A stretch of DNA of 64,000 nt from Barrientosiimonas humi. Its GTDB lineage: Bacteria; Actinomycetota; Actinomycetes; Actinomycetales; Dermatophilaceae. The stretch covers positions 372,001 to 436,000 of the forward strand of contig NZ_VFOK01000001.1 of NCBI RefSeq assembly GCF_006716095.1, read 5' to 3'. The position numbers and the translations under genes were made by a program. The first letter of the stretch is position 1. Every line of letters starts with the position of its first letter. The notes under the pieces are model-generated. The model saw only the letters and a program-made list of their open reading frames with translations, did not search any database and was not told the DNA's origin. Shown in pieces: positions 1 to 64,000 of this stretch.

Positions 1-103
1 GCACTTCCTGAGCTTCGGCGAGCAGGCCCGGGTCGCGGCGAAGGCCGCCAAGGAGGCCAAGAAGGCTCCGGTCGAGGCCGAGCAGAGCGAAGGGGACAAC
101 TGA
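1..103 (+). CDS. rplD: 50S ribosomal protein L4, C-terminal end (partial)
   Basis: Only the last 33 codons lie in the window, in the frame starting at base 2 and ending with TGA at 101-103. The tail is alanine-, lysine- and glutamate-rich, as often seen at the C-terminus of actinobacterial L4. The assignment rests mainly on position: L4 precedes L23 and L2 in the S10 operon, and the stop lies two bases before the L23 ATG. No domain can be tested in this fragment. Confidence 0.75.
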
Positions 104-105
104 CC

Positions 106-405
106 ATGAGCACTGGACGCAAGGACCCGCGCGACATCCTGATCGCGCCGGTCGTCTCGGAGAAGTCCTACAGCCTGCTCGACGAGGGCAAGTACACCTT
201 CCTCGTCGACCCGCGGGCCAACAAGACCGAGATCAAGGTGGCCGTGGAGCAGGTCTTCGGCGTGAAGGTCGACTCGGTGCACACCATGAACCGCCCGGGC
301 AAGACCCGCCGGACCCGCTTCGGCACGGGCAAGCGCAAGGACACCAAGCGCGCGATCGTCTCGCTGCGCGAGGGCTCGATCGACATCTTCGGCCAGGTTG
401 GCTGA
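106..405 (+). CDS. rplW: 50S ribosomal protein L23
   Basis: L23 is a 23S rRNA-binding protein at the polypeptide exit tunnel, where it docks trigger factor and SRP. The 99-residue product has the usual length. The N-terminal PVVSEKS segment (residues 16-22), the [16 protein letters not shown] stretch and the basic RPGKTRR loop are characteristic. It starts two bases after the L4 stop and is followed after 14 bases by rplB, so it is translated within the S10 operon. Confidence 0.97.
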
Positions 406-419
406 GGAGGGACTGACTG

Positions 420-1256
<837 letters not shown>

Positions 1257-1271
1257 TAGGAGCCATTCGAG

Positions 1272-1553
1272 ATGCCACGCAGCCTGAAGAAGGGCCCCTT
1301 CGTCGACGACCACCTTGCCAAGAAGGTGGAGGCGCAGAACGAGGCGGGCACCAAGAACGTCATCAAGACCTGGTCCCGCCGGTCGATGATCACCCCCGAC
1401 ATGCTCGGCCACACCCTCGCGGTGCACGACGGCCGCAAGCACGTCCCGGTCTTCGTGACCGAGGCGATGGTCGGTCACAAGCTCGGCGAGTTCGCCCCGA
1501 CCCGCACCTTCAAGGGTCACGAGAAGGACGACCGGAAGGGGCGCCGCCGCTGA
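1272..1553 (+). CDS. rpsS: 30S ribosomal protein S19
   Basis: S19 forms a head complex with S13 and contacts the A-site region of 16S rRNA. The 93-residue protein begins [15 protein letters not shown] and contains [14 protein letters not shown] and a GEFAPTRTF segment, all typical of the family. An AGGAG motif lies about seven bases before the ATG. It follows rplB by 15 bases and precedes rplV in standard S10-operon order. Confidence 0.98.
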
Positions 1554-1607
1554 CGCGGTGGCCCGTGACGAGCCATGACTGAGACGAACGACAGTAGAGG
1601 TACAGCG

Positions 1608-1982
1608 ATGGAAGCCAAGGCGCAGGCGCGGTACGTCCGTGTGACGCCGCAGAAGGCCCGCCGCGTCGTGGACCTGATCCGTGGGAAGCAGGCCACCGAG
1701 GCCGTCGCGGTGCTGCAGTTCGCGCCCCAGGGGGCGAGCGAGCAGATCCGCAAGGTGCTGGAGAGCGCGATCGCCAACGCGCGCTATGCAGCCGACCAGG
1801 CTTCCGCGCCGTTCGATGAGCGCACGCTCGTGGTGAGCGAGGCGTACGTCGACGAGGGCCCGACCATGAAGCGGTTCCGCCCGCGGGCCCAGGGCCGCGC
1901 GAGCCGGATCAACAAGCGCACCAGCCACATCACGGTGCGTGTCGCACAGCCGCAGAAGACGACCGCCGAGGGAGGCAACTGA
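1608..1982 (+). CDS. rplV: 50S ribosomal protein L22
   Basis: L22 lines the nascent-peptide exit tunnel and binds all 23S rRNA domains. The ATG at 1608 was chosen because AGAGG stands at the right spacing and the product then starts [18 protein letters not shown], the usual L22 beginning. An in-frame ATG at 1575 would add 11 residues with no family support. The 124-residue protein ends with the conserved region around [14 protein letters not shown]. Its TGA overlaps the rpsC ATG by one base (TGATG), suggesting coupled translation. Confidence 0.95.
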
Positions 1983-2827
1983 TGGGTCAGAAGGTCAACC
2001 CGAACGGCTTCCGACTCGGCATCACCACCGAGCACAAGAGCCGCTGGTTCGCTGACAGCAACAAGCCGGGTCAGCGTTACCGCGACTACGTCAAGGAGGA
2101 CGTCGCGATCCGCCGCCTCATGTCCACGGGCATGGAGCGGGCCGGCATCAGCCGGGTCGAGATCGAGCGCACCCGTGACCGGGTCCGCGTCGACATCCAC
2201 ACCGCCCGTCCGGGCATCGTCATCGGCCGCCGCGGCGCCGAGGCCGACCGCCTGCGCGGTGAGCTGGAGAAGCTCACCGGCAAGCAGGTTCAGCTGAACA
2301 TCCTCGAGGTCAAGAACCCCGAGGCCGACGCTCAGCTGGTCGCCCAGGGCATCGCCGAGCAGCTCTCCGCCCGCGTGTCGTTCCGACGCGCGATGCGCAA
2401 GGGCATGCAGTCGGCGAGCCGGGCCGGTGCCAAGGGCATCCGGGTGCAGGTCTCCGGTCGCCTCGGTGGCGCCGAGATGAGCCGCACCGAGTTCTACCGC
2501 GAGGGTCGGGTTCCGCTGCACACGCTGCGCGCGAACATCGACTACGGCTTCTACGAGGCCCGCACCACCTTCGGCCGCATCGGCGTGAAGGTCTGGATCT
2601 ACAAGGGTGACCTCACCGCCAAGGAGCTGGCGCGCGAGCAGGCCGCCGCCCCGTCGCGCCCGTCGCGCGGCCGTCGTGACGGCGACCGTCCGGGCCGTGG
2701 CGACCGTGGCGACCGGGGTGGCCGTGGCCGCCGCGACGCTGCTCCCGCGCAGGAGACCCCGGCCGCCGCTCCGGCGACCGAGGCCGCTCCCGCCGAGGCG
2801 ACGAGCACCGAGGGAGGCGAGTCCTGA
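1982..2827 (+). CDS. rpsC: 30S ribosomal protein S3 with RG-rich tail
   Basis: S3 lies at the mRNA entry side of the 30S head and contributes to helicase activity. The 281-residue product has an N-terminal KH domain with the GIVIGRRG loop (about residues 77-84) and a C-terminal S3 domain up to about residue 215. The last 65 residues are an added low-complexity tail, first Arg/Gly/Asp-rich and then Ala/Pro/Glu-rich. Such tails occur in actinobacterial S3; this one is long. It overlaps rplV and rplP by one base each. Confidence 0.97.
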
Positions 2828-3246
2828 TGCTGATTCCCCGTCGAGTCAAGCACCGCAAGCAGCACCACCCCAAGCGTGGCGGCGCTGCCAAGGGCGGCAC
2901 CACCGTGGCGTTCGGTGACTACGGCATCCAGGCCCTGGAGCCGGCGTACGTCACCAACCGTCAGATCGAGTCCGCTCGTATCGCGATGACCCGCTACATC
3001 AAGCGTGGCGGAAAGGTCTGGATCAACATCTACCCGGACCGCCCGCTCACCAAGAAGCCCGCCGAGACCCGCATGGGTTCCGGTAAGGGCTCGCCCGAGT
3101 GGTGGGTCGCCAACGTCAAGCCCGGCCGCGTCATGTTCGAGCTGTCGGGTGTGTCCGAAGAGGTGGCACGCGAGGCGCTGCGCCTGGCGATGCACAAGCT
3201 GCCGATGAAGTGCCGCTTCGTCGCGCGTGAGGGTGGTGACTTCTGA
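2827..3246 (+). CDS. rplP: 50S ribosomal protein L16
   Basis: L16 binds 23S rRNA beside the A and P tRNA sites and helps order the peptidyl-transferase centre. The 139-residue protein starts [17 protein letters not shown] and carries the conserved [19 protein letters not shown] loop near residues 76-94, the usual site of contact with tRNA. Its ATG overlaps the rpsC stop and its TGA overlaps the rpmC ATG, so the three genes form a translationally coupled run. Confidence 0.98.
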
Positions 3247-3521
3247 TGGCAGTCGGTTCCAAGGACCTGATGCCCGAGCAGCTGCGCGGCATGGACGACG
3301 CGGCGCTCCGTGAGGAGCTCGGCAAGGCCAAGCAGGAGCTGTTCAACCTGCGGTTCCAGTCGGCCACCGGCCAGCTGGAGAACAACGCCCGGCTCCGGGC
3401 GGTCCGCAAGGACATCGCGCGGATCTACACCGAGATGCGCGAGCGCGAGCTGAGCATCGGCCGCGCGCCGCAGGCCGAGACCGAGCCGGCCGAGCAGAAC
3501 GAGAAGGAGAGTGTGGGCTGA
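3246..3521 (+). CDS. rpmC: 50S ribosomal protein L29
   Basis: L29 is a small helical hairpin protein near the exit tunnel, next to L23. The 91-residue product has the core around [16 protein letters not shown] and a later [18 protein letters not shown] helix. It is about 25 residues longer than the minimal bacterial form owing to an acidic C-terminal tail. Start and stop fit L16 and S17 in standard order. Confidence 0.96.
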
Positions 3522-3522
3522 C

Positions 3523-3819
3523 ATGGCCGACAACACCGCCGACGTCGAGACCGGCCAGGCCGACACCGACCGCAACTACCGCAAGACCCGTCGGGGTTAC
3601 GTGGTGAGCGACAAGATGGACAAGACCGTCGTGGTCGAGGTCGAGGACCGCGTCAAGCACGCGCTCTACGGCAAGGTCATGCGCCGCTCCAGCAAGGTGA
3701 AGGCGCACGACGAGGAGAACACCGCCGGCATCGGCGACCGCGTTCTCATCATGGAGACTCGCCCGATGTCCGCCACCAAGCGGTGGCGTCTGGTCGAGAT
3801 CCTCGAGCGCGCCAAGTAA
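3523..3819 (+). CDS. rpsQ: 30S ribosomal protein S17
   Basis: S17 is an OB-fold protein and a primary binder of 16S rRNA needed for 30S assembly. The ATG at 3523 is preferred over GTG at 3511 because the AAGGAG at 3504-3509 lies too close to the GTG. The 98-residue product contains [20 protein letters not shown] and the [14 protein letters not shown] loop. A short acidic N-terminal extension is present. It ends the S10-type block; a 100-base gap follows. Confidence 0.96.
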
Positions 3820-3825
3820 GACGTC

Positions 3826-3840
3826 CGGGGCCCGACCCCG
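3826..3840 (+). other. Small hairpin in the rpsQ-rplN gap
   Basis: The 100-base gap at 3820-3919 separates the S10-type block from the spc-type block. A five-base-pair inverted repeat (CGGGG, five-base loop, CCCCG) is visible at 3826-3840. It could be a weak terminator or an mRNA-processing signal; no clear promoter was identified. Confidence 0.3.
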
Positions 3841-3919
3841 AACCAAGACCCGTATCCGTTCCACCAGGCTCGCGCCGCCGCGGCGGTCCGAGAACCAGTG
3901 AGACGACAGGAGAGAAACT

Positions 3920-4288
3920 GTGATCCAGCAGGAGTCGCGACTTCGCGTCGCCGACAACACCGGTGCCAAGGAGATCTTGTGCATCCGGGTTCTCGGCGGC
4001 TCGGGCCGTCGCTACGCCGGCATCGGTGACACCATCGTGGCCACCGTCAAGGACGCCATCCCCGGCGGCAACGTCAAGAAGGGCGATGTCGTCAAGGCCG
4101 TCATCGTGCGCACCGTCAAGGAGAAGCGCCGCCCGGACGGTTCCTACATCAAGTTCGACGAGAACGCCGCCGTCATCCTCAAGGGCGACGGCGACCCGCG
4201 CGGAACGCGCATCTTCGGCCCGGTGGGTCGTGAGCTGCGTGACAAGCGCTTCATGAAGATCATCTCGCTCGCGCCGGAGGTGCTCTGA
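3920..4288 (+). CDS. rplN: 50S ribosomal protein L14
   Basis: L14 binds 23S rRNA at the intersubunit face (bridge B5/B8 region). The 122-residue product has the standard family length and starts at GTG 3920, giving [18 protein letters not shown]. An AGGAGAG ribosome-binding sequence precedes it. It opens the spc-type block (L14-L24-L5-S14-S8-L6-L18-S5-L30-L15-SecY). Confidence 0.98.
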
Positions 4289-4292
4289 GGCC

Positions 4293-4664
4293 ATGGCGAC
4301 CAACAAGCCGAAGATGAAGATCAAGAAGAACGACCTCGTGCAGGTCATCACCGGTCGCAGCCAGGACAAGGGCGGCGACAAGGGCAAGCAGGGCAAGGTC
4401 ATCGCGGTCTACCCCGAGAGCCAGCGCGTGCTGGTCGAGGGCGTCAACCGGATCACCAAGCACACGCGTGCCGGTGCCGGTGGCTCTGCCTCGGGTGGCA
4501 TCGAGGTCGTCGAGGCGCCGATCCACGTGAGCAACGTGGCCATCGTCGACCCCGAGGACAACAAGCCGACGCGCGTGCGCATCCGCGAGGAGCAGGTGGA
4601 GCGCGACGGTCGTACCAAGACGGTCCGCACCCGGGTTTCCGCGCGGACCGGTAAGGACCTGTGA
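4293..4664 (+). CDS. rplX: 50S ribosomal protein L24
   Basis: L24 is an assembly initiator that binds the 5' end of 23S rRNA. The 123-residue product has a KOW-type motif around [20 protein letters not shown] and the [16 protein letters not shown] strand typical of the family. It begins four bases after rplN, and its TGA overlaps the following L5 ATG (TGATG). Confidence 0.97.
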
Positions 4665-5263
4665 TGACTGACGTGACCGAGACCACCGAGACCGTGGCCG
4701 ACGCTCCGGCCGAGAAGGTCGCCCCGCGGCTCAAGCAGCGCTACCGCGAGGAGATCAAGGACGCCCTGCAGGAGCAGTTCAGCTTCGCCAACCCCATGCA
4801 GGTGCCGACCGTGACCAAGGTCGTCGTCAACATGGGTGTCGGCGACGCCGCCAAGGACTCCAAGCTGATCGAGGGCGCCATCCGCGACCTCGCGACCATC
4901 ACCGGCCAGCGGCCGGCGGTGACCAAGGCGCGCAAGTCCATCGCGCAGTTCAAGCTGCGCGAGGGCATGCCGATCGGTGCGCACACCACGCTGCGCGGCG
5001 ACATGATGTGGGAGTTCCTGGACCGGCTGATCGCGATCGCGCTGCCGCGCATCCGTGACTTCCGTGGCCTGTCGCCCAAGCAGTTCGACGGCAACGGCAA
5101 CTACACCTTCGGTCTCAACGAGCAGTCCATGTTCCACGAGATCAACCAGGACAAGATCGACCGCGTCCGCGGCATGGACATCACGGTCGTCACCACCGCC
5201 ACCAACGACGACGAGGGGCGGGCCCTGCTCAAGCAGCTGGGCTTCCCGTTCCGGGAGAACTGA
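4664..5263 (+). CDS. rplE: 50S ribosomal protein L5
   Basis: L5 binds 5S rRNA and links the central protuberance to the 30S head. The 199-residue product has an acidic 20-residue N-terminal extension before the family core, which includes [17 protein letters not shown] and [19 protein letters not shown]. The ATG at 4664 overlapping the rplX stop was chosen over the GTG one codon earlier. rpsN follows after five bases. Confidence 0.97.
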
Positions 5264-5268
5264 GAACG

Positions 5269-5454
5269 ATGGCCAAGACTGCGCTTGTCAACAAGGCGAA
5301 CAAGAAGCCGAAGTTCGCGGTGCGCGCCTACACCCGCTGCCAGCGGTGCGGCCGTCCGCACTCGGTCTACCGCAAGTTCGGCCTGTGCCGGATCTGCCTG
5401 CGCGAGATGGCGCACCGGGGCGAGCTCCCGGGCGTCACCAAGAGCAGCTGGTAA
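5269..5454 (+). CDS. rpsZ: 30S ribosomal protein S14, zinc-binding type Z
   Basis: S14 contacts the 16S rRNA 3' domain near the decoding site. At 61 residues this is the short, zinc-ribbon form, with a CxxC (CQRC) and a second CxxC (CRIC) about 12 residues later. In actinobacteria this copy in the spc operon is the zinc-replete version, while a zinc-independent paralogue may be encoded elsewhere under Zur control; no paralogue is in this window. Confidence 0.97.
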
Positions 5455-5548
5455 GCACCCCACCTTTCACCGACTCACCAACACCGTAGGTCGGCCGCGG
5501 CGAACCGCCCGCAGCTGAAACCCCGGTGAGGAAGGGCAGAAGCCCACC

Positions 5549-5947
5549 ATGACCATGACCGACCCGATCGCGGACATGCTGACGCGAGTGCGGAACGCCA
5601 ACTCGGCGCACCACGACTCGACGTCCATGCCGTTCTCGAAGCTGAAGTCGCACATCGCGGAGATCCTGGAGGCCGAGGGCTACATCGCCGGCTGGCAGGT
5701 CGAGGACGCCGAGGTGGGCAAGACTTTGACCATCGACCTGAAGTACGGCCCCAACCGGGAGCGCTCCATCGCGGGCGTCCGGCGGGTGTCCAAGCCAGGT
5801 CTGCGCGTCTACGCCAAGTCCACGAACCTGCCGAAGGTTCTGGGCGGGCTGGGCGTCGCCATCATTTCCACGTCGTCCGGCCTCCTGACCGACAAGCAGG
5901 CGGCCGCCAAGGGTGTGGGCGGGGAAGTCCTCGCCTACGTCTGGTGA
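5549..5947 (+). CDS. rpsH: 30S ribosomal protein S8
   Basis: S8 binds the central domain of 16S rRNA and, in E. coli, is the translational repressor of the spc operon. The 132-residue product starts [18 protein letters not shown] and ends with GGEVLAYVW, both typical. A second ATG two codons in (5555) gives the more usual MTDPIADML start and cannot be excluded. The 94-base gap before it shows no clear terminator. Confidence 0.97.
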
Positions 5948-5974
5948 TCTAGGGACCAAGGAGGAGATCTACAG

Positions 5975-6514
5975 ATGTCACGAATCGGACGTCTTCCGGT
6001 CCCGGTGCCGAGTGGTGTCGAGGTGACCATCGAGGGGCAGGACGTCAGCGTCAAGGGCCCCAAGGGCCAGCTGGCGCTCACCGTCGCCGAGCCCATCACT
6101 GTCGCCAAGGGTGAGGACGGTGCCGTCGAGGTCGCCCGCCCCGACGACGAGCGCGAGTCGCGTGCGCTGCACGGCCTGACCCGCAGCCTCATCAACAACA
6201 TGGTCGTCGGGGTGACCGACGGCTTCACCAAGAAGCTGGAGATCCACGGCACCGGTTACCGCGTCACCGCGCGCGGCACCGACCTGGAGTTCGCTCTCGG
6301 CTACAGCCACTCGATCACGGTGAAGGCCCCCGAGGGGATCCAGTTCGCCGTCGAGAACCCGACCCGGTTCTCGGTCTCGGGCATCGACAAGCAGCTCGTC
6401 GGTGAGGTCGCGGCCAACATCCGCAAGCTGCGTCGTCCCGACCCCTACAAGGCCAAGGGCGTGCGCTACGAGGGCGAGCACATCCGCCGCAAGGTCGGAA
6501 AGGCCGGTAAGTAA
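5975..6514 (+). CDS. rplF: 50S ribosomal protein L6
   Basis: L6 lies near the GTPase-associated centre and the sarcin-ricin loop. The 179-residue product has two tandem L6 folds, starting [15 protein letters not shown] and ending with the [16 protein letters not shown] signature near residues 151-166. An AAGGAGG ribosome-binding site lies upstream. It precedes L18 by three bases. Confidence 0.98.
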
Positions 6515-6517
6515 GCC

Positions 6518-6892
6518 ATGGCAAAGATCATCAAGCGCGCCAGCAGCAAGAGCGCCGCTCGCGACCGTCGTCACCTGCGCGTGCGCAAGCACGTCACGGG
6601 CACGCCCGAGCGTCCCCGCCTGGTCGTGTCGCGCTCCAGCCGCCACGTCTTCGTGCAGCTGGTCGACGACACCGTGGGCAAGACGCTCGCGTCGGCCTCG
6701 ACGATGGAGAGCGACCTGCGCGGCTTCGACGGCGACAAGACCGCCAAGGCCAAGCGCGTCGGCGAGCTGCTCGCCGAGCGGGCCAAGGCGAGTGGAGTCG
6801 AGGCCGTCGTGTTCGACCGTGGCGGCAACCGCTACGCCGGTCGTGTCGCGGCGATCGCCGACGGCGCCCGCGAGGGAGGCCTGACCCTGTGA
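6518..6892 (+). CDS. rplR: 50S ribosomal protein L18
   Basis: L18 binds 5S rRNA with L5. The 124-residue product has a basic N-terminal tail rich in Arg/Lys, the segment [20 protein letters not shown], and a C-terminal [23 protein letters not shown] motif characteristic of the family. It lies three bases after rplF and 40 bases before rpsE. Confidence 0.98.
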
Positions 6893-6932
6893 ACGTCGCC
6901 CTGAACAACCGCTTCGAGAAGAGGAACCACTG

Positions 6933-7631
6933 ATGGCTGGACCACAGCGTCGAGGCGCCGCTGGTAACGCCCAGGGTGCGAGCGACAACACCAACAGCAA
7001 CGACCGCGACAACCGCCGGGGTGGCGGCCGCGGCGGTCGCGACCGCGACAACCGTCGCGGTGGCGGCGACGACCGCAACCAGTACCTCGAGCGCGTCGTC
7101 ACCATCAACCGCGTGGCCAAGGTCGTGCAGGGTGGCCGCCGCTTCAGCTTCACCGCGCTGGTCGTCGTCGGTGACGGCGACGGCACCGTCGGTGTCGGCT
7201 ACGGCAAGGCCAAGGAGGTCCCCGCCGCGATCGCCAAGGGTGTCGAGGAGGCGAAGAAGAACTTCTTCCGCGTCCCGCGCATCCAGGGCACCATCCCGCA
7301 CCCCGTGCAGGGTGAGGCCGCGGCCGGTGTCGTCCTGCTCCGTCCGGCCTCGCCCGGTACCGGTGTGATCGCCGGTGGTCCGGTGCGCGCCGTGCTGGAG
7401 TGCGCCGGCATCCACGACGTGCTGTCCAAGTCGCTCGGCTCGGACAACGCGATCAACATCGTCCACGCGACCGTGGCCGCGCTGCAGGGCCTGGAGCGGC
7501 CCGAGGCCGTCGCCGCGCGTCGTGGCCTGCCGCTGGACGCCGTCGCCCCCGCTGCCATGCAGCGCGCGATGGCCGAGGGCCAGGCCGAGAAGGCCGAGAA
7601 GGCGGCTGCTGCAGCCGGGACGGGGGCGTGA
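6933..7631 (+). CDS. rpsE: 30S ribosomal protein S5 with RGG/D-rich N-terminus
   Basis: S5 contributes to decoding accuracy and to mRNA unwinding at the entry site. The core from about residue 48 ([20 protein letters not shown]) has the S5 RNA-binding domain and a C-terminal domain with [10 protein letters not shown]. The first 45 residues are a disordered, Arg-, Gly- and Asp/Asn-rich extension; together with an Ala/Glu-rich tail this makes 232 residues, against about 167 in E. coli. TGA overlaps the rpmD ATG. Confidence 0.97.
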
Positions 7632-7813
7632 TGTCGCAGCTGAAGGTGACCCAGATCCGTTCGGAGATCGGCGGCAAGCCGCAGCACCGCGAGACCCTGC
7701 GTTCGCTGGGTCTGAAGCGCATCGGCCACACCGTCGTCAAGGAGGACCGGCCCGAGTTCCGCGGCATGGTCCGTTCGGTCGCCCACCTGGTGACCGTGGA
7801 GGAGGTTGACTGA
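7631..7813 (+). CDS. rpmD: 50S ribosomal protein L30
   Basis: L30 is a small 23S rRNA-binding protein at the base of the central protuberance. From the ATG at 7631 the product is 60 residues, starting [20 protein letters not shown] and including [17 protein letters not shown], exactly the family size and core. An open frame extends further upstream inside rpsE but has no family match. Start and stop overlap rpsE and rplO by one base. Confidence 0.97.
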
Positions 7814-8298
7814 TGGCCGACAGCACGAAGGCCGAGAAGGGCGCGGACGAGAAGGTCCACGCGCTGAAGCTGCACCACCTGCGTCCGGCCCCCGGCGCCA
7901 AGACCGCCAAGACCCGCGTGGGTCGCGGTGAGGGCTCCAAGGGCAAGACCGCCGGCCGCGGCACCAAGGGCACCCAGGCCCGCTACCAGGTGCCCGCCGG
8001 GTTCGAGGGTGGTCAGACGCCGATCCACATGCGGCTCCCGAAGCTGCGTGGGTTCCGCAACCCGAGCAAGGTGTACTACCAGGTCGTGAACCTCGACACC
8101 ATCTCGACGCTGTTCCCCGAGGGCGGCGACGTGACGGTGGCCGAGCTCGTGGCCAAGGGCGCGGTCCGCAAGGGCCGCCCGGTGAAGGTGCTCGGCACCG
8201 GCGAGCTGACCGTGGCGGTCAACGTCACGGCCGACAAGTTCTCCGGCTCTGCCAAGGAGAAGATCGAGGCTGCGGGCGGTTCGGTCACCAGCGCGTGA
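7813..8298 (+). CDS. rplO: 50S ribosomal protein L15
   Basis: L15 is a late-assembling 23S rRNA-binding protein. The 161-residue product shows [13 protein letters not shown], a glycine-rich basic loop ([19 protein letters not shown], residues 36-54) and the [18 protein letters not shown] segment. An N-terminal acidic/lysine extension of about 15 residues is present. A large hairpin follows before secY. Confidence 0.97.
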
Positions 8299-8314
8299 CC
8301 CCGTCTCAGTAGTG

Positions 8315-8365
8315 CGACGCCCCGGGTGAACCGGCCCTGCACGGGCCGGAGCGCCCGGGGCGTCG
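8315..8365 (+). terminator. Two-tier GC-rich hairpin between rplO and secY
   Basis: A perfect 12-base-pair outer stem (CGACGCCCCGGG at 8315-8326 with its complement at 8354-8365) encloses a second perfect 7-base-pair stem (CCGGCCC/GGGCCGG at 8331-8349). It lacks a U-tract, so it is either an intrinsic-type actinobacterial terminator that uncouples secY from rplO or an mRNA-processing structure. Confidence 0.7.
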
Positions 8366-8428
8366 TGCTGCAGGTATCGTCTCTTTTCGTTCACGACCAG
8401 CCACCGACGGTGGCACGCAGGAGGACCA

Positions 8429-9751
8429 GTGCTCACCGCCCTCGGCCGCGCGTTCCGGACGCCGGATCTGCGCAAGAAGATCTTCTTCACCCTCGCGGTG
8501 ATGGCGCTCTTCCGCCTCGGCTCGCACATCCCGACCCCGGGCATCAGCTACGACCTGGTGCAGCAGTGCCAGCGGGCTGCGTCCTCCAGCGGCAATTTGC
8601 TGGGCCTGGCCAACCTGTTCAGCGGTGGCGCGCTGCTGCAGCTGAGCATCTTCGCGCTCGGGATCATGCCGTACATCACGGCCAGCATCATCGTGCAGCT
8701 GCTGACGGTGGTCATCCCGCGCTTCGAGCAGCTGAAGAAGGAGGGGCAGAGCGGCACCGCGAAGATGACGCAGTACACGCGTTATCTCACGATCGGACTG
8801 GCGCTGCTGCAGTCGGCCACCCTCGTCACCACCGCCGCGCGCAACCCGGGGGCGCTGCTCGGCGCGCAGTGCACGCAGATCATGCCCGACCAGAGCCTGC
8901 CGACCCTGGTCATCATGGTGCTCACGCTGACCGCCGGCACCGGCCTGGTCATGTGGCTGGGTGAGCAGGTCACCGAGCGCGGCGTCGGCAACGGCATGTC
9001 GCTGCTGATCCTCACCTCGATCGCTGCCAGCGTGCCCGCTTCGATCTGGGCGATCCGCACCCAGGGCTGGGGCCGCTTCGCCCTGGTGATCGTCATGGGC
9101 CTCGCGATCACCACGGCCGTGGTCTTCGTCGAGAACTCCCAGCGCCGCATCCCGGTGCAGTACGCCAAGCGGATGATCGGGCGTCGGTCCTACGGCGGGA
9201 CGACGACGTACATCCCGCTGAAGCTGAACATGGCCAACGTGATCCCGCTGATCTTCGCCAGCTCGCTGCTGTCGCTGCCGACGCTGCTCGCGCAGTTCAC
9301 GATGCCGGCGCCGGGCTCGACCGAGGAGCCGGCCGCCTGGGCGCAGTGGGTCACCGAGAACCTCTCGCCGACGACCGGCGGTGTCTGGTACGCCGCGCTG
9401 TTCACCGGCATGATCCTGTTCTTCACGTTCTTCTACGTGTCGATCACCTACCAGCCCGACGAGGTCGCCGACAACCTCAAGCAGGCCGGCAGCTTCATCC
9501 CGGGCGTGCGCGCGGGCAAGGCCACCGCGCAGTACCTCGGCTACGTGCTCAACCGCATCACGACCGTGGGTGCGATCTATCTGTCGGTGCTGGCGCTGAT
9601 CCCGCTCGTCGCGTTCGACGTGCTGGGGGCCGACCAGAACTTCCCGTTCGGCGGTGCCTCGATCATCATCCTCGTCGGTGTCGGGCTCGAAACCGTCAAG
9701 CAGATCGACGCCAAGCTGCAGCAGCACCACTACGAAGGGTTCTTGCGGTGA
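8429..9751 (+). CDS. secY: Protein translocase subunit SecY
   Basis: SecY is the channel subunit of the SecYEG translocon in the cytoplasmic membrane. The 440-residue product starts at GTG 8429 with MLTALGRAFRTPDLRKK, shows ten hydrophobic segments, and contains GIMPYITASIIVQLL and the cytoplasmic loop region YQPDEVADNLKQAGSFIPGVRAG. GGAGG lies nearby upstream. It follows the hairpin after rplO and probably has its own transcription start; adk follows. Confidence 0.98.
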   Translation: MLTALGRAFRTPDLRKKIFFTLAVMALFRLGSHIPTPGISYDLVQQCQRAASSSGNLLGLANLFSGGALLQLSIFALGIMPYITASIIVQLLTVVIPRFEQLKKEGQSGTAKMTQYTRYLTIGLALLQSATLVTTAARNPGALLGAQCTQIMPDQSLPTLVIMVLTLTAGTGLVMWLGEQVTERGVGNGMSLLILTSIAASVPASIWAIRTQGWGRFALVIVMGLAITTAVVFVENSQRRIPVQYAKRMIGRRSYGGTTTYIPLKLNMANVIPLIFASSLLSLPTLLAQFTMPAPGSTEEPAAWAQWVTENLSPTTGGVWYAALFTGMILFFTFFYVSITYQPDEVADNLKQAGSFIPGVRAGKATAQYLGYVLNRITTVGAIYLSVLALIPLVAFDVLGADQNFPFGGASIIILVGVGLETVKQIDAKLQQHHYEGFLR

Positions 9752-9803
9752 CGGCTGCGGCCGACCACCGTGCTCGTTCTCGATCGCTCAGGGAGTCTCC
9801 GTC

Positions 9804-10376
9804 ATGCGCTTGATCATCCTTGGACCGCCCGGTGCCGGAAAGGGCACGCAGGCCGAGCGGCTCGCTGCCGAGCGGGGCATCCCGCACATCTCCACCGGCG
9901 ACATCTTCCGCAGCAACATCAAGAACGAGACCCCGCTGGGGCTGCAGGTCAAGGGCATCCTCGACTCGGGCGGCTACGTGCCCGACGAGGTCACCGACCA
10001 GATCGTCGCCGACCGGCTGGCGCAGCCCGACGCGCAGCAGGGGTTCCTGCTCGACGGCTACCCGCGCACCATGCCGCAGGTGCAGGCGCTCGACGCGCTC
10101 ATGGAGCAGCAGGGCCAGCCGCTGGACGCGGTGCTCAAGCTGACCGTCGTCGAGGGTGAGCTGGTGCAGCGTCTGCTCGAGCGCGCGCGCACCTCCGGTC
10201 GCACCGACGACACCGAAGAGGTCATCCGCGAGCGGCAGGCCATCTACGAGCGGGAAACCGCGCCGCTGGCCGCCTACTACGCCGAGCGCGGCCGGCTCGT
10301 GGAGATCGACGGCATGGGCTCGGTCGACGAGGTCGCCGGCCGCATCGGGGCCGTCCTCGACGGCCTCGGCCGCTGA
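9804..10376 (+). CDS. adk: Adenylate kinase
   Basis: Adenylate kinase interconverts AMP, ADP and ATP in the cytoplasm. The ATG at 9804 gives a 190-residue protein starting MRLIILGPPGAGKGT, with the P-loop at residues 7-15, DGYPRT near 85 and the LID arginines. The LID is the short form without the zinc-binding cysteines, as in other actinobacteria. GGGAG precedes the start. The secY-adk-map-infA order is conserved widely. Confidence 0.98.
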   Translation: MRLIILGPPGAGKGTQAERLAAERGIPHISTGDIFRSNIKNETPLGLQVKGILDSGGYVPDEVTDQIVADRLAQPDAQQGFLLDGYPRTMPQVQALDALMEQQGQPLDAVLKLTVVEGELVQRLLERARTSGRTDDTEEVIRERQAIYERETAPLAAYYAERGRLVEIDGMGSVDEVAGRIGAVLDGLGR

Positions 10377-10390
10377 CCCGCGGCCCGTCC

Positions 10391-11233
10391 ATGGTTCGCC
10401 TCGGTCGATCGACCCTGCCCGCCAAGACCCCCGACCAGGTGCGCACGATGCGCCGGGCCGGGATGGTCGTCCGGCAGGCGCTGGACGCCGTCGCGGCCGA
10501 GCTGGCCCCGGGGCGCACCACCGGTCACCTCGACGCGGTCGCCGCGCGGGTCATCGAGCAGGCCGGGGCGACGCCGAGCTTCCTCGGTTACCACGGCTTC
10601 CCGGGCGTCGTGTGCGTCAGCGTCAACGACGAGGTCGTGCACGGCATCCCCGGTGAGCGGGTGCTCGAGGCCGGCGACCTGGTGTCGGTCGACTGCGGCG
10701 CGATCGTCGACGGCTGGCACGGCGACGCCGCGTTCACCGCGGTGGTCGGGGGAGAGGCCGCCGCCCGGCCCGAGGACCTCGAGCTCAACGCCGTGACCGA
10801 GGACGCGCTGTGGGCGGGCATCCGGGCGCTGCACCCGGGGGAGCGGCTGCACGAGGTCGGGGCGGCCGTGCAGGACCTGGTCGAGGCCGAGGCGGCCCGG
10901 CGCGGTCGCACGTTCGGGATCCTCGACGGCTACACCGGCCACGGCATCGGCACCGAGATGCACCAGGAGCCCTCGGTCTACAACGAGCGGGTGCGCGAGC
11001 GCGGGCCCAAGGTGCGCGTCGGCGCCACGATCGCCATCGAGCCGATGATCACCCTCGGCACCCACGAGTCGCACGAGCTCGACGACGACTGGACCGTCGT
11101 CACCGACGACGGCTCGCGCGGTGCGCACTGGGAGCAGACCGTCGCCGTCACCCCCGGTGGGCTGTGGGTGCTGACCGCCGCCGACGGCGGCGAGGCGCGC
11201 CTGGGCGACCGGTACGCCCCGCTCGACGGCTGA
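10391..11233 (+). CDS. map: Methionine aminopeptidase, type I
   Basis: Removes the initiator methionine from nascent proteins in the cytoplasm. The 280-residue product has the pita-bread fold metal ligands: two Asp in VDCGAIVDGWHGDAAF, His in GHGIGTEMHQEP, Glu in IAIEPMITLG, and Glu in AHWEQTVAVTPGG. GHGIGTEMHQEP is a type I signature. It starts 15 bases after adk. A second, separately encoded copy is common in actinobacteria but not visible here. Confidence 0.97.
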   Translation: MVRLGRSTLPAKTPDQVRTMRRAGMVVRQALDAVAAELAPGRTTGHLDAVAARVIEQAGATPSFLGYHGFPGVVCVSVNDEVVHGIPGERVLEAGDLVSVDCGAIVDGWHGDAAFTAVVGGEAAARPEDLELNAVTEDALWAGIRALHPGERLHEVGAAVQDLVEAEAARRGRTFGILDGYTGHGIGTEMHQEPSVYNERVRERGPKVRVGATIAIEPMITLGTHESHELDDDWTVVTDDGSRGAHWEQTVAVTPGGLWVLTAADGGEARLGDRYAPLDG

Positions 11234-11279
11234 CGTACGCCCTGCACCGCCCGATTTCGCGGAACGACACCCCTGCGCG

Positions 11280-11285
11280 TAAACT
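11280..11285 (+). promoter_or_regulatory. Candidate -10 element for infA
   Basis: The hexamer TAAACT in the 135-base map-infA gap resembles a sigma-70 -10 box, with TTTCGC as a weak upstream partner (19-base spacer). It would give a leader of about 80 bases for infA. This is a motif call only. Confidence 0.35.
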
Positions 11286-11368
11286 TGATCCTCGGTCACG
11301 TCTGTGCGTGATCGTCCTGGTCGTTCCCATCCGAGGGGGCGGCCGCCAACCAACGGATTGTGGAGGAC

Positions 11369-11590
11369 ATGGCCAAGAAGGACGGTGTCATCGAGATCGA
11401 GGGCACGATCGTCGAAGCTCTCCCGAACGCGATGTTCCGGGTGGAGCTGACCAACGGTCACAAGGTGCTCGCTCACATCTCCGGGAAGATGCGTCAGCAC
11501 TACATCCGGATCCTCCCCGAGGACCGGGTCGTGGTCGAGCTCAGCCCGTATGACCTGTCCCGCGGCCGGATCGTCTTCCGCTACCGCTGA
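11369..11590 (+). CDS. infA: Translation initiation factor IF-1
   Basis: IF-1 occupies the 30S A site during initiation. The start at 11369 gives [20 protein letters not shown] and 73 residues, the exact family length; TGGAGG stands just upstream. An upstream in-frame GTG (11360) would consume the ribosome-binding site and is rejected. The OB-fold includes [22 protein letters not shown]-type sequence ending GRIVFRYR. rpmJ follows after 107 bases. Confidence 0.98.
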
Positions 11591-11697
11591 CCCAGGCGGG
11601 ACCGGCCATCCGGCCGGGCCCGTGCGCACCACCCCGAGAAAACCCACCCGTCGACTCACGTCCCCGTGATTCGGCCTGACTTCGAGACGGTAGGCAG

Positions 11698-11811
11698 ATG
11701 AAGGTCCAGCCGAGCGTCAAGAAGATCTGCGACAAGTGCAAGGTGATCCGCCGCAACGGCCGGGTCATGGTGATCTGCGACAACCTGCGCCACAAGCAGC
11801 GCCAGGGCTGA
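11698..11811 (+). CDS. rpmJ: 50S ribosomal protein L36
   Basis: A 37-residue gene: [19 protein letters not shown] followed by [18 protein letters not shown]. It is the zinc-ribbon type, with CxxC at residues 11-14, a third Cys at about 27 and His at about 32. L36 binds 23S rRNA near the L7/L12 stalk base. Its place between infA and rpsM is standard. The cysteine-containing form implies zinc dependence, as with the S14 encoded at 5269. Confidence 0.97.
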
Positions 11812-11909
11812 GCACCAGCACGACTCGCGGTCTTCGACCGCACGCCACAACTGCATCCACGCACCACCCGACCCCTGCCGGTCAGCTCCGGCCGACCGCA
11901 GGACGTCAC

Positions 11910-11929
11910 CCCCGGCGCGAAGGCCGGGG
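11910..11929 (+). other. Hairpin upstream of rpsM
   Basis: Within the 202-base gap at 11812-12013 a seven-base-pair stem (CCCCGGC, six-base loop, GCCGGGG) is visible at 11910-11929. It may be an attenuator, processing site or weak terminator between rpmJ and rpsM. No other feature was recognised in the gap. Confidence 0.4.
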
Positions 11930-12013
11930 ACCCAGCAACCAGCCACTCCGGCTGACGCGGGACCGGCGGTGCGTCTCACACCTTCGCACCGCACCCAAGG
12001 AGAACCCGCCACC

Positions 12014-12391
12014 ATGGCACGACTCATCGGAGTCGACCTGCCGCGCGAGAAGCGCGTCGAGGTCGCCCTGACCTACATCTTCGGCGTCGGCAAGACCCGC
12101 GCCGCCGAGACCCTCGCCGCGACGGGCGTCAGCCCCGACACCCGCGTGCGCGACCTCAGCGAGGAAGAGGTCGTCAAGCTGCGCGACCACCTCGAGAGCA
12201 GCTTCCGCCTCGAGGGCGACCTGCGCCGTGAGGTCGCCGCCGACATCCGCCGCAAGGTCGAGATCGGCAGCTACCAGGGTCTGCGCCACCGCCGGGGCCT
12301 GCCGGTCCACGGCCAGCGCACCAAGACCAACGCCCGCACCCGCAAGGGTCCGAAGCGGACTGTGGCTGGCAAGAAGAAGGCCACCAAGTAA
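12014..12391 (+). CDS. rpsM: 30S ribosomal protein S13
   Basis: S13 forms intersubunit bridges B1a/B1b with the 50S. The ATG at 12014, preceded by AAGGAG at 11997-12002, gives [21 protein letters not shown] and 125 residues. The helix-two-turn-helix region VGKTRA and the C-terminal basic tail ([19 protein letters not shown]) that reaches the P-site tRNA are present. First gene of the alpha-type block. Confidence 0.98.
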
Positions 12392-12477
12392 GTCCCGCTG
12401 TCATCGGTCCGACTGAGACGAGACAGCACAGCCGGACGTACCCCAAAGCCTTATTCCGCTAGCACAGGAGAAACACC

Positions 12478-12885
12478 ATGCCTCCCAAGACCCGAGGGTC
12501 CGCGGGCGCCAAGAAGGTGCGCCGCAAGGTCAAGAAGAACGTCGCCGCCGGCCAGGCGCACATCAAGAGCACGTTCAACAACACCATCGTGTCCATCACC
12601 GACGAGACCGGTGCCGTGATCTCGTGGGCCTCCGCCGGCCAGGTCGGCTTCAAGGGCTCGCGCAAGTCCACCCCGTTCGCCGCGCAGATGGCGGCCGAGG
12701 CCGCCGCCCGCCGCGCCATGGAGCACGGCATGCGCAAGGTCGACGTCTTCGTCAAGGGCCCGGGCTCCGGTCGTGAGACCGCGATCCGCTCGCTGACCGC
12801 CACCGGCCTCGAGGTCGGTGCCATCAGCGACGTCACCCCCACGCCGCACAACGGCGTTCGCCAGCCCAAGCGCCGTCGCGTCTGA
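12478..12885 (+). CDS. rpsK: 30S ribosomal protein S11
   Basis: S11 lines the mRNA exit channel on the 30S platform. The 135-residue product contains [36 protein letters not shown] and [18 protein letters not shown], the family hallmarks. AGGAGAAA lies upstream. It follows rpsM after 86 bases and precedes rpsD. Confidence 0.98.
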
Positions 12886-12914
12886 CCGGCCGACCTTCCT
12901 AGGAGATACGAACC

Positions 12915-13523
12915 ATGGCCCGTTACACCGGCCCCATCACCAAGAAGTCGCGCCGGCTCAAGACCGACCTCGTCGGCGGCGACAAGAACTTCGAGATGCG
13001 CCCCTTCCCGCCCGGCCAGCACGGCCGTGGCCGGGTGCAGGAGAAGGAGTACCTGACCCAGCTGCAGGAGAAGCAGAAGGCTCGCTTCACCTACGGCGTC
13101 ATGGAGAAGCAGTTCGTCCGCTACTACAAGGAGGCGGCGCGTCGCCCCGGCAAGACCGGTGACAACCTGCTCATCCTGCTGGAGTCGCGGCTCGACAACG
13201 TCGTTTACCGCGCCGGCCTCGCCCGCACCCGCCGTGCGGCCCGCCAGCTCGTGACGCACGGTCACTTCGAGGTCAACGGCCAGCGCGTCGACGTCCCGTC
13301 CTACCGGGTCGAGCAGTACGACATCATCACCGTCCGCGAGAAGTCGCGCGAGACCTTCCCGATCCAGCTGGCTCGGGAGACCTTCGGCGAGCGTCCCGTC
13401 CCGGCGTGGATGCACGTCTCCGACGGCACCCTGCAGATCCTGATCCACCAGCTCCCGGTGCGCGAGCAGATCGATGTTCCGCTCACCGAGCAGCTGATCG
13501 TGGAGCTGTACTCGAAGAACTGA
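12915..13523 (+). CDS. rpsD: 30S ribosomal protein S4
   Basis: S4 is a primary assembly protein of the 30S body and, in E. coli, the translational repressor of the alpha operon. The 202-residue product starts MARYTGPITKKSRRLKTD and has an S4 RNA-binding domain (about residues 92-155, LESRLDNVVYRAGLARTRRAARQLVTHGH). It lacks the zinc-binding N-terminal cysteines, as is common for this copy. An AGGAG motif precedes the start. Confidence 0.98.
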   Translation: MARYTGPITKKSRRLKTDLVGGDKNFEMRPFPPGQHGRGRVQEKEYLTQLQEKQKARFTYGVMEKQFVRYYKEAARRPGKTGDNLLILLESRLDNVVYRAGLARTRRAARQLVTHGHFEVNGQRVDVPSYRVEQYDIITVREKSRETFPIQLARETFGERPVPAWMHVSDGTLQILIHQLPVREQIDVPLTEQLIVELYSKN

Positions 13524-13601
13524 CGCTCCTTCGTCGCGTCGTTCTTCGTCGTACCGCTCCCCGCTCAGCTGCCGCGCTCTTTGGCTCGGCTCCTCGCAGG
13601 C

Positions 13602-13644
13602 CGGGCGGCGGACGGGCTCGCACGCTCGCTCCGTCCGCCGCCCG
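13602..13644 (+). terminator. Strong hairpin after rpsD
   Basis: A perfect 14-base-pair inverted repeat (CGGGCGGCGGACGG at 13602-13615 and its complement at 13631-13644) with a 15-base loop stands 80 bases after rpsD. There is no U-tract. It probably attenuates or processes transcription between rpsD and rpoA. Confidence 0.65.
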
Positions 13645-13705
13645 CCCTGGTCGTCGCCTCGCGGCCGTCGACCTTCTGAGGTGGCCGGGTCTCCCGGGCT
13701 CTTGC

Positions 13706-13913
13706 CACACGCTGGTCGAGTAGGGCGAGGCGCTAGCCGAGCCCGTATCGAGACCGGCACACGTTGGTCGAGTGGGGCGAGGCGGTAGCCGAGCCCGTAT
13801 CGAGACCGGCACACGTTGGTCGAGTGGGGCGAGGCGCTAGCCGAGCCCGTATCGAGACCGGCACACGTTGGTCGAGTGGGGCGAGGCGCTAGCCGAGTCC
13901 GTATCGAGGCCAG
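13706..13913. repeat. Four tandem 52-bp repeats between rpsD and rpoA
   Basis: The 487-base gap 13524-14010 contains no gene. From 13706 a 52-base unit is repeated four times at exact period (starts 13706, 13758, 13810, 13862). Each has TTGGTCGAGT near the left and CGTATCGAGACCGG at the right; copies differ at only a few positions. The same end motifs recur at 30759-30847, so this is a dispersed palindromic-type intergenic element amplified in tandem. No transposase is associated. Confidence 0.9.
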
Positions 13914-14010
13914 TGCAGAACCACAACCGAATACGGCAGTTCACGGACCGATGTGACTGCTGGTCTTCACGAGGCGTCATATAGCGGTCGCCCGTGGGAA
14001 GGAAATCACC

Positions 14011-15045
14011 GTGCTCATCGCACAGCGCCCCACCCTCAGCGAGGACGTTGTCTCCGAGAACCGGTCCCGGTTCGTCATCGAGCCGCTGGAGCCGGGCTTC
14101 GGCTACACGCTCGGCAACTCCCTGCGTCGTACGCTGCTCTCCTCGATCCCCGGTGCCTCGGTCACGAGCCTGCGGATCGACGGTGTGCAGCACGAGTTCT
14201 CCACGGTCCCCGGGGTCAAGGAGGACGTCACCGAGATCATCCTCAACATCAAGGGCCTGGTCGTCTCCTCGGAGCACGACGAGCCGGTCGTGATGTACCT
14301 GCGCAAGCAGGGCCCCGGCGCGGTCACCGCTGCCGACATCGCGCCGCCCGCCGGTGTCGAGGTGCACAACGCCGGCCTGCACATCGCGACCCTGAACGAC
14401 AAGGGCAAGCTCGAGATGGAGCTGACCGTCGAGCGCGGCCGCGGTTACGTCTCGGCGCAGCAGAACAAGTCGGCCGACAACGAGATCGGCCGCATCCCGG
14501 TCGACTCGATCTACAGCCCCGTGCTGGCCGTGACCTACAAGGTCGAGGCCACCCGAGTCGAGCAGCGCACCGACTTCGACAAGCTCATCGTCGACGTCGA
14601 GACCAAGAACTCGATGGCCCCGCGCGACGCGATGGCCTCCGCCGGCAAGACCCTGGTCGAGCTGTTCGGCCTGGCCCGCGAGCTCAACGTCGAGGCCGAG
14701 GGCATCGACATGGGCCCGTCGCCGACCGACGCGGCCCTGGCCGCCGACCTGGCGCTGCCGATCGAGGACCTCGAGCTGACCGTGCGGTCCTACAACTGCC
14801 TCAAGCGCGAGGGCATCCACAGCGTGGGTGAGCTCGTGGGTCGCAGCGAGGCCGACCTGCTCGACATCCGCAACTTCGGGGCCAAGTCGATCGACGAGGT
14901 CAAGGACAAGCTGCGCGAGATGGGTCTGCAGCTCAAGGACAGCCCGCCCGGGTTCGACGCGAGCGCCATCGCCGACCGTTACGAGGACGACGACCTGCAG
15001 GGCGAGGGCGACGACGCCAGCTTCGCCGAGGACGAGCAGTACTGA
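14011..15045 (+). CDS. rpoA: DNA-directed RNA polymerase subunit alpha
   Basis: Alpha dimerises to nucleate RNA polymerase assembly and its C-terminal domain binds promoter DNA and activators. The GTG at 14011, with GGAAGGA upstream, gives 344 residues. The N-terminal domain (to about 230) includes [19 protein letters not shown]; the C-terminal domain includes [17 protein letters not shown] and [13 protein letters not shown] 25-residue acidic tail follows. It is separated from rpsD by the repeat-bearing gap. Confidence 0.98.
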
Positions 15046-15101
15046 GCCGCTGAGACCGGCCGAGCCCGCGAGGGCGTACGCCGGAGCGAGAAGGAGACAC
15101 C

Positions 15102-15893
15102 ATGCCTACCCCCACGAAGGGCCCCCGCCTCGGCGGCGGCCCCGCGCACGAGCGGCTCATCCTGGCCAACCTGGCTACGCAGCTGTTCGAGCACGACCGC
15201 ATCACCACCACCGAGGCCAAGGCCAAGCGGCTGCGTCCGCTCGCCGAGCGTCTGGTGACCTTCGCCAAGCGTGGCGACCTGCACTCGCGCCGTCGCGTGC
15301 TCACGGTCGTCCGTGACAAGGGCGTCGTGCACCGGCTGTTCGAGGAGATCGCGCCCGACATGGCCGAGCGTCCCGGCGGCTACACCCGCATCACCAAGAT
15401 CGCGCCGCGCAAGGGTGACAACGCCCCCATGGCCGTGATCGAGCTGGTGCGCGAGGCCGTCGTGAGCAAGCCCAAGCGCGCCGTCGTCGCCGAGGCCGAG
15501 GGCGCCACCAAGCGCGCGGCCAAGGAGTCCGCCGCCGAGGAGACCACCGAGCCGCAGGCCACCGCCGCCGCGCCGGTCGTCGACGCCGAGACCGCTGCGG
15601 CCACCGAGGCGCCGGTCGACGACGCCGCCGCTGCCGACGAGGCCAAGGACGCCGGCGAGGGCACCGACGGTGGCTTCGGCCCCGACTCGGCCGCCCCGAC
15701 CGCCGACGGCTCGGCCCCCGAGGGCTTCGACGTCAAGGGCAACAAGGACTCGATGAAGTACCACGTGCCCGGTTCGCGCTGGTACGACTCCACCGAGGCC
15801 GAGGTCTGGTTCCGCACCGCGGACGCCGCCGTCGCCGCGGGCTTCGCGCCCGCCGGTGGCGAGGACGCCCAGCAGGCCGACAAGGACGCCTGA
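15102..15893 (+). CDS. rplQ: 50S ribosomal protein L17 with C-terminal sunset-like extension
   Basis: L17 is a 23S rRNA-binding protein near the exit tunnel. The first 120 residues are the family core ([18 protein letters not shown], then [15 protein letters not shown]). The product is 263 residues, about twice the E. coli length: after an Ala/Glu-rich linker (about 125-205) comes a compact segment with [18 protein letters not shown] and [16 protein letters not shown] (about 210-250). That block resembles the small sunset domain found in other actinobacterial and Firmicute proteins; the match is from memory. Confidence 0.93.
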
Positions 15894-15918
15894 CCGGTCG
15901 CGCACCCGCGCAGCACGC

Positions 15919-15959
15919 ACCGCCGCCCCGGCACGACTCGATCGTGCCGGGGCGGCGGT
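15919..15959 (+). terminator. Terminator of the ribosomal alpha operon
   Basis: A perfect 18-base-pair stem (15919-15936 and 15942-15959) with a five-base loop (CTCGA) stands 25 bases after rplQ. It is GC-rich without a long U-run. It ends the ribosomal block and insulates the following metal-efflux pair. Confidence 0.85.
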
Positions 15960-15984
15960 CTGTCGTGGGTCAGGCGTTGAGCGC

Positions 15985-16006
15985 TAGTATTTGCGCATGC
16001 ATGCAA
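15985..16006 (+). promoter_or_regulatory. Leaderless promoter and palindrome for the arsR-type gene
   Basis: TAGTAT at 15985-15990 is a good -10 box placed six bases before the ATG at 15997, so transcription should begin at or next to the start codon. The palindrome GCATGCATGC (15995-16004), flanked by TTGC and GCAA, overlaps the start and is a candidate site for self-repression. Confidence 0.55.
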
Positions 16007-16350
16007 GTACGCATCCTCCGGCCTGGAGCGAGGACGTCGTGACCCTGGCGGTCGAGGTCCTGCGGGTGCTGGCCGACCCCACGAGGCTGCAGCTGGCCGG
16101 TCTGCTGCTCGACGAGGAGCGCTCGGTCTCCGAGCTCGCCGCTGCCCTGGGGAAGCCGACCCCCGCGGTGTCGCAGCATCTGGCGAAGATGCGGATGGCG
16201 CGCCTGGTGATCACGCGCAAGCAGGGGACCTCGGTGCTGTACCGGGTGGAGAACGACCACGTGCGTCAGCTGGTCACCGACGCGATCGGACACGTGGAGC
16301 ACCTGCTGGACGACGTCCCGGCGCACCACCGCGTCGCAGGAGAGTCATGA
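15997..16350 (+). CDS. ArsR/SmtB-family metal-responsive repressor
   Basis: A winged-helix repressor that should release DNA on binding zinc or a similar ion. From the ATG at 15997 it has 117 residues; LRVLADPTRLQLAGLLL and the recognition helix around TPAVSQHLAKMRMARLV are typical. The C-terminal helix has NDH, ten residues, then HVEH, nearly the alpha-5 metal site DxHx10Hx2H of CzrA/NmtR, with Asn at the first position. Its stop overlaps the transporter start (ATGA), so it very likely controls that gene. Confidence 0.9.
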   Translation: MHASTHPPAWSEDVVTLAVEVLRVLADPTRLQLAGLLLDEERSVSELAAALGKPTPAVSQHLAKMRMARLVITRKQGTSVLYRVENDHVRQLVTDAIGHVEHLLDDVPAHHRVAGES

Positions 16351-17381
16351 CCGGCCGGCACGAGCACGGTCACGACCACGAGCACGAGGTGGGCGCCTGG
16401 GCGCGCGTGCGGCATGCCACCTCGGAGCTGCTCGGCGGCCACTCGCACGATGCTGCCGACCAGGTGGACGAGGCGCTCGAGGCCGACGCCCGGGGCCGTC
16501 GGGCGCTGTGGATCAGCCTGGCGGCGCTGCTGGTCACGGCCCTGCTGCAGGGGATCGTGGTGGTCTTCACCCGGTCGGTCGCCCTGCTGGGCGACACGCT
16601 GCACAACCTCGTCGACGCCGCGACGGCCATCCCGCTGCTCGTCGCGTTCTGGCTGGCGCGGCGCCCGGCGAACGACCGGTTCACCTACGGTTACGGCCGG
16701 GCCGAGGATCTCGCCGGTCTCTTCGTCATCGTGATGATCGCCCTGTCCAGCGTGCTCGCGGGATGGGAGGCGATCTCCCGGTTGATGGACCCGCGCGGGG
16801 TCTCCTACGTCTGGGCCGTGGCGCTCGCCGGACTCATCGGGTTCGCCGGCAACGAGCTGGTCGCCCGGTACCGCATCCGGGTGGGGCGGCAGATCGGTTC
16901 GGCCGCGCTGGTCGCCGACGGGTTGCACGCGCGCACCGACGGCTTCACCTCGCTGGCGGTCGTGCTGGGCGCGATCGGCGTCGCGGTCGGGTGGTCGTGG
17001 GCCGACCCGGTCATCGGCCTGCTGATCGCGGTCGCCATCCTCGGGGTGCTGCGCTCGGCCGCCAAGCAGGTCGGGGCTCGCCTGATGGACGCCGTCGACC
17101 CCGACCTGGTCGGGCGCGCGCGTGCCGTCATGCGCGACACCCCAGGGGTGCTGGGTGTCCGGTCCGTGCGGCTGCGGTGGATCGGCCACACGCTGCACGC
17201 GGAGGCTGACGTGGAGGTGGCCGGGCGTGCCACCGCCGAGGCGGCGCACGACGTCGCCCATCGCGTCGAGCAGCGCCTCATGGGGCAGCTTCCGAGGATG
17301 ACCGCGGCCGTGATCCATGTCAGTCCCAGGCCCGCGCGCACCGAGCTCAGCGGCTGCACCGAGGGTGAGGACGCCGCCTAG
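16347..17381 (+). CDS. Cation diffusion facilitator metal-efflux transporter
   Basis: A proton-coupled exporter of divalent metal ions in the cytoplasmic membrane. The 344-residue product has a histidine-rich N-terminus (HEHGHDHEHE), about six hydrophobic segments, and paired HxxxD metal sites: LGDTLHNLVDAATA in helix 2 and VADGLHARTDGFTS in helix 5. A soluble C-terminal domain follows from about residue 225. It is coupled to the upstream ArsR repressor; the metal is probably zinc, cadmium or cobalt, which sequence alone does not fix. Confidence 0.92.
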   Translation: MTGRHEHGHDHEHEVGAWARVRHATSELLGGHSHDAADQVDEALEADARGRRALWISLAALLVTALLQGIVVVFTRSVALLGDTLHNLVDAATAIPLLVAFWLARRPANDRFTYGYGRAEDLAGLFVIVMIALSSVLAGWEAISRLMDPRGVSYVWAVALAGLIGFAGNELVARYRIRVGRQIGSAALVADGLHARTDGFTSLAVVLGAIGVAVGWSWADPVIGLLIAVAILGVLRSAAKQVGARLMDAVDPDLVGRARAVMRDTPGVLGVRSVRLRWIGHTLHAEADVEVAGRATAEAAHDVAHRVEQRLMGQLPRMTAAVIHVSPRPARTELSGCTEGEDAA

Positions 17382-17384
17382 ACT
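17379..17384 (+). promoter_or_regulatory. -10 element for leaderless truA
   Basis: TAGACT overlaps the transporter stop codon and lies six bases before the truA GTG at 17391, the spacing of a leaderless transcript. No ribosome-binding sequence precedes that GTG. Confidence 0.5.
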
Positions 17385-17390
17385 CGGCGG

Positions 17391-18278
17391 GTGCGCCTCC
17401 GAGTCGACTTCGCCTACGACGGCACCGACTTCTCCGGGTGGGCTGCCCAGCCGGGGCGGCGGGCGGTCGAGAGCGAGCTGTCGGCGGCGCTGAGCCGGGT
17501 GCTGCGCGCCCCGGAGCCGGTGCGGCTCGTGGTGGCCGGGCGCACCGACGCCGGGGTGCACGCGGCCGGCGCGGTCTGCCACGCCGACGTCGACGAGGCC
17601 GCGTTCGCTGCGCTGCCCGGCCGCTCCGACCGGACGCCCCAGGAGGCGGCCGTCACCCGCCTCAACGGCGTGCTGCCGCCCGACGTGGTCGTGCGGGACG
17701 TCCAGGTGGCGCCGGAGGGGTTCGACGCGAGGTTCTCCGCGCTGCGGCGCCGGTACCGCTATCGGCTGTGCGACGACGTACGTCGGCTGGACCCGGTCCG
17801 TCGGCGCGACACCGTCGTGCACAAGCGGGCGCTCGACGTCGCCGCGATGGACGCCGCCGCACGAAACCTGTTGGGGTTGCACGACTTCGCCGCGTTCTGC
17901 AAGAAGCGGGAGGGCGCGACGACGGTGCGCACGCTGCTGGACTACTCATGGGTGCGCGGGGCCGACGGGGTGCTCGAAGCGACCGTGCTGGCCGACGCGT
18001 TCTGCCACTCGATGGTGCGTTCGCTGGTCGGGGCCGTGGTGCCCGTGGGCGAGGGGCGGCGGGAGGTCGACTGGCCGGCACAGGTGCTGTCGGCAGGTCG
18101 GCGCGACCCGGCGGTGGCGGTGATGCCCCCGCACGGCCTGTCGCTCGTCGAGGTGGTCTACCCGCCGGACGACCGGCTGGCCGAGCGGGCTACTCAGGCT
18201 CGCGCGACCCGTGAGCTTCCGGCGACTGCGCGTCGCGCGCCCGACGAGCCCGGACCCGGCGAACCACCCACCAGATGA
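17391..18278 (+). CDS. truA: tRNA pseudouridine(38-40) synthase
   Basis: Converts uridines 38-40 of the anticodon stem to pseudouridine. The catalytic Asp53 is in AGRTDAGVHA; RYRYRL and the HDFAAFCKK segment also fit the family. The product is 295 residues; homology ends around LSLVEVVYPPDD and the last 35 residues are a disordered tail encoded opposite the 3' end of the convergent dedA gene (89-base overlap). GTG at 17391 was chosen from the family N-terminus MRLRVDFAYDGTDFSGW. Confidence 0.95.
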   Translation: MRLRVDFAYDGTDFSGWAAQPGRRAVESELSAALSRVLRAPEPVRLVVAGRTDAGVHAAGAVCHADVDEAAFAALPGRSDRTPQEAAVTRLNGVLPPDVVVRDVQVAPEGFDARFSALRRRYRYRLCDDVRRLDPVRRRDTVVHKRALDVAAMDAAARNLLGLHDFAAFCKKREGATTVRTLLDYSWVRGADGVLEATVLADAFCHSMVRSLVGAVVPVGEGRREVDWPAQVLSAGRRDPAVAVMPPHGLSLVEVVYPPDDRLAERATQARATRELPATARRAPDEPGPGEPPTR

Positions 18279-18906
18279 TCAGGATCGCGAGAACGACGAC
18301 GACGACCTTCTGCATCGGGCCGGTGACGTTCTCGACGAGGTACCACCGCCGGCCCAGCTGGTAGCCGGCGACGATGAACACGCTGTTCCAGATCAGGCTG
18401 CCGAGGCCCGTGAGCAGCGTGAAGCGCAGCAGGTTCATGCGCTGGACCCCCGCGGGGATCGACACGAAGCTGCGCACCAGCGGCACCATGCGGCCGAAGA
18501 AGACGGCCTTCTCGCCGTGCCGGTCGAACCAGCCGACCGACTTGTCGACGTCGGCCGCGTCGAGCAGCGGCATGCGCTCGGCGATCAGGCGCAGCCGCTC
18601 GACCCCGACCAGCGCACCGATCCAGTAGAGCGTCAGCGCCCCGACCACCGAGCCGATCGTCGTCCAGACGATGGCGCCGACCAGCGACATGCTGCCCTGC
18701 GCCGCGGTGAACCCCGCGAGCGGCAGGATGACCTCGCTCGGGATCGGGGGGAAGAGGTTCTCGAGCGCGACGGCGAGTCCGGCACCCGGAGCCCCGAGCG
18801 CCTCCATCATGTCCACGGTGAATCCGGCGATCCCGCCGGGCTGGCCGGGGTCGGCGGCGGACGTCGGCAGGGCGTGCAGCGCCTGCTGCGCCGTGCTGGC
18901 GATCAT
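18190..18906 (-). CDS. DedA-family membrane protein
   Basis: DedA proteins are polytopic inner-membrane proteins; some recycle undecaprenyl phosphate or other lipids. The 238-residue product shows ENLFPPIPSEVILPLAGF (about residues 49-66), a family hallmark, followed by FFGRMVPLVRSFVSIPAGV, the conserved re-entrant loop with arginines. About five hydrophobic segments are visible and the C-terminus is basic/acidic and cytoplasmic. It is convergent with truA. Substrate cannot be assigned. Confidence 0.92.
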   Translation of the reverse strand: MIASTAQQALHALPTSAADPGQPGGIAGFTVDMMEALGAPGAGLAVALENLFPPIPSEVILPLAGFTAAQGSMSLVGAIVWTTIGSVVGALTLYWIGALVGVERLRLIAERMPLLDAADVDKSVGWFDRHGEKAVFFGRMVPLVRSFVSIPAGVQRMNLLRFTLLTGLGSLIWNSVFIVAGYQLGRRWYLVENVTGPMQKVVVVVLAILIIWWVVRRVRARRARDAQSPEAHGSREPE

Positions 18907-19033
18907 GGAGGGGGCTCCTGGGAGGTCGTCGTCGCACGGCGGCGATCTGGTGTCGGGTCGAGGTGGCAGTCCAGCACACCCGGCTGGATGGTTGCTGGGC
19001 GTCTGCCGAACGTGTCACCCGGCGTGCCGGCCG

Positions 19034-19921
19034 TCACGATATCCCCGCGAGCCGGCTCGGGCGCAGCCGAAGGCGTACGTCGGTGCCGGGGGTGAGCTGC
19101 GCCAGCAGGTCGGTCTCGGCCGGGTCGAGCACGGCGACCACCGGATAGCCGCCGGTGGTGGGGTGGTCGGCGAGGAACACGATGGGGCGGCCGTCGGGCG
19201 GCACCTGCACGCAGCCGCGCACCACCCCCTCGCTGGGCAGCTGGTCGTCCCGGCTGCGGTCGAGCGCGGGTCCGTCGAGCCGCACGCCCACCCGGTCGGT
19301 GTCCGCGGAGACGGTCCAGGCGCCGTCGAGGCGGTCGCGGCTCGCGTCGGTCAGCCAGTCGGCGCGCGGGCCCCAGGTGGCGCCGAGCGTCAGGCCGGTG
19401 GTGGGCAGCGCGAACGGCGCGACCTGCCGGTCCACCGCCACGGAGCCGGCGGGTCGGCCGACCTCGAGCCGGACGCCGGGGCGCAGCGGGGCGGGGCCGA
19501 GGCCCGAGGTGGGGTCGCTGCTCAGGCTGCCGAGAACCGTGGGGACGTCGACGGACTCGGCGACGCCGCCGCGCACGGCGAGATAGGTGCGCAGGCCGGC
19601 CGAGGCCGCTCCCAGGGTGAGGGTCTGCCCGGCGGCGAGGGCGACCGGCAGGCCGAGGCCGACCTGCTGGTCGTCGACCGTGACCACGCACGGCGCGCCG
19701 CCGACGGCGACGGTCACGGGCGCCTCGACCTGCAGCCGCAGCCCACCCAGCAGCGTCTCGACGGCCGCCGCCCCGGGATCGTTGCCGAGCAGCCGGTTGA
19801 GCGCGCGCAGCGTGGTGCGGTCGGCCGCCCCGGACGGGGGCACGCCGAGGGCGCGGTGGCCGGGGCGGCCCAGGTCCTCCACGAGCGCGAGCCGGTCGAC
19901 CTGCTCGACGAGGAGACTCAC
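19034..19921 (-). CDS. pxpC: 5-oxoprolinase subunit C (biotin-dependent carboxyltransferase fold)
   Basis: Together with PxpA and PxpB, PxpC hydrolyses 5-oxoproline to glutamate with ATP in the cytoplasm. The 295-residue product contains DLGRPGHRALGVPPSGAAD near the N-terminus and a GGYPVVAVLDPAETDLLAQL segment near the C-terminus, both typical of the KipA/PxpC family. GTG start at 19921 overlaps the pxpB stop by four bases (GTGA). Last gene of a probable pxpABC operon. Confidence 0.93.
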   Translation of the reverse strand: MSLLVEQVDRLALVEDLGRPGHRALGVPPSGAADRTTLRALNRLLGNDPGAAAVETLLGGLRLQVEAPVTVAVGGAPCVVTVDDQQVGLGLPVALAAGQTLTLGAASAGLRTYLAVRGGVAESVDVPTVLGSLSSDPTSGLGPAPLRPGVRLEVGRPAGSVAVDRQVAPFALPTTGLTLGATWGPRADWLTDASRDRLDGAWTVSADTDRVGVRLDGPALDRSRDDQLPSEGVVRGCVQVPPDGRPIVFLADHPTTGGYPVVAVLDPAETDLLAQLTPGTDVRLRLRPSRLAGIS

Positions 19922-20538
19922 GGTGCCTCCCCGTCGGTGAACCGCACGAGGGTGCCGGGCTGCAGCAGCGAGGGCGGGTCGCGGTCGGGGTCGAACAGCG
20001 TGACGTCGGTGCGCCCGACGATCTGCCAGCCGCCGGGGGAGTCGGACGGGTAGACCGCGCTCAGCCCGGCCGCGAGGGCGACCGAGCCGGCGGGGATGCG
20101 GGTGCGGGGCGTGTCGCGGCGCGGCACGGCGAGGTCGTCGCGCTCGCCCGAGAGGTAGCCGAATCCCGGTGTGAACCCGAGGAACTCGCAGGTCCAGGTC
20201 TGAGCCGTGTGCCGGCGGACGACCTCCTCGGGCGACACGTCCAGCAGGGTGGCGACCTCGGCCAGGTCCGGGCCGTCGTACGTCACGGGGACGGTCACGG
20301 TGGGCGCGTCGGCTGCGGGGGCGGTGGGCGTCTCGAGCGGGCGGCCGCGCAGGTCGTCGGCGAGGGCGCTGGGGTCGACGCCCGGGTCGAGCACGAGCAG
20401 CACGGTGCGGCTCGCCGGGACGATTTCGCGCACGCCCGGCGGCGGTTCGGCGTGCAGCGCGGCGGTGAGGGCGCGGCGGTGCCCCGGCTCGTCGAGCTCG
20501 ACCAGCAGCGCCTGCTCGCCGACGGGCAGCAGCCGCAT
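19918..20538 (-). CDS. pxpB: 5-oxoprolinase subunit B (KipI-like)
   Basis: PxpB pairs with PxpC in the ATP-dependent 5-oxoprolinase. The 206-residue form starting at ATG 20538 begins [15 protein letters not shown]; homology continues through FLGFTPGFGYLSG, a family signature, and GGWQIVGRTDVTLFDP. An open frame continues upstream over pxpA but has no family match, so the overlap start (TGATG with the pxpA stop) is preferred. Confidence 0.94.
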   Translation of the reverse strand: MRLLPVGEQALLVELDEPGHRRALTAALHAEPPPGVREIVPASRTVLLVLDPGVDPSALADDLRGRPLETPTAPAADAPTVTVPVTYDGPDLAEVATLLDVSPEEVVRRHTAQTWTCEFLGFTPGFGYLSGERDDLAVPRRDTPRTRIPAGSVALAAGLSAVYPSDSPGGWQIVGRTDVTLFDPDRDPPSLLQPGTLVRFTDGEAP

Positions 20539-21296
20539 CACGCGAACGGCCGGATCGTCACTCCGGCGTCGGCGAGGACCGCGCGCACGGCGGTGGCGGC
20601 AGCGACCGCGTCGGGGGAGTCGCCGTGCAGGCACACCGAGTCGGCGTCGACCGCGACCGTGTCGCCCGAGGTCGTCTCGACGACGCCCTCGACGACCATC
20701 CGGCGGGCGCGATCGGCGATCTCGTCGGCGTCGTGCAGCACGGCGCCGGGCTCGCTGCGCGGCGCGAGCGTGCCGTCGTCGGTGTAGGCACGATCGGCGA
20801 AAGCCTCACGGACCGTGGGGATCCCGGCGTCCTCGGCCAGGTCGAGCAGCACAGACCCGGGCAGGCCGAGCAGCGGCAACGTCGGGTCGAGCTCGCTCAC
20901 CGCGCGGACCACCGCGGCCGCCTGCCCCTGGTGGTGCACGACGGTGTTGTAGAGCGCGCCGTGCGGCTTGACGTAGCGCACCCGGGTGCCCTGGCTGCGG
21001 GCCACGGCGTCGAGCGCCCCGATCTGGTAGACGACGTCGGCGTAGAGGTCGTCCGGCGAGACGTCGACGAAGCGCCGCCCGAAGCCCGCGAGGTCGTGAT
21101 AGCCGACCTGCGCCCCGACGCTCACCCCCTGCTCGGCCGCCAGCGCGCAGGTGCGCACGAGCGTGGCCGGGTCGCCCGCGTGGAAGCCGCACGCGACGTT
21201 GGCCGAGGTGACCACCCGCAGCAGCGCCTCGTCGTCGCCGAGCTGCCAGCGGCCGTAGGACTCCCCGAGGTCGGCGTTGAGGTCGACGGTCGCCAT
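20538..21296 (-). CDS. pxpA: 5-oxoprolinase subunit A (LamB/YcsF family)
   Basis: The catalytic-type subunit of 5-oxoprolinase. The 252-residue product has [12 protein letters not shown] at the start, [12 protein letters not shown] around residues 33-44 and [11 protein letters not shown] near 105, all signatures of the YcsF family. It is the first of three overlapping genes (pxpA-pxpB-pxpC). The gap to the upstream Otr(A)-like gene is only 39 bases, so it may be co-transcribed with it. Confidence 0.95.
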
Positions 21297-21335
21297 GGGG
21301 CAAGCCTGCCACCTGCCCCCGCCCGTACGCCCTCC

Positions 21336-23294
21336 TCACCGCGGCACGTCACGGAACCAGACCTCCCGGTCGGCGGGGTCGGGCCCGCGCCGGGCCCGGA
21401 CGGGCGGGGTGCCGCGCACCGGGGCGTGGTGGTCGAGTGCCGTGACCAGCAACCCCTCGCCGCCGGTGAGGTCGGGCAGCCGGGCGGCGAGGCGAGGCAC
21501 CTGGTCGGTGGCGAGGTGGGCCTCCAGGTGGGCGTGGCTGCCGTCGGTGGTCGAGGTCTGCAGCGTGCCCCCGAGCCGGCCGAGCAGCGACACGACCGTG
21601 CCGAACGCCGCGTCCGGCAGGTCGACCTCGACCCGGTCGACCGGCTCGCACACCCGGGTGCCCGCCTCGTCGAGCGCCGCGCGCAGGACGACCGGGGCGA
21701 GGTGGCGGAAGTCGCCGGCCACCGACGAGACCGACTTGTCGAACTTCTGGTGCGGCTTGCTCTGCCGTGGGTAGTACCCCGAGGCCGTCATCGTGACGAG
21801 GCAGTCGGTCACCTCCCAGCCGAACCGCCCCTGCCGCAGCCCCGCGCGCACCCCCTCCTCGGTCGCGGCCACGAACGCCGGCGGCAGGTTGCCCCGCTCG
21901 ACGCCGGGGGAGAACGCCACGCCGGAGCCGACCGGCGCCGGCTCGACCCGCAGCCCGATCGTCGCGAGATAGGGGTTGCCGCCGGTCTTGATCCGGTCGA
22001 GCCCGGTCCCGGTGCCGGCGACCCGTTCGACGCAGACGACGGAGGTGGGGAGGAAGCGGGTGGCCACGGCGTACCGCTCGCGCAGCAGCGCCTCGATGAC
22101 CTCCTTCTGCACCTCGCCGTGCAGCCGGACCGCCGCCTCGCCCGCCTCCTCGTCGAGGGTCAGGTCGATCAGCGGATCCTCGTCGGCGAGCTCGGCCAGC
22201 CCGGCGAACATCGCGGTGCGCTGCGCGGGGTCGAGCGGCTCGACGAGGGCCTGGAGCGTGGTGGGCGGGAAGCGGTGCGCTCGTCGTCGCGGCGGTCGGC
22301 CGACCACGTCACCGACGCGCGCGGCGGGCAGGCCGCGCAGCACCGCGATCTCCCCGGCGCGCACGCGCCGCTCGTCCTGCAGCCCGCCCGGGCGACTCAC
22401 CTCGATGCGGGTGACCCGGCGCGCCGCGGAGTCACCGACGACGAGCTGCTCGCGCACCCGGATCTGACCGGACCACAGGCGGATCCACGCCCGGCGTGCA
22501 CCCTCGGCGTCGTGGTCGACGGCGAACACGCTGGCGGCGGTGGGGGTCTGCTGCTCGCTCGCCCGGGGCAGGACCTGCCGCAGCGCGGACCGCAGCTGGG
22601 GGAGGCCGGCGCCGGTCACGGCCGACCCGACCAGCACGGGGGCGAGCCGACCGGCGGCGGTGGCCCGGCGCAGCGCCTCTGCGACTTCCACCTGGTCGAT
22701 GGGCTCCGCGTTCGCCCACCGCTCCAGCAGACGGTCGTCGGACTCGGCGACCGCTTCGACGGTCGCCTCGTCGGTCAACGAGATCGTCTGCGCCGCAGCG
22801 GTTCTCGTACCCTCGCCGAGCGCGCGGGTGAGAGGCGCGACGTGCGGACCCAGCCGACGACGTACGTCGGTGAGGACTCGACCGACATCGGCACCCGATC
22901 GGTCGATCTTGTTGACGAACAACAGGGTTGGGACTCCGATGCGTCGCAGCGCGCGCCACAGCACGACGGTCTGCGGCTGGACCCCCTCGACGGCGGACAG
23001 CACGAGCACCGCCGCGTCGAGCACGGCGAGCGAGCGCTCGACCTCGGCGATGAAGTCGGGGTGGCCGGGGGTGTCGAGGATCGTGACGGCCAGGTCGTCG
23101 AGGGCGAAGGAGGTGACGGCCGCGCGGATGGTGATCCCGCGGCGCCGCTCCAGCTCCATCGAGTCGGTGGCGGTGGTGCCGTCGTCGACCCGGCCGAGGG
23201 AGTCGACGGCACCGGCCTCGAAGAGGAGGCGCTCGGTCAGGCTGGTCTTGCCGGCGTCAACATGCGCGACGATCCCGAGGTTGAGCAAGGACAT
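21336..23294 (-). CDS. Otr(A)/TetM-like ribosomal protection GTPase
   Basis: An EF-G-like translation factor of the tetracycline ribosomal-protection family, which displaces drug from the 30S A site. From ATG 23294 it has 652 residues: G1 AHVDAGKTS, G3 DTPGHPDF, G4 NKIDR, then EF-G domains II-V. The domain IV region SGYYPRQSKPHQKFDKSV with following GDFR resembles Otr(A). Chromosomal members are common in actinobacteria and not all give resistance, so drug protection is inferred. It lies just upstream of pxpABC on the same strand. Confidence 0.88.
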   Translation of the reverse strand: MSLLNLGIVAHVDAGKTSLTERLLFEAGAVDSLGRVDDGTTATDSMELERRRGITIRAAVTSFALDDLAVTILDTPGHPDFIAEVERSLAVLDAAVLVLSAVEGVQPQTVVLWRALRRIGVPTLLFVNKIDRSGADVGRVLTDVRRRLGPHVAPLTRALGEGTRTAAAQTISLTDEATVEAVAESDDRLLERWANAEPIDQVEVAEALRRATAAGRLAPVLVGSAVTGAGLPQLRSALRQVLPRASEQQTPTAASVFAVDHDAEGARRAWIRLWSGQIRVREQLVVGDSAARRVTRIEVSRPGGLQDERRVRAGEIAVLRGLPAARVGDVVGRPPRRRAHRFPPTTLQALVEPLDPAQRTAMFAGLAELADEDPLIDLTLDEEAGEAAVRLHGEVQKEVIEALLRERYAVATRFLPTSVVCVERVAGTGTGLDRIKTGGNPYLATIGLRVEPAPVGSGVAFSPGVERGNLPPAFVAATEEGVRAGLRQGRFGWEVTDCLVTMTASGYYPRQSKPHQKFDKSVSSVAGDFRHLAPVVLRAALDEAGTRVCEPVDRVEVDLPDAAFGTVVSLLGRLGGTLQTSTTDGSHAHLEAHLATDQVPRLAARLPDLTGGEGLLVTALDHHAPVRGTPPVRARRGPDPADREVWFRDVPR

Positions 23295-23533
23295 GGGGCA
23301 GCTCCAGGGCAGAACGGATGGGGGTCCGGAACTGGCTGGGAGCTGCGCGCACGAGGGTGCCCTTCTGACTCGGTGACTGGTGCGCCCAACCTGGCACGGG
23401 TGCGGGAGGAGGCGCACCCGGTTTTCCCGGTCGGTGTCACACCTGGGCCGCGGGCGGTGTCTCCCCCTGTGACCGCCGGAACGAAAGGACCCGCCTCAGG
23501 GCCCGCATCAGCCTCGACCCGCCCCGGACGCTC

Positions 23534-24046
23534 GTGACCCGAGCCGTCTCGTGGTTCTCCCGCCGGACGTACGGCGCCGACCTCGACCCCAGCCGCGCGA
23601 TGGGCCACCACCCGAGCCTGCTGCTCACGGTGGGCCGCTTCGAGCAGCGGCTCGCTCGCTGGGACGCGCTCGACCCGCGGCTGAAGCACCTCGCCGTGAT
23701 GGGTGCCGCCCACGCCATCGGTTGCCGGTGGTGCACCGACTTCGGCTACTGGCTCTCCGCCACCGACGGACTCTCGGAGGACGTGCTGCGCGACGTGCCG
23801 ACCTGGCGCACCAGCGACCGATTCACGCCGGTCGAGCGGCAGGTGCTGGCGTACGCCGAGGCGATGTGCGCCACCCCCGACGAGGTCACCGACGAGATGG
23901 TCGCCGCCCTCGACTCGGCGCTCGGCACCCGTGCCCTCGTCGAGCTGACCATGATGGTGGCCGTGGAGAACCAACGGTCGAGGTTCAACAGCGCGCTCGG
24001 CCTCACCAGCCAGGGGTTCGCCGACCGCTGCGAGGTGCCGGCATGA
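23534..24046 (+). CDS. Carboxymuconolactone decarboxylase-family (AhpD-like) protein
   Basis: The 170-residue product carries the CMD/AhpD redox motif CRWC (about residues 64-67) followed by DFGYWLS, implying thiol peroxidase or disulfide chemistry. GTG at 23534 is the assumed start. Its stop overlaps the start of an ECF41-type sigma factor (ATGA). Carboxymuconolactone decarboxylases are among the known partner genes of ECF41 sigma factors, so this is probably its target. The 239 bases upstream contain no gene; a short palindromic GGTGTCACACC lies at 23433-23443. Confidence 0.85.
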   Translation: MTRAVSWFSRRTYGADLDPSRAMGHHPSLLLTVGRFEQRLARWDALDPRLKHLAVMGAAHAIGCRWCTDFGYWLSATDGLSEDVLRDVPTWRTSDRFTPVERQVLAYAEAMCATPDEVTDEMVAALDSALGTRALVELTMMVAVENQRSRFNSALGLTSQGFADRCEVPA

Positions 24047-24933
24047 CGGATCCGCAGTCGTTGCAGGCGGATTCGACGACCGAGTTCGAGCAGCTGCGCC
24101 CGCGGCTGTTCGGCGTGGCCTATCGGATCCTGGGGGTCGTGGCCGACGCCGAGGACGTCGTCCAGGAGACCTGGATCGCCTGGCAGGCTGCCGACCGCAC
24201 CGGCGTCGCAGCGCCGTCCGCCTATCTCACCAAGGTGGTCTCCAACCGCGCGCTCAACCGGTTGCGTGACACCCGCCGGCGCCGCGAGGACTACGTCGGT
24301 CCGTGGCTCCCCGAACCGCTCGACACCAGCCGCCGACCCGACGAGGCGGCCGAGATCGCCGACTCGGTGTCCTACGCGCTGATGGTCATGCTCGAGCAGC
24401 TGACCCCGCTCGAGCGGGCCGCCTTCGTGCTGCGCGAGGTCTTCGACGTGCCCACCGCCGAGGTGGCCGAGTCGCTGGCCAGCACCCCCGCCGCCGTACG
24501 TCAGCTGGTCGCTCGTGCCCGCGCCCACCTCACCGAGCGGGACCGGGCGTACGACGTCGACCCGAGCGCGCACCAGCGGATCGCCCGCGCCTTCCTCGTC
24601 GCGCTGGCCGGCGGCGACCTGGACGGCGCCACCGCGCTGCTCGCGCCGGACGTCGTGCTCGTGACCGACGGCGGCGGGGTGCGCCGTGCGGCGCTGCGGC
24701 CCATCGAGGGCCCGGACCGGGTGCTGCGCTTCGCCGTCGGGTTGGCGACGAAGAACCCCGGGTACACGGTGGAGGTGCGCGAGCTCAACGGCGTCCCGTC
24801 CGCGGTGATCCGGCGCGGCGAGGAGGTCACGACCATGCACCTGCGCATCGTCGACGGCCGCGTGGACCGGATCTTCTTGGTGCGCAACCCGGGCAAGCTC
24901 GGCGACCTGGGGCTGACGCCGAATCCGGGATGA
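24043..24933 (+). CDS. ECF41-type RNA polymerase sigma factor (SigJ-like)
   Basis: An extracytoplasmic-function sigma factor with its own regulatory C-terminal domain in place of a separate anti-sigma factor. Sigma-2 (about residues 14-80, DAEDVVQETWIAWQ) and sigma-4 (about 105-160) are followed by a SnoaL-like domain. Three ECF41 hallmarks are visible: YVGPWLPEPL in the linker, DGGG around residue 205, and NPGKL near the C-terminus, here NPGKL rather than NPDKL. 296 residues from ATG 24043. Confidence 0.92.
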   Translation: MTDPQSLQADSTTEFEQLRPRLFGVAYRILGVVADAEDVVQETWIAWQAADRTGVAAPSAYLTKVVSNRALNRLRDTRRRREDYVGPWLPEPLDTSRRPDEAAEIADSVSYALMVMLEQLTPLERAAFVLREVFDVPTAEVAESLASTPAAVRQLVARARAHLTERDRAYDVDPSAHQRIARAFLVALAGGDLDGATALLAPDVVLVTDGGGVRRAALRPIEGPDRVLRFAVGLATKNPGYTVEVRELNGVPSAVIRRGEEVTTMHLRIVDGRVDRIFLVRNPGKLGDLGLTPNPG

Positions 24934-24967
24934 CGTCGGGGCGCGCAGCAGCCAGACTGCTGACCTC

Positions 24968-26656
24968 GTGGGCCACATCGACGTCAACGACATCGTCTTC
25001 TCCCTCCCCGACGGCCGGCCGCTGCTCGGCGGGGTGAGCCTGCGCGTCGGCGACGGCGCGAAGGTGGCGCTGGTCGGACCCAACGGCACCGGCAAGACCA
25101 CCCTCATGCGGATCATCAGCGGCGAGCTGGCGGCGCAGGACGGGGCGATCACCCGCACCGGAGGGCTCGGCGTGATGTCGCAGTTCGTCGGGCGCACCGG
25201 CGAGGGGCACCCGCAGACCGTGCGCGACCTGCTGGTGAGCGTCGCCCCGCCCGACGTGCGCACCGCGGCCCGGGCGGTCGACGCCGCCGAGCTCGAGATC
25301 ATGGAGCGCGACGACGAGCCGGCCCAGATGGCGTACGCGCAGGCCCTGGCCGACTGGGCCGACGTCGGCGGCTACGACCACGAGACGCTGTGGGACGTCT
25401 GCACCGTCGCGGCGCTCGGGGTGCCCTTCGAGAAGGCCCAATGGCGTGATCTGACAACGCTTTCCGGCGGGGAGCAGAAGCGGCTGGTGCTCGAGGCGCT
25501 GCTGCGCGGGCCCGACGAGGTGCTGCTGCTCGACGAGCCGGACAACTACCTCGACGTGCCGACCAAGCGCTGGCTCGAGCAGCAGCTGCAGGCGTCCGAC
25601 AAGACCGTGCTGCTGATCAGCCACGACCGCGAGCTGCTCGACCAGGTCGCGACGAGCATCGCGACGCTCGAGCCGACGGCGGCAGGCAGCATCGCGTGGG
25701 TGCACCCGGGTCGGTTCGCGACCTACCACCAGGCGCGGGCCGACCGGATGGCGCGGCTGGAGGAGCTGCGCCGGCGCTGGGACGAGGAGCACGCCAAGCT
25801 GAAGGCGCTGGTGCAGATGTACAAGCAGAAGGCGGCCTACAACTCCGACATGGCCGCGCGGTACCAGGCCGCGCAGACCAGGCTGCGCCGCTTCGAGGAC
25901 GCGGGCCCACCCGAGGCGACGCCGTACGAGCAGAACGTGAAGATGCGGCTGCGCGGCGGGCGGACGGCCAAGCGGGCGGTCGTCGCCGAGCGCCTGGAGC
26001 TCACCGGTCTGATGAAGCCGTTCGACCTGGAGGTCTGGTACGGCGAGCGGGTCGCCGTGCTCGGCTCGAACGGCTCGGGCAAGAGCCACTTCCTGCGGCT
26101 GCTCGCGGCGGGCGGCAGCGACCCGGACGTGGAGCACCAGCCGGTCGGGGACGTACGCCCGGAGCCGGTGGCGCACGCCGGCGCCGCCCGCCTCGGGTCA
26201 CGGGTGCGACCGGGCTGGTTCAACCAGACCCACGAGCACCCCGTCTGGTCGAACCAGACCCTGCTGGAGATCCTGCACCGCGGCGACGACCACCGCGCCG
26301 GGATGCCGCGCGACCTGGCCTCGCGCGCGCTCGACCGCTACGAGCTGGCGCGGGCGGCCGAGCAGCGCTTCGGGTCGCTGTCGGGCGGGCAGCAGGCCCG
26401 CTTCCAGATCCTGATGCTGGAGCTGTCCGGCGCCACGCTGCTGCTGCTCGACGAGCCCACCGACAACCTCGACCTGCACTCGGCCGAGGCGCTGGAGGAC
26501 GGGCTCGCGGCGTTCGACGGCACGGTCGTCGCGGTCACCCACGACCGGTGGTTCGCGCGCGGGTTCGACCGGTTCCTGGTCTTCGGCGCCGACGGCAAGG
26601 TGCGTGAGTCGCCCGACCCGGTCTGGGACGAGACCCGGGTGCGTCGGGACCGGTGA
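24968..26656 (+). CDS. ABC-F family ATPase
   Basis: ABC-F proteins are soluble twin-ATPase proteins that act on the ribosome, as translation factors or antibiotic-protection factors. The 562-residue product has two nucleotide-binding domains (GPNGTGKTT near 35, LSGGEQ near 165; GSNGSGKSH near 365, LSGGQQ near 475) joined by a charged linker of about 80 residues (about 255-335). No membrane segments. GTG start at 24968. Its subfamily, and hence drug link, cannot be decided by eye. Confidence 0.9.
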   Translation: MGHIDVNDIVFSLPDGRPLLGGVSLRVGDGAKVALVGPNGTGKTTLMRIISGELAAQDGAITRTGGLGVMSQFVGRTGEGHPQTVRDLLVSVAPPDVRTAARAVDAAELEIMERDDEPAQMAYAQALADWADVGGYDHETLWDVCTVAALGVPFEKAQWRDLTTLSGGEQKRLVLEALLRGPDEVLLLDEPDNYLDVPTKRWLEQQLQASDKTVLLISHDRELLDQVATSIATLEPTAAGSIAWVHPGRFATYHQARADRMARLEELRRRWDEEHAKLKALVQMYKQKAAYNSDMAARYQAAQTRLRRFEDAGPPEATPYEQNVKMRLRGGRTAKRAVVAERLELTGLMKPFDLEVWYGERVAVLGSNGSGKSHFLRLLAAGGSDPDVEHQPVGDVRPEPVAHAGAARLGSRVRPGWFNQTHEHPVWSNQTLLEILHRGDDHRAGMPRDLASRALDRYELARAAEQRFGSLSGGQQARFQILMLELSGATLLLLDEPTDNLDLHSAEALEDGLAAFDGTVVAVTHDRWFARGFDRFLVFGADGKVRESPDPVWDETRVRRDR

Positions 26657-26719
26657 CGGAGCTGCATCTGGCGTGACAGGTCGGGTCGGTATCGACCCGA
26701 TCTGCCCGCGGCCGCCGGG

Positions 26720-27340
26720 TCAGTCGGCGTCCGGGTCGCCCTCGCGGAACGGGATGCCGCGCTGCGCGGTGGCGGCGCCCAGTGCGTCGACCAGCTCGCC
26801 GAACTGCTGCTCGGTCACCATGCCGAGCCCGACGTCGACGCGGCCCTGGCCGTTCGTCGTCGGCTTCAGGGAGAGCCGCTGGTCGTCGGTCAGCGTCGAG
26901 GCGAACCCGTCGTGGTCGCGCACGTGGATGCGCACCGAGTGCGGCGCGTGCCCGGCCGTGCTGCGCTGCGCCTTGCCGTGCGTCAGGTGCTCGACCCCCG
27001 ACACCGCCTGCCACGGGATGCGCATCTGCTCCGGCCCGACCAGCCCGGGCTCCTCGACCGCGATGGTCAGCAGGTCCTCGCCGGTCCTGCGCGCCAGCGC
27101 GAACCCGTTCACCGCCATCAGCCCGGCGGCCAGGCCGCCGCCGAGCCCGATCAGGACGAAGGTGACGTTGCGGATCCGGAAGCCGTCGCCCGCGATGTCG
27201 ATGACCGCGAGTGCGAGCAGCAGCAGCATCGCGACCGTCACGACGCTCATCCGCACCGCGACCTTCCGCTCGCGCGCGGGGTCGGTGTAGAGGGCATAGC
27301 TGCGGCCGGGCGTCGCCGGCGCGGGGTGGGGCACGGTCAC
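26720..27340 (-). CDS. Membrane protein of unknown function
   Basis: I do not recognise a family. From GTG 27340, with a good GAGGAGG about ten bases upstream, the product is 206 residues. Two hydrophobic segments (about residues 30-50 and 58-80) are followed by a soluble domain with IPWQAVSGVEHLT, similar in style to the PH-like domains of some small actinobacterial membrane proteins. It stands convergent with the ABC-F gene and downstream of nothing obvious. Confidence 0.6.
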   Translation of the reverse strand: MTVPHPAPATPGRSYALYTDPARERKVAVRMSVVTVAMLLLLALAVIDIAGDGFRIRNVTFVLIGLGGGLAAGLMAVNGFALARRTGEDLLTIAVEEPGLVGPEQMRIPWQAVSGVEHLTHGKAQRSTAGHAPHSVRIHVRDHDGFASTLTDDQRLSLKPTTNGQGRVDVGLGMVTEQQFGELVDALGAATAQRGIPFREGDPDAD

Positions 27341-27448
27341 GGGGGAGCCTCCTCGGAGGGGTCGGGGCGGGGCGAACCTACAGACGCACCCGCCCGCCGA
27401 TCCGCTCCACGCGCGACTGCTCACCCGGCGCTGCCGGCGCTCGCAGGC

Positions 27449-28009
27449 TCAGCGCGGGTCGACCGGCAGCAGAGCGGTGTACGCCGTCACCCGCCGGGCG
27501 CCGGGCGTCCCCGCTCCGATGCGCCGGTATCGGGCGACCACCTCGCTCAGCTCCGCGCGCAGGGCGGCCAGCTGCTCCTCGCTGACCAGCACGAGGGCGT
27601 CCTGCAGCCCCGCCTCGTCCTGCCACACCGGCTCCCACGCCTCGCGGTCGTCGATCCAGGCGTGCGTCTTCTCGGCGAAGTGGTCGACGTAGTCGTGGGC
27701 CAGCCAGGCGCCCATGCCGTCGTCGTCGCCGAGGTTCGCGGTGGCGAGGTCGTCACCGTCGTCGTCGGCCTCGGCCAGCGCCCACACCCGGGTCTTGGCG
27801 TTGCCGAGCCCGGTGTCCTCCACCAGCCCGGCCCCGGCCAGCACCCGCACGTGATAGCTCGTCGCCCCCGTGTGCGTGCCGAGCGCCTGGGCGAGCTCGG
27901 TGGCGGTGGCGCCCCCGTGCAGCCGCAGGTGGGCGACGATGCGCGAGCGCAGCGGGTGGGCCAGCAGCCGCCACGCCGGCGTCGCCTCGGGGGTGTCCGC
28001 GGGGGTCAT
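27449..28009 (-). CDS. ArsR-like helix-turn-helix transcriptional regulator
   Basis: A 186-residue regulator with an N-terminal winged-helix domain: WRLLAHPLRSRIVAHLRLHG, then ATELAQALGTHTGATSYHVRVLAGAGLVE. The C-terminal half is helical and acidic with no recognised ligand site. ATG 28009 was chosen because a sigma-70-like promoter with a 23-base palindrome ends directly before it, giving a leaderless transcript. It probably represses itself. The likely second target is the divergent rplM region or an unlinked gene; no partner gene is adjacent on the same strand. Confidence 0.8.
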   Translation of the reverse strand: MTPADTPEATPAWRLLAHPLRSRIVAHLRLHGGATATELAQALGTHTGATSYHVRVLAGAGLVEDTGLGNAKTRVWALAEADDDGDDLATANLGDDDGMGAWLAHDYVDHFAEKTHAWIDDREAWEPVWQDEAGLQDALVLVSEEQLAALRAELSEVVARYRRIGAGTPGARRVTAYTALLPVDPR

Positions 28010-28045
28010 GTTTTGCACAATACGTGTGCAAAAGCCGGCGAGCAA
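28010..28045 (-). promoter_or_regulatory. Leaderless promoter with a 23-bp operator palindrome
   Basis: On the minus strand TTGCTC (28045-28040), a 17-base spacer and TATTGT (28022-28017) form a promoter whose start falls at the ATG at 28009. TTTTGCACA and TGTGCAAAA (28011-28019 and 28025-28033) are perfect nine-base arms around a five-base centre, covering the -10 box and start site, as expected for autorepression. Confidence 0.75.
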
Positions 28046-28114
28046 GGTCTGCCGGCCCCCGACGTACGACCGAAAAGCCTTGTGCGACAACGTGATCCGG
28101 GCGGTTGGCACGAT

Positions 28115-28144
28115 TTGGGAGGGGTGTCTGCACCCCCGTAACAT
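28115..28144 (+). promoter_or_regulatory. Candidate rplM promoter with palindromic spacer
   Basis: TTGGGA (28115-28120), an 18-base spacer and TAACAT (28139-28144) form a plausible promoter. The spacer contains the palindrome GGGGTG-TCTG-CACCCC (28121-28136), which could bind a regulator between the two elements. Confidence 0.5.
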
Positions 28145-28153
28145 GGTGGGTCG

Positions 28154-28183
28154 GTGCTGAACCGGGTGTGAAACCCGCAGCAC
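28154..28183 (+). promoter_or_regulatory. Hairpin in the 5' leader of rplM
   Basis: GTGCTG (28154-28159) pairs with CAGCAC (28178-28183), and inside it CGGGT (28163-28167) pairs with ACCCG (28173-28177), leaving a three-base bulge on one side and a five-base loop. It lies just after the predicted transcription start and could be a ribosomal-protein binding site for autoregulation. Confidence 0.5.
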
Positions 28184-28223
28184 GAGCAGACCCCGAAGCA
28201 ACAACGACCGAAGGTGACGAACC

Positions 28224-28673
28224 GTGCGTACGTTTACCCCCAAGCCGGCCGAGGTCAACAAGGACCGCGTCTGGCACGTCATCGACGCCACTGACGTGGT
28301 GCTCGGCCGGCTGGCCAGCCAGACGGCGATCCTGCTGCGCGGCAAGCACAAGCCGACCTTTGCCCCGCACGTCGACACGGGTGACTTCGTCATCATCGTC
28401 AACGCGGACAAGGTGGCGCTGACCGGCGCCAAGCTGGAGCAGAAGAAGGCCTACCGCCACTCGGGCTTCCCGGGCGGGCTCAAGGCTGTCTCCTACACCG
28501 ACCTGATGGCCAAGGACCCCGCCAAGGCTGTCGAGAAGGCCGTGCGCGGCATGCTGCCGAAGAACTCCCTCGGGCGTCAGCAGCTGAGCAAGCTCAAGGT
28601 CTACGCCGGCGCCGAGCACCCGCACGGTGCGCAGAAGCCGGTCCCGTTCGAGATCACCCAGGTCGCGCAGTAA
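28224..28673 (+). CDS. rplM: 50S ribosomal protein L13
   Basis: L13 is an early-assembly 23S rRNA-binding protein. GTG at 28224 gives 149 residues: [20 protein letters not shown], then DVVLGRLAS, the GKHKPTF loop and [19 protein letters not shown]. An AAGGTGA sequence lies upstream. It is the promoter-proximal gene of the rplM-rpsI pair and has a structured leader. Confidence 0.98.
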
Positions 28674-28711
28674 GCCCGGCCCCCTGAGCCTTTAGACAAC
28701 CAAGGAGAACC

Positions 28712-29218
28712 GTGGCTGACCAGACCCAGCTCGACGCCCTCGAGGCCGACGAGCCGCAGCTTCAGAACTACACCAGCGAGAGCACCGAGGCCCCGGCCGA
28801 GGGCGAGGAGGTGCGCCGTCCGAGCGCGTCCGCGCCCGGTTCGGGCACCGGCCGCCGCAAGCAGGCCATCGCCCGCGTGCGCATCGTCCCGGGCACCGGC
28901 GTGTGGAAGATCAACGGCCGCACCCTGGAGGAGTACTTCCCGAACAAGGTGCACCAGCAGGAGGTCAACGAGCCCCTGAAGGTGCTCGAGCTCGACGGTG
29001 CGTACGACGTGCTCGTGCGGGTGCACGGCGGTGGCCCCTCGGGCCAGGCCGGTGCCGTCCGCCTGGGTGTCGCGCGCTCGCTCAACGAGGTCGACGCCGA
29101 GCTCAACCGCCCGGCCCTGAAGAAGGCCGGCTTCCTGACCCGTGACGCCCGCGTCCCGGAGCGCAAGAAGGCCGGTCTCAAGAAGGCCCGCAAGGCGCCG
29201 CAGTACAGCAAGCGCTGA
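28712..29218 (+). CDS. rpsI: 30S ribosomal protein S9 with acidic N-terminal extension
   Basis: S9 reaches the P-site tRNA with its C-terminal basic tail (ending SKR). The 168-residue product has an extra N-terminal acidic stretch of about 40 residues before the core [17 protein letters not shown]; the core continues to [25 protein letters not shown] precedes the GTG at 28712. Length exceeds the usual 130 only through the extension. Confidence 0.97.
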
Positions 29219-29234
29219 TCGCGCGAGCCGCCTG

Positions 29235-29265
29235 GAGCGGCACCCGGTGTGTCCGGGTGCCGCTC
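29235..29265 (+). terminator. Terminator after rpsI
   Basis: A perfect 13-base-pair stem (GAGCGGCACCCGG at 29235-29247 and its complement at 29253-29265) with a five-base loop lies 16 bases after the rpsI stop. It is GC-rich with no U-tract, and precedes glmM by 80 bases. Confidence 0.8.
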
Positions 29266-29346
29266 TCGGCATGTCCGGGGGAGTATTTTCCGATGCACCG
29301 CCGACCGGGGGTCGGGCGGGGGACTGAGCGAGAGGTGTCCTGAAGG

Positions 29347-30696
29347 ATGAGCCGACTTTTCGGAACCGATGGGGTGCGGGGCCTCGCGGGCGTCGACATC
29401 ACCGCGGAGCTGGCGCTGTCGCTCGCGACGGCAGCCGCCCGGGTGCTCGGCGACGGGCCCGACCACCGCGCCAAGGCCGTGGTCGGGCGCGACCCGCGCG
29501 CGTCGGGGGAGTTCCTGTCGGCCGCGGTCGTCGCCGGCCTGGCGTCCGCCGGCATCGACGTGTACGACGTGGGCGTGCTGCCGACGCCGGCCGTGGCCTA
29601 CCTGACCGCCGACACCGGCGCCGACTTCGGCGTGATGCTGTCCGCGTCGCACAACGCGATGCCCGACAACGGCATCAAGTTCTTCGCCCGCGGCGGGCAC
29701 AAGCTGCCCGACGACGTCGAGGACCGCATCCAGGCCGCCATGGACGAGCCGTGGACCCGCCCCACCGGTCCCGACGTGGGCCGGGTGCACACGATGGACG
29801 ACGGCGCGACCCGCTACATGTCGCACCTGCTCAAGGCGCTGCCGCGCCGGCTCGACGGCCTCAAGGTCGTCGTCGACGCGGCGCACGGCGCGGCCAGCGA
29901 GGTCTCGCCGGAGATCTTCCGGCTGGCCGGGGCCGAGGTCGTGACCATCGGCGCGCGGCCCGACGGGCTGAACATCAACGACGGCTACGGCAGCACCCAC
30001 CTGGAGCGGCTGCAGGTGGCCGTGCTCGCCCAGGACGCCGACCTCGGCATCGCCCACGACGGCGACGCCGACCGCTGCCTCGCGGTCGACGCCGAGGGCA
30101 CCGAGATCGACGGCGACCAGATCATGGCCGTCCTCGCGCTCGACCTGCTGGAGCGCGGCCAGCTCGCGCAGGACACCCTCGTCGCGACCGTGATGAGCAA
30201 CCTCGGGCTGCTCAACGCGATGAAGGAGCACGGCATCCAGGTCGAGCAGACGGCGGTGGGGGACCGCTACGTCCTGGAGCGGATGCGCGAGGGTCGCTTC
30301 TCCCTCGGGGGCGAGCAGTCCGGCCACGTCATCCTGCTCGAGCACGGCACCACCGGCGACGGGGTGCTGACCGGCCTCATGCTGGCCTCGCGGGTCGCCG
30401 CGACCGGGCGCTCGCTCGCCGACCTCGCGGCGGTCATGACCCGCATGCCGCAGGTGATGATCAACGTGCGCGACGTCGACAAGAACGCCCTCAGCGGCAA
30501 CGCCGCCGTGCAGGCCGCGGTCGCCGACGCCGAGCGCGACCTCGGCGACGACGGGCGGGTGCTGCTGCGCAAGTCCGGCACCGAGCCGGTCGTGCGGGTC
30601 ATGGTCGAGGCCGACACCGCCGAGCGCGCGCAGGCCGTGTGCGAGCGGCTGGTCGAGGTCGTCCGCTCCGAGCTCGCCCTGGCCCCCGCGGTGTGA
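29347..30696 (+). CDS. glmM: Phosphoglucosamine mutase
   Basis: Interconverts glucosamine-6-phosphate and glucosamine-1-phosphate for UDP-GlcNAc and peptidoglycan synthesis. The 449-residue product starts [16 protein letters not shown], has the phosphoserine loop [15 protein letters not shown] (Ser about residue 99-101), the metal-binding [11 protein letters not shown] near 238 and the phosphate-binding [14 protein letters not shown] near 410. The rplM-rpsI-glmM order is widely conserved in actinobacteria. Confidence 0.97.
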
Positions 30697-30758
30697 GACC
30701 GGCGACGGCGGCCCAGGCACCTGCGCGGACCTACCCCCGAACGCCCCCGACCAAAGGC

Positions 30759-30852
30759 GGTCGAGTAGGCCAGTCCCACGGTGGTCGAGTAGGCCAGACC
30801 CACGGTGGTCGAGTAGGCCGGAGCGAAGCGGAGGCCGTATCGAGACCGGGTC
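30759..30852. repeat. Dispersed GGTCGAGTAGGCC / CGTATCGAGACC repeat cluster
   Basis: GGTCGAGTAGGCC occurs at 30759, 30783 and 30807, an exact 24-base period; the last copy runs on to CGTATCGAGACC at 30836-30847. These ends match the 52-bp repeats at 13706-13913, so this is a second copy of the same intergenic element. It lies just after glmM. No coding function is seen. Confidence 0.85.
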
Positions 30853-31058
30853 ACCTGCTCGTGGTGACCGAACGGCGCCAGGAGGCGTGAGTACGCCTGT
30901 GGTGACGTCGGAATCGCGAGTCGCCGAGGGCGTACATCGCCAGAGTGGTCACGAACTAACAGACTGGTCGGTTGCAAGTGGCCAGTCTGGGAGATTCTGG
31001 CCGGTCTGGGCGGGGTCGTTCCTGACCCGACCGCGCGAAGTCGACACGACCCTGCGCT

Positions 31059-31142
31059 GTTGACACACAGTGCTGCTACAGCACGCAGATCTGTCAACAA
31101 CGTCAGTCCGTGTCAACAACGTCGGGGGCTGTCAGGAACGTC
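31059..31142. repeat. Three TGTCAACAACGTC-type direct repeats at 19-bp spacing
   Basis: The 566-base gap 30697-31262 has no gene. Besides the element above, TGTCAACAACGTC begins at 31092 and 31111 and a variant (TGTCAGGAACGTC) at 31130, exactly 19 bases apart. GTTGACA at 31059-31065 is an inverted partner of TGTCAAC at 31092-31098. This could be an iterated protein-binding site or repeat remnant. Confidence 0.75.
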
Positions 31143-31262
31143 ATCACCGCGAGCCGGCAGACGGGGCCATCCACGGGCCGGCTCCCGCCTCCCGGCGGCA
31201 TCTCCCCGACCAACCCGTGGATCGCGGAGGTCGTCGTGTGCTCGTGGGCTCTGGCGAGCGGG

Positions 31263-31811
31263 TCAGGCCGCCTGCGCCTCGCGTACGTCGTCGGCCAGGC
31301 GGGTGAGCACGTCACGCAGGGCGGTGACGACCTCGTCGTGCTCGGCGGGGTTCTCGCCGAGGCGCGAGATCGGCAGCGAGGCGGTCGGCTCGTCGTGCGG
31401 TGCGCCGCCCGCGATGCCGGCGGCCTTCAGCGCCTCCTGCTGGGCCCACTGGCCGCCGTACTGCGACAGCGCGGCGCCGATGGCGCCGACCGGCTTGCCC
31501 TTGATGGGGGCCTCGCCGTAGGGCCGGGAGGCCCAGTCGATCGCGTTCTTGATCACGGCGGGGAGGCCGCCGTTGTACTCCGGGGTGATCACCAGGAGCG
31601 CGTCGGAGTCGGCGACCTGACGGCGCAGCTCGGTGACGGTCTCGGGCACCTCGGGACCGTCGACGTCGTCGCTGTAGAACGGCAGCCGCTCCAGGCCGCG
31701 GGCGATGCGGACCTGCACGCCCTCGGGCGCGGCCTCCTGGGCGGAGTGGGCGATGGCACGGTTGACGGAGTCGGCGCGCAGGCTGCCGACGAGGACCAGG
31801 ACGGTGGTCAC
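31263..31811 (-). CDS. NADPH-dependent FMN reductase-family flavoprotein
   Basis: A flavodoxin-fold oxidoreductase that reduces FMN, quinones or other electrophiles. From GTG 31811 (AGGAG upstream at six bases) the product is 182 residues: VLVGSLRADSVNRA is the phosphate-binding loop near the start, and TPEYNGGLPAVIKNAIDW (about residues 78-95) is the family signature. It is divergent from a TetR-type gene and shares its operator region, so it is probably TetR-controlled. Confidence 0.9.
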   Translation of the reverse strand: MTTVLVLVGSLRADSVNRAIAHSAQEAAPEGVQVRIARGLERLPFYSDDVDGPEVPETVTELRRQVADSDALLVITPEYNGGLPAVIKNAIDWASRPYGEAPIKGKPVGAIGAALSQYGGQWAQQEALKAAGIAGGAPHDEPTASLPISRLGENPAEHDEVVTALRDVLTRLADDVREAQAA

Positions 31812-31847
31812 GGGATCTCCTGGGGAGGGGTGCGGGGCGGAACAAAA

Positions 31848-31861
31848 CGGACTGTAGTCCG
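31848..31861. promoter_or_regulatory. TetR-type operator between FMN reductase and tetR
   Basis: CGGACT-GT-AGTCCG is a palindrome with perfect six-base arms, lying midway in the 101-base divergent gap and flanked by AAAA on one side. It has the form of TetR-family operators and could control both directions. Confidence 0.6.
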
Positions 31862-31912
31862 CTTCGTGGTCGCCGTGCACGTCGGGCGTCCACCGCGTGG
31901 GACGATGCGGGC

Positions 31913-32590
31913 ATGCAACGAGGCGGTGCCGAGACCCTCTGCGGGTCCGCCCTGCCGCTCGTCGACTCCCCGCTGGTCGCCGCCGCGGGCGGGCGCGAGG
32001 TCCGCCAGGACGCCGCGCGCAACGCCGCCAAGATCCTCGACGCCGCGACCCGCCTGGTCGACCGCGACGGGGTCGAGGCGGTGACCATGGACGCCGTCGC
32101 CGAGGCGGCCGGGGTCGGCAAGGGCACGGTGTTCCGCCGCTACGGCAGCCGGGCCGGCCTGATGGGCGCGCTGCTGGACCACACCGAGCTGCAGTTCCAG
32201 CGGGCGATGCTCACCGGCCCGCCCCCGCTCGGCCCGGGCGCGCCCCCGCGCGAGCGGCTGCTGGCGTTCGGCGCCGCCCGGCTCGAGCTGGTTCTGCGCC
32301 ACCGCTCGGTGCTGCTGGCCCGGGGCGACGCCCCGCACGGCGCCCGCGGTGCGTACGACCTCGCGTGCACCCACGTCCGTCACCTCCTGCGCGAGGCGGG
32401 CGTCCAGGGCGACCTGGAGCTGCTCGCCGAGCAGCTGGTCAGCCTGGTCGAGCCGGGCTGGGTGCACCGCCAGGTCGGACCGGCCGGGCGCTCGCGCGAG
32501 CGCACCCTCGCCGCCTGGGAGGACCTGGTGCGCCGCGTGCTCGACGCGCCCGCTGCGACCGCCCCCGCCGCCTCCGGGGCGCGGTCGTGA
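31913..32590 (+). CDS. TetR/AcrR-family transcriptional regulator
   Basis: A 225-residue repressor with an N-terminal helix-turn-helix domain: DAATRLVDRDGVEAVTMDAV, then AGVGKGTVFRRYGSRAGL (about residues 42-90). The C-terminal ligand-binding half is helical and not informative about the ligand. GACGAT six bases before the ATG suggests a leaderless start. It is divergent from an FMN reductase and overlaps the aminotransferase start (GTGA), so the three form a regulatory unit. Confidence 0.88.
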   Translation: MQRGGAETLCGSALPLVDSPLVAAAGGREVRQDAARNAAKILDAATRLVDRDGVEAVTMDAVAEAAGVGKGTVFRRYGSRAGLMGALLDHTELQFQRAMLTGPPPLGPGAPPRERLLAFGAARLELVLRHRSVLLARGDAPHGARGAYDLACTHVRHLLREAGVQGDLELLAEQLVSLVEPGWVHRQVGPAGRSRERTLAAWEDLVRRVLDAPAATAPAASGARS

Positions 32591-33741
32591 CGCGGTTGTC
32601 GCGACGTGGCGAGGTCGAGCCGTTCCACGTCATGGAGGTGCTCAAGGCCGGTGCCGAGCGCGCCCGCACGCACGGTGACGTGATCCTGATGTGCGCCGGT
32701 CAGCCGTCCACCCCGGCCCCGGCGGTCGTGCGCGAGGCGGCGGCCCGCGCGCTCGACGAGCACGTCCTCGGCTACACCGAGGCCACCGGCATCCGGCCGC
32801 TGCGTGAGGCGATCGCCGCGCACCACGCACGGACGTACGCCATCGACGTCGACCCCGACCAGGTGGTCGTGACGACCGGCAGCTCCGGTGGTTTCACCGC
32901 CCTCTTCCTCGCCGCGTTCGACCCCGGCGACGTGGTGGCGATGACGCGACCCGGCTACCCGGCATACCGAAACACGTTGCAGTCGTTGGGTGTTCGCGTG
33001 CACGAGCTGGCCTGCGGGCCCGAGACGAGGTTCCAGCCGACGGTCGAGATGCTCGAGCAGCTGCCCGAGCCGCCCGCCGGTCTGATCCTCGCCAGCCCGG
33101 CGAACCCCACCGGCACGGTCATCGACGAGCACGAGCTCGCGGCCATCGCCCGCTGGTGCTCCGAGCACGGCACGCTGCTGGTGAGCGACGAGATCTATCA
33201 CGGCGTCTCGTTCGGCCGGCGCTGCGCGAGCGCGTGGGAGACCTCGCGCGACGCGGTGGTCGTCGGGTCGGTGAGCAAGTTCTTCTCGATGACCGGGTGG
33301 CGGCTGGGCTGGATGCTGCTGCCCGAGCCGCTGGTGCGCCCGGTCGAGCTGCTGTCGGGCAACCTGTCGATCTGCCCGCCGGCGCTGGCCCAGCACGCCG
33401 CGCTGGCCGCGTTCAGCCCCGAGGCCCAGGCCGAGCTCACCGGCCACGTCGAGCGGTACGCCGTCAACCGGCAGCTGCTGGTCGACCGGCTGCCCGAGCT
33501 CGGCATCACCAGCTATGCCCCGCCCGACGGCGCGTTCTACGCCTGGTGCGACGTCGGCCACCTCACCGACGACTCGACCGCCTGGTGCGCCCGGCTGCTG
33601 GCCGAGACGGGGGTGGCGATCACCCCGGGTGTCGACTTCGACCCGGTCGACGGTCGCCGCTTCGTGCGGCTCAGCTTCGCCGGCTCGACCGCCGAGGTAT
33701 CCGAGGCGATGGACCGCCTCGCTGCGCGTCTCAGCAGGTGA
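32587..33741 (+). CDS. PLP-dependent class I/II aminotransferase
   Basis: A fold-type I aminotransferase. The 384-residue product has NPTG (173-176), DEIY (201-204) and the Schiff-base Lys231 in GSVSKFFSMTGWRLGWM. The substrate is not decided; the family includes aspartate- and alanine-type transaminases. GTG at 32587 overlaps the tetR stop by four bases, so it is translated with the regulator. Confidence 0.9.
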   Translation: MTRLSRRGEVEPFHVMEVLKAGAERARTHGDVILMCAGQPSTPAPAVVREAAARALDEHVLGYTEATGIRPLREAIAAHHARTYAIDVDPDQVVVTTGSSGGFTALFLAAFDPGDVVAMTRPGYPAYRNTLQSLGVRVHELACGPETRFQPTVEMLEQLPEPPAGLILASPANPTGTVIDEHELAAIARWCSEHGTLLVSDEIYHGVSFGRRCASAWETSRDAVVVGSVSKFFSMTGWRLGWMLLPEPLVRPVELLSGNLSICPPALAQHAALAAFSPEAQAELTGHVERYAVNRQLLVDRLPELGITSYAPPDGAFYAWCDVGHLTDDSTAWCARLLAETGVAITPGVDFDPVDGRRFVRLSFAGSTAEVSEAMDRLAARLSR

Positions 33742-33819
33742 CGCCGCTCGGGAAGGACCCGGCCACGGTCGTACGTTGGACCAGGCACCATCCCCTGCAC
33801 CCGAAAGGACGTTGTTGTC

Positions 33820-34239
33820 ATGGCAGAAGCCATCACTGACGAGCTCTACGCCACCGCCGCCACCGCCAAGGGCGGCCGCGAGGGCACGGTCAAGAGCGCC
33901 GACGGCGTGATCGACCTGCCGCTGGGCAAGCCGGGCAGCACCAGCAACCCCAAGGCCAACCCCGAGACGCTGTTCGCGGCCGGCTACGCCTCCTGCTTCT
34001 CGGGTGCGCTCGCCGCGGTCGCGGGCAAGGAGGGGCTGGACGTGTCGGAGTCGACCGTCACGGCCAACGTGCACTTCGGCAAGACCGACTCCGGCTTCGG
34101 CCTCGCGGTCGACATCTCCGCCGACATCCCCGGTGTCGACGCCGCCAAGGCGCAGGAGCTGGTCGAGGCAGCCCACCAGCTGTGCCCCTACTCCAAGGCC
34201 ACCCGCGGCAACATCGAGGTCAACGTCAGCGTCGCCTGA
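33820..34239 (+). CDS. ohr: Organic hydroperoxide resistance protein (Ohr/OsmC family)
   Basis: A thiol peroxidase that reduces organic hydroperoxides, using two catalytic cysteines. Cys59 in YASCFSGAL and Cys122 in HQLCPYSKATRGN are present; length 139 is normal. The ATG is preceded by AAAGGA. No OhrR regulator is adjacent. It is convergent with phnE; a 29-base-pair terminator lies between. Confidence 0.94.
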   Translation: MAEAITDELYATAATAKGGREGTVKSADGVIDLPLGKPGSTSNPKANPETLFAAGYASCFSGALAAVAGKEGLDVSESTVTANVHFGKTDSGFGLAVDISADIPGVDAAKAQELVEAAHQLCPYSKATRGNIEVNVSVA

Positions 34240-34242
34240 CAA

Positions 34243-34299
34243 CCTCAGAAATTGATCGAGACGACCAGGCACGCCTGGTCGTCTCGATCAATTTTGAGG
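34243..34299. terminator. Bidirectional terminator between ohr and phnE
   Basis: A perfect 22-base-pair stem (34249-34270 and 34273-34294, two-base centre) is extended by five more pairs across a one-base bulge. It begins with AAATT on one side and ends with ATTTT on the other, so each strand has a run of T after the stem. It should stop transcription from both convergent genes. Confidence 0.92.
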
Positions 34300-34322
34300 T
34301 ACGCGCGTGGCCGGGTCCGCCT

Positions 34323-35147
34323 TCAGGCAGCCAGCCGACGGCGTACGCCCGCGGACAGCTGGTCCACCGCGACGATCAGCACCAGCACCACCAGGATCTG
34401 GGTCAGCATCTGGTCGAACTGGAAGGTCTTGATCGAGCGGGTGATCAGCAGGCCGATGCCGCCCGCGCCGACCAGGCCCAGCACCAGCGAGCTGCGCACG
34501 TTGACGTCGAAGCGGTAGAGCAGGAGGCCGACCCACTGCGGCATGACCTGCGGCAGCGTGGCGTTGGCGATGCGCTGGCTCGGGCTCGCGCCCGCGGTGG
34601 CCAGGGCCTGCCCCGGGCCGGGGTCGACGTCCTCCATCGACTCGGCCCACAGCTTGCCCATCACGCCGGTGTTGTGGCAGATGATCGCGAGGATGCCGGC
34701 GAACGGGCCGAGTCCCACCGCGGTCACGAAGATCAGCGCGAACACGATGTCCGGGACGGCGCGCAGCACGCTGAGCAGCCACCGCGCCGCGTGGTAGGCC
34801 GCGGGGTGGGCGGTGCCGCGCGCGGCCACGGCGGCGAGCGCCAGCGAGAACGGGATCGACAGGGTGGTGCCGAGCAGCCCGATGGCCAGGGTGATCAGCG
34901 ACGCCTCGATCGCCGGCCGCAGCACGGTGGCCCAGTCGAGGTCGGGCGGGATGGTGTCGGCGAGGAAGGCGGCCATGCCCTGCCACCCGGTCACCAGCAG
35001 CGAGGGGCTGACGTCGGTGAGCAGCAACGCGGCGACGTGCGCGGCGACCAGCACGGTCAGCAGGGTCGCGACGAGGGCCCGGCGCCGGCCGCGGCGGGGG
35101 TCGGCCGGGACGGGCAGCGTCCGGGCGGAGCCGGTGAGCGTGGTCAT
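34323..35147 (-). CDS. phnE: Phosphonate ABC transporter permease PhnE
   Basis: The membrane channel of a phosphonate/phosphite importer. From ATG 35147 the product is 274 residues with about six hydrophobic segments and the binding-protein-dependent permease domain; the cytoplasmic coupling loop is around QALATAGASPSQRIANATLPQVMP. ATG overlaps the phnC stop (ATGA). Upstream order oxidase-phnD-phnC-phnE is on one strand. Confidence 0.92.
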   Translation of the reverse strand: MTTLTGSARTLPVPADPRRGRRRALVATLLTVLVAAHVAALLLTDVSPSLLVTGWQGMAAFLADTIPPDLDWATVLRPAIEASLITLAIGLLGTTLSIPFSLALAAVAARGTAHPAAYHAARWLLSVLRAVPDIVFALIFVTAVGLGPFAGILAIICHNTGVMGKLWAESMEDVDPGPGQALATAGASPSQRIANATLPQVMPQWVGLLLYRFDVNVRSSLVLGLVGAGGIGLLITRSIKTFQFDQMLTQILVVLVLIVAVDQLSAGVRRRLAA

Positions 35148-35899
35148 GCCGCCACCTCCAGCGGGGCCGCGCCGGCGTAGAGCAGGTCCAGGTCGGCCGC
35201 GGACACGGTGCCCGCGGGCTGGTCGAGCAGGAGACGCCCGTCGCGCAGCCCGACCGTGCGGTCGGCATGGCGTGCGGCGAGCGCCGGCTGGTGCAGCACC
35301 GCGACGACTGCGAGACCCTCGCTCCGGGCCAGGTCGCGCAGCAGCGACATGACCTGCTCGGCCGCGCGCGGGTCGAGCGCGGAGACCGGTTCGTCGGCGA
35401 GCAGCACCGGGGCCCGCTGGCACAGGGCGCGCGCGACCGCGACCCGCTGCTGCTGCCCGCCGGAGAGCCGCCCGGCCCGGTCGTGCGCCCGGTGGGCGAG
35501 GCCGACCCGGTCGAGGCAGCCCATCGCCTCCTCGCGCAGGGCGGTGGGGAACAGCGCCGGAGCGAGGCCGCGCCAGCCGAGGCGGCCCAGCCCGCCGGCG
35601 CACACGTTGTCCAGCACCGACCGTCGCGGCACCAGGTGCACCCGCTGGAACACCATGGCCACCGGTCGCCCGCTGACGTGCTGCTCGGCGGCCACCTCGA
35701 CGGAGCCGGCGTCGGGGACCTCCAGCCCGGCGACGCAGCGCAGCGTCGTGGACTTGCCGCACCCGTTGGGGCCGAGCAGCGCCAGCAGCTCACCGGACCG
35801 GACGTCCAGGTCGAGCCCGTCGAGCACGGTGCGCCCGGCGTACGCCTTCGTCAGGCCGCGCAAGCGCAGCGCGGCGTCGCGCGTGGTCATCTCAGACAT
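35144..35899 (-). CDS. phnC: Phosphonate ABC transporter ATP-binding protein PhnC
   Basis: Energises phosphonate uptake. The 251-residue product has Walker A GPNGCGKST (about residues 43-51), LSGGQQQRVAVARAL signature and DEPVSALD Walker B. ATG 35899 overlaps the phnD end by eight bases; a second ATG at 35890 is possible. It lies between phnD and phnE. Confidence 0.93.
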   Translation of the reverse strand: MSEMTTRDAALRLRGLTKAYAGRTVLDGLDLDVRSGELLALLGPNGCGKSTTLRCVAGLEVPDAGSVEVAAEQHVSGRPVAMVFQRVHLVPRRSVLDNVCAGGLGRLGWRGLAPALFPTALREEAMGCLDRVGLAHRAHDRAGRLSGGQQQRVAVARALCQRAPVLLADEPVSALDPRAAEQVMSLLRDLARSEGLAVVAVLHQPALAARHADRTVGLRDGRLLLDQPAGTVSAADLDLLYAGAAPLEVAA

Positions 35900-36803
35900 C
35901 CTCTTCGCTCAGCTTCATCGTCTTGGCCAGGTCGAACATCGGCCGGTAGGACTCCTTGGTCACCGGCACCATCGGGCCGGGCGGGGTCACGTCGAGGAAC
36001 CCGGCGACCTTCTCGACGTCCTTGGGCGAGAGCTGCAGCAGCGCCTCGCGCACGGCCTTCTTGAACGCCGGCGGCGCGTCGCCGCGCACCGTGATCGGGT
36101 CGTTGGGGATCGGCTCGGAGGTCCAGATCCGGCGGTACTCCGCGGGCCGGAAGGTTCCGGCCTTGGTCGCGGTGGCCAGCGTCTGGCTGTTGATCTGGGC
36201 GGCGTCGACGGTGCCGCCGGTCAGGGCGAGCAGCGACTCGGGGTGCCCTCCGCTGTACGTCGTGCGCACCTGCCCCTCCTTGAGGCCGGCGCGGGTGAGG
36301 GCATAGCGCGGGAGGGCGTCGCCCGAGGTCGAGCCGGGGGAGCCCAGGGCGAGCGACCGGCCGCGCAGGTCGGCGAGGGTGCGGACGGGGGAGTCCTTCT
36401 TGACCCAGATGCCCGCGGTGTAGGTGGACGGCTTCCCGTCGGCGGTGCCGAACGAGGCGACCGGCTCGGCCCCTGCGCGCTGGCTGGCGAAGACGAAGCC
36501 GAGCGGCCCGAACTGGCCGAGGTCGAGGCGCTTGTTGCGCATGGCGAGCACCTCGGCGCTGTAGTCCTCCACGATCTGCAGCGAGACGGGGCAGTCGAGC
36601 TTCTTCTCCAGGGCTCCCGCGAGGACGCGGTAGGCCGGCTCGAGCTTGGCCGGGTCCTCGTAGGGCTCGACGCCGAAGCGCACCTCGCCGCCGGGGCAGG
36701 TGTCGCTGCCGCCGGCGGCCTCGCTGGAGGAGCAGGACGTGAGGGCCAGGGGCATGGCGACGGCGAGTGCGGCGGCACAGGCGCGCAGGCGGTTTCTGGA
36801 CAT
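35892..36803 (-). CDS. phnD: Phosphonate-binding lipoprotein PhnD
   Basis: The substrate-binding component, anchored to the outer face of the membrane. From ATG 36803, preceded by AAAGG, the product has 303 residues: a lipoprotein signal with LTSC (Cys24), then the PhnD fold with RFGVEPYEDPAKLEPAY and TAGIWVKKDSPVRTLADLRG. Substrate may be a phosphonate, phosphite or an aminophosphonate; the neighbouring oxidase and hydrolase favour an aminophosphonate. Confidence 0.92.
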   Translation of the reverse strand: MSRNRLRACAAALAVAMPLALTSCSSSEAAGGSDTCPGGEVRFGVEPYEDPAKLEPAYRVLAGALEKKLDCPVSLQIVEDYSAEVLAMRNKRLDLGQFGPLGFVFASQRAGAEPVASFGTADGKPSTYTAGIWVKKDSPVRTLADLRGRSLALGSPGSTSGDALPRYALTRAGLKEGQVRTTYSGGHPESLLALTGGTVDAAQINSQTLATATKAGTFRPAEYRRIWTSEPIPNDPITVRGDAPPAFKKAVREALLQLSPKDVEKVAGFLDVTPPGPMVPVTKESYRPMFDLAKTMKLSEEDV

Positions 36804-36862
36804 GGCGGGGCCTTTCAGGGGAGGCAGGGGGTGGCGGAGCAGGGGTTGCGAGGTCGAGGAGG

Positions 36863-38002
36863 TCAGGGGCGGGGGAAGGTGCGCCGGGCGAGTCCGAACG
36901 AGAGCGTCATGCCGACGCCGGAGGTCACGGTGATCACGCGCAGACCCGGCCACGGTTCGACGTCGAGCACGTCGGTGGCGGGGCTGCTGGCGTACACCCC
37001 CTGCCAGCGCTCGAGCACGGGCAGCGCGGCCGTCTTGAGCAGACGGGCGAGCGCGGTGTGCAGCTGGTGCTCGACCGCGGCCGACAGGAACGGCTCGGGC
37101 GTCGCGGCGTAGTCGTGCGAGTCGCCGACGAGCAGGGTGCCGTCGGGCAGCTGGGTGAGCATCAGGTTCGCCTGGGCCGCGAGCAGCCCCGGCGCGGTGG
37201 ACTCCAGGTGCCGGCGCAGCGGCGCCAGGTCGGCGACCTCGCCGAACGCGCCGTAGCGCAGCACCGAGGTCGCGGTCAGCAGCGCAGGCCGCACCTGCGG
37301 CCCGGGTGCGGCCAACCGGGTCATCTGCAGGCTGCACCGCTCGACGCGGTGCTCGTCGGCGACCGCGGGGAAGAGGTGGTCCAGGTCGTGCCCCGAGCAG
37401 AGCACCACCTGCTCGGCGCGGATCGTGCCGCGGTTGGTGTCCACGCGCGTGCCGATCGAGTCGGCCTGCACGCCGATCACGTTGTGCCGCCAGCAGATCG
37501 GCACGCCGGCAGCCTCGAGCCAGCCGGCCAGCCGGGGCGCGGTGGTGCGGGGGTCGACGCGCAGGTCGTGCCGCAGCCGCAGGCCGCCGCGCAGCTGCTC
37601 GCCGGCCAGCCCGGCCAGCTCGTCGTCCAGGTCGGAGCGGTCGAGCAGGGTGGCGTCGCCGGGCCTGGCCGCGGCGAACGCCTCGAGGACGTCGAGGTCG
37701 GCGCGGTCGCCGGCGAGCACCACGGCGCCGGCCTCGTCGACCGGGATGCCGGTGCGCCGCGACATGGTGAGCCAGCCCTCGCGGGAGGAGCGGGCGAGGT
37801 CGCGCAGCGACTCGGGCTGGGCGGTCACGCAGGCGTGGCCGAAGTTGCGGATGCTGGCGCCGGCGGGTCGTGCGTCACGGTCGAGCACGACGACCGATCG
37901 GCCCTGGCGGTGGGCCTCGAAGGCGTGCGCGAGGCCGACGATGCCGGCCCCGACGACGACCACGTCGGCGGCGGAGGGGAGCAGGGTGGGAGAGCTGAGC
38001 AC
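36863..38002 (-). CDS. FAD-dependent oxidoreductase of the phosphonate-associated family
   Basis: A DAO-type flavoenzyme (pfam01266 style) belonging, by sequence and context, to the TIGR03364 group. From GTG 38002 it has 379 residues, with the FAD motif VVVVGAGIVGLAHAFEA at the N-terminus and PAGASIRNFGHACVTA about 35 residues later. Family members are proposed to oxidatively deaminate an aminophosphonate, supplying an aldehyde to the adjacent phosphonatase-like HAD enzyme. That role is inferred. First gene of the oxidase-phnDCE operon. Confidence 0.85.
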   Translation of the reverse strand: MLSSPTLLPSAADVVVVGAGIVGLAHAFEAHRQGRSVVVLDRDARPAGASIRNFGHACVTAQPESLRDLARSSREGWLTMSRRTGIPVDEAGAVVLAGDRADLDVLEAFAAARPGDATLLDRSDLDDELAGLAGEQLRGGLRLRHDLRVDPRTTAPRLAGWLEAAGVPICWRHNVIGVQADSIGTRVDTNRGTIRAEQVVLCSGHDLDHLFPAVADEHRVERCSLQMTRLAAPGPQVRPALLTATSVLRYGAFGEVADLAPLRRHLESTAPGLLAAQANLMLTQLPDGTLLVGDSHDYAATPEPFLSAAVEHQLHTALARLLKTAALPVLERWQGVYASSPATDVLDVEPWPGLRVITVTSGVGMTLSFGLARRTFPRP

Positions 38003-38049
38003 GGCTCCACTGTGCGTGCTCGTCGGGCTGGTACGCCAGCCAGAACGGC

Positions 38050-38065
38050 ACTTGTACAGACAAGT
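38050..38065. promoter_or_regulatory. PhnF-like operator site 1
   Basis: ACTTGTACAGACAAGT has six-base arms ACTTGT and ACAAGT around ACAG. It lies 48 bases upstream of the FAD oxidase GTG, in the oxidase-gntR divergent gap. The same motif, partly preserved, recurs at 38173. Its TTGT-ACAG-ACAA core is like HutC/PhnF operators of the TGGT-ATAG-ACCA type. Confidence 0.65.
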
Positions 38066-38153
38066 TTGACGAGCGTTCACTGTCGGACAGATCCCGTTCA
38101 CTTCATGGAAAATCCCGGGATGGACGAGGTCGCACGATCCTGCGGCAGCCGGC

Positions 38154-38188
38154 TTGCGCGGGCCGAATCGACACTTGTACGGTCAACT
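38154..38188 (+). promoter_or_regulatory. gntR promoter with operator site 2
   Basis: TTGCGC (38154-38159), an 18-base spacer and TACGGT (38178-38183) form a promoter six bases before the GTG at 38190, giving a leaderless transcript. ACTTGTACGGTCAACT (38173-38188) matches operator site 1 at 13 of 16 positions and covers the -10 box, so the regulator probably represses itself. Confidence 0.6.
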
Positions 38189-38189
38189 C

Positions 38190-38963
38190 GTGACCCCGCC
38201 CCACAGCACGAGTCCGCTGCACGTCCGGCTGGCCGACACCCTGCGCGAGCGCATCCGCTCCGGCGCCTGGCCGGCCGGCTCCTCGCTGCCCAGCGAGGCC
38301 GAGCTCGGCCAGGAGTTCGGCGCCTCGCGCGGCACCGTGCGCGCTGCCGTGCAGGCGCTGCGGGCCGAGGGGCTCGTGGTCGGCGGCCGCGGCCGGCCAC
38401 CGGTCATCCGCAACGCCCCGCCGGCCCAGAGCTTTTCGTCGTTCCTGTCGTTCACCCGCTGGGCCGAGTCGATGGGTCGGGTGCCCGGGCAGCGCACGCT
38501 CGAGGTCGCGCGCCGGCCCGCCGACGACGAGACCGCGGCGGCGCTGGGACTCGGTCCGGGGCAGCCGGTGGTGCAGGTGCTGCGCCAGCGCCTGCTCGAC
38601 GGCGCGCCGTGCCTGGTCGAGCGCACGAGCTTCACGCTCGAGGCGGGGTCGGCGCTGTTCGGTTTCGACGCCGACTCCGGCTCGATCTTCCAGTTCCTCA
38701 TCGACCAGGGCGTCGACCTCTATCGCGGCCAGCACGTCATCGACGCGGTCGGGGCCGACGCGACCGACGCCGACCTGCTCGGGGTGCAACCGGGGGCGCC
38801 GCTGCTGCGCGTGCGCCGCACCACCTCGTCCCGGGAGGGTGCGCCGCTGGAGTTCTCCGACGACCGCTACCTCCCGGGCCTGGCCAACTTCACCATCGAG
38901 AACACGATGGACGCCGCGCCGGCGCTGGTGCGCGTCCAGACCGTCGAAGGGACCGCCTCGTGA
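38190..38963 (+). CDS. GntR-family regulator, HutC/PhnF type
   Basis: A 257-residue repressor with a winged-helix N-terminus (LPSEAELGQEFGASRGTVRAA, about residues 37-57) and a UTRA ligand-binding domain from about 85 (QRLLDGAPCLVERTSF). GTG at 38190 was chosen because of the leaderless promoter. It overlaps the phosphonatase-like gene (GTGA) and is divergent from the oxidase-phnDCE operon, implying it controls both. The effector is probably a phosphonate or related compound. Confidence 0.9.
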   Translation: MTPPHSTSPLHVRLADTLRERIRSGAWPAGSSLPSEAELGQEFGASRGTVRAAVQALRAEGLVVGGRGRPPVIRNAPPAQSFSSFLSFTRWAESMGRVPGQRTLEVARRPADDETAAALGLGPGQPVVQVLRQRLLDGAPCLVERTSFTLEAGSALFGFDADSGSIFQFLIDQGVDLYRGQHVIDAVGADATDADLLGVQPGAPLLRVRRTTSSREGAPLEFSDDRYLPGLANFTIENTMDAAPALVRVQTVEGTAS

Positions 38964-39640
38964 CCCGCCCCGCTCTCGCCGCGCTCGACATGGCCGGCAC
39001 CACCATCGACGACCACGGCCTGGTCTACGACGTGCTGCGGGAGGTGGTGGAGGACGTCGCGCCATCCGTGCGCGCCGACGACCTGCAGCGCCACATGGGC
39101 ACCGAGAAGGCGCACGCGATCCGGGCGCTCGCGGCAGCCGGCGGCGTCGAGCTCACCGACGAGCAGGTGGCCGAGCGGTTCGACACGTTCCGCAGCCGGC
39201 TGGCCGGCCGCTATGCCGACCGGCCGCCCGTGCCGCTGCCCGGGGTCGAAGACGCGCTCGCGGCGTTGCGGGCCTCCGGTGTGCGGGTTGCGCTCACGAC
39301 CGGTTTCTCGCGCGACATCACGAATTCCCTTGTGGAGCAGCTGAACTGGCGTGACAGCATCGACGCGCTCGTCTGTGGTGACGAGGTCGCGCAGGGCCGG
39401 CCCGCGCCATACATGATCTTCCGGGCCATGGAGCGCACCGGCGTGCTCGACCCGCACGAGGTGCTGGCCGCGGGCGACACCGCCGTCGACCTGCAGGCCG
39501 CCACGCACGCCGGTTGCGGGTGGCGCGTGGGGGTGCTCACCGGGAAGGCCGACCGCGCCGCGCTCGAGGCGCAGCCGCACACCCACGTCGTCGAGGGCGT
39601 ACGCCTGCTGCCGCAGCTCCTGAGGCTCGCCGCCGCCTGA
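38960..39640 (+). CDS. Phosphonatase-like HAD-superfamily hydrolase
   Basis: A member of the phosphonatase-like group (TIGR03351). It has the DxAGT variant of the HAD motif, LDMAGTTIDD with nucleophile Asp10, the phosphonatase-type cap Lys50 in HMGTEKAHAIRAL, and Arg in place of the usual motif III Lys (GRPAPYMIF). These are the features that let phosphonoacetaldehyde hydrolase cleave a C-P bond through a Schiff base. 226 residues. PhnW is absent, so its substrate is probably made by the nearby FAD oxidase. Confidence 0.88.
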   Translation: MTRPALAALDMAGTTIDDHGLVYDVLREVVEDVAPSVRADDLQRHMGTEKAHAIRALAAAGGVELTDEQVAERFDTFRSRLAGRYADRPPVPLPGVEDALAALRASGVRVALTTGFSRDITNSLVEQLNWRDSIDALVCGDEVAQGRPAPYMIFRAMERTGVLDPHEVLAAGDTAVDLQAATHAGCGWRVGVLTGKADRAALEAQPHTHVVEGVRLLPQLLRLAAA

Positions 39641-39655
39641 GGAGGGGGAGGCGGC

Positions 39656-40495
39656 TCAGTGGGCCAGCACCTCGTCGCCCACCCGGATCTCACCGGTGGA
39701 GTCGGGGATGAGGTTGGTCGCGAACAGCGTCTTGCTGCCGGAGCGGCGATAGCGCGCCAGCGTGCGGATCGGCTCCTTGCCGGTGTCGAGGCTGCTGAGG
39801 TCGATGGTCGTCATGACGCAGCGCTCGTTGGGCTTGGCGTTGCGCATCCGGACCCCGCCGATCGTCAGGCCGGCCCAGCGGTCCTCGGCGAACGGCTCGT
39901 CGCAGTGGAGCACCAGGTTCGGCCGAAAACGCTGCATCGGCAACGGATCTGGAGCCTCGTCCCCGCGCTCGAGGGCGTCGGACACCATCCACTCGTTGAG
40001 CTGGCGCAGCGAGCCGGTGGTGGCGACGGTGACCGGATAGCCGTCGGCGAACGCGGTGTGGTCGCCAGCGCGGGCATGCGCCGGGTCCAGGCGCCGGGCA
40101 CTCGGGTCGGGGCACCACACCAGCCGTACGTCCTCGCGGCCGATCGCGCGCCCGACCCACTCGTGCGCCTCCGCCGCAGCAGGGAGGGCGCCCAGCCGTT
40201 GCGAGAACAGCTGCACCTCGACCCGGTCGCCGTCGACCGGCTCGTCCACCTCGAGCGGGGGGAGGCCGGGTGCGCGCAGCCGCAGCGCCGAGGTCACCTG
40301 CGGGTCGGTGCGCGCGGTGTCGGAGGTGATGCGGAACAGCGCGTGCACCTCGCGCGCGGTGACGGCAGTGCCGTCGCCGTCGACGACCATCCACGAGCGG
40401 TCGTCGACGAGCCCGCGCAGCTGCACCTGGGCCGCCTCGACCGGCCGGATCGCGCTGCTCTTGAGCGGGTGCAGGTTGATCGCGAGGATCTTCAC
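39656..40495 (-). CDS. MOSC-domain protein
   Basis: A 279-residue protein with an N-terminal beta-barrel domain (MKILAINLHPLKSSAIRPVE) and a C-terminal MOSC domain carrying the conserved Cys in PNERCVMTTID near residue 225. MOSC proteins bind sulfur or molybdenum-sulfur groups; YcbX- and mARC-type members reduce N-hydroxylated compounds with molybdenum cofactor. No cofactor biosynthesis gene is nearby. Separated from carbonic anhydrase by only 7 bases on the same strand. Confidence 0.85.
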   Translation of the reverse strand: MKILAINLHPLKSSAIRPVEAAQVQLRGLVDDRSWMVVDGDGTAVTAREVHALFRITSDTARTDPQVTSALRLRAPGLPPLEVDEPVDGDRVEVQLFSQRLGALPAAAEAHEWVGRAIGREDVRLVWCPDPSARRLDPAHARAGDHTAFADGYPVTVATTGSLRQLNEWMVSDALERGDEAPDPLPMQRFRPNLVLHCDEPFAEDRWAGLTIGGVRMRNAKPNERCVMTTIDLSSLDTGKEPIRTLARYRRSGSKTLFATNLIPDSTGEIRVGDEVLAH

Positions 40496-40502
40496 GAGCG
40501 CC

Positions 40503-41023
40503 TCACCGGTGCTGGGTGAGCAGGCCGGTGTCGACGTCGTAGAGGAAGCCGCCGACCTGCACCGTGTCGGGGATCAGCGGGTGCGAACGCACCTTGGCGA
40601 CGTCCTGGGCGAGGGCGTCGAGCTGGTCACTGATGACGTGGAAGCTCTGCCACGAGGCGTCCTGACCGGCCGACTCGCCGATCGTGCGGCGCAGCTGCTG
40701 CTCCGAGGCCGAGGCCATCGCGCAGCGGGTGTGCGGCACGACGAGCACCCGCTGCACGTTGAGCAGGTGCACCCCGAGCACCATCGCCTCGAGCGCCGAG
40801 TTGTCCACGCGCCCACCGGGGTTGCGGAAGATCTTCGCGTCGCCGGGAGCGAGCCCGATCATGCCGAGCGGGTCGATGCGCGAGTCCATGCACGTCACGA
40901 TCGCCACGCCGGCGCGCGCCACACCGTCGAAGCCGCTGAGCGAGAACGACTGTGCGAACTCACGATTCGCCGACAACAGGTCGTCGAACGAGCCGTTGAT
41001 CTGGGAGTTGTCGGTCACGTCGC

Positions 41024-41027
<4 letters not shown>
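40503..41027 (-). CDS. Beta-class carbonic anhydrase
   Basis: Interconverts CO2 and bicarbonate. From GTG 41027 it has 174 residues with zinc ligands Cys46 (TCMDSR, Asp48, Arg50), His99 and Cys102 (VVPHTRCAM). It is the short, cab-like form. The start overlaps the fumarase stop (GTGA), so both enzymes are co-translated, perhaps linking bicarbonate supply to central carbon metabolism. Confidence 0.92.
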
Positions 41028-42730
<1,703 letters not shown>

Positions 42731-42789
42731 GCCCCAAAGGGTATCCGCGGATCGGGACCACCCCGACACGGGCGAATCGGAGTGGCCTA

Positions 42790-42837
42790 GTTGGTGGCGG
42801 TCGTCACAACGCCGGGTGTAGACCTGGTGCCACCAAC
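42790..42837 (+). promoter_or_regulatory. Inverted repeat upstream of the sugar ABC operon
   Basis: GTTGGTGGC (42790-42798) and GCCACCAAC (42829-42837) are perfect nine-base arms 30 bases apart, ending 20 bases before the binding-protein ATG. It may be an RNA hairpin near the ribosome-binding site or two half-sites for a regulator. The gap is also the promoter region of fum. Confidence 0.45.
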
Positions 42838-42857
42838 TTCATGGAGGAGGAGGCTCG

Positions 42858-44171
42858 ATGCAGCACGGAGCACGCCACAGGCGTACCGCCGTGGCCGTGG
42901 CCGTCGCCCTCGCAGGGACGCTCGGTCTGGCCTCCTGCGGTGACGACAGCTCGTCCGGCGGCGGCACCCAGACGCTGACGTGGTACATCAACCCCGACGT
43001 CGGTAACGCCGACCCCAGCGCCGAGAAGGGCGGGCAGGCCTACCTCGCGAAGGTCTGCTCCGACGCCTCCGGCGGGCGATACCGGATCAACGTGCAGCTG
43101 CTGCCCAACAGCGCCAGCGACCAGCGCATCCAGCTGCTGCGCCGGCTCGCCGCGGGCGACCGCACGATGGACCTGATGAGCATCGACCCGGTGTTCGTGC
43201 CGGAGTTCGCCCAGGCCGGCTACCTGGCCCCGGTGCCGGAGTCGCTGACACCGCAGTTCACCCAGGACCGGGTGCGCTCGGCCGTCCAGGCCTCGACGTG
43301 GGACGGCAAGCTGGTCGCCGTCCCGTTCTGGGCCAACACCCAGCTGCTCTGGTACCGCAAGTCCAAGGCGCAGCAGGCCGGTCTCGACATGAGCCAGCCC
43401 GTCACCTGGGACCAGCTCATCCAGGCGGCGCGCTCCAGCGGCACCGACCTCGGTGTGCAGTCCTCGCTGTACGAGGGCTACGTCGTGTGGATCAACGCGC
43501 TCATCGCCGGTGCCGGCGGCAAGATCGTCAACAACCCGGGCGCGATGGGCGAGGACGTCCAGCTCGGCATCGACAGCCCCGCTGGCCGCGAGGCCGCGCG
43601 GATCATCAGCACGATCGCCAAGGGCGGTCTGGGCGGTCCGTCGATGAGCACCAGCGAGGAGACCGAGTCGCTCGACCTGTTCAAGGCCGGCGGCGCCAAC
43701 TACCTGGTCAACTGGCCCTACACGTACGGCGCGCTGACCGGCGACAAGTCCGACGTCGCGGCGACCACCTACCCCCGGACGGTCGAGGGTCGCAACGCCG
43801 CACCGCCGTACGGCGGGATCCAGCTGGGCGTCGGCGCCGAGAGCCGCAACCCCGACCTCGCCTACCAGGCCGCCGCGTGCATCACCAACGAGAAGAACCA
43901 GGCGACCTACATGGCCAAGGCGGGCAACCCGGCCAGCCGCAAGTCCTCCTACCAGGACCCGGCCGTGCTCAAGGCGTTCCCGAACGGCATCGCCCAGACG
44001 ATCTCCCGGTCGCTCGACCAGGCGGTGCCGCGCCCGCAGTCGCAGTACTACGGCGACATCTCCACCGGTCTGCAGCAGCGGTTCAGCCCGCCGAGCTCGG
44101 TGACCCAGCAGACGCCGAAGACCGCGCAGAATTTCATCCAGGACGTGCTGAAGGGTGAGGCCCTGCTATGA
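42858..44171 (+). CDS. Sugar-binding lipoprotein (LpqY-like)
   Basis: The solute-binding component of a carbohydrate ABC importer. The 437-residue product has a lipoprotein signal peptide (LASC, Cys27), then a MalE-type fold with LTWYINPD and ARRIISTIAKGG-like sequence. It resembles mycobacterial LpqY, which binds trehalose; specificity is not determined here. GGAGGAGG precedes the ATG. It overlaps the permease gene by four bases (ATGA). Confidence 0.9.
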   Translation: MQHGARHRRTAVAVAVALAGTLGLASCGDDSSSGGGTQTLTWYINPDVGNADPSAEKGGQAYLAKVCSDASGGRYRINVQLLPNSASDQRIQLLRRLAAGDRTMDLMSIDPVFVPEFAQAGYLAPVPESLTPQFTQDRVRSAVQASTWDGKLVAVPFWANTQLLWYRKSKAQQAGLDMSQPVTWDQLIQAARSSGTDLGVQSSLYEGYVVWINALIAGAGGKIVNNPGAMGEDVQLGIDSPAGREAARIISTIAKGGLGGPSMSTSEETESLDLFKAGGANYLVNWPYTYGALTGDKSDVAATTYPRTVEGRNAAPPYGGIQLGVGAESRNPDLAYQAAACITNEKNQATYMAKAGNPASRKSSYQDPAVLKAFPNGIAQTISRSLDQAVPRPQSQYYGDISTGLQQRFSPPSSVTQQTPKTAQNFIQDVLKGEALL

Positions 44172-45127
44172 GCACCATCTCCACCGCGGTCGAGTCGCCG
44201 GAGACCGACGAGCGCAAGCGCAGGCCGGGCCTCAGCGACCGCGCCAGGGGTGAGCGCAACCTCGGCTGGAAGCTGGCCGGGCCGGCGTTCGTCATCATGC
44301 TGCTGGTCACGCTCTACCCGATCGCCTACGCGATCTACCTGTCGCTGTTCAGCTACCGCCTCACCGACCCCGAGGCGCGACGGTTCGTCTTCCTGCAGAA
44401 CTACACGACCGCGCTCACCGACCCGCTGTTCTGGGAGGCGTTCGTCACCACGTTCATCATCGTGGTGGTCACCCTGGTGATCGAGCTGGTGCTCGGCATG
44501 GCGATCGCGATGCTGATGCACCGGGTCGTGATCCCGCGCCGCACGCTGCGCACGGTGGTGCTGATCCCGTACGCCATCATCACCGTGGTCTCGGCGTTCT
44601 CCTGGCTGTTCGCGGCCCAGGTCGGCACCGGCTTCTTCAACCACTGGCTCAACGCGTTCACGTTCGGTGCGTTCCCGCTGGACTACGACTGGTTCGGCGG
44701 CCGCTGGTCGGCGCTGACGATCATCTGCCTGTCGGAGATCTGGAAGACCACGCCGTTCATGTCGCTGCTGCTGCTGGCCGGGCTCGCCCAGGTCGACAGC
44801 GCGATGGAGGAGGCGGCCAAGGTCGACGGCGCCACCTGGTGGCAGCGCTTCCGCAAGGTGGTGCTGCCCAACATGAAGGCCGCGCTGATGGTGGCGGTGC
44901 TGTTCCGCACGCTCGACGCCATCCGGATCTACGACAACCCGCAGGTGATGACCGGCGGTGCGAACAAGACGATGACGTTATCCATGCTCGTCGCGAACGA
45001 GACGATCAACCGCGTCGAGATCGGCATCGGGTCGGCGCTCGCGGTGATCCTGTTCGTCATCGTGCTGATCGTGGCCGCGATCTTCGTGCGCGGCTTCAAG
45101 GTCGACCTGACCGGTGGAGGGAAGTAG
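44168..45127 (+). CDS. Sugar ABC permease (SugA/MalF-like)
   Basis: A 319-residue inner-membrane permease with about six transmembrane segments after a 35-residue charged N-terminus. The cytoplasmic EAA loop reads EEAAKVDGATWWQRFRKVVL, around residues 218-237, and docks the ATPase. It pairs with the next permease. The order binding protein, permease, permease, ATPase matches lpqY-sugA-sugB-sugC. Confidence 0.93.
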   Translation: MSTISTAVESPETDERKRRPGLSDRARGERNLGWKLAGPAFVIMLLVTLYPIAYAIYLSLFSYRLTDPEARRFVFLQNYTTALTDPLFWEAFVTTFIIVVVTLVIELVLGMAIAMLMHRVVIPRRTLRTVVLIPYAIITVVSAFSWLFAAQVGTGFFNHWLNAFTFGAFPLDYDWFGGRWSALTIICLSEIWKTTPFMSLLLLAGLAQVDSAMEEAAKVDGATWWQRFRKVVLPNMKAALMVAVLFRTLDAIRIYDNPQVMTGGANKTMTLSMLVANETINRVEIGIGSALAVILFVIVLIVAAIFVRGFKVDLTGGGK

Positions 45128-45130
45128 GCG

Positions 45131-45994
45131 ATGGAGACCAAACCCAGCCCCAAGACCCGCAACTGGTTGTTCGTCGCGTCCATCGTCATCATGATCTGGA
45201 CCGCGATCCCGCTGCTGTGGATCCTGGCCACGTCGTTCAAGGGCACCGAGGCGCTCGCCGACTCCGAGCAGAACCGGTTCGGCAACTTCTGGCCCAAGGA
45301 CCCGACGCTGGAGAACTACAAGCTGATCTTCACCGGGGAGGCCAGCGACCTGTTCAACCCGGCGCTGCGCAACTCGCTGATCGTCTGCCTGGTGGCGACG
45401 CTGATCAGCGTGGTGCTGGCGACGTTCTGTGCGTACGCCATCTCGCGCCTGGACTTCCCCGGCAAGAAGACGATCCTCACCACGGCCCTCGCGGTGTCGT
45501 TCTTCCCGGTCATCGCGATGGTGACGCCGCTGTTCAACCTGTGGCGGCAGATCGGTCTGTTCGACACGATCCCGGGTCTGATCATCCCCTACCTGGCGCT
45601 CACCCTGCCGCTGTCGATCTGGACCCTGACGGCGTTCTTCCAGCAGATCCCGTGGGAGATGGAGCAGGCGGCCCAGGTCGACGGGGCGACCAGCTGGCAG
45701 GCGTTCCGCAAGGTCATCGCCCCGCTGGCCGCGCCGGGCGTGTTCACCACGGCGATCATCGCGTTCTTCACCGCCTGGAACGACTTCGTGTTCGCCTCCA
45801 ACCTGACGTCCTCCAACAGCGCCCGCACGGTGCCCGCCGCGCTGGCGTTCTTCACCGGCGCCAGCCAGTTCACCCAGCCGACCGGTGCGATCGCCGCCGC
45901 GGCGGTCGTCGTCACCATTCCCGTCGTCATCCTGGTGCTGCTGTTCCAGCGCCGCATCGTCGCCGGCCTCACCTCGGGCGCGGTCAAGGGCTGA
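45131..45994 (+). CDS. Sugar ABC permease (SugB/MalG-like)
   Basis: The 287-residue partner permease, beginning three bases after the first. Six transmembrane segments are visible; the EAA loop reads EQAAQVDGATSWQAFRKVIA near residue 178. It lies directly before the ATPase gene. Confidence 0.93.
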   Translation: METKPSPKTRNWLFVASIVIMIWTAIPLLWILATSFKGTEALADSEQNRFGNFWPKDPTLENYKLIFTGEASDLFNPALRNSLIVCLVATLISVVLATFCAYAISRLDFPGKKTILTTALAVSFFPVIAMVTPLFNLWRQIGLFDTIPGLIIPYLALTLPLSIWTLTAFFQQIPWEMEQAAQVDGATSWQAFRKVIAPLAAPGVFTTAIIAFFTAWNDFVFASNLTSSNSARTVPAALAFFTGASQFTQPTGAIAAAAVVVTIPVVILVLLFQRRIVAGLTSGAVKG

Positions 45995-46037
45995 CCGCCC
46001 GCCGTCCAGCCCTCGCGCCCAGAAGGAGCAGAACGCA

Positions 46038-47312
<1,275 letters not shown>

Positions 47313-47330
47313 TCGCAACCCCGCCCGCCG

Positions 47331-47490
47331 ACGACGGCGGCACAGCCCATGTTGTTGGGCCGCGTCTCCTCCTCGCGGCGAGCTCGCAGGCTCCCTCGTC
47401 GCGCATCGTCGACGGCGGCACAGCAAGCACGACGGCGGCACAGATAACTTCTGTGCCGCCGTCGTCGTACGTGTGCCGCCGTCGACGATG
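47331..47490. repeat. Nested inverted repeats of ACGGCGGCACAG
   Basis: The 223-base gap after sugC carries this core five times: forward at about 47331, 47410 and 47429 and reversed at 47451 and 47472. The pair at 47429-47443/47451-47465 makes a perfect 15-base-pair hairpin with loop ATAACTT; an outer pair at 47404-47422/47472-47490 is perfect for 19 bases. It is probably both terminator and repeat element. Confidence 0.85.
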
Positions 47491-47523
47491 GACGGGCGGG
47501 GGAGCGTACGCCTTCGCCGGGCT

Positions 47524-47529
47524 TACGTT
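47524..47529 (+). promoter_or_regulatory. -10 element of leaderless SDR gene
   Basis: TACGTT lies six bases before the ATG at 47536, and no ribosome-binding sequence is present, so the transcript is probably leaderless. Confidence 0.5.
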
Positions 47530-47535
47530 GGTGCC

Positions 47536-48252
47536 ATGAGCGATCGCAAGAGCGTCCTGATCACCGGCGGCACCCGAGGCATCGGGCGTGCGTGCGTCGA
47601 CGCGCTCGCCGACGACTGGCACGTCATCGTGGGCGGGCGAGACGAGAGCGCGGTGCGTTCCCTCGTCGAGTCGCTGCCCTCTGCCGCGCCGTTCGTCGCC
47701 GACCTGGGTGACGAGCACTCCACCGCCGCGGCGGTGGAGGCTCTCGGGCTCGACCGGCTCGACGGCCTGGTCCACTCGGCGGGGGTTGCGGGCGGCGCGG
47801 CCACGCCCGAATCGAACCGCGCGATGTGGCGAAACATGTTGGAGCTCAACGTGATCGCCGTGTCGGAGCTGACCCGGCTGCTGCTGCCCGCGCTGGTCGC
47901 CGCGCAGGGCACGATCGTCACGATCAACTCCGGCTCGGGTCTGCGCGCGAGCGGCAAGGGCGGGCACTACCCGGCGTCGAAGTTCGCGCTCACCGCGCTC
48001 ACCGACGTGCTGCGCGAGGAGCTGCGCCCCGACGGGGTGCGGGTGAGCTCGGTGCACCCCGGACGGGTCGACACCGACATGCAGCGCGAGCTCGTGGCCG
48101 GCGAGAACCGGGCGTACGACCCCGAGGAGTTCCTGCGGCCGGAGTCGGTGGCCGTGGCGGTGCGCACCGCGCTGACCGCGACGCCCGACGCGACCTACGA
48201 GACCATCTCGATCCGTCCGGGGCCGGCGGCGACCAACCGACGCACCAGCTGA
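47536..48252 (+). CDS. Short-chain dehydrogenase/reductase (SDR)
   Basis: A classical NAD(P)-dependent SDR of 238 residues. TGGTRGIGRA (about 9-18) is the cofactor loop, NSGSG holds the catalytic Ser and YPASK (about 148-152) the Tyr/Lys pair; HPGRVDTDMQRELV follows. ATG 47536 is chosen over an upstream start on the leaderless pattern. The substrate is unknown. It is convergent with the PfkB kinase with a 13-base gap. Confidence 0.88.
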   Translation: MSDRKSVLITGGTRGIGRACVDALADDWHVIVGGRDESAVRSLVESLPSAAPFVADLGDEHSTAAAVEALGLDRLDGLVHSAGVAGGAATPESNRAMWRNMLELNVIAVSELTRLLLPALVAAQGTIVTINSGSGLRASGKGGHYPASKFALTALTDVLREELRPDGVRVSSVHPGRVDTDMQRELVAGENRAYDPEEFLRPESVAVAVRTALTATPDATYETISIRPGPAATNRRTS

Positions 48253-48265
48253 GTCCCGTTGTGGC

Positions 48266-49189
48266 TCAACCGAGCTCGTCGCGGCGCGGCGGCTGGGCAC
48301 CCTGGCGCGACACGGTGATCGCCGAGCTGCGGATGGCCAGGTCGACCGCCTGCAGCAGCTGGTCCTTGGAGGCCATGCGCAGCCGTTCGCGCGCGTCGAC
48401 CCCGCCGAGCAGACCCTGGTCGAGCAGCCCGGCGATCAGGCCGGACATGAACGAGTCGCCGGCGCCCACCGTGTCTGCGACCTCGGCGCGCACGCCCGGC
48501 ACCTCGACGGTCTCGCCGGTGGCCGTCACGTGCACGAGGGCGCCGTCGGCACCCCTGGTCGCGACGACGAGGGCGGGGCCGAGGCGGCCCCACAGCCGCA
48601 GGATCTCGGCCGTCGACGTCTCGTCGCCGTGCAGCCAGGAGATGTCCTCGTCGCTGGCCTTGACCACGTCGCTGAGCCCGACGATCTGCTCCAGGTCGGA
48701 GCGGACGTCCTGCGGCTCACCCATGAGCGTGGGACGCACGTTGGGGTCGTACGAGATCGTCGACTCGGCCCGACCGCGCAGCAGGGCCTCGCGCACCTGC
48801 GTCGCGCCGGGCTGCATCAGCGCACCGATCGATCCGGTGTGCAGGTGGTCGAAACCGGTGGGCACCTCCGCGAGGTCCCACGCCAGGTCGAACTCGTAGG
48901 TGGCAGAGCCGGATTCGTCGACCGTGGCGGTCGCGGTCGCGGTGCGCTCGGCGTTGCGGCTGCCAGGGGTGAGGCCCACGAAGTCGTGGCCCAGGTGCTC
49001 CTCGATCAGCCGGCCGTGGTGGTCGGTGCCGATGCTCGTGGCGAGCTCGACGTGGTGGCCGAGCCGGGCCAGGCCGACGGCGACGTTGAGCGGGCTGCCG
49101 CCGACGTGCTCGCGGGTCTCCCCGGAGGACTCCTTGACGATGTCGACGAGCGCCTCGCCGACGACCAGGCTGCGGGCGCCCACGGTCAC
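48266..49189 (-). CDS. PfkB-family carbohydrate kinase
   Basis: A ribokinase-fold sugar kinase. The 307-residue product has [15 protein letters not shown] near residue 30, the PfkB signature [13 protein letters not shown] near 240, and the DPNVRP segment in the middle. GTG 49189 overlaps the glpX stop by four bases (GTGA). Fructokinase-like enzymes often show this form; the substrate is not proven. With glpX it suggests a role in fructose or fructose-phosphate metabolism. Confidence 0.88.
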
Positions 49190-50196
49190 GGGGTCCGGCC
49201 GGGGCCGGCGTAGCCGGCGAGCTTCTCGATCTGGTGCTGGGCCTCGATCAGCCGGATCGTGCCGCTGCGCGAGCGCATCACGAGCGACTGCGTCGTGATG
49301 CCGCCGGAGCGGTATCGCACGCCCTTGAGCAGCTCACCGTCGGTGATGCCGGTGGCGACGAAGAAGCAGTTGTCGCCGCGCACCAGGTCGTCGGTGGACA
49401 GCACCCGCTCGAGGTCGTGACCGGCGTCGACCGCGCGCTGCTTCTCGTCGTCGTCCTTCGGCCACAGCTTGCCCTGGATGACGCCGCCCATCGACTTCAT
49501 CGCGCACGCCGCGATGATGCCCTCGGGGGTGCCGCCGATGCCGAGCAGCAGGTCGATGCCGGTGCCCTCGCGGGCCGCCATGATGGCGCCGGCCACGTCA
49601 CCGTCGGTGATGTAGCGGATGCGCGCGCCGGCCTCGCGCACCTCGCGCGCCAGCTGCTCGTGACGGGGCCGGTCGAGCATGACGACGGTGACGTCGGAGA
49701 CGCTCTCGTGCTTGACCTTGGCGACCCGGCGGATGTTCTCGGCGACGGGCAGGCGGATGTCGACGACGTCGGCCGCCTCCGGGCCGGTCGCGAGCTTGTC
49801 CATGTAGAACACGGCGCTGGGGTCGTACATCGAGCCGCGCTCGCTCACGGCCAGGACGCTGACGGCGTTGGTCATCCCCTTGGCGGTGAGGGTGGTGCCG
49901 TCGATCGGGTCGACCGCGACGTCGACGTCGGGACCGGTGCCGTCACCGACCTGCTCGCCGTTGTAGAGCATCGGGGCGTCGTCCTTCTCGCCCTCGCCGA
50001 TCACCACGGTGCCGTTCATCGACACGGTGGAGATGAGCGTGCGCATGGCCTCGACCGCGGCGCCGTCGGCGCCGTTCTTGTCGCCGCGGCCCACCCAGCG
50101 GCCGCCGGCCATGGCCGCGGCCTCGGTGACCCGTACGAGCTCGAGCGCCAGGTTGCGGTCGGGAACTCGGGTGCTCGTGCTCGGATCTTGGGTCAT
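49186..50196 (-). CDS. glpX: Fructose-1,6-bisphosphatase, class II
   Basis: The gluconeogenic FBPase of actinobacteria. From ATG 50196, with GAGGAG upstream, it has 336 residues: [17 protein letters not shown] (about 60-76) and [16 protein letters not shown] carry the metal-binding acids, and [16 protein letters not shown] is conserved. In M. tuberculosis it is Rv1099c beside fum, and the divergent neighbour Rv1100 is DUF4245; both are reproduced here. Confidence 0.95.
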
Positions 50197-50319
50197 GTCG
50201 CTCCTCGGGACGGCAGCTTCGGCGCCGAGCGCCGGCGCTGCGCCGACTCTATCGACCGGCTCAGGCGTGCGGACCGGCCCGTGGTGAGCCCGGCCAGGAG
50301 CATCGGGGACCATGGGGGC

Positions 50320-50916
50320 GTGCCCGCCACCCTCGCCCAGCAGACCCAGCCGTCCCCGCAGCCGCCCGCCCGGCGCCGGGGGATGAGCGGCTCGGCCCGC
50401 AGCATGGTCATCTCGATGCTCGTGGTGCTCGCGGGGTGCGCGGTCTGGATCGCGATGGTCCCGCGGGTGAGCACCACCGCGCAGCCGGTGCAGAACGTCC
50501 CGGCCATCGCCCGGGAGGTCGGCATCCAGCAGCGCTGGGACGTCGCCGTGCCGGCCGGGCTCGGCGAGCAGTGGGTGCCGGTCAACGTGCGGCTCATCCG
50601 GCTGGAGAACCAGCCGCCCACCTGGCACGTCGGCTATCGCGCACCCTCGGAGGACTTTCTCTCGATGGAGCAGACGCAGCGCGGCGACGCGGCGTGGGTG
50701 GCCAAGCAGACCAACAACGGCACCCCGCAGGGACAGGTCTCGCTGGACGGCGCGACCTGGCAGCGGTTCACCGCGGGTGACCGCCGCAGTCTCGTACGCA
50801 CCGAGCCGCTCAGCGGGCTGCGCACCGTGGTCCTGGGCGAGGCCGACTGGCCGGAGCTGGAGGCGTTCGCGAAGTCGCTGGAGCCGACCCGTCAGGGCAC
50901 AGCCACGGGGCGCTGA
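50320..50916 (+). CDS. DUF4245-family membrane-anchored protein
   Basis: A 198-residue protein with one N-terminal transmembrane segment (about residues 27-47) and an extracellular domain with [21 protein letters not shown]4245 has no known function; it lies divergent from glpX in many actinobacteria including M. tuberculosis. GTG 50320, preceded by GACCAT at leaderless distance, is a likely start; ATG at 50383 is the alternative. The 3' end overlaps the doc-like gene by 25 bases. Confidence 0.8.
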
Positions 50917-51305
50917 CGGGCGGACCGTGTCAGGGGACGCAGGCGGTCGGCTACCTCGGCTGCCGACCTCAGCCGACCCTCGGCGATGTCCAGAACGAGG
51001 TCGAACTTCTCGTCGTCGGAGGCGACGACAGGGACACCGTTGAGCCCGAGGAACAACCGGGTCGCCACGAGGGCCGTCCGCTTGTTGCCGTCGACCAGTG
51101 CGCGGTTCGTGATCAAGGACGACAAGAGCGCGGCGGCCTTGGTGACGACGTCGGGGTAGGCCTCGTTGCCCAACGCGCTGGCCCGCGGGCGGGCGAGCGC
51201 GGACGCAATCAGTCCCCAGTCGCGCACCTGGGGTGGCCTCCCGAGCGCCGCGCGGGCACACGCCAGCACGTCGTCGAGGTCGAGGTAATCGACCTGGTCG
51301 GTCAC
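50892..51305 (-). CDS. Fic/Doc-family toxin with substituted catalytic His
   Basis: Doc toxins phosphorylate EF-Tu to arrest translation. The 137-residue product has the Fic core [20 protein letters not shown], residues 67-86. The family motif begins with His (HPLVDGNKR-type), but here the position is Arg68, codon CGC at 51104-51102, one base from His CAC. Asp72, Asn74, Lys75 and Arg76 are kept. The toxin therefore may be catalytically inactive. GTG start overlaps the antitoxin stop (GTGA). Confidence 0.88.
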
Positions 51306-51502
51306 GCGTCCTCGAGGCGACGAAGCACGTCGGCATCCTCGGTGACGATCTGTGTCAGGAGTTCGTCCCGCAGCTGTCGCCGGTGCGCGGTGTAGTCCTC
51401 GATCGCCTGGACGACGACGGCGTGCATCGACCGGCCCTCGCGCTCGGCCGTGTCGCGCAACGAGGCGGTTTGCTCATCGGTGAGCCGAAGCGTCATGGCC
51501 AT
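51302..51502 (-). CDS. Ribbon-helix-helix antitoxin
   Basis: A 66-residue DNA-binding antitoxin: [20 protein letters not shown] followed by [20 protein letters not shown], a CopG/Arc-like ribbon-helix-helix pattern. The C-terminus is acidic and probably binds the toxin. Such RHH antitoxins pair with Doc-like toxins in actinobacteria. The upstream palindrome suggests autoregulation. The gene starts downstream of, and in part overlaps, the xseB transcription unit. Confidence 0.88.
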
Positions 51503-51526
51503 GACCGGATGATACCGCGCGGTATC
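51503..51526 (-). promoter_or_regulatory. Leaderless promoter with 16-bp palindrome for the Doc-like module
   Basis: GATACCGCGCGGTATC (51511-51526) is a perfect palindrome. Read on the minus strand, TATCAT (51514-51509) is a -10 box six bases before the ATG at 51502, giving a leaderless transcript. The palindrome overlaps the -10 box and the 3' end of xseB; it is the likely operator for the antitoxin. Confidence 0.75.
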
Positions 51527-51857
51527 ACTCCTCGTCGGTCGTGGCGGCGTCGAGGCGCTGCTCGGCGGAGTCGAGGCGGCGCTGGCAGTGCGCCGCGAGC
51601 TTCTCGCCGCGCTCCCACAGCCGCATGCTCTCGTCGAGCCCGGCCGAGCCGCCCTCGAGCTTGCTCACGATGCTCACCAGCTCGTCGCGGGCGTCCTCGT
51701 AGGACAGGTCGGCGATGTCGGCGTCGGCCTCGTCGTCGGAGCCCTCGGACCCGACGGCCGGGTCGTCGGCGTCGCCGAGGCTGGCGTCGTCGAGATCGCC
51801 GCCGTCGTCGAGACCGGTGTCGTCGAGCGTCTCGTCGGACTCGTCAGGATCTGCCAT
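51525..51857 (-). CDS. xseB: Exodeoxyribonuclease VII small subunit with acidic extension
   Basis: XseB joins XseA to degrade single-stranded DNA. The family core LSYEDARDELVSIVSKLEGG and LDESMRLWERGEKLAAHC is near residues 50-90. An acidic Asp/Ala-rich N-terminal extension of about 48 residues makes the product 110 long against about 75. It starts nine bases after xseA. Confidence 0.93.
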   Translation of the reverse strand: MADPDESDETLDDTGLDDGGDLDDASLGDADDPAVGSEGSDDEADADIADLSYEDARDELVSIVSKLEGGSAGLDESMRLWERGEKLAAHCQRRLDSAEQRLDAATTDEE

Positions 51858-51866
51858 GCCCGCAGC

Positions 51867-53090
51867 CTAGGAGACCGGGGTGACAGCGAAGTCGCCGTGG
51901 GCGACGGTGACGCGCAGGGTCTCGTCGGGGTCGACGTCGGCCCGGTCGAAGACGACCTGCCCGTCGGCGTGGCGGACCACGGCATAGCCGCGGCGCAGGG
52001 TCGCGTCGGGGGAGAGCGCCCGCAGCTGCGCGCGCAGGTGGCCCAGGCGGTCGTCGGCGCGCTCGAGCCGCAGCTGGGCACCGGCCCGGCCGCGGCGGTG
52101 CAGCTCGACGACCTCGCCGCGGCGGATGGTGACGAACGTGCTGCGGTCGGCGAAGGCCGGGCGGGTGCGGGTGGCCTCGAGCCGGTGGCGCTCGTGGCGC
52201 ACGCGCGAGCGCAGCGCCTGCATCGCGCGCCCCCGGGCGGCGGAGATCTGCTGCAGCTCGGCGGCGATGTCGGGCACGACCACCTTGGCCGCGTCGGTGG
52301 GCGTGGAGGCCCGCACGTCGGCGACGAAGTCGAGCAGGGGCGCGTCGACGTCGTGCCCGATCGCGCTCACCACGGGGGTGCGCGCGTCGGACACCGCCCG
52401 CACCAGGGCCTCGTTGCTGAACGGCAGCAGGTCCTCGACCGAGCCGCCGCCGCGCGCCACCACGATGACCTCGACCTCGGCCAGCGCATCGAGCTCGGCC
52501 AGCGCCCGGCTGACCTCCTCGACCGTCGTGGGCCCCTGCACCGCGACCTCGCGGATCTCGAACTGCACCGATGGCCAACGGCGGCGGGCGTTCTCGACGA
52601 CGTCACGCTCGGCCGCGCTGTTGCGCCCGGTGATCAGGCCGACGCGGCGGGGCAGGAACGGCAGCGGCCGCTTGCGGCCGGCGTCGAACAGGCCCTCGCT
52701 GCGCAGCAGCTGCTTGAGCTGCTCGACGCGGGCCAGCAGCTCGCCGATGCCGACGTGGCGGATCTGGCGGGCGTCCATCATCAGCGAGCCGCGCTTGGTC
52801 CAGAAGACGGGCTTGGCGTGCACCACCACGCGGGTGCCCTCCTGGATGCTCGGGCCCATCGCCGCGAGCGTGGTGGCCGGGGCGGTGACCGACAGCGACA
52901 TGTCGGTCTCCGGGTCGCGCAGCGTGAGGTAGCAGGTGGCCCCGCGGCGGTTGAGCTGCATGATCTGGCCCTCGACCCACAGCGGCACCATCTTGTCGAC
53001 GTAGTCGGAGATCTTCAGGCTGAGCTTGCGCACCGGCCACGGCTGCTCGGCCGTGGTGTCGGAGGCGCGCTCGGGCAGGGGAAGACTCAC
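51867..53090 (-). CDS. xseA: Exodeoxyribonuclease VII large subunit
   Basis: Large, catalytic subunit of ExoVII. From GTG 53090 it has 407 residues: an N-terminal OB-fold (ISDYVDKMVPLWVEGQIMQL), then the nuclease domain with VVARGGGSVEDLLPFSNE and AIGHDVDAPLLDFVADVRASTPT, and a long coiled-coil region. xseB follows. It is divergent from the gene at 53158. Confidence 0.94.
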   Translation of the reverse strand: MSLPLPERASDTTAEQPWPVRKLSLKISDYVDKMVPLWVEGQIMQLNRRGATCYLTLRDPETDMSLSVTAPATTLAAMGPSIQEGTRVVVHAKPVFWTKRGSLMMDARQIRHVGIGELLARVEQLKQLLRSEGLFDAGRKRPLPFLPRRVGLITGRNSAAERDVVENARRRWPSVQFEIREVAVQGPTTVEEVSRALAELDALAEVEVIVVARGGGSVEDLLPFSNEALVRAVSDARTPVVSAIGHDVDAPLLDFVADVRASTPTDAAKVVVPDIAAELQQISAARGRAMQALRSRVRHERHRLEATRTRPAFADRSTFVTIRRGEVVELHRRGRAGAQLRLERADDRLGHLRAQLRALSPDATLRRGYAVVRHADGQVVFDRADVDPDETLRVTVAHGDFAVTPVS

Positions 53091-53157
53091 GGGGGCAGCG
53101 TAGGCGTCGCCGCCGACACGGGGGCGCTGACGCAGGCGGTGGCTACGCTCCCGACCC

Positions 53158-53823
53158 GTGCACCCGATCGCCCAGGCCGTCGTCGCGGCGCTGGACGACG
53201 CCTTCCCGCCCGTCGACGGGCGCTGGACCCGGGTGCCGCTGTGGCGGCCCGGCCTCGAAGGTGTCGTGGCGATGACGGGCCACGCCTTCGTGGCAGTCGG
53301 CGACGACGTCACCGACACCCGCCTCGACGAGCTCGGGGCCGACGGCTTCGGCGGCGCGGCCGACGCGCGGTTCACCGTGGCGCTCGCCGGCACCGGATAT
53401 CTCGAGGTCCACGACCTGCTGCTGGCACGGCGCGCCGAGCGCACCCCCGGCACCGCAGCGGTGCCGCGGCCCGACCTGGCCGACCACCCGCGCGTACGTC
53501 TGGCTCGCCTGCTCCGCGACGACGTCACCGTCCACGGGTCGCCCGACCCGGCGCTCGGCGACGTGATCACTCTTGGCCGTGGCGTCGCCGGGCTCACCGA
53601 GCTCGGCCTGGAGCTCGACCCGGACGGGCCTGCGCGACGGGGCGCGGGCGTACTCGCTGCGGCCCTGGGCATCCCCGAGCCGGGGACGCCCGTCGTGGCG
53701 GCCTGCGCGCCGGGCAACACGCGTGCGGTGCGGCGGTTCCTCGCGGCGGGATTCGTGCCCGTCGGGTCGGTGCAGCTGTGGCTGCCGGAACGGCCGTCCG
53801 GAGGCGTTGCGACCGGCGTCTAG
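53158..53823 (+). CDS. GNAT-like protein of unknown substrate
   Basis: A 221-residue protein with a C-terminal segment ([22 protein letters not shown]) resembling the last beta-alpha element of GNAT acetyltransferases. The N-terminal half shows no clear acetyl-CoA loop, so it may be a degenerate or divergent member. GTG at 53158 follows TACGCT by eight bases, close to leaderless. It precedes ispH by ten bases and may be co-transcribed. Confidence 0.6.
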
Positions 53824-53826
53824 CAT
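53821..53826 (+). promoter_or_regulatory. -10 element of leaderless ispH
   Basis: TAGCAT overlaps the stop codon (TAG) of the upstream gene and lies seven bases before the ATG at 53834, a leaderless arrangement. Confidence 0.45.
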
Positions 53827-53833
53827 GGAACGC

Positions 53834-54886
53834 ATGACCGACACCGCCGCCCCGGCCCAGGCCAGCGACGCCGCGACGCCCGACGAGAGCGCCACCAAGC
53901 GGGTGCTGCTCGCCGCGCCCCGCGGCTATTGCGCCGGCGTCGACCGCGCCGTCGTGACGGTCGAGAAGGCGCTCGACCTGTACGGCCCGCCCGTCTACGT
54001 CCGCAAGCAGATCGTCCACAACAAGCACGTCGTGACCACGCTGGAGAAGCGCGGCGCGATCTTCGTCGACGAGACCGACGAGGTGCCCGAGGGCGCCACC
54101 GTCATCTTCTCCGCCCACGGCGTCGCGCCGGTGGTGCACGACGAGGCGAAGGCCCTCTCGCTGAAGACGATCGACGCCACCTGCCCGCTCGTCACGAAGG
54201 TGCACCGCGAGGCCGTGCGCTTCGCCGACGACGACTACGACATCCTGCTCATCGGCCACGAGGGCCACGAGGAGGTCGTCGGCACCTCCGGCGAGGCGCC
54301 CGAGCACATCACGCTCGTGCAGAGCCCCGACCACGTCGACGAGGTCGAGGTGCGCGACCCCGAGAAGGTCGTCTGGCTCTCGCAGACCACGCTGTCGGTC
54401 GACGAGACCATGGAGACCGTGCGGCGCCTGCGCGAGAAGTTCCCCCAGCTGCAGGACCCGCCGAGCGACGACATCTGCTACGCCACGCAGAACCGCCAGC
54501 TCGCGGTCAAGCAGATGGCCCCCGAGACCGACCTGATGATCGTCGTCGGCTCCACGAACTCCTCGAACTCGGTGCGCCTCGTCGAGGTCGCGATCGAGCA
54601 CGGCGCCAAGGACGGCCACCTGGTCGACTACGCCGACGAGATCGACGAGTCGTGGCTCGAGGGTGTCCAGACCGTCGGCGTCACCTCCGGTGCGTCGGTG
54701 CCCGAGGTGCTCGTGCGTGACGTGCTCGACTTCCTCGCCCGGCACGGTTTCGAGGACGTCAAGGCCATCACCGCCGCCGAGGAGAGCCTGCTGTTCGCGC
54801 TCCCCAACGAGCTGCGCCGCGACCTCAAGGCCCGCCAGGGCAAGGAGGCCGACAAGATCCGCCACGACGCCGGCTCGCTGCACTGA
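53834..54886 (+). CDS. ispH: 4-hydroxy-3-methylbut-2-enyl diphosphate reductase
   Basis: Last enzyme of the MEP isoprenoid pathway, a [4Fe-4S] protein making IPP and DMAPP. ATG 53834 gives 350 residues. The three cluster cysteines are in [10 protein letters not shown] (Cys33), [11 protein letters not shown] and [11 protein letters not shown], with HGVAP and IGHEGHEE as conserved histidine-bearing segments. The start at 53825 is less likely. In M. tuberculosis the same gene lies next to xseA. Confidence 0.96.
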
Positions 54887-54909
54887 TCGACTGACGCGCC
54901 GGTCCGCGC

Positions 54910-55248
54910 GACGTCACAACCCCCGGTATCGGCCCTTGTGACCTTTTCCGCGCGTCGCGTGACGTCACAACCCCCGGTATCGGCGCTTGTGACCGCTTCC
55001 GCGGGTCGGGCGACGTCACAACCCCCGGTATCGGCCCTTGTGACCGCTTCCGCGGGTCGCGTGACGGCACAACCCCCGGTATCGGCGCTTGTGACCGCTT
55101 CCGCGGGTCGCGTGACGGCACAACCCCCGGTATCGGCGCTTGTGACCGCTTCCGCGGGTCGGGCGACGTCACAACCCCCGGTATCGGCCCTTGTGACCGT
55201 TTCCGCGCGTCGCGTTACGTCACAACCCCCGGTATCGGCTCTTGTGAC
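54910..55248. repeat. Seven 51-bp tandem palindromic repeats
   Basis: Between ispH and rmuC the 396-base convergent gap holds a tandem array. The unit starts at 54910, 54961, 55012, 55063, 55114, 55165 and 55216 (period 51). Each has GTCACAA and TTGTGAC arms, 16 bases apart, enclosing CCCCCGGTATCGG, so each unit can fold as a hairpin. Copies differ at a few positions (GGCACAA in copies 4 and 5). Because 51 is a multiple of three both strands stay open, but no ribosome-binding site is seen. Confidence 0.92.
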
Positions 55249-55282
55249 GCGCTTCTGACCACCCCACCCCCGCCGTACGTCC

Positions 55283-56515
55283 TCAGCCGGCGTCGCGTGT
55301 CCGCTCGCTCTCCCCGGGGCGGGGTGCGGCGTTGGAGACCGATCGGCCGTCCGCCAGCCCCAGATCGAGCTCGGGGCGGGCATCGTCGGCGGTGGCTGCG
55401 GCGAGCAGCTCGGGCGCGGACAGGCTGCGCGGGGTGGCCTCGATGGGTGGCACCTCGGGAAGCTCGGAGTCGGTCAGCCCCAGCTCGTGCATCTTGCGGC
55501 CGGTGGCCAGCACGCGCGACTCCAGCGACCCCACCAGCTGGTTGTAGGTCTCGACGCTGCGCCGCAGCGAGCCGCCCATCGCTGCGACGTGCTTGCCCAT
55601 CGTGCCGAGCCGCTCGTGCAGCTGGCGGCCGAGGTCGAGCAGCTCGCGCGCGTTGCTGGTGAGCGCGTCGTGCTGCCAGGCCAGGGCCACGGTGCGCAGC
55701 AGCGCCATCAGCGTGCTCGGCGAGGCCAGCACCACCTTGCGGGCCAGGGCGCGGTCCATCAGCGACGGGTCGCTCGTCAGGGCGTCGGCGAGCATCGCGT
55801 CGGCGGGCACGAAGCAGGCGACCATCTGCGGCGCGTCGTCGAACGCCGACCAGTAGGCCTTGGCCGCCAGCGTGTCGACGTGGCCGCGCAGCGCCCGCGC
55901 GTGCGCCGCCAGGGCGTCGGCGCGCTGCGTCGCGTCGAGGCCGTCGGCCTGCGCGTCGAGGAAGGACGTCATCGGCGCCTTGGCGTCGATCACCAGCACC
56001 CGCTCCCCGGGAAGGCGCACGACCACGTCGGGCCGGACGCGCACGTCGTGGCGCGTCACCGCGCTCACCTGCTCGTCGAAGTCGCAGCGGGACAACAGCC
56101 CGGCGTGCTCGAGCACGCGGCGCAGCTGCAGCTCGCCCCAGGCGCCGCGCGCCGTCGAGGAGTTGAGCGCACCGGCGAGGCTCGCGGTCTCGCGGTGCAG
56201 CGAGGCGGTGCTGGTGGCGACCTCGCCGAGGCGGGAGGTGAGCCGGCCGTACTGCTCCTGCCGGTCGCGCTCGAGGGTCTGCACCTGCTGCTCGACCCGG
56301 CCCAGCGCGTCGCGCAGCGGGCTCAGCGCTGCCGCGGTCTGGGCGTCGTCGGCGACCGTGGCCTCGAGGTCGACCACGCGCTCGCGCAGCAGGTCGCGCT
56401 CGGTGCTCACCGCAGCGGTGCGCGCGGCGAACGACTGGCGCAGCCACGCCGCCGCACCGAGCGCGCCGACGACGAGGCCGACGAGCAGGCCCACCAGGGC
56501 GATCACGATGTCCAT
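55283..56515 (-). CDS. rmuC: DNA recombination protein RmuC-family
   Basis: RmuC proteins limit DNA rearrangement and have a nuclease-like fold. From ATG 56515 the product is 410 residues: a transmembrane segment at residues 4-25, a coiled coil to about 120, then the core with GAWGELQLRRVLEHAG, RPDVVVRLPG and VIDAKAPMTSF. The last 60 residues are disordered. It is divergent from nei2 and convergent with the repeat array. Confidence 0.92.
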   Translation of the reverse strand: MDIVIALVGLLVGLVVGALGAAAWLRQSFAARTAAVSTERDLLRERVVDLEATVADDAQTAAALSPLRDALGRVEQQVQTLERDRQEQYGRLTSRLGEVATSTASLHRETASLAGALNSSTARGAWGELQLRRVLEHAGLLSRCDFDEQVSAVTRHDVRVRPDVVVRLPGERVLVIDAKAPMTSFLDAQADGLDATQRADALAAHARALRGHVDTLAAKAYWSAFDDAPQMVACFVPADAMLADALTSDPSLMDRALARKVVLASPSTLMALLRTVALAWQHDALTSNARELLDLGRQLHERLGTMGKHVAAMGGSLRRSVETYNQLVGSLESRVLATGRKMHELGLTDSELPEVPPIEATPRSLSAPELLAAATADDARPELDLGLADGRSVSNAAPRPGESERTRDAG

Positions 56516-56555
56516 GCCGAGCAGGCTGCCATCCGGCACTGACAACGGTGGCCGC

Positions 56556-56561
56556 TAACCT
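56556..56561 (+). promoter_or_regulatory. -10 element of leaderless nei2
   Basis: TAACCT lies seven bases before the ATG at 56569 in the rmuC-nei gap. No ribosome-binding sequence precedes the start. Confidence 0.5.
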
Positions 56562-56568
56562 CGCTCCG

Positions 56569-57411
56569 ATGCCAGAGGGACACGTCACGCACCGCATCGC
56601 GGGGGCGCTCAACCGCGCGTTCGCGGGCCGCGTCGTGCGCTCGACCAGCCCGCAGGGCCGCTTCGACGAGGGGGCCGCGCGCTTCGACGGGCACGTGTTC
56701 GACCACGCCGAGGCCTACGGCAAGCAGATGTTCCTCGCCGCGCAGGGCGTCGACGACATGGTCAACATCCACCTGGGGCTCATCGGCAAGTTCGCGCTGA
56801 CCCCGACGTACGACCTGCCCGAGGTGGGTCAGATCCGCTGGCGTCTGCAGACCGAGGACCCGCCGATGACGATGGACCTGCGCGGCGCCACCGTCGTGGC
56901 GCTGCGCACGCCCGAGGAGGTCGAGCAGATCGTCGCGCGGCTCGGCCCCGACCCGCTGCGCACCGACGCCGACCCCGAGGTCGCCTGGGCGCGAATCCAT
57001 AAGAGCGCCAGCCCGATCGGCGTGCTGATGATGGACCAGAAGATCTTCGCCGGCGTCGGCAACATCTATCGGGCCGAGACGCTCTTCCGGAACCGCATCG
57101 ACCCGTTCATGCCCGGAAAGTTCTTGCGGCGCAACGAGTTCGAGGCGCTCTGGGACGACCTCGTCGAGCTGATGCCGCTCGGCGTGCGCGACGGCCGCAT
57201 CGACACCGTGCACACCGACCACACGCCCGAGGCGATGGGGCGTGCCGCGCGCGTCGACCGGCACGGCGGCGAGGTGTACGTCTATCGCCGGGAGGGGCAG
57301 CCGTGTCTCGTCTGCGCAACGCCGGTCAGCAGGGTCGAGCTGGCGTCGCGAAACCTGTTCTGGTGCAAGCGGTGTCAGCCTCGGTCGCGGCGACGGGCCG
57401 TGCGCGGCTGA
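56569..57411 (+). CDS. nei2: Fpg/Nei-family DNA glycosylase (Nei2 type)
   Basis: A base-excision DNA glycosylase/AP lyase for oxidised pyrimidines or related lesions. The start ATG 56569 puts Pro2-Glu3 (MPEGHVTHRIAG) at the catalytic N-terminus, which an upstream start would destroy. The helix-two-turn-helix includes MMDQKIFAGVGNIYRAE, and the C-terminal zinc finger has CLVC and WCKRC. 280 residues. MPEGHVTH is characteristic of mycobacterial-type Nei2. Confidence 0.93.
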   Translation: MPEGHVTHRIAGALNRAFAGRVVRSTSPQGRFDEGAARFDGHVFDHAEAYGKQMFLAAQGVDDMVNIHLGLIGKFALTPTYDLPEVGQIRWRLQTEDPPMTMDLRGATVVALRTPEEVEQIVARLGPDPLRTDADPEVAWARIHKSASPIGVLMMDQKIFAGVGNIYRAETLFRNRIDPFMPGKFLRRNEFEALWDDLVELMPLGVRDGRIDTVHTDHTPEAMGRAARVDRHGGEVYVYRREGQPCLVCATPVSRVELASRNLFWCKRCQPRSRRRAVRG

Positions 57412-57445
57412 CTGACCGACGTGCGTGCGCCGGTCAGGGCGCGAC

Positions 57446-58444
57446 TCAGTCGTGGACGTGGGCGCGGCGTTCGACCATCCGGCTGCGCGCCCGGTGGAAG
57501 AAGGCGGCGTCACGGCTCTCGGCATAGGCCCAGCCGGCGCGCAGCGAGAGCACCGTGAGCAGGCCGGAGGCGATGAGTCCGCCGAAGTTCAGGCCGAGCT
57601 GTGCGGCGCTGCCGACGAACTCGTCGACGTCCCACAGGGCGAGGCCGAGCGCCATCCCGCCCGCGGCCGGCACGGTCGTGACGGAGATGAAGACGCCCAC
57701 CATGGCGTTGGACTTGTCGGTGGCCATCGCGAGCACCCCCGCCGCGCCGGCCAGCAGGGCGACCACGAACGACCACTGGTCGGGTTTCCAGATGAAGCCG
57801 GTGAGCGGTCGAGGGCCGGTGATGGACAGGGTGTCGATGAACCCGGTGCGCAGCCCGATCCAGGCCAGCGCGGCGGTGGTGAGGATCGCGAAGACGAACC
57901 CGGAGACGAGCAGGACCAGCGACCGGCGGACCAGCTGGAGGTGCCCGAGCCCGAGCCCGGTGCAGATCGCGGCGATGAGCATGAACTCCGGCCCGACGAC
58001 CATTGCGCCCACGACCAGCACGGGGGAGTCGGTGATGATCGCGACCCCAGCGAGCAACGTCGCGAGCAGCAGGAACAGGTAGTACGACACCGTGGGGGTC
58101 GCGGCGGACTCCGCCTGGTCGAGCACGACGTCCCAGATCACGGCGTCGTCGGCCTCGCCGGGCGCGTCGTGCTCGATGCGGGCCGCCTGGTCGAACGGCG
58201 TGGCGGCGGGGCGGGTGAGGACGATGCCGCCGCGCGTGGCCACCCCGATCTGGCGCAGCTGGCCCACGACCGAGCCGACCAGCTCACGGGCCACGTCGGC
58301 CTCGAAGACGTCGCCGACCGGCTCGAGGGAGGCGCCGCGGACGTACGTCACGTTGCAGATGCCGCCGTTGTCGGTCAGCAGGTCACGCACGTCGTCGCCG
58401 AGCTCGGTCGGGACGGTCAGCCGGAGGTGCAGGAGCCCGCTCAT
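57446..58444 (-). CDS. DUF389-family membrane protein
   Basis: A 332-residue protein with an N-terminal soluble domain of about 120 residues and about six hydrophobic segments. The family motif around TDSPVLVVGAMVVGPEF (about 134-150) is present, as is LVVLLVSGF-type sequence. DUF389 proteins are of unknown function; a link to small-molecule transport is speculative. It is convergent with nei2. Confidence 0.85.
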   Translation of the reverse strand: MSGLLHLRLTVPTELGDDVRDLLTDNGGICNVTYVRGASLEPVGDVFEADVARELVGSVVGQLRQIGVATRGGIVLTRPAATPFDQAARIEHDAPGEADDAVIWDVVLDQAESAATPTVSYYLFLLLATLLAGVAIITDSPVLVVGAMVVGPEFMLIAAICTGLGLGHLQLVRRSLVLLVSGFVFAILTTAALAWIGLRTGFIDTLSITGPRPLTGFIWKPDQWSFVVALLAGAAGVLAMATDKSNAMVGVFISVTTVPAAGGMALGLALWDVDEFVGSAAQLGLNFGGLIASGLLTVLSLRAGWAYAESRDAAFFHRARSRMVERRAHVHD

Positions 58445-58474
58445 GCGGGCGATCCTGCCGCAGCCGGCACCGGA

Positions 58475-58720
58475 TCAGCTCTCGTAGTTCTCCACGACGC
58501 TCTGTGGGCGGACCTCGGCCTCGCTCGCGGGCTCGCCGAACTCGCGCTTGGCGTCGCGCTGGCGCAGCAGGTCCCAGCACTGGTCGAGCTGGCGCTCGAT
58601 GTCGGCCAGCTTGCGCTGCTCGTCGGCCGCGGAGATCTCGCCCTTGCCGAGCTGGCTGCGCAGCTGGTGCTCGGCGTCGACGAGGTCCTTGATGCGGGTG
58701 TGGATGTCGGGGTCGCTCAT
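58475..58720 (-). CDS. DUF2630-family protein
   Basis: An 81-residue, highly charged, helical protein beginning MSDPDIHTRIKDLVDAEH and containing ERQLDQCWDLLRQRDAKRE and a C-terminal VENYES. DUF2630 is small and conserved in actinobacteria but without a known function. The start at ATG 58720 fits the family; a longer open frame upstream is not supported. Confidence 0.85.
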   Translation of the reverse strand: MSDPDIHTRIKDLVDAEHQLRSQLGKGEISAADEQRKLADIERQLDQCWDLLRQRDAKREFGEPASEAEVRPQSVVENYES

Positions 58721-58748
58721 GGGGGCATCGTGCCACTGGGCCCCGACA

Positions 58749-59789
58749 TCAGTCCTGCAGCACCCCGAGGTAGCGGCGGGGGACGTGGGCCAGCAGGCCA
58801 CGGTCCAGCGCGATCACCGTCGGCGAGAGCTCCTGGGTGGGATGCAGGTCGGGCAGGTCGTCGTGGTGGGAGAAGGGTGCCTGGCTCTCGGCCTGCAGGA
58901 CGGCCGGCGCCGCTCCATCGAGCAGCAGCAGCACGCTGATCCGGCGTCGGCGGTTGATGCCGGTGCCCCGGCTCGCGGCCAGGCGTGAGCGCTCACGTAC
59001 CCGGATGCCGACGGCGCTCACCTGCGTCCAGGACAGGTCCCACCCGCGCGGGCCGGTGCGGCGGATGCCGGCCGCGTCGATCTGCAGCTGCTGCGGACGG
59101 ATGGTCAGGCCGCCCAGGAGGAGGAACAGGCTCAGACCGGTGAACATCGCCCCGACCAGGCCGCCCATCACGCGCTCACCCGTCCCGCTCAGCCCGTTGG
59201 TGGCGAAGGCGGCGGACCACAGCGTGGAGCTCCCGAGCAGCAGGCAGCCGGCACCCGCCAGCAGGATCAGCAGCCGGGTGCGCTGCGGGGCCAGCTCGAT
59301 CGACACCGGCCCGTACGCCGGTTGCCGGCTGGCGGAGTCCGGCGCCGGGAGCGGGGGCGCAGCGCCGGGCCGGGCGGGTTCCTCGAACGTCGGACCCGGC
59401 GGCGTGGTGACGGGCGCCGGCTCGGCCAGCGCGGGCGTACCGCCCTGCAGCTGCGGCTCCGACGGTTCCGGCAGCAGCGGCGCCCGCCGCAGCCCGAGGA
59501 ACGCGAGCACGGCCAGCGGCAGGGCGAGGAGGGCGTACCGCTCGTCGGCCTGGAGGGCGTACGCCGAGCCCAGCATGAGCCCGAACGCGCCCGCCACGAC
59601 GGGCAGGGGCAGGCGCCGAGTGCCCGGTCCGAGCTGCCAGAGCATGGCCGCCACCAGACCCACGACGAACAGGACCCCCACCCACCCGGGCAGCCGCCCG
59701 ACGATCTCGGTGAGGCCGGCGGCGGTCGTGACCATCAGGTTGCTGCTGAGGAAGGCGACGGTCAGCAGGGTCCGCCGGGGGTGGCTCAT
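58749..59789 (-). CDS. Multi-pass membrane protein with PH-like C-terminal domain
   Basis: I do not recognise a family. The 346-residue protein has four or five hydrophobic segments (two N-terminal pairs before residue 105, two more at about 172-225), a proline-rich loop between residues 105 and 165, and a soluble C-terminal domain with WDLSWTQVSAVGIRVRERSR, a layout reminiscent of PH-like domain membrane proteins. Start ATG 59789 lies divergent from ychF. Confidence 0.6.
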   Translation of the reverse strand: MSHPRRTLLTVAFLSSNLMVTTAAGLTEIVGRLPGWVGVLFVVGLVAAMLWQLGPGTRRLPLPVVAGAFGLMLGSAYALQADERYALLALPLAVLAFLGLRRAPLLPEPSEPQLQGGTPALAEPAPVTTPPGPTFEEPARPGAAPPLPAPDSASRQPAYGPVSIELAPQRTRLLILLAGAGCLLLGSSTLWSAAFATNGLSGTGERVMGGLVGAMFTGLSLFLLLGGLTIRPQQLQIDAAGIRRTGPRGWDLSWTQVSAVGIRVRERSRLAASRGTGINRRRRISVLLLLDGAAPAVLQAESQAPFSHHDDLPDLHPTQELSPTVIALDRGLLAHVPRRYLGVLQD

Positions 59790-59839
59790 GGCGGCATGCT
59801 GTCAGCAGCCCGGCGACGGCGACGTAGGATGCATGTCTC

Positions 59840-60913
59840 GTGGCACTCACCATCGGGATCGTCGGCCTGCCCAACGTCGGCAAGTCGACCATGTTCAACG
59901 CCCTGACCAAGAACAACGTGCTCGCCGCGAACTACCCGTTCGCGACGATCGAGCCCAACGTCGGGGTGGTGCCGCTGCCCGACCCGCGCCTCACCCAGCT
60001 CGCCGAGGTGTTCAGCAGCGAGCGGATCGTCCCCGCCACCGTGTCGTTCGTCGACATCGCCGGCATCGTCAAGGGCGCGTCCGAGGGGGAGGGGCTCGGC
60101 AACAAGTTCCTCGCGAACATCCGCGAGGCCGACGCGATCTGCCAGGTCGTGCGCGCGTTCGTCGACGACGACGTGCACCACGTCGACGGCAAGATCGAGC
60201 CGGCGTCGGACCTGGAGACCATCAACACCGAGCTGATCCTCGCCGACCTGCAGACCCTCGAGAAGGCGGTGCCCCGCCTCGACAAGGAGGTCAAGGGCAA
60301 GAAGACCGACAAGTCGGTCCTCGACGCCGCGCTCGCCGCGCAGGCGGTCCTGGAGGACGGTCGTACGCTCTTCGCCGCCGGCGTGGACACCGCGCCGATC
60401 CGCGAGCTCGGACTGCTGACCGCCAAGCCGTTCCTGTACGTGTTCAACGTGGACGAGGACCAGCTCACCGACGAGGCGTTCCAGGCCGAGATGTCGAAGC
60501 TGGTCGCCCCCGCCGAGGCGATCTTCCTCAACGCCAAGCTCGAGTCCGACCTCGCGGAGCTGTCCGACGAGGAGGCCGCCGAGCTGTTGGAGTCGGTCGG
60601 CGTCGAGGAGCCGGGCCTGCACCAGCTGGCGCACAAGGGTTTTCGCACGCTGGGGCTGCAGACGTACCTCACCGCTGGGCCGAAGGAGTCGCGCGCCTGG
60701 ACGATCCCGGTCGGCGCCACCGCCCCCGAGGCCGCGGGCGTCATCCACACCGACTTCCAGAAGGGCTTCATCAAGGCCGAGGTCATCTCGTTCGACGACC
60801 TGGTCGACGCCGGCTCGGTCGCCGAGGCCCGCTCGCGCGGCAAGGCGCGCATGGAGGGCAAGGACTACGTGATGCACGACGGCGACGTCGTGGAGTTCCG
60901 CTTCAACGTCTAG
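59840..60913 (+). CDS. ychF: Redox-regulated ATPase YchF
   Basis: An Obg-family P-loop NTPase that binds ribosomes and prefers ATP. The 357-residue product has GLPNVGKST at residues 8-16, ASEGEGLGNKFLANIRE, and the TGS-like C-terminal domain ending GDVVEFRFNV. GTG 59840 follows TAGGAT by nine bases. In M. tuberculosis the corresponding gene is near xseA-ispH too. Confidence 0.96.
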   Translation: MALTIGIVGLPNVGKSTMFNALTKNNVLAANYPFATIEPNVGVVPLPDPRLTQLAEVFSSERIVPATVSFVDIAGIVKGASEGEGLGNKFLANIREADAICQVVRAFVDDDVHHVDGKIEPASDLETINTELILADLQTLEKAVPRLDKEVKGKKTDKSVLDAALAAQAVLEDGRTLFAAGVDTAPIRELGLLTAKPFLYVFNVDEDQLTDEAFQAEMSKLVAPAEAIFLNAKLESDLAELSDEEAAELLESVGVEEPGLHQLAHKGFRTLGLQTYLTAGPKESRAWTIPVGATAPEAAGVIHTDFQKGFIKAEVISFDDLVDAGSVAEARSRGKARMEGKDYVMHDGDVVEFRFNV

Positions 60914-61066
60914 CGATGCCGGCCGTGTTGGCGTTCGTGCAGATGGCTGACGTGCTCCAGGATCCACCGATGTTGGTGGTGTACGACTGTGTCGGGAGTC
61001 GCGAGGCCATTGGGGTGGTCTTCAGCGAGTGCTAGCGTCGATGCAATCAGGTCGGAGGTGATTGAC

Positions 61067-61300
61067 GTGTCGTCCATCGTCGTTCGCGGGCTCGACGAGT
61101 CCGTCAAGGCCAGGCTTGCCGCGCAGGCGAAAGAGCACGGTCGGTCCATGGAGGCCGAAGTCCGCGACATCCTGACCAAGGCAGCGACCCGACCCAACAT
61201 CGGCCTCGCACTCCTCGAGGCGGGGCAGGCTATGGGCGGTGTCGAGGAACTTCCGGTGCCTGAACGTGCCGACACCGCTCGGGCTGCCGACTTCTCGTGA
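61067..61300 (+). CDS. FitA-like ribbon-helix-helix antitoxin
   Basis: A 77-residue antitoxin starting at GTG 61067, with GGAGG eight bases upstream. The N-terminus MSSIVVRGLDESVKARLAAQ and RSMEAEVRDILTKA match the FitA/VapB RHH family; the tail may wrap the toxin. TAGCGT at 61033-61038 is a candidate -10 box. The stop overlaps the toxin start (GTGA). Confidence 0.9.
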   Translation: MSSIVVRGLDESVKARLAAQAKEHGRSMEAEVRDILTKAATRPNIGLALLEAGQAMGGVEELPVPERADTARAADFS

Positions 61301-61737
61301 TCATCCTCGACACCAACGTCGTGTCCGAGGTGCTCAAGCCTCAGCCCGACGCGCGCGTAGTCGCGTGGTTGGAATCACTGACCGACGACGTCGCAATCAC
61401 TGCTGTCACTCTGGCCGAACTCCTTGCGGGCCTCCGCCGCCTGCCTGTCGGCATGCGGAAGGAAGATCTCACGGCCCGGGTTGAGTCCGCGATCAGGCCC
61501 TACCGCGACACCGGGGCGATCATTGCCTTCGATGTACTTGCAGCACCTCGGTATGCAGAGATCCTGGCGGTCCGCGAACGCGGTGGTCTGCCGATCTCGA
61601 CCGGGGACGCGCAGATCGCGGCGATCTGCCGAGCCCACGACGCGACCTGCGCGACGCGCAACGTGAAGGACTTCGTGCACACGGGCATCGCGCTCATCGA
61701 CCCGTGGACGGGGGAAGCGCAGTCGCCGACTCCGTGA
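61297..61737 (+). CDS. FitB/VapC-like PIN-domain ribonuclease toxin
   Basis: A 146-residue PIN toxin. The acidic metal site is Asp5 (MIILDTNVVSEV), Glu41 (LAELLAG), Asp104 (STGDAQIAAIC) and Asp125 (RNVKDF). Intact, unlike the Doc-like toxin. Starts at GTG 61297 overlapping the antitoxin. Such toxins cleave tRNA or rRNA; the target is not inferable. Confidence 0.92.
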   Translation: MIILDTNVVSEVLKPQPDARVVAWLESLTDDVAITAVTLAELLAGLRRLPVGMRKEDLTARVESAIRPYRDTGAIIAFDVLAAPRYAEILAVRERGGLPISTGDAQIAAICRAHDATCATRNVKDFVHTGIALIDPWTGEAQSPTP

Positions 61738-61842
61738 CGCCCGCCCCTACCGAAAGGCTCTGCTCATCCCCGTCATCGTCCCTCGCCCTCGCGGGCCGAA
61801 CTCGGTGGCGGTGGAGGGCCGTCCGCTGCGAGGGTCCTCTGT

Positions 61843-62400
61843 ATGAGCCTTCCCACCCCGACGCTGGAGACCGAGCGGCTACGGCTGCGGCCGTTCGTCG
61901 ACGGTGACGCCGACGACCTGTTCGCCCTGCAGAGCGACGCTCATGTGCTGCGCTACTGGGACTCCTCGCCGTGGACCGACCGCAGCGCGGTCGCGAGGTT
62001 CATGGAGGGCAACCGCGCGATGGAGGCCGGCGGGACGGGTGCTCGGGTGGTGATGGAACGTACGCCTGACGGCGCCTTCGTGGGCTGGTGCACGTTCAAC
62101 AGCTGGAACCCTGGTTTCCGCAGTGCCTCGCTCGGCTTCTGCCTCGTCGAGCCGGCGTGGGGTCGCGGCTATGCGGCGGAAGGAGCTGGTGCGTTGCTGC
62201 GCTGGGCCTTCTCGACGTTGGACCTGAATCGCGTTCAGGCCGAAGCGGATACGCGCAACGCGGCCTCCGCGCGCGTGCTCGAGAAGCTCGGCTTCGTCCT
62301 CGAGGGAACGTTGCGCGAGGACTGCATCGTCGACGGCGTCGTCTCCGACTCGTGGGTCTACGGGCTCCTGCGGCGTGACTGGGACCAGCGAACGTCCTAG
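61843..62400 (+). CDS. GNAT-family N-acetyltransferase (RimJ/RimL-like)
   Basis: A 185-residue acetyltransferase: LETERLRLRPFVDGDAD at the start, then LGFCLVEPAWGRGYAAEGAG (acetyl-CoA-binding loop, about residues 95-114), and ARVLEKLGFVLEGTLRED near the C-terminus. RimJ/L-type enzymes acetylate protein N-termini or small amines. It lies 105 bases after the PIN toxin and is probably a separate unit. Confidence 0.9.
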   Translation: MSLPTPTLETERLRLRPFVDGDADDLFALQSDAHVLRYWDSSPWTDRSAVARFMEGNRAMEAGGTGARVVMERTPDGAFVGWCTFNSWNPGFRSASLGFCLVEPAWGRGYAAEGAGALLRWAFSTLDLNRVQAEADTRNAASARVLEKLGFVLEGTLREDCIVDGVVSDSWVYGLLRRDWDQRTS

Positions 62401-62485
62401 CCCGGGTGCGCCCGCACCCCGCGCAGCACTGGCCGCCGGATGCCGGGTCTCGGCCTCACCTGGCATCGAGCGGTATCCCACTCGG

Positions 62486-62498
62486 TATACTCGCCGTC
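62486..62498 (+). promoter_or_regulatory. Leaderless promoter of the MazE-like gene
   Basis: TATACT (62486-62491) is a strong -10 box seven bases before the GTG at 62499. CGGTAT occurs twice, 12 bases apart (62471 and 62483), suggesting a repeated operator. Confidence 0.55.
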
Positions 62499-62726
62499 GT
62501 GGCGGCGACGATCAAAGTGAGCGAGGAGCTGCGCGACCGGATCAACCGGGATGCGCAGGAACGGGGCGTGACTGCCGCCGGTCTGATCGAGCGTCTCCTC
62601 GACGCGCACGAGCGTCGTCAGCGCATGGCGGCCGTCGGTCGCGCGGCCCGAAGTGCCGACGCCGACTACTGGGACGAGGCACACGCATGGGATGTCGCCC
62701 TCGAAGATCCTGGCCGCGGTGAGTGA
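62499..62726 (+). CDS. Antitoxin of a MazEF-like module
   Basis: A 75-residue protein with an N-terminal RHH-like segment (TIKVSEELRDRINRDAQERG, residues 5-24) and an acidic, tryptophan-bearing C-terminus. It precedes a MazF/PemK toxin, so it is an antitoxin by context. GTG 62499 follows a TATACT box at leaderless spacing. Confidence 0.82.
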   Translation: MAATIKVSEELRDRINRDAQERGVTAAGLIERLLDAHERRQRMAAVGRAARSADADYWDEAHAWDVALEDPGRGE

Positions 62727-63066
62727 GCTGCGTCGGGGCGCCGTCGTCTGGGTGGAGCTGGACCCCGTCCGCGGCAGGGAGCAGGCGGGTCGGCGGCCGG
62801 CTCTCGTGGTGGCGAGCGACCTCTATCTCGAGCAGGTTGATTCCCTCGCGATCATCCTTCCGGCGACGACCACCGATCGTGGCTGGCCCAACCACGTGCC
62901 GCTGACGGGCTCGCGGCTGCGGCTGTCGAAGCCGACCTACGCCATGACCGAGCAGCCTCGGACCGTGACGCGAGACCGGATCGCCGAAGAGGCGGGGCAG
63001 GTCGACGCGGCTACGATGCGCGAGGTCGACATGTGGCTGCGCGACTTCCTTGCGCTGCCGCAGTAG
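62719..63066 (+). CDS. MazF/PemK-family endoribonuclease toxin
   Basis: A 115-residue toxin: LRRGAVVWVELDPVRGREQA, then RRPALVVASDLYLEQVD, the hallmark MazF beginning. MazF enzymes cut mRNA or rRNA at short motifs. The GTG at 62719 overlaps the antitoxin end by eight bases; an upstream ATG (62692) would add nine residues and cannot be excluded. Key basic and acidic residues appear intact. Confidence 0.88.
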   Translation: MSELRRGAVVWVELDPVRGREQAGRRPALVVASDLYLEQVDSLAIILPATTTDRGWPNHVPLTGSRLRLSKPTYAMTEQPRTVTRDRIAEEAGQVDAATMREVDMWLRDFLALPQ

Positions 63067-63081
63067 CGCCGGGGTCTCGAG

Positions 63082-63110
63082 CCTCCCGGGCCGATGTCCC
63101 GACCGGGAGG
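63082..63110 (+). terminator. Candidate terminator after mazF-like gene
   Basis: CCTCCCGG (63082-63089) and CCGGGAGG (63103-63110) form an eight-base-pair stem with a 13-base loop, 15 bases after the toxin stop. Confidence 0.5.
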
Positions 63111-63162
63111 AGGCCCGGTGCCTCGGCCGGCTGACGCACATGAGTGGTCCCGGACGACGGAC

Positions 63163-63215
63163 CGGCACAACACCCGGATGCGGCCCTCTGCGACCGGGTC
63201 CGACCGGTTGTGCCG
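63163..63215. other. Structured intergenic region
   Basis: CGGCACAAC (63163-63171) and GTTGTGCCG (63207-63215) enclose ACCCGG (63172-63177) and CCGGGT (63194-63199), so the 213-base gap can fold into a long hairpin between the convergent MazF and DinB genes. It may be a bidirectional terminator. Confidence 0.5.
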
Positions 63216-63279
63216 ATCGGTTGTCGGGTCCGCTCGACCGACAGGCGCTGTCGATGTCCGGTCTATTCGGACAGCGAGG

Positions 63280-63756
63280 TCAGTCGCGCCGCGCCTCGCG
63301 GATCTGCTCCACCAAGATGTCGCCGTGGCCGGCGTGCCGGGCCAGCTCGGCGATCATGTGGCCGTAGACGAAGCGCAGGTTGACCGGGCCCTGGTGCCAC
63401 ATGCACTCGTCCTCCAGCTCGTGCTCGGCCGCGATGGTGCGCGAGCGGGCGCACGCGTCGAGAAACGCCTGGCGCACGTTCTCGATCGTGTCGTCGTCAG
63501 TGAGCACGAAGCTCTCGTCGACCGTGTCCGGCAGCCCGAGCTCCTGGCGCGGCACACCCGCCACGCGCGAGTGGAACCAGATGCGCTCCACGAAGGTCGC
63601 GTGCTTCACCAGGCCCATGGGCGTGGTCAGCGAGGGGACCAGCCGCGAGCGCGCCTCGGCCTCGTCGGCGTCGTCGAGGATCCGGGCGATCTCGGCCCGC
63701 TGGACGTCGAGAAGGCCCTCGAGCAGCTCCCGCTCGGTCGCGACGTGGAGGTTCAT
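63280..63756 (-). CDS. DinB/DUF664-family protein
   Basis: A 158-residue four-helix-bundle protein of the DinB superfamily, often a metal-dependent thiol transferase. Spread histidines are present: LVKHATFVERIWFH (about 43-56) and GHMIAELARHAGHGDILVEQI near the C-terminus. ATG 63756 was chosen over an upstream frame. TAGCAT, seven bases before it, suggests a leaderless transcript. Substrate unknown. Confidence 0.85.
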   Translation of the reverse strand: MNLHVATERELLEGLLDVQRAEIARILDDADEAEARSRLVPSLTTPMGLVKHATFVERIWFHSRVAGVPRQELGLPDTVDESFVLTDDDTIENVRQAFLDACARSRTIAAEHELEDECMWHQGPVNLRFVYGHMIAELARHAGHGDILVEQIREARRD

Positions 63757-63763
63757 GCTCCGA

Positions 63764-63769
63764 ATGCTA
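63764..63769 (-). promoter_or_regulatory. -10 element of the DinB gene
   Basis: On the minus strand TAGCAT (63769-63764) lies seven bases before the ATG at 63756. The remaining 230 bases to the end of the window contain no convincing gene; an ATG at 63990 may start a gene beyond the window. Confidence 0.5.
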
Positions 63770-64000
63770 GGTGCGGCGTGCATCTGGACAGGACAAAGCT
63801 GCGCGTGCCCACGAGATGCCGCGGGAGTCGTGGCCGCCGACCGCGTTCGTCCCGTCCGGATGCACGCCCGGTCGCACCCCCGAGTGCCCCACGCGCCGAA
63901 TGCCAGGAGGTGGAGCTGGCTCACGTGGGGTCGCGGGAGCGCACGCCGAATCGATGGCACGGGCGGTCGCGCCCTGCCACTATGCGCGCATGCGACTGCG

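Follow-up and report, generated by a model that had tools for sequence, protein, structure and literature searches.

The 19 palindrome arrays of Barrientosiimonas humi, among them the one between ispH and rmuC, are, with a probability of about two in three, dispersed, non-autonomous copies of a palindrome that belongs to one nuclease gene on the same chromosome. The ispH-rmuC array falls in a stretch of 64,000 nucleotides, here called the window, whose numbering is used unless another locus is named. It consists of seven imperfect palindromes of 30 bp at an exact period of 51 bp (54913..55248, + strand), which start at 54913, 54964, 55015, 55066, 55117, 55168, and 55219; TRF reports 7.0 copies of period 51 over 54897-55255, with 91% matches and 0% indels. 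The window repeat is built by this palindrome, whose ideal form is GTCACAACCCCCGATATCGGGGGTTGTGAC, and a 21-bp linker. Unit 1 (54913..54942, + strand) reads GTCACAACCCCCGGTATCGGCCCTTGTGAC, with the core CCCCCGGTATCGG, while units 4 and 5 carry GGCACAA in place of GTCACAA. The six 21-bp linkers, of which the first spans 54943..54963 (no strand), are similar inside the array and dissimilar to the linkers of other arrays. The array begins 26 bp after the stop of ispH (4-hydroxy-3-methylbut-2-enyl diphosphate reductase; 53834..54886, + strand), and the stop of rmuC (DNA recombination protein RmuC; 55283..56539, − strand) lies 34 bp past it. NCBIfam profiles identify both genes, with rmuC scoring under the curated cut-off. 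Unit positions, TRF, and profiles thus bear out the first-pass annotation, which had described seven palindromic copies of period 51 in a convergent gap. Its further statement that both strands stay open holds in part: over 54913-55248, two of the three + frames and one of the three − frames are stop-free, and the other frames contain stops. CRISPR was rightly set aside, as the linkers inside one array are near copies of each other, and the combination of constant repeats and unlike spacers in one array was not found.

Pattern, BLAST, and profile searches recover 19 such arrays in the genome, totaling 80 units (one array of two units, nine of three, four of four, one of five, one of six, two of seven, and one of ten). 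The unit pattern, with up to three mismatches, has 44 matches in the genome versus 0 for a reversed control pattern, and a profile search of the genome found no solitary units, every confident match falling in an array. The core CCCCCGATATCGG is common to all 19 arrays, with positions C11, C12, G13, T17, C18, and G20 invariant in the aligned units; linkers differ from array to array, and about 17 of their positions carry little information. Unit centers are spaced by 51 bp in 48 cases, 52 bp in 11, and 49 bp in one, and a pattern permitting any spacing from 36 to 66 bp gave only 49-52 bp in this genome. Linkers from different arrays have an identity of 0.383 versus 0.363 after shuffling, a value reached by 25 of 2000 shuffles. 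Within an array, adjacent linkers are near copies (135 differences over 714 sites), with a different length in 8 of 42 adjacent comparisons. Because neighboring linkers are nearly identical, arrays turn over via local duplication, yet spacing and core are held as the linkers drift. Other tandem repeats occur in this genome: a palindrome with C-runs, GGGTCGATACCGACCC, is repeated immediately beside one array (L029:2565-2717), and an array of irregular period (CACCGCACCCCCCAGCGGTCCTCCGCCGAAACGTGCGC...) lies at L136:4552-4939, around 1764.6 kb of G000:C1.

The first-pass annotation had suggested looking for the repeat in other convergent gaps, and it is there: of the 19 arrays, the gap is convergent for 11, codirectional for seven, and divergent for one. 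Convergent gaps make up 21.5% of the sampled gaps of at least 60 bp (p 0.0006); gene calls around the arrays are codon-usage calls, not an annotation. Most arrays start within 40 bp of a stop codon, which lies inside a unit in L023 and L033, and the flanking genes examined are mutually unrelated. The preference for convergent gaps, and the folding of window units as RNA hairpins (-10.8 and -12.8 kcal/mol, z about -2.5), would be expected of bidirectional terminators or a structured 3' RNA, where the hairpin of each palindrome stops transcripts from both sides. We consider this account hardly credible. Among 61 distinct units, the hairpin pairs are kept no better than in shuffles, with pair 10-21 broken in 48; 63.3% of cells are paired versus 64.3% in shuffles, so the arm covariation that had been proposed as a check is absent. 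Most of the sister-array units that were folded are no more stable than shuffles, no T-run follows, and separate strong hairpins, read by eye, adjoin the arrays in L027, L032, and, in genome G196, L190. Rfam gave no match above threshold, and a conserved base-paired stem with compensatory changes was not found in the units. An RNA or terminator role is unlikely because hairpin covariation is absent. Thus, among the three roles first offered for the array, the evidence favors a protein-binding array and leaves bidirectional termination and a structured RNA without support.

One gene of the genome lies between two arrays of the family (G000:C1:186694-187632, or L030:2195-3133, − strand). The arrays occupy L030:2011-2193 and 3224-3406, one being 1 bp from the stop of the gene and the other beginning ~90 bp upstream of its start, a placement that explains the sole divergent-gap array of the family. 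The product, P0003, has 312 amino acids and combines an N-terminal AbiEi-like region, of the antitoxin type that binds DNA, with a C-terminal MTES_1575/DUF559 domain, assigned by profile to the Vsr-like PD-(D/E)XK endonuclease fold. P0003 itself scores 27.8 bits with MTES_1575, under the Pfam cut-off of 38.2. The nearest structure in profile comparisons is PDB 3hrl, an endonuclease-like protein (4e-6), and 3r3p, a ‘mobile intron protein’, is matched at 0.05. Beyond the two arrays lie genes for a UbiE methyltransferase and an FAD oxidoreductase. In this genome, the link between repeat and nuclease rests on this one gene.

The link recurs in another genus. A family-wide search surfaced, in G196, a 52-bp array of a different unit, whose core is the palindrome AACTTTCGGCCCATGGGCCGAAAGTT, unrelated to the core in B. 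humi. This family has about ten loci, with spacings mostly of 51, 52, or 53 bp (one of 50 and one of 97), and a single unit that stands alone in its stretch (L198). It, too, has a nuclease gene between two of its arrays (L234:7928-8872). The two nuclease proteins are 38% identical over 305 amino acids (E 8e-57), and both match the MTES_1575/DUF559 domain. The G196 family was not found in a 400-kb sample of G031, another species of the same genus, and no 51-52-bp intergenic array family of this kind was found in 400-kb samples of G010, G019, and G031. Core arrays of the window family were not found in the other genomes of the family or order searched; searches of these genomes and of the genome collection gave only stray matches (23 in the collection), except that G196 led to the parallel family. 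Relatives in which ispH adjoins rmuC (e.g., L092, L093, L094, and L109) have a short gap without an array. Because the searched relatives have neither a core array nor an array in this gap, the array between ispH and rmuC is most simply taken as a gain of the B. humi lineage.

A neutral satellite, in which a 51-bp unit spread by chance, expanded by slippage, and kept its length by descent only, would fit the active local duplication evident from the near-copy linkers and their length differences (8 of 42), as well as a copy number ranging from 2 to 10. It is very unlikely: between arrays, linker identity is close to random, yet the 51/52-bp spacing persists and the core is nearly invariant. 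Moreover, the G196 family has this period despite a different core, and the nuclease genes that the repeats flank in the two genomes are homologous. The first-pass annotation had tied missing arm covariation to neutral expansion. Simple neutrality is nonetheless disfavored: phasing holds at 51/52 bp although the linkers are unrelated, units never stand alone, and arrays of the family lie on both sides of a nuclease gene.

Further homologues of the nuclease, obtained by local tblastn and by tblastn against plasmids, extend the pairing of such a gene with its own palindrome across actinobacteria. MTES_1575 matches all eight aligned homologues and DUF559 seven of the eight, while AbiEi profiles (PADLOC) hit the N-terminal half in four of the six homologues scanned (P0003, P0004, P0006, and P0007). 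The residues D226, G240, H243, Q249, D253, and R256 are invariant in the eight-protein alignment, in keeping with the conserved acidic and histidine residues of a Vsr-like/DUF559 nuclease domain, although P0003 itself scores under the Pfam cut-off. In 300-bp flanks, a word of at least 15 bp is shared between the 5' and 3' sides in six of eight homologues, all found via homology or sampling alone and not through repeats, versus 1 of 455 random genes (p 1.5e-11). The single positive control gene has the same score as the L234 nuclease gene, which was in the pool, and is probably that gene itself. The repeats vary from one homologue to the next. L048, from another family of the order, has period-41 repeats on both sides; having been fetched via the core pattern, it does not count as independent. 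A second G196 paralogue (L237) has another core with period 40 on both sides, and L147, from G010, has a 60-bp inverted repeat on both sides and a dispersed copy in a convergent gap. In Arthrobacter, L253 has a period of 31 upstream and inverted copies on both sides, and both L254 and L255 have inverted-repeat elements on both sides, with a shared word of only 15 bp in the former and a degenerate shared copy in the latter. Two paralogues of one Tsukamurella strain (L257 and L258) have two different elements, and L256 has no flank repeat common to both sides. Some homologues thus have inverted-pair elements instead of tandem arrays, and phasing is not universal; where repeats are in tandem, their periods of 31, 40-41, and 51-52 bp correspond to 3, 4, and 5 turns of ~10.3 bp. 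No homologue of the nuclease was found among viral contigs and phages.

Each homologue repeat that was tested is dispersed within its own strain only. Against 72,556 plasmid records, the L253 repeat has 10 places, all on its own plasmid, and the L255 element has six places in its own replicon and five in a sister replicon of the same strain. For the two Tsukamurella elements, 19 and 7 places were found, every one in a Tsukamurella record and, among the matches listed, in that strain. Five dispersed copies in Tsukamurella were inspected, and each has an annotated gene whose 3' end is 0-8 bp away, a preference also seen in the window.

These observations are consistent with a mechanism in which the nuclease protein would bind the palindromic core via its N-terminal part. 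AbiEi antitoxins bind inverted repeats in promoters and autoregulate (PMC7319586), and the array upstream of the nuclease gene may likewise be the operator of that gene. Five helical turns put neighboring core sites on the same side of the helix, where bound protomers could touch; the 3/4/5-turn periods, with the AbiEi-like region, suggest protomers side by side on one DNA face. Nicking or cutting at the repeat might then copy arrays to new places and expand them in tandem, with new copies surviving mostly immediately behind stop codons. No target-site duplication or base-exact empty site is shown for the arrays. A wider proposition, for which we see the odds as even, is that there is an Actinobacteria-wide class of mobile palindromic repeats, each family served by the AbiEi-like/Vsr-like nuclease gene that it flanks, with the whole-turn tandem spacing (31, 40-41, 51-52 bp) selected by cooperative binding of the nuclease; it could also explain the constant-size tandem repeats of bacteria.

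The placement of the arrays on the chromosome invites a different explanation, namely a domesticated, chromosome-organizing array that offers phased sites to a protein shaping the nucleoid or marking origin-distal DNA. On this view, the array is not mobile today, and the flanked nuclease gene serves merely as its source, under autoregulation. We find this doubtful. In its favor, phasing is fixed, solitary units are lacking, and 15 of 19 arrays have the same orientation relative to replication (p 0.019). Arrays are also missing from the 520 kb to each side of dnaA (p 0.002-0.003), an absence that the mobile-repeat model alone would not lead one to expect. However, the window family is missing from the other genera of its family and the G196 family from the sampled G031, unlike a core nucleoid system, and the repeats of other homologues are inverted pairs without phased arrays. 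The orientation bias may also be compositional, since the linkers track the replication strand: in 17 of 19 arrays (p 0.0007), the presumed leading strand is the one on which they are rich in G, regardless of unit orientation. A replication-fork trap or KOPS-like polarity was considered on the same orientation bias and ori-distal placement, and rejected, as strand composition can explain the orientation. The positions used are dnaA at 3195629 and a dif-like site at 1313367 of G000:C1; array orientation flips exactly at the dif-like site within 755-2593 kb. The end of contig C2 and the start of C1 share an identical overlap of 1426 bases, which joins the two contigs.

The favored reading, a dispersed palindrome served by a nuclease gene, resembles several described systems. 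The enzymes so far linked to REP-type palindromes form one class, the HUH transposases; other families of palindromic repeats have no known enzyme, which PMC3733652 states for the CGTC families. In REPtrons, the REP/REPIN sequences with their RAYT genes (PMC3116915, PMC3733652), the palindromes are short, intergenic, species-specific, and dispersed; they lie mostly downstream of genes, where the gap is convergent or unidirectional, and stand on both sides of the gene for a cognate enzyme. The palindromes of the window family are likewise short, intergenic, dispersed, and species-specific, and at L030 and its homologues, an enzyme gene is flanked by the dispersed palindrome. However, RAYTs are HUH (Y1) transposases, whereas the enzyme flanked here is an AbiEi-like and Vsr-like nuclease, and the units stand in helically phased tandem arrays. 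Y1_Tnp (PF01797) has no match in this genome and matches in 5 of 14 control genomes, so a RAYT partner for the window repeat was rejected. No GTAG tag occurs in the aligned units, and CGTC is found at the junction of linker and unit in some arrays only. The constant-size 52-nt tandem repeats of Bacillus and other Firmicutes, reported from Firmicutes only, are non-coding, with a period of 51-53 nt, a species-specific sequence, several arrays per genome, and conserved short motifs often accompanied by their reverse in one unit; their function is unknown (PMC8161180). The arrays here are similar in being several per genome, non-coding, and of unlike sequence with a 51-53-nt period, and differ in a defined palindromic core, the flanked nuclease gene, and their Actinobacterial hosts: the L253 plasmid and the Tsukamurella homologues are from Actinomycetota, and the window genome is high-GC and shares its order with G084. 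As for the protein, its N-terminal region matches AbiEi profiles, as in AbiE type IV toxin-antitoxin systems, but a nuclease domain occupies the C-terminal place and no AbiEii (DUF1814) toxin gene lies beside the nuclease gene. Vsr-like nucleases and homing endonucleases have, by profile, the same fold family; unlike Vsr-like homing endonucleases, no intron or coding-gene target is seen here, and intergenic palindromes flank the gene. We found no report in the open-access literature that connects such repeats with DUF559, MTES_1575, or Vsr-like nucleases. Because no HUH transposase was found and the open-access literature holds no such description, we set the pairing of a gene with its own repeat apart from REPIN/RAYT and rate it, by that literature, as a new and separate kind, for which mobility is inferred. 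If enzyme genes with a dispersed palindrome of their own on both sides were all counted as one kind, the pairing would instead be a further form of REPtron. If the favored reading is true, a second, unrelated enzyme class with its own flanking repeat would widen the routes by which bacteria acquire repeats, and the orphan nuclease family DUF559/MTES_1575 would gain a role. The periods of 31, 41, and 51 bp would bring the question of constant-size tandem repeats within reach of a test that needs one protein and a set of spaced DNA probes.

A second REP-like family, far more abundant, is present in the genome. It has the form GGTCGAGTAG, a GC-rich stem, and CGTATCGAGACC (window 13706-13908 and 30759-30819), with 148 exact pattern matches genome-wide, differing stems, and variable spacing. 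GTAG adjoins the stem as in classical REPs, yet a Y1 transposase is absent. No nuclease gene was found between repeats of this family in 19 stretches examined. Inverted pairs enclose a conserved non-coding stretch of ~325-400 bp that is 70-91% identical between copies, and such a pair with its enclosed stretch is a MITE-like element (L261:1380-1741, L262:1244-1644, L263:1405-1729, L273:1509-1909, and L274:1329-1729); positions 31091-31143 of the window are perhaps a related stretch. In a single case (L022:2393-2450), 41 bp, or four turns, separate the center of a palindrome of this second family from that of the opening unit in a 51-bp array.
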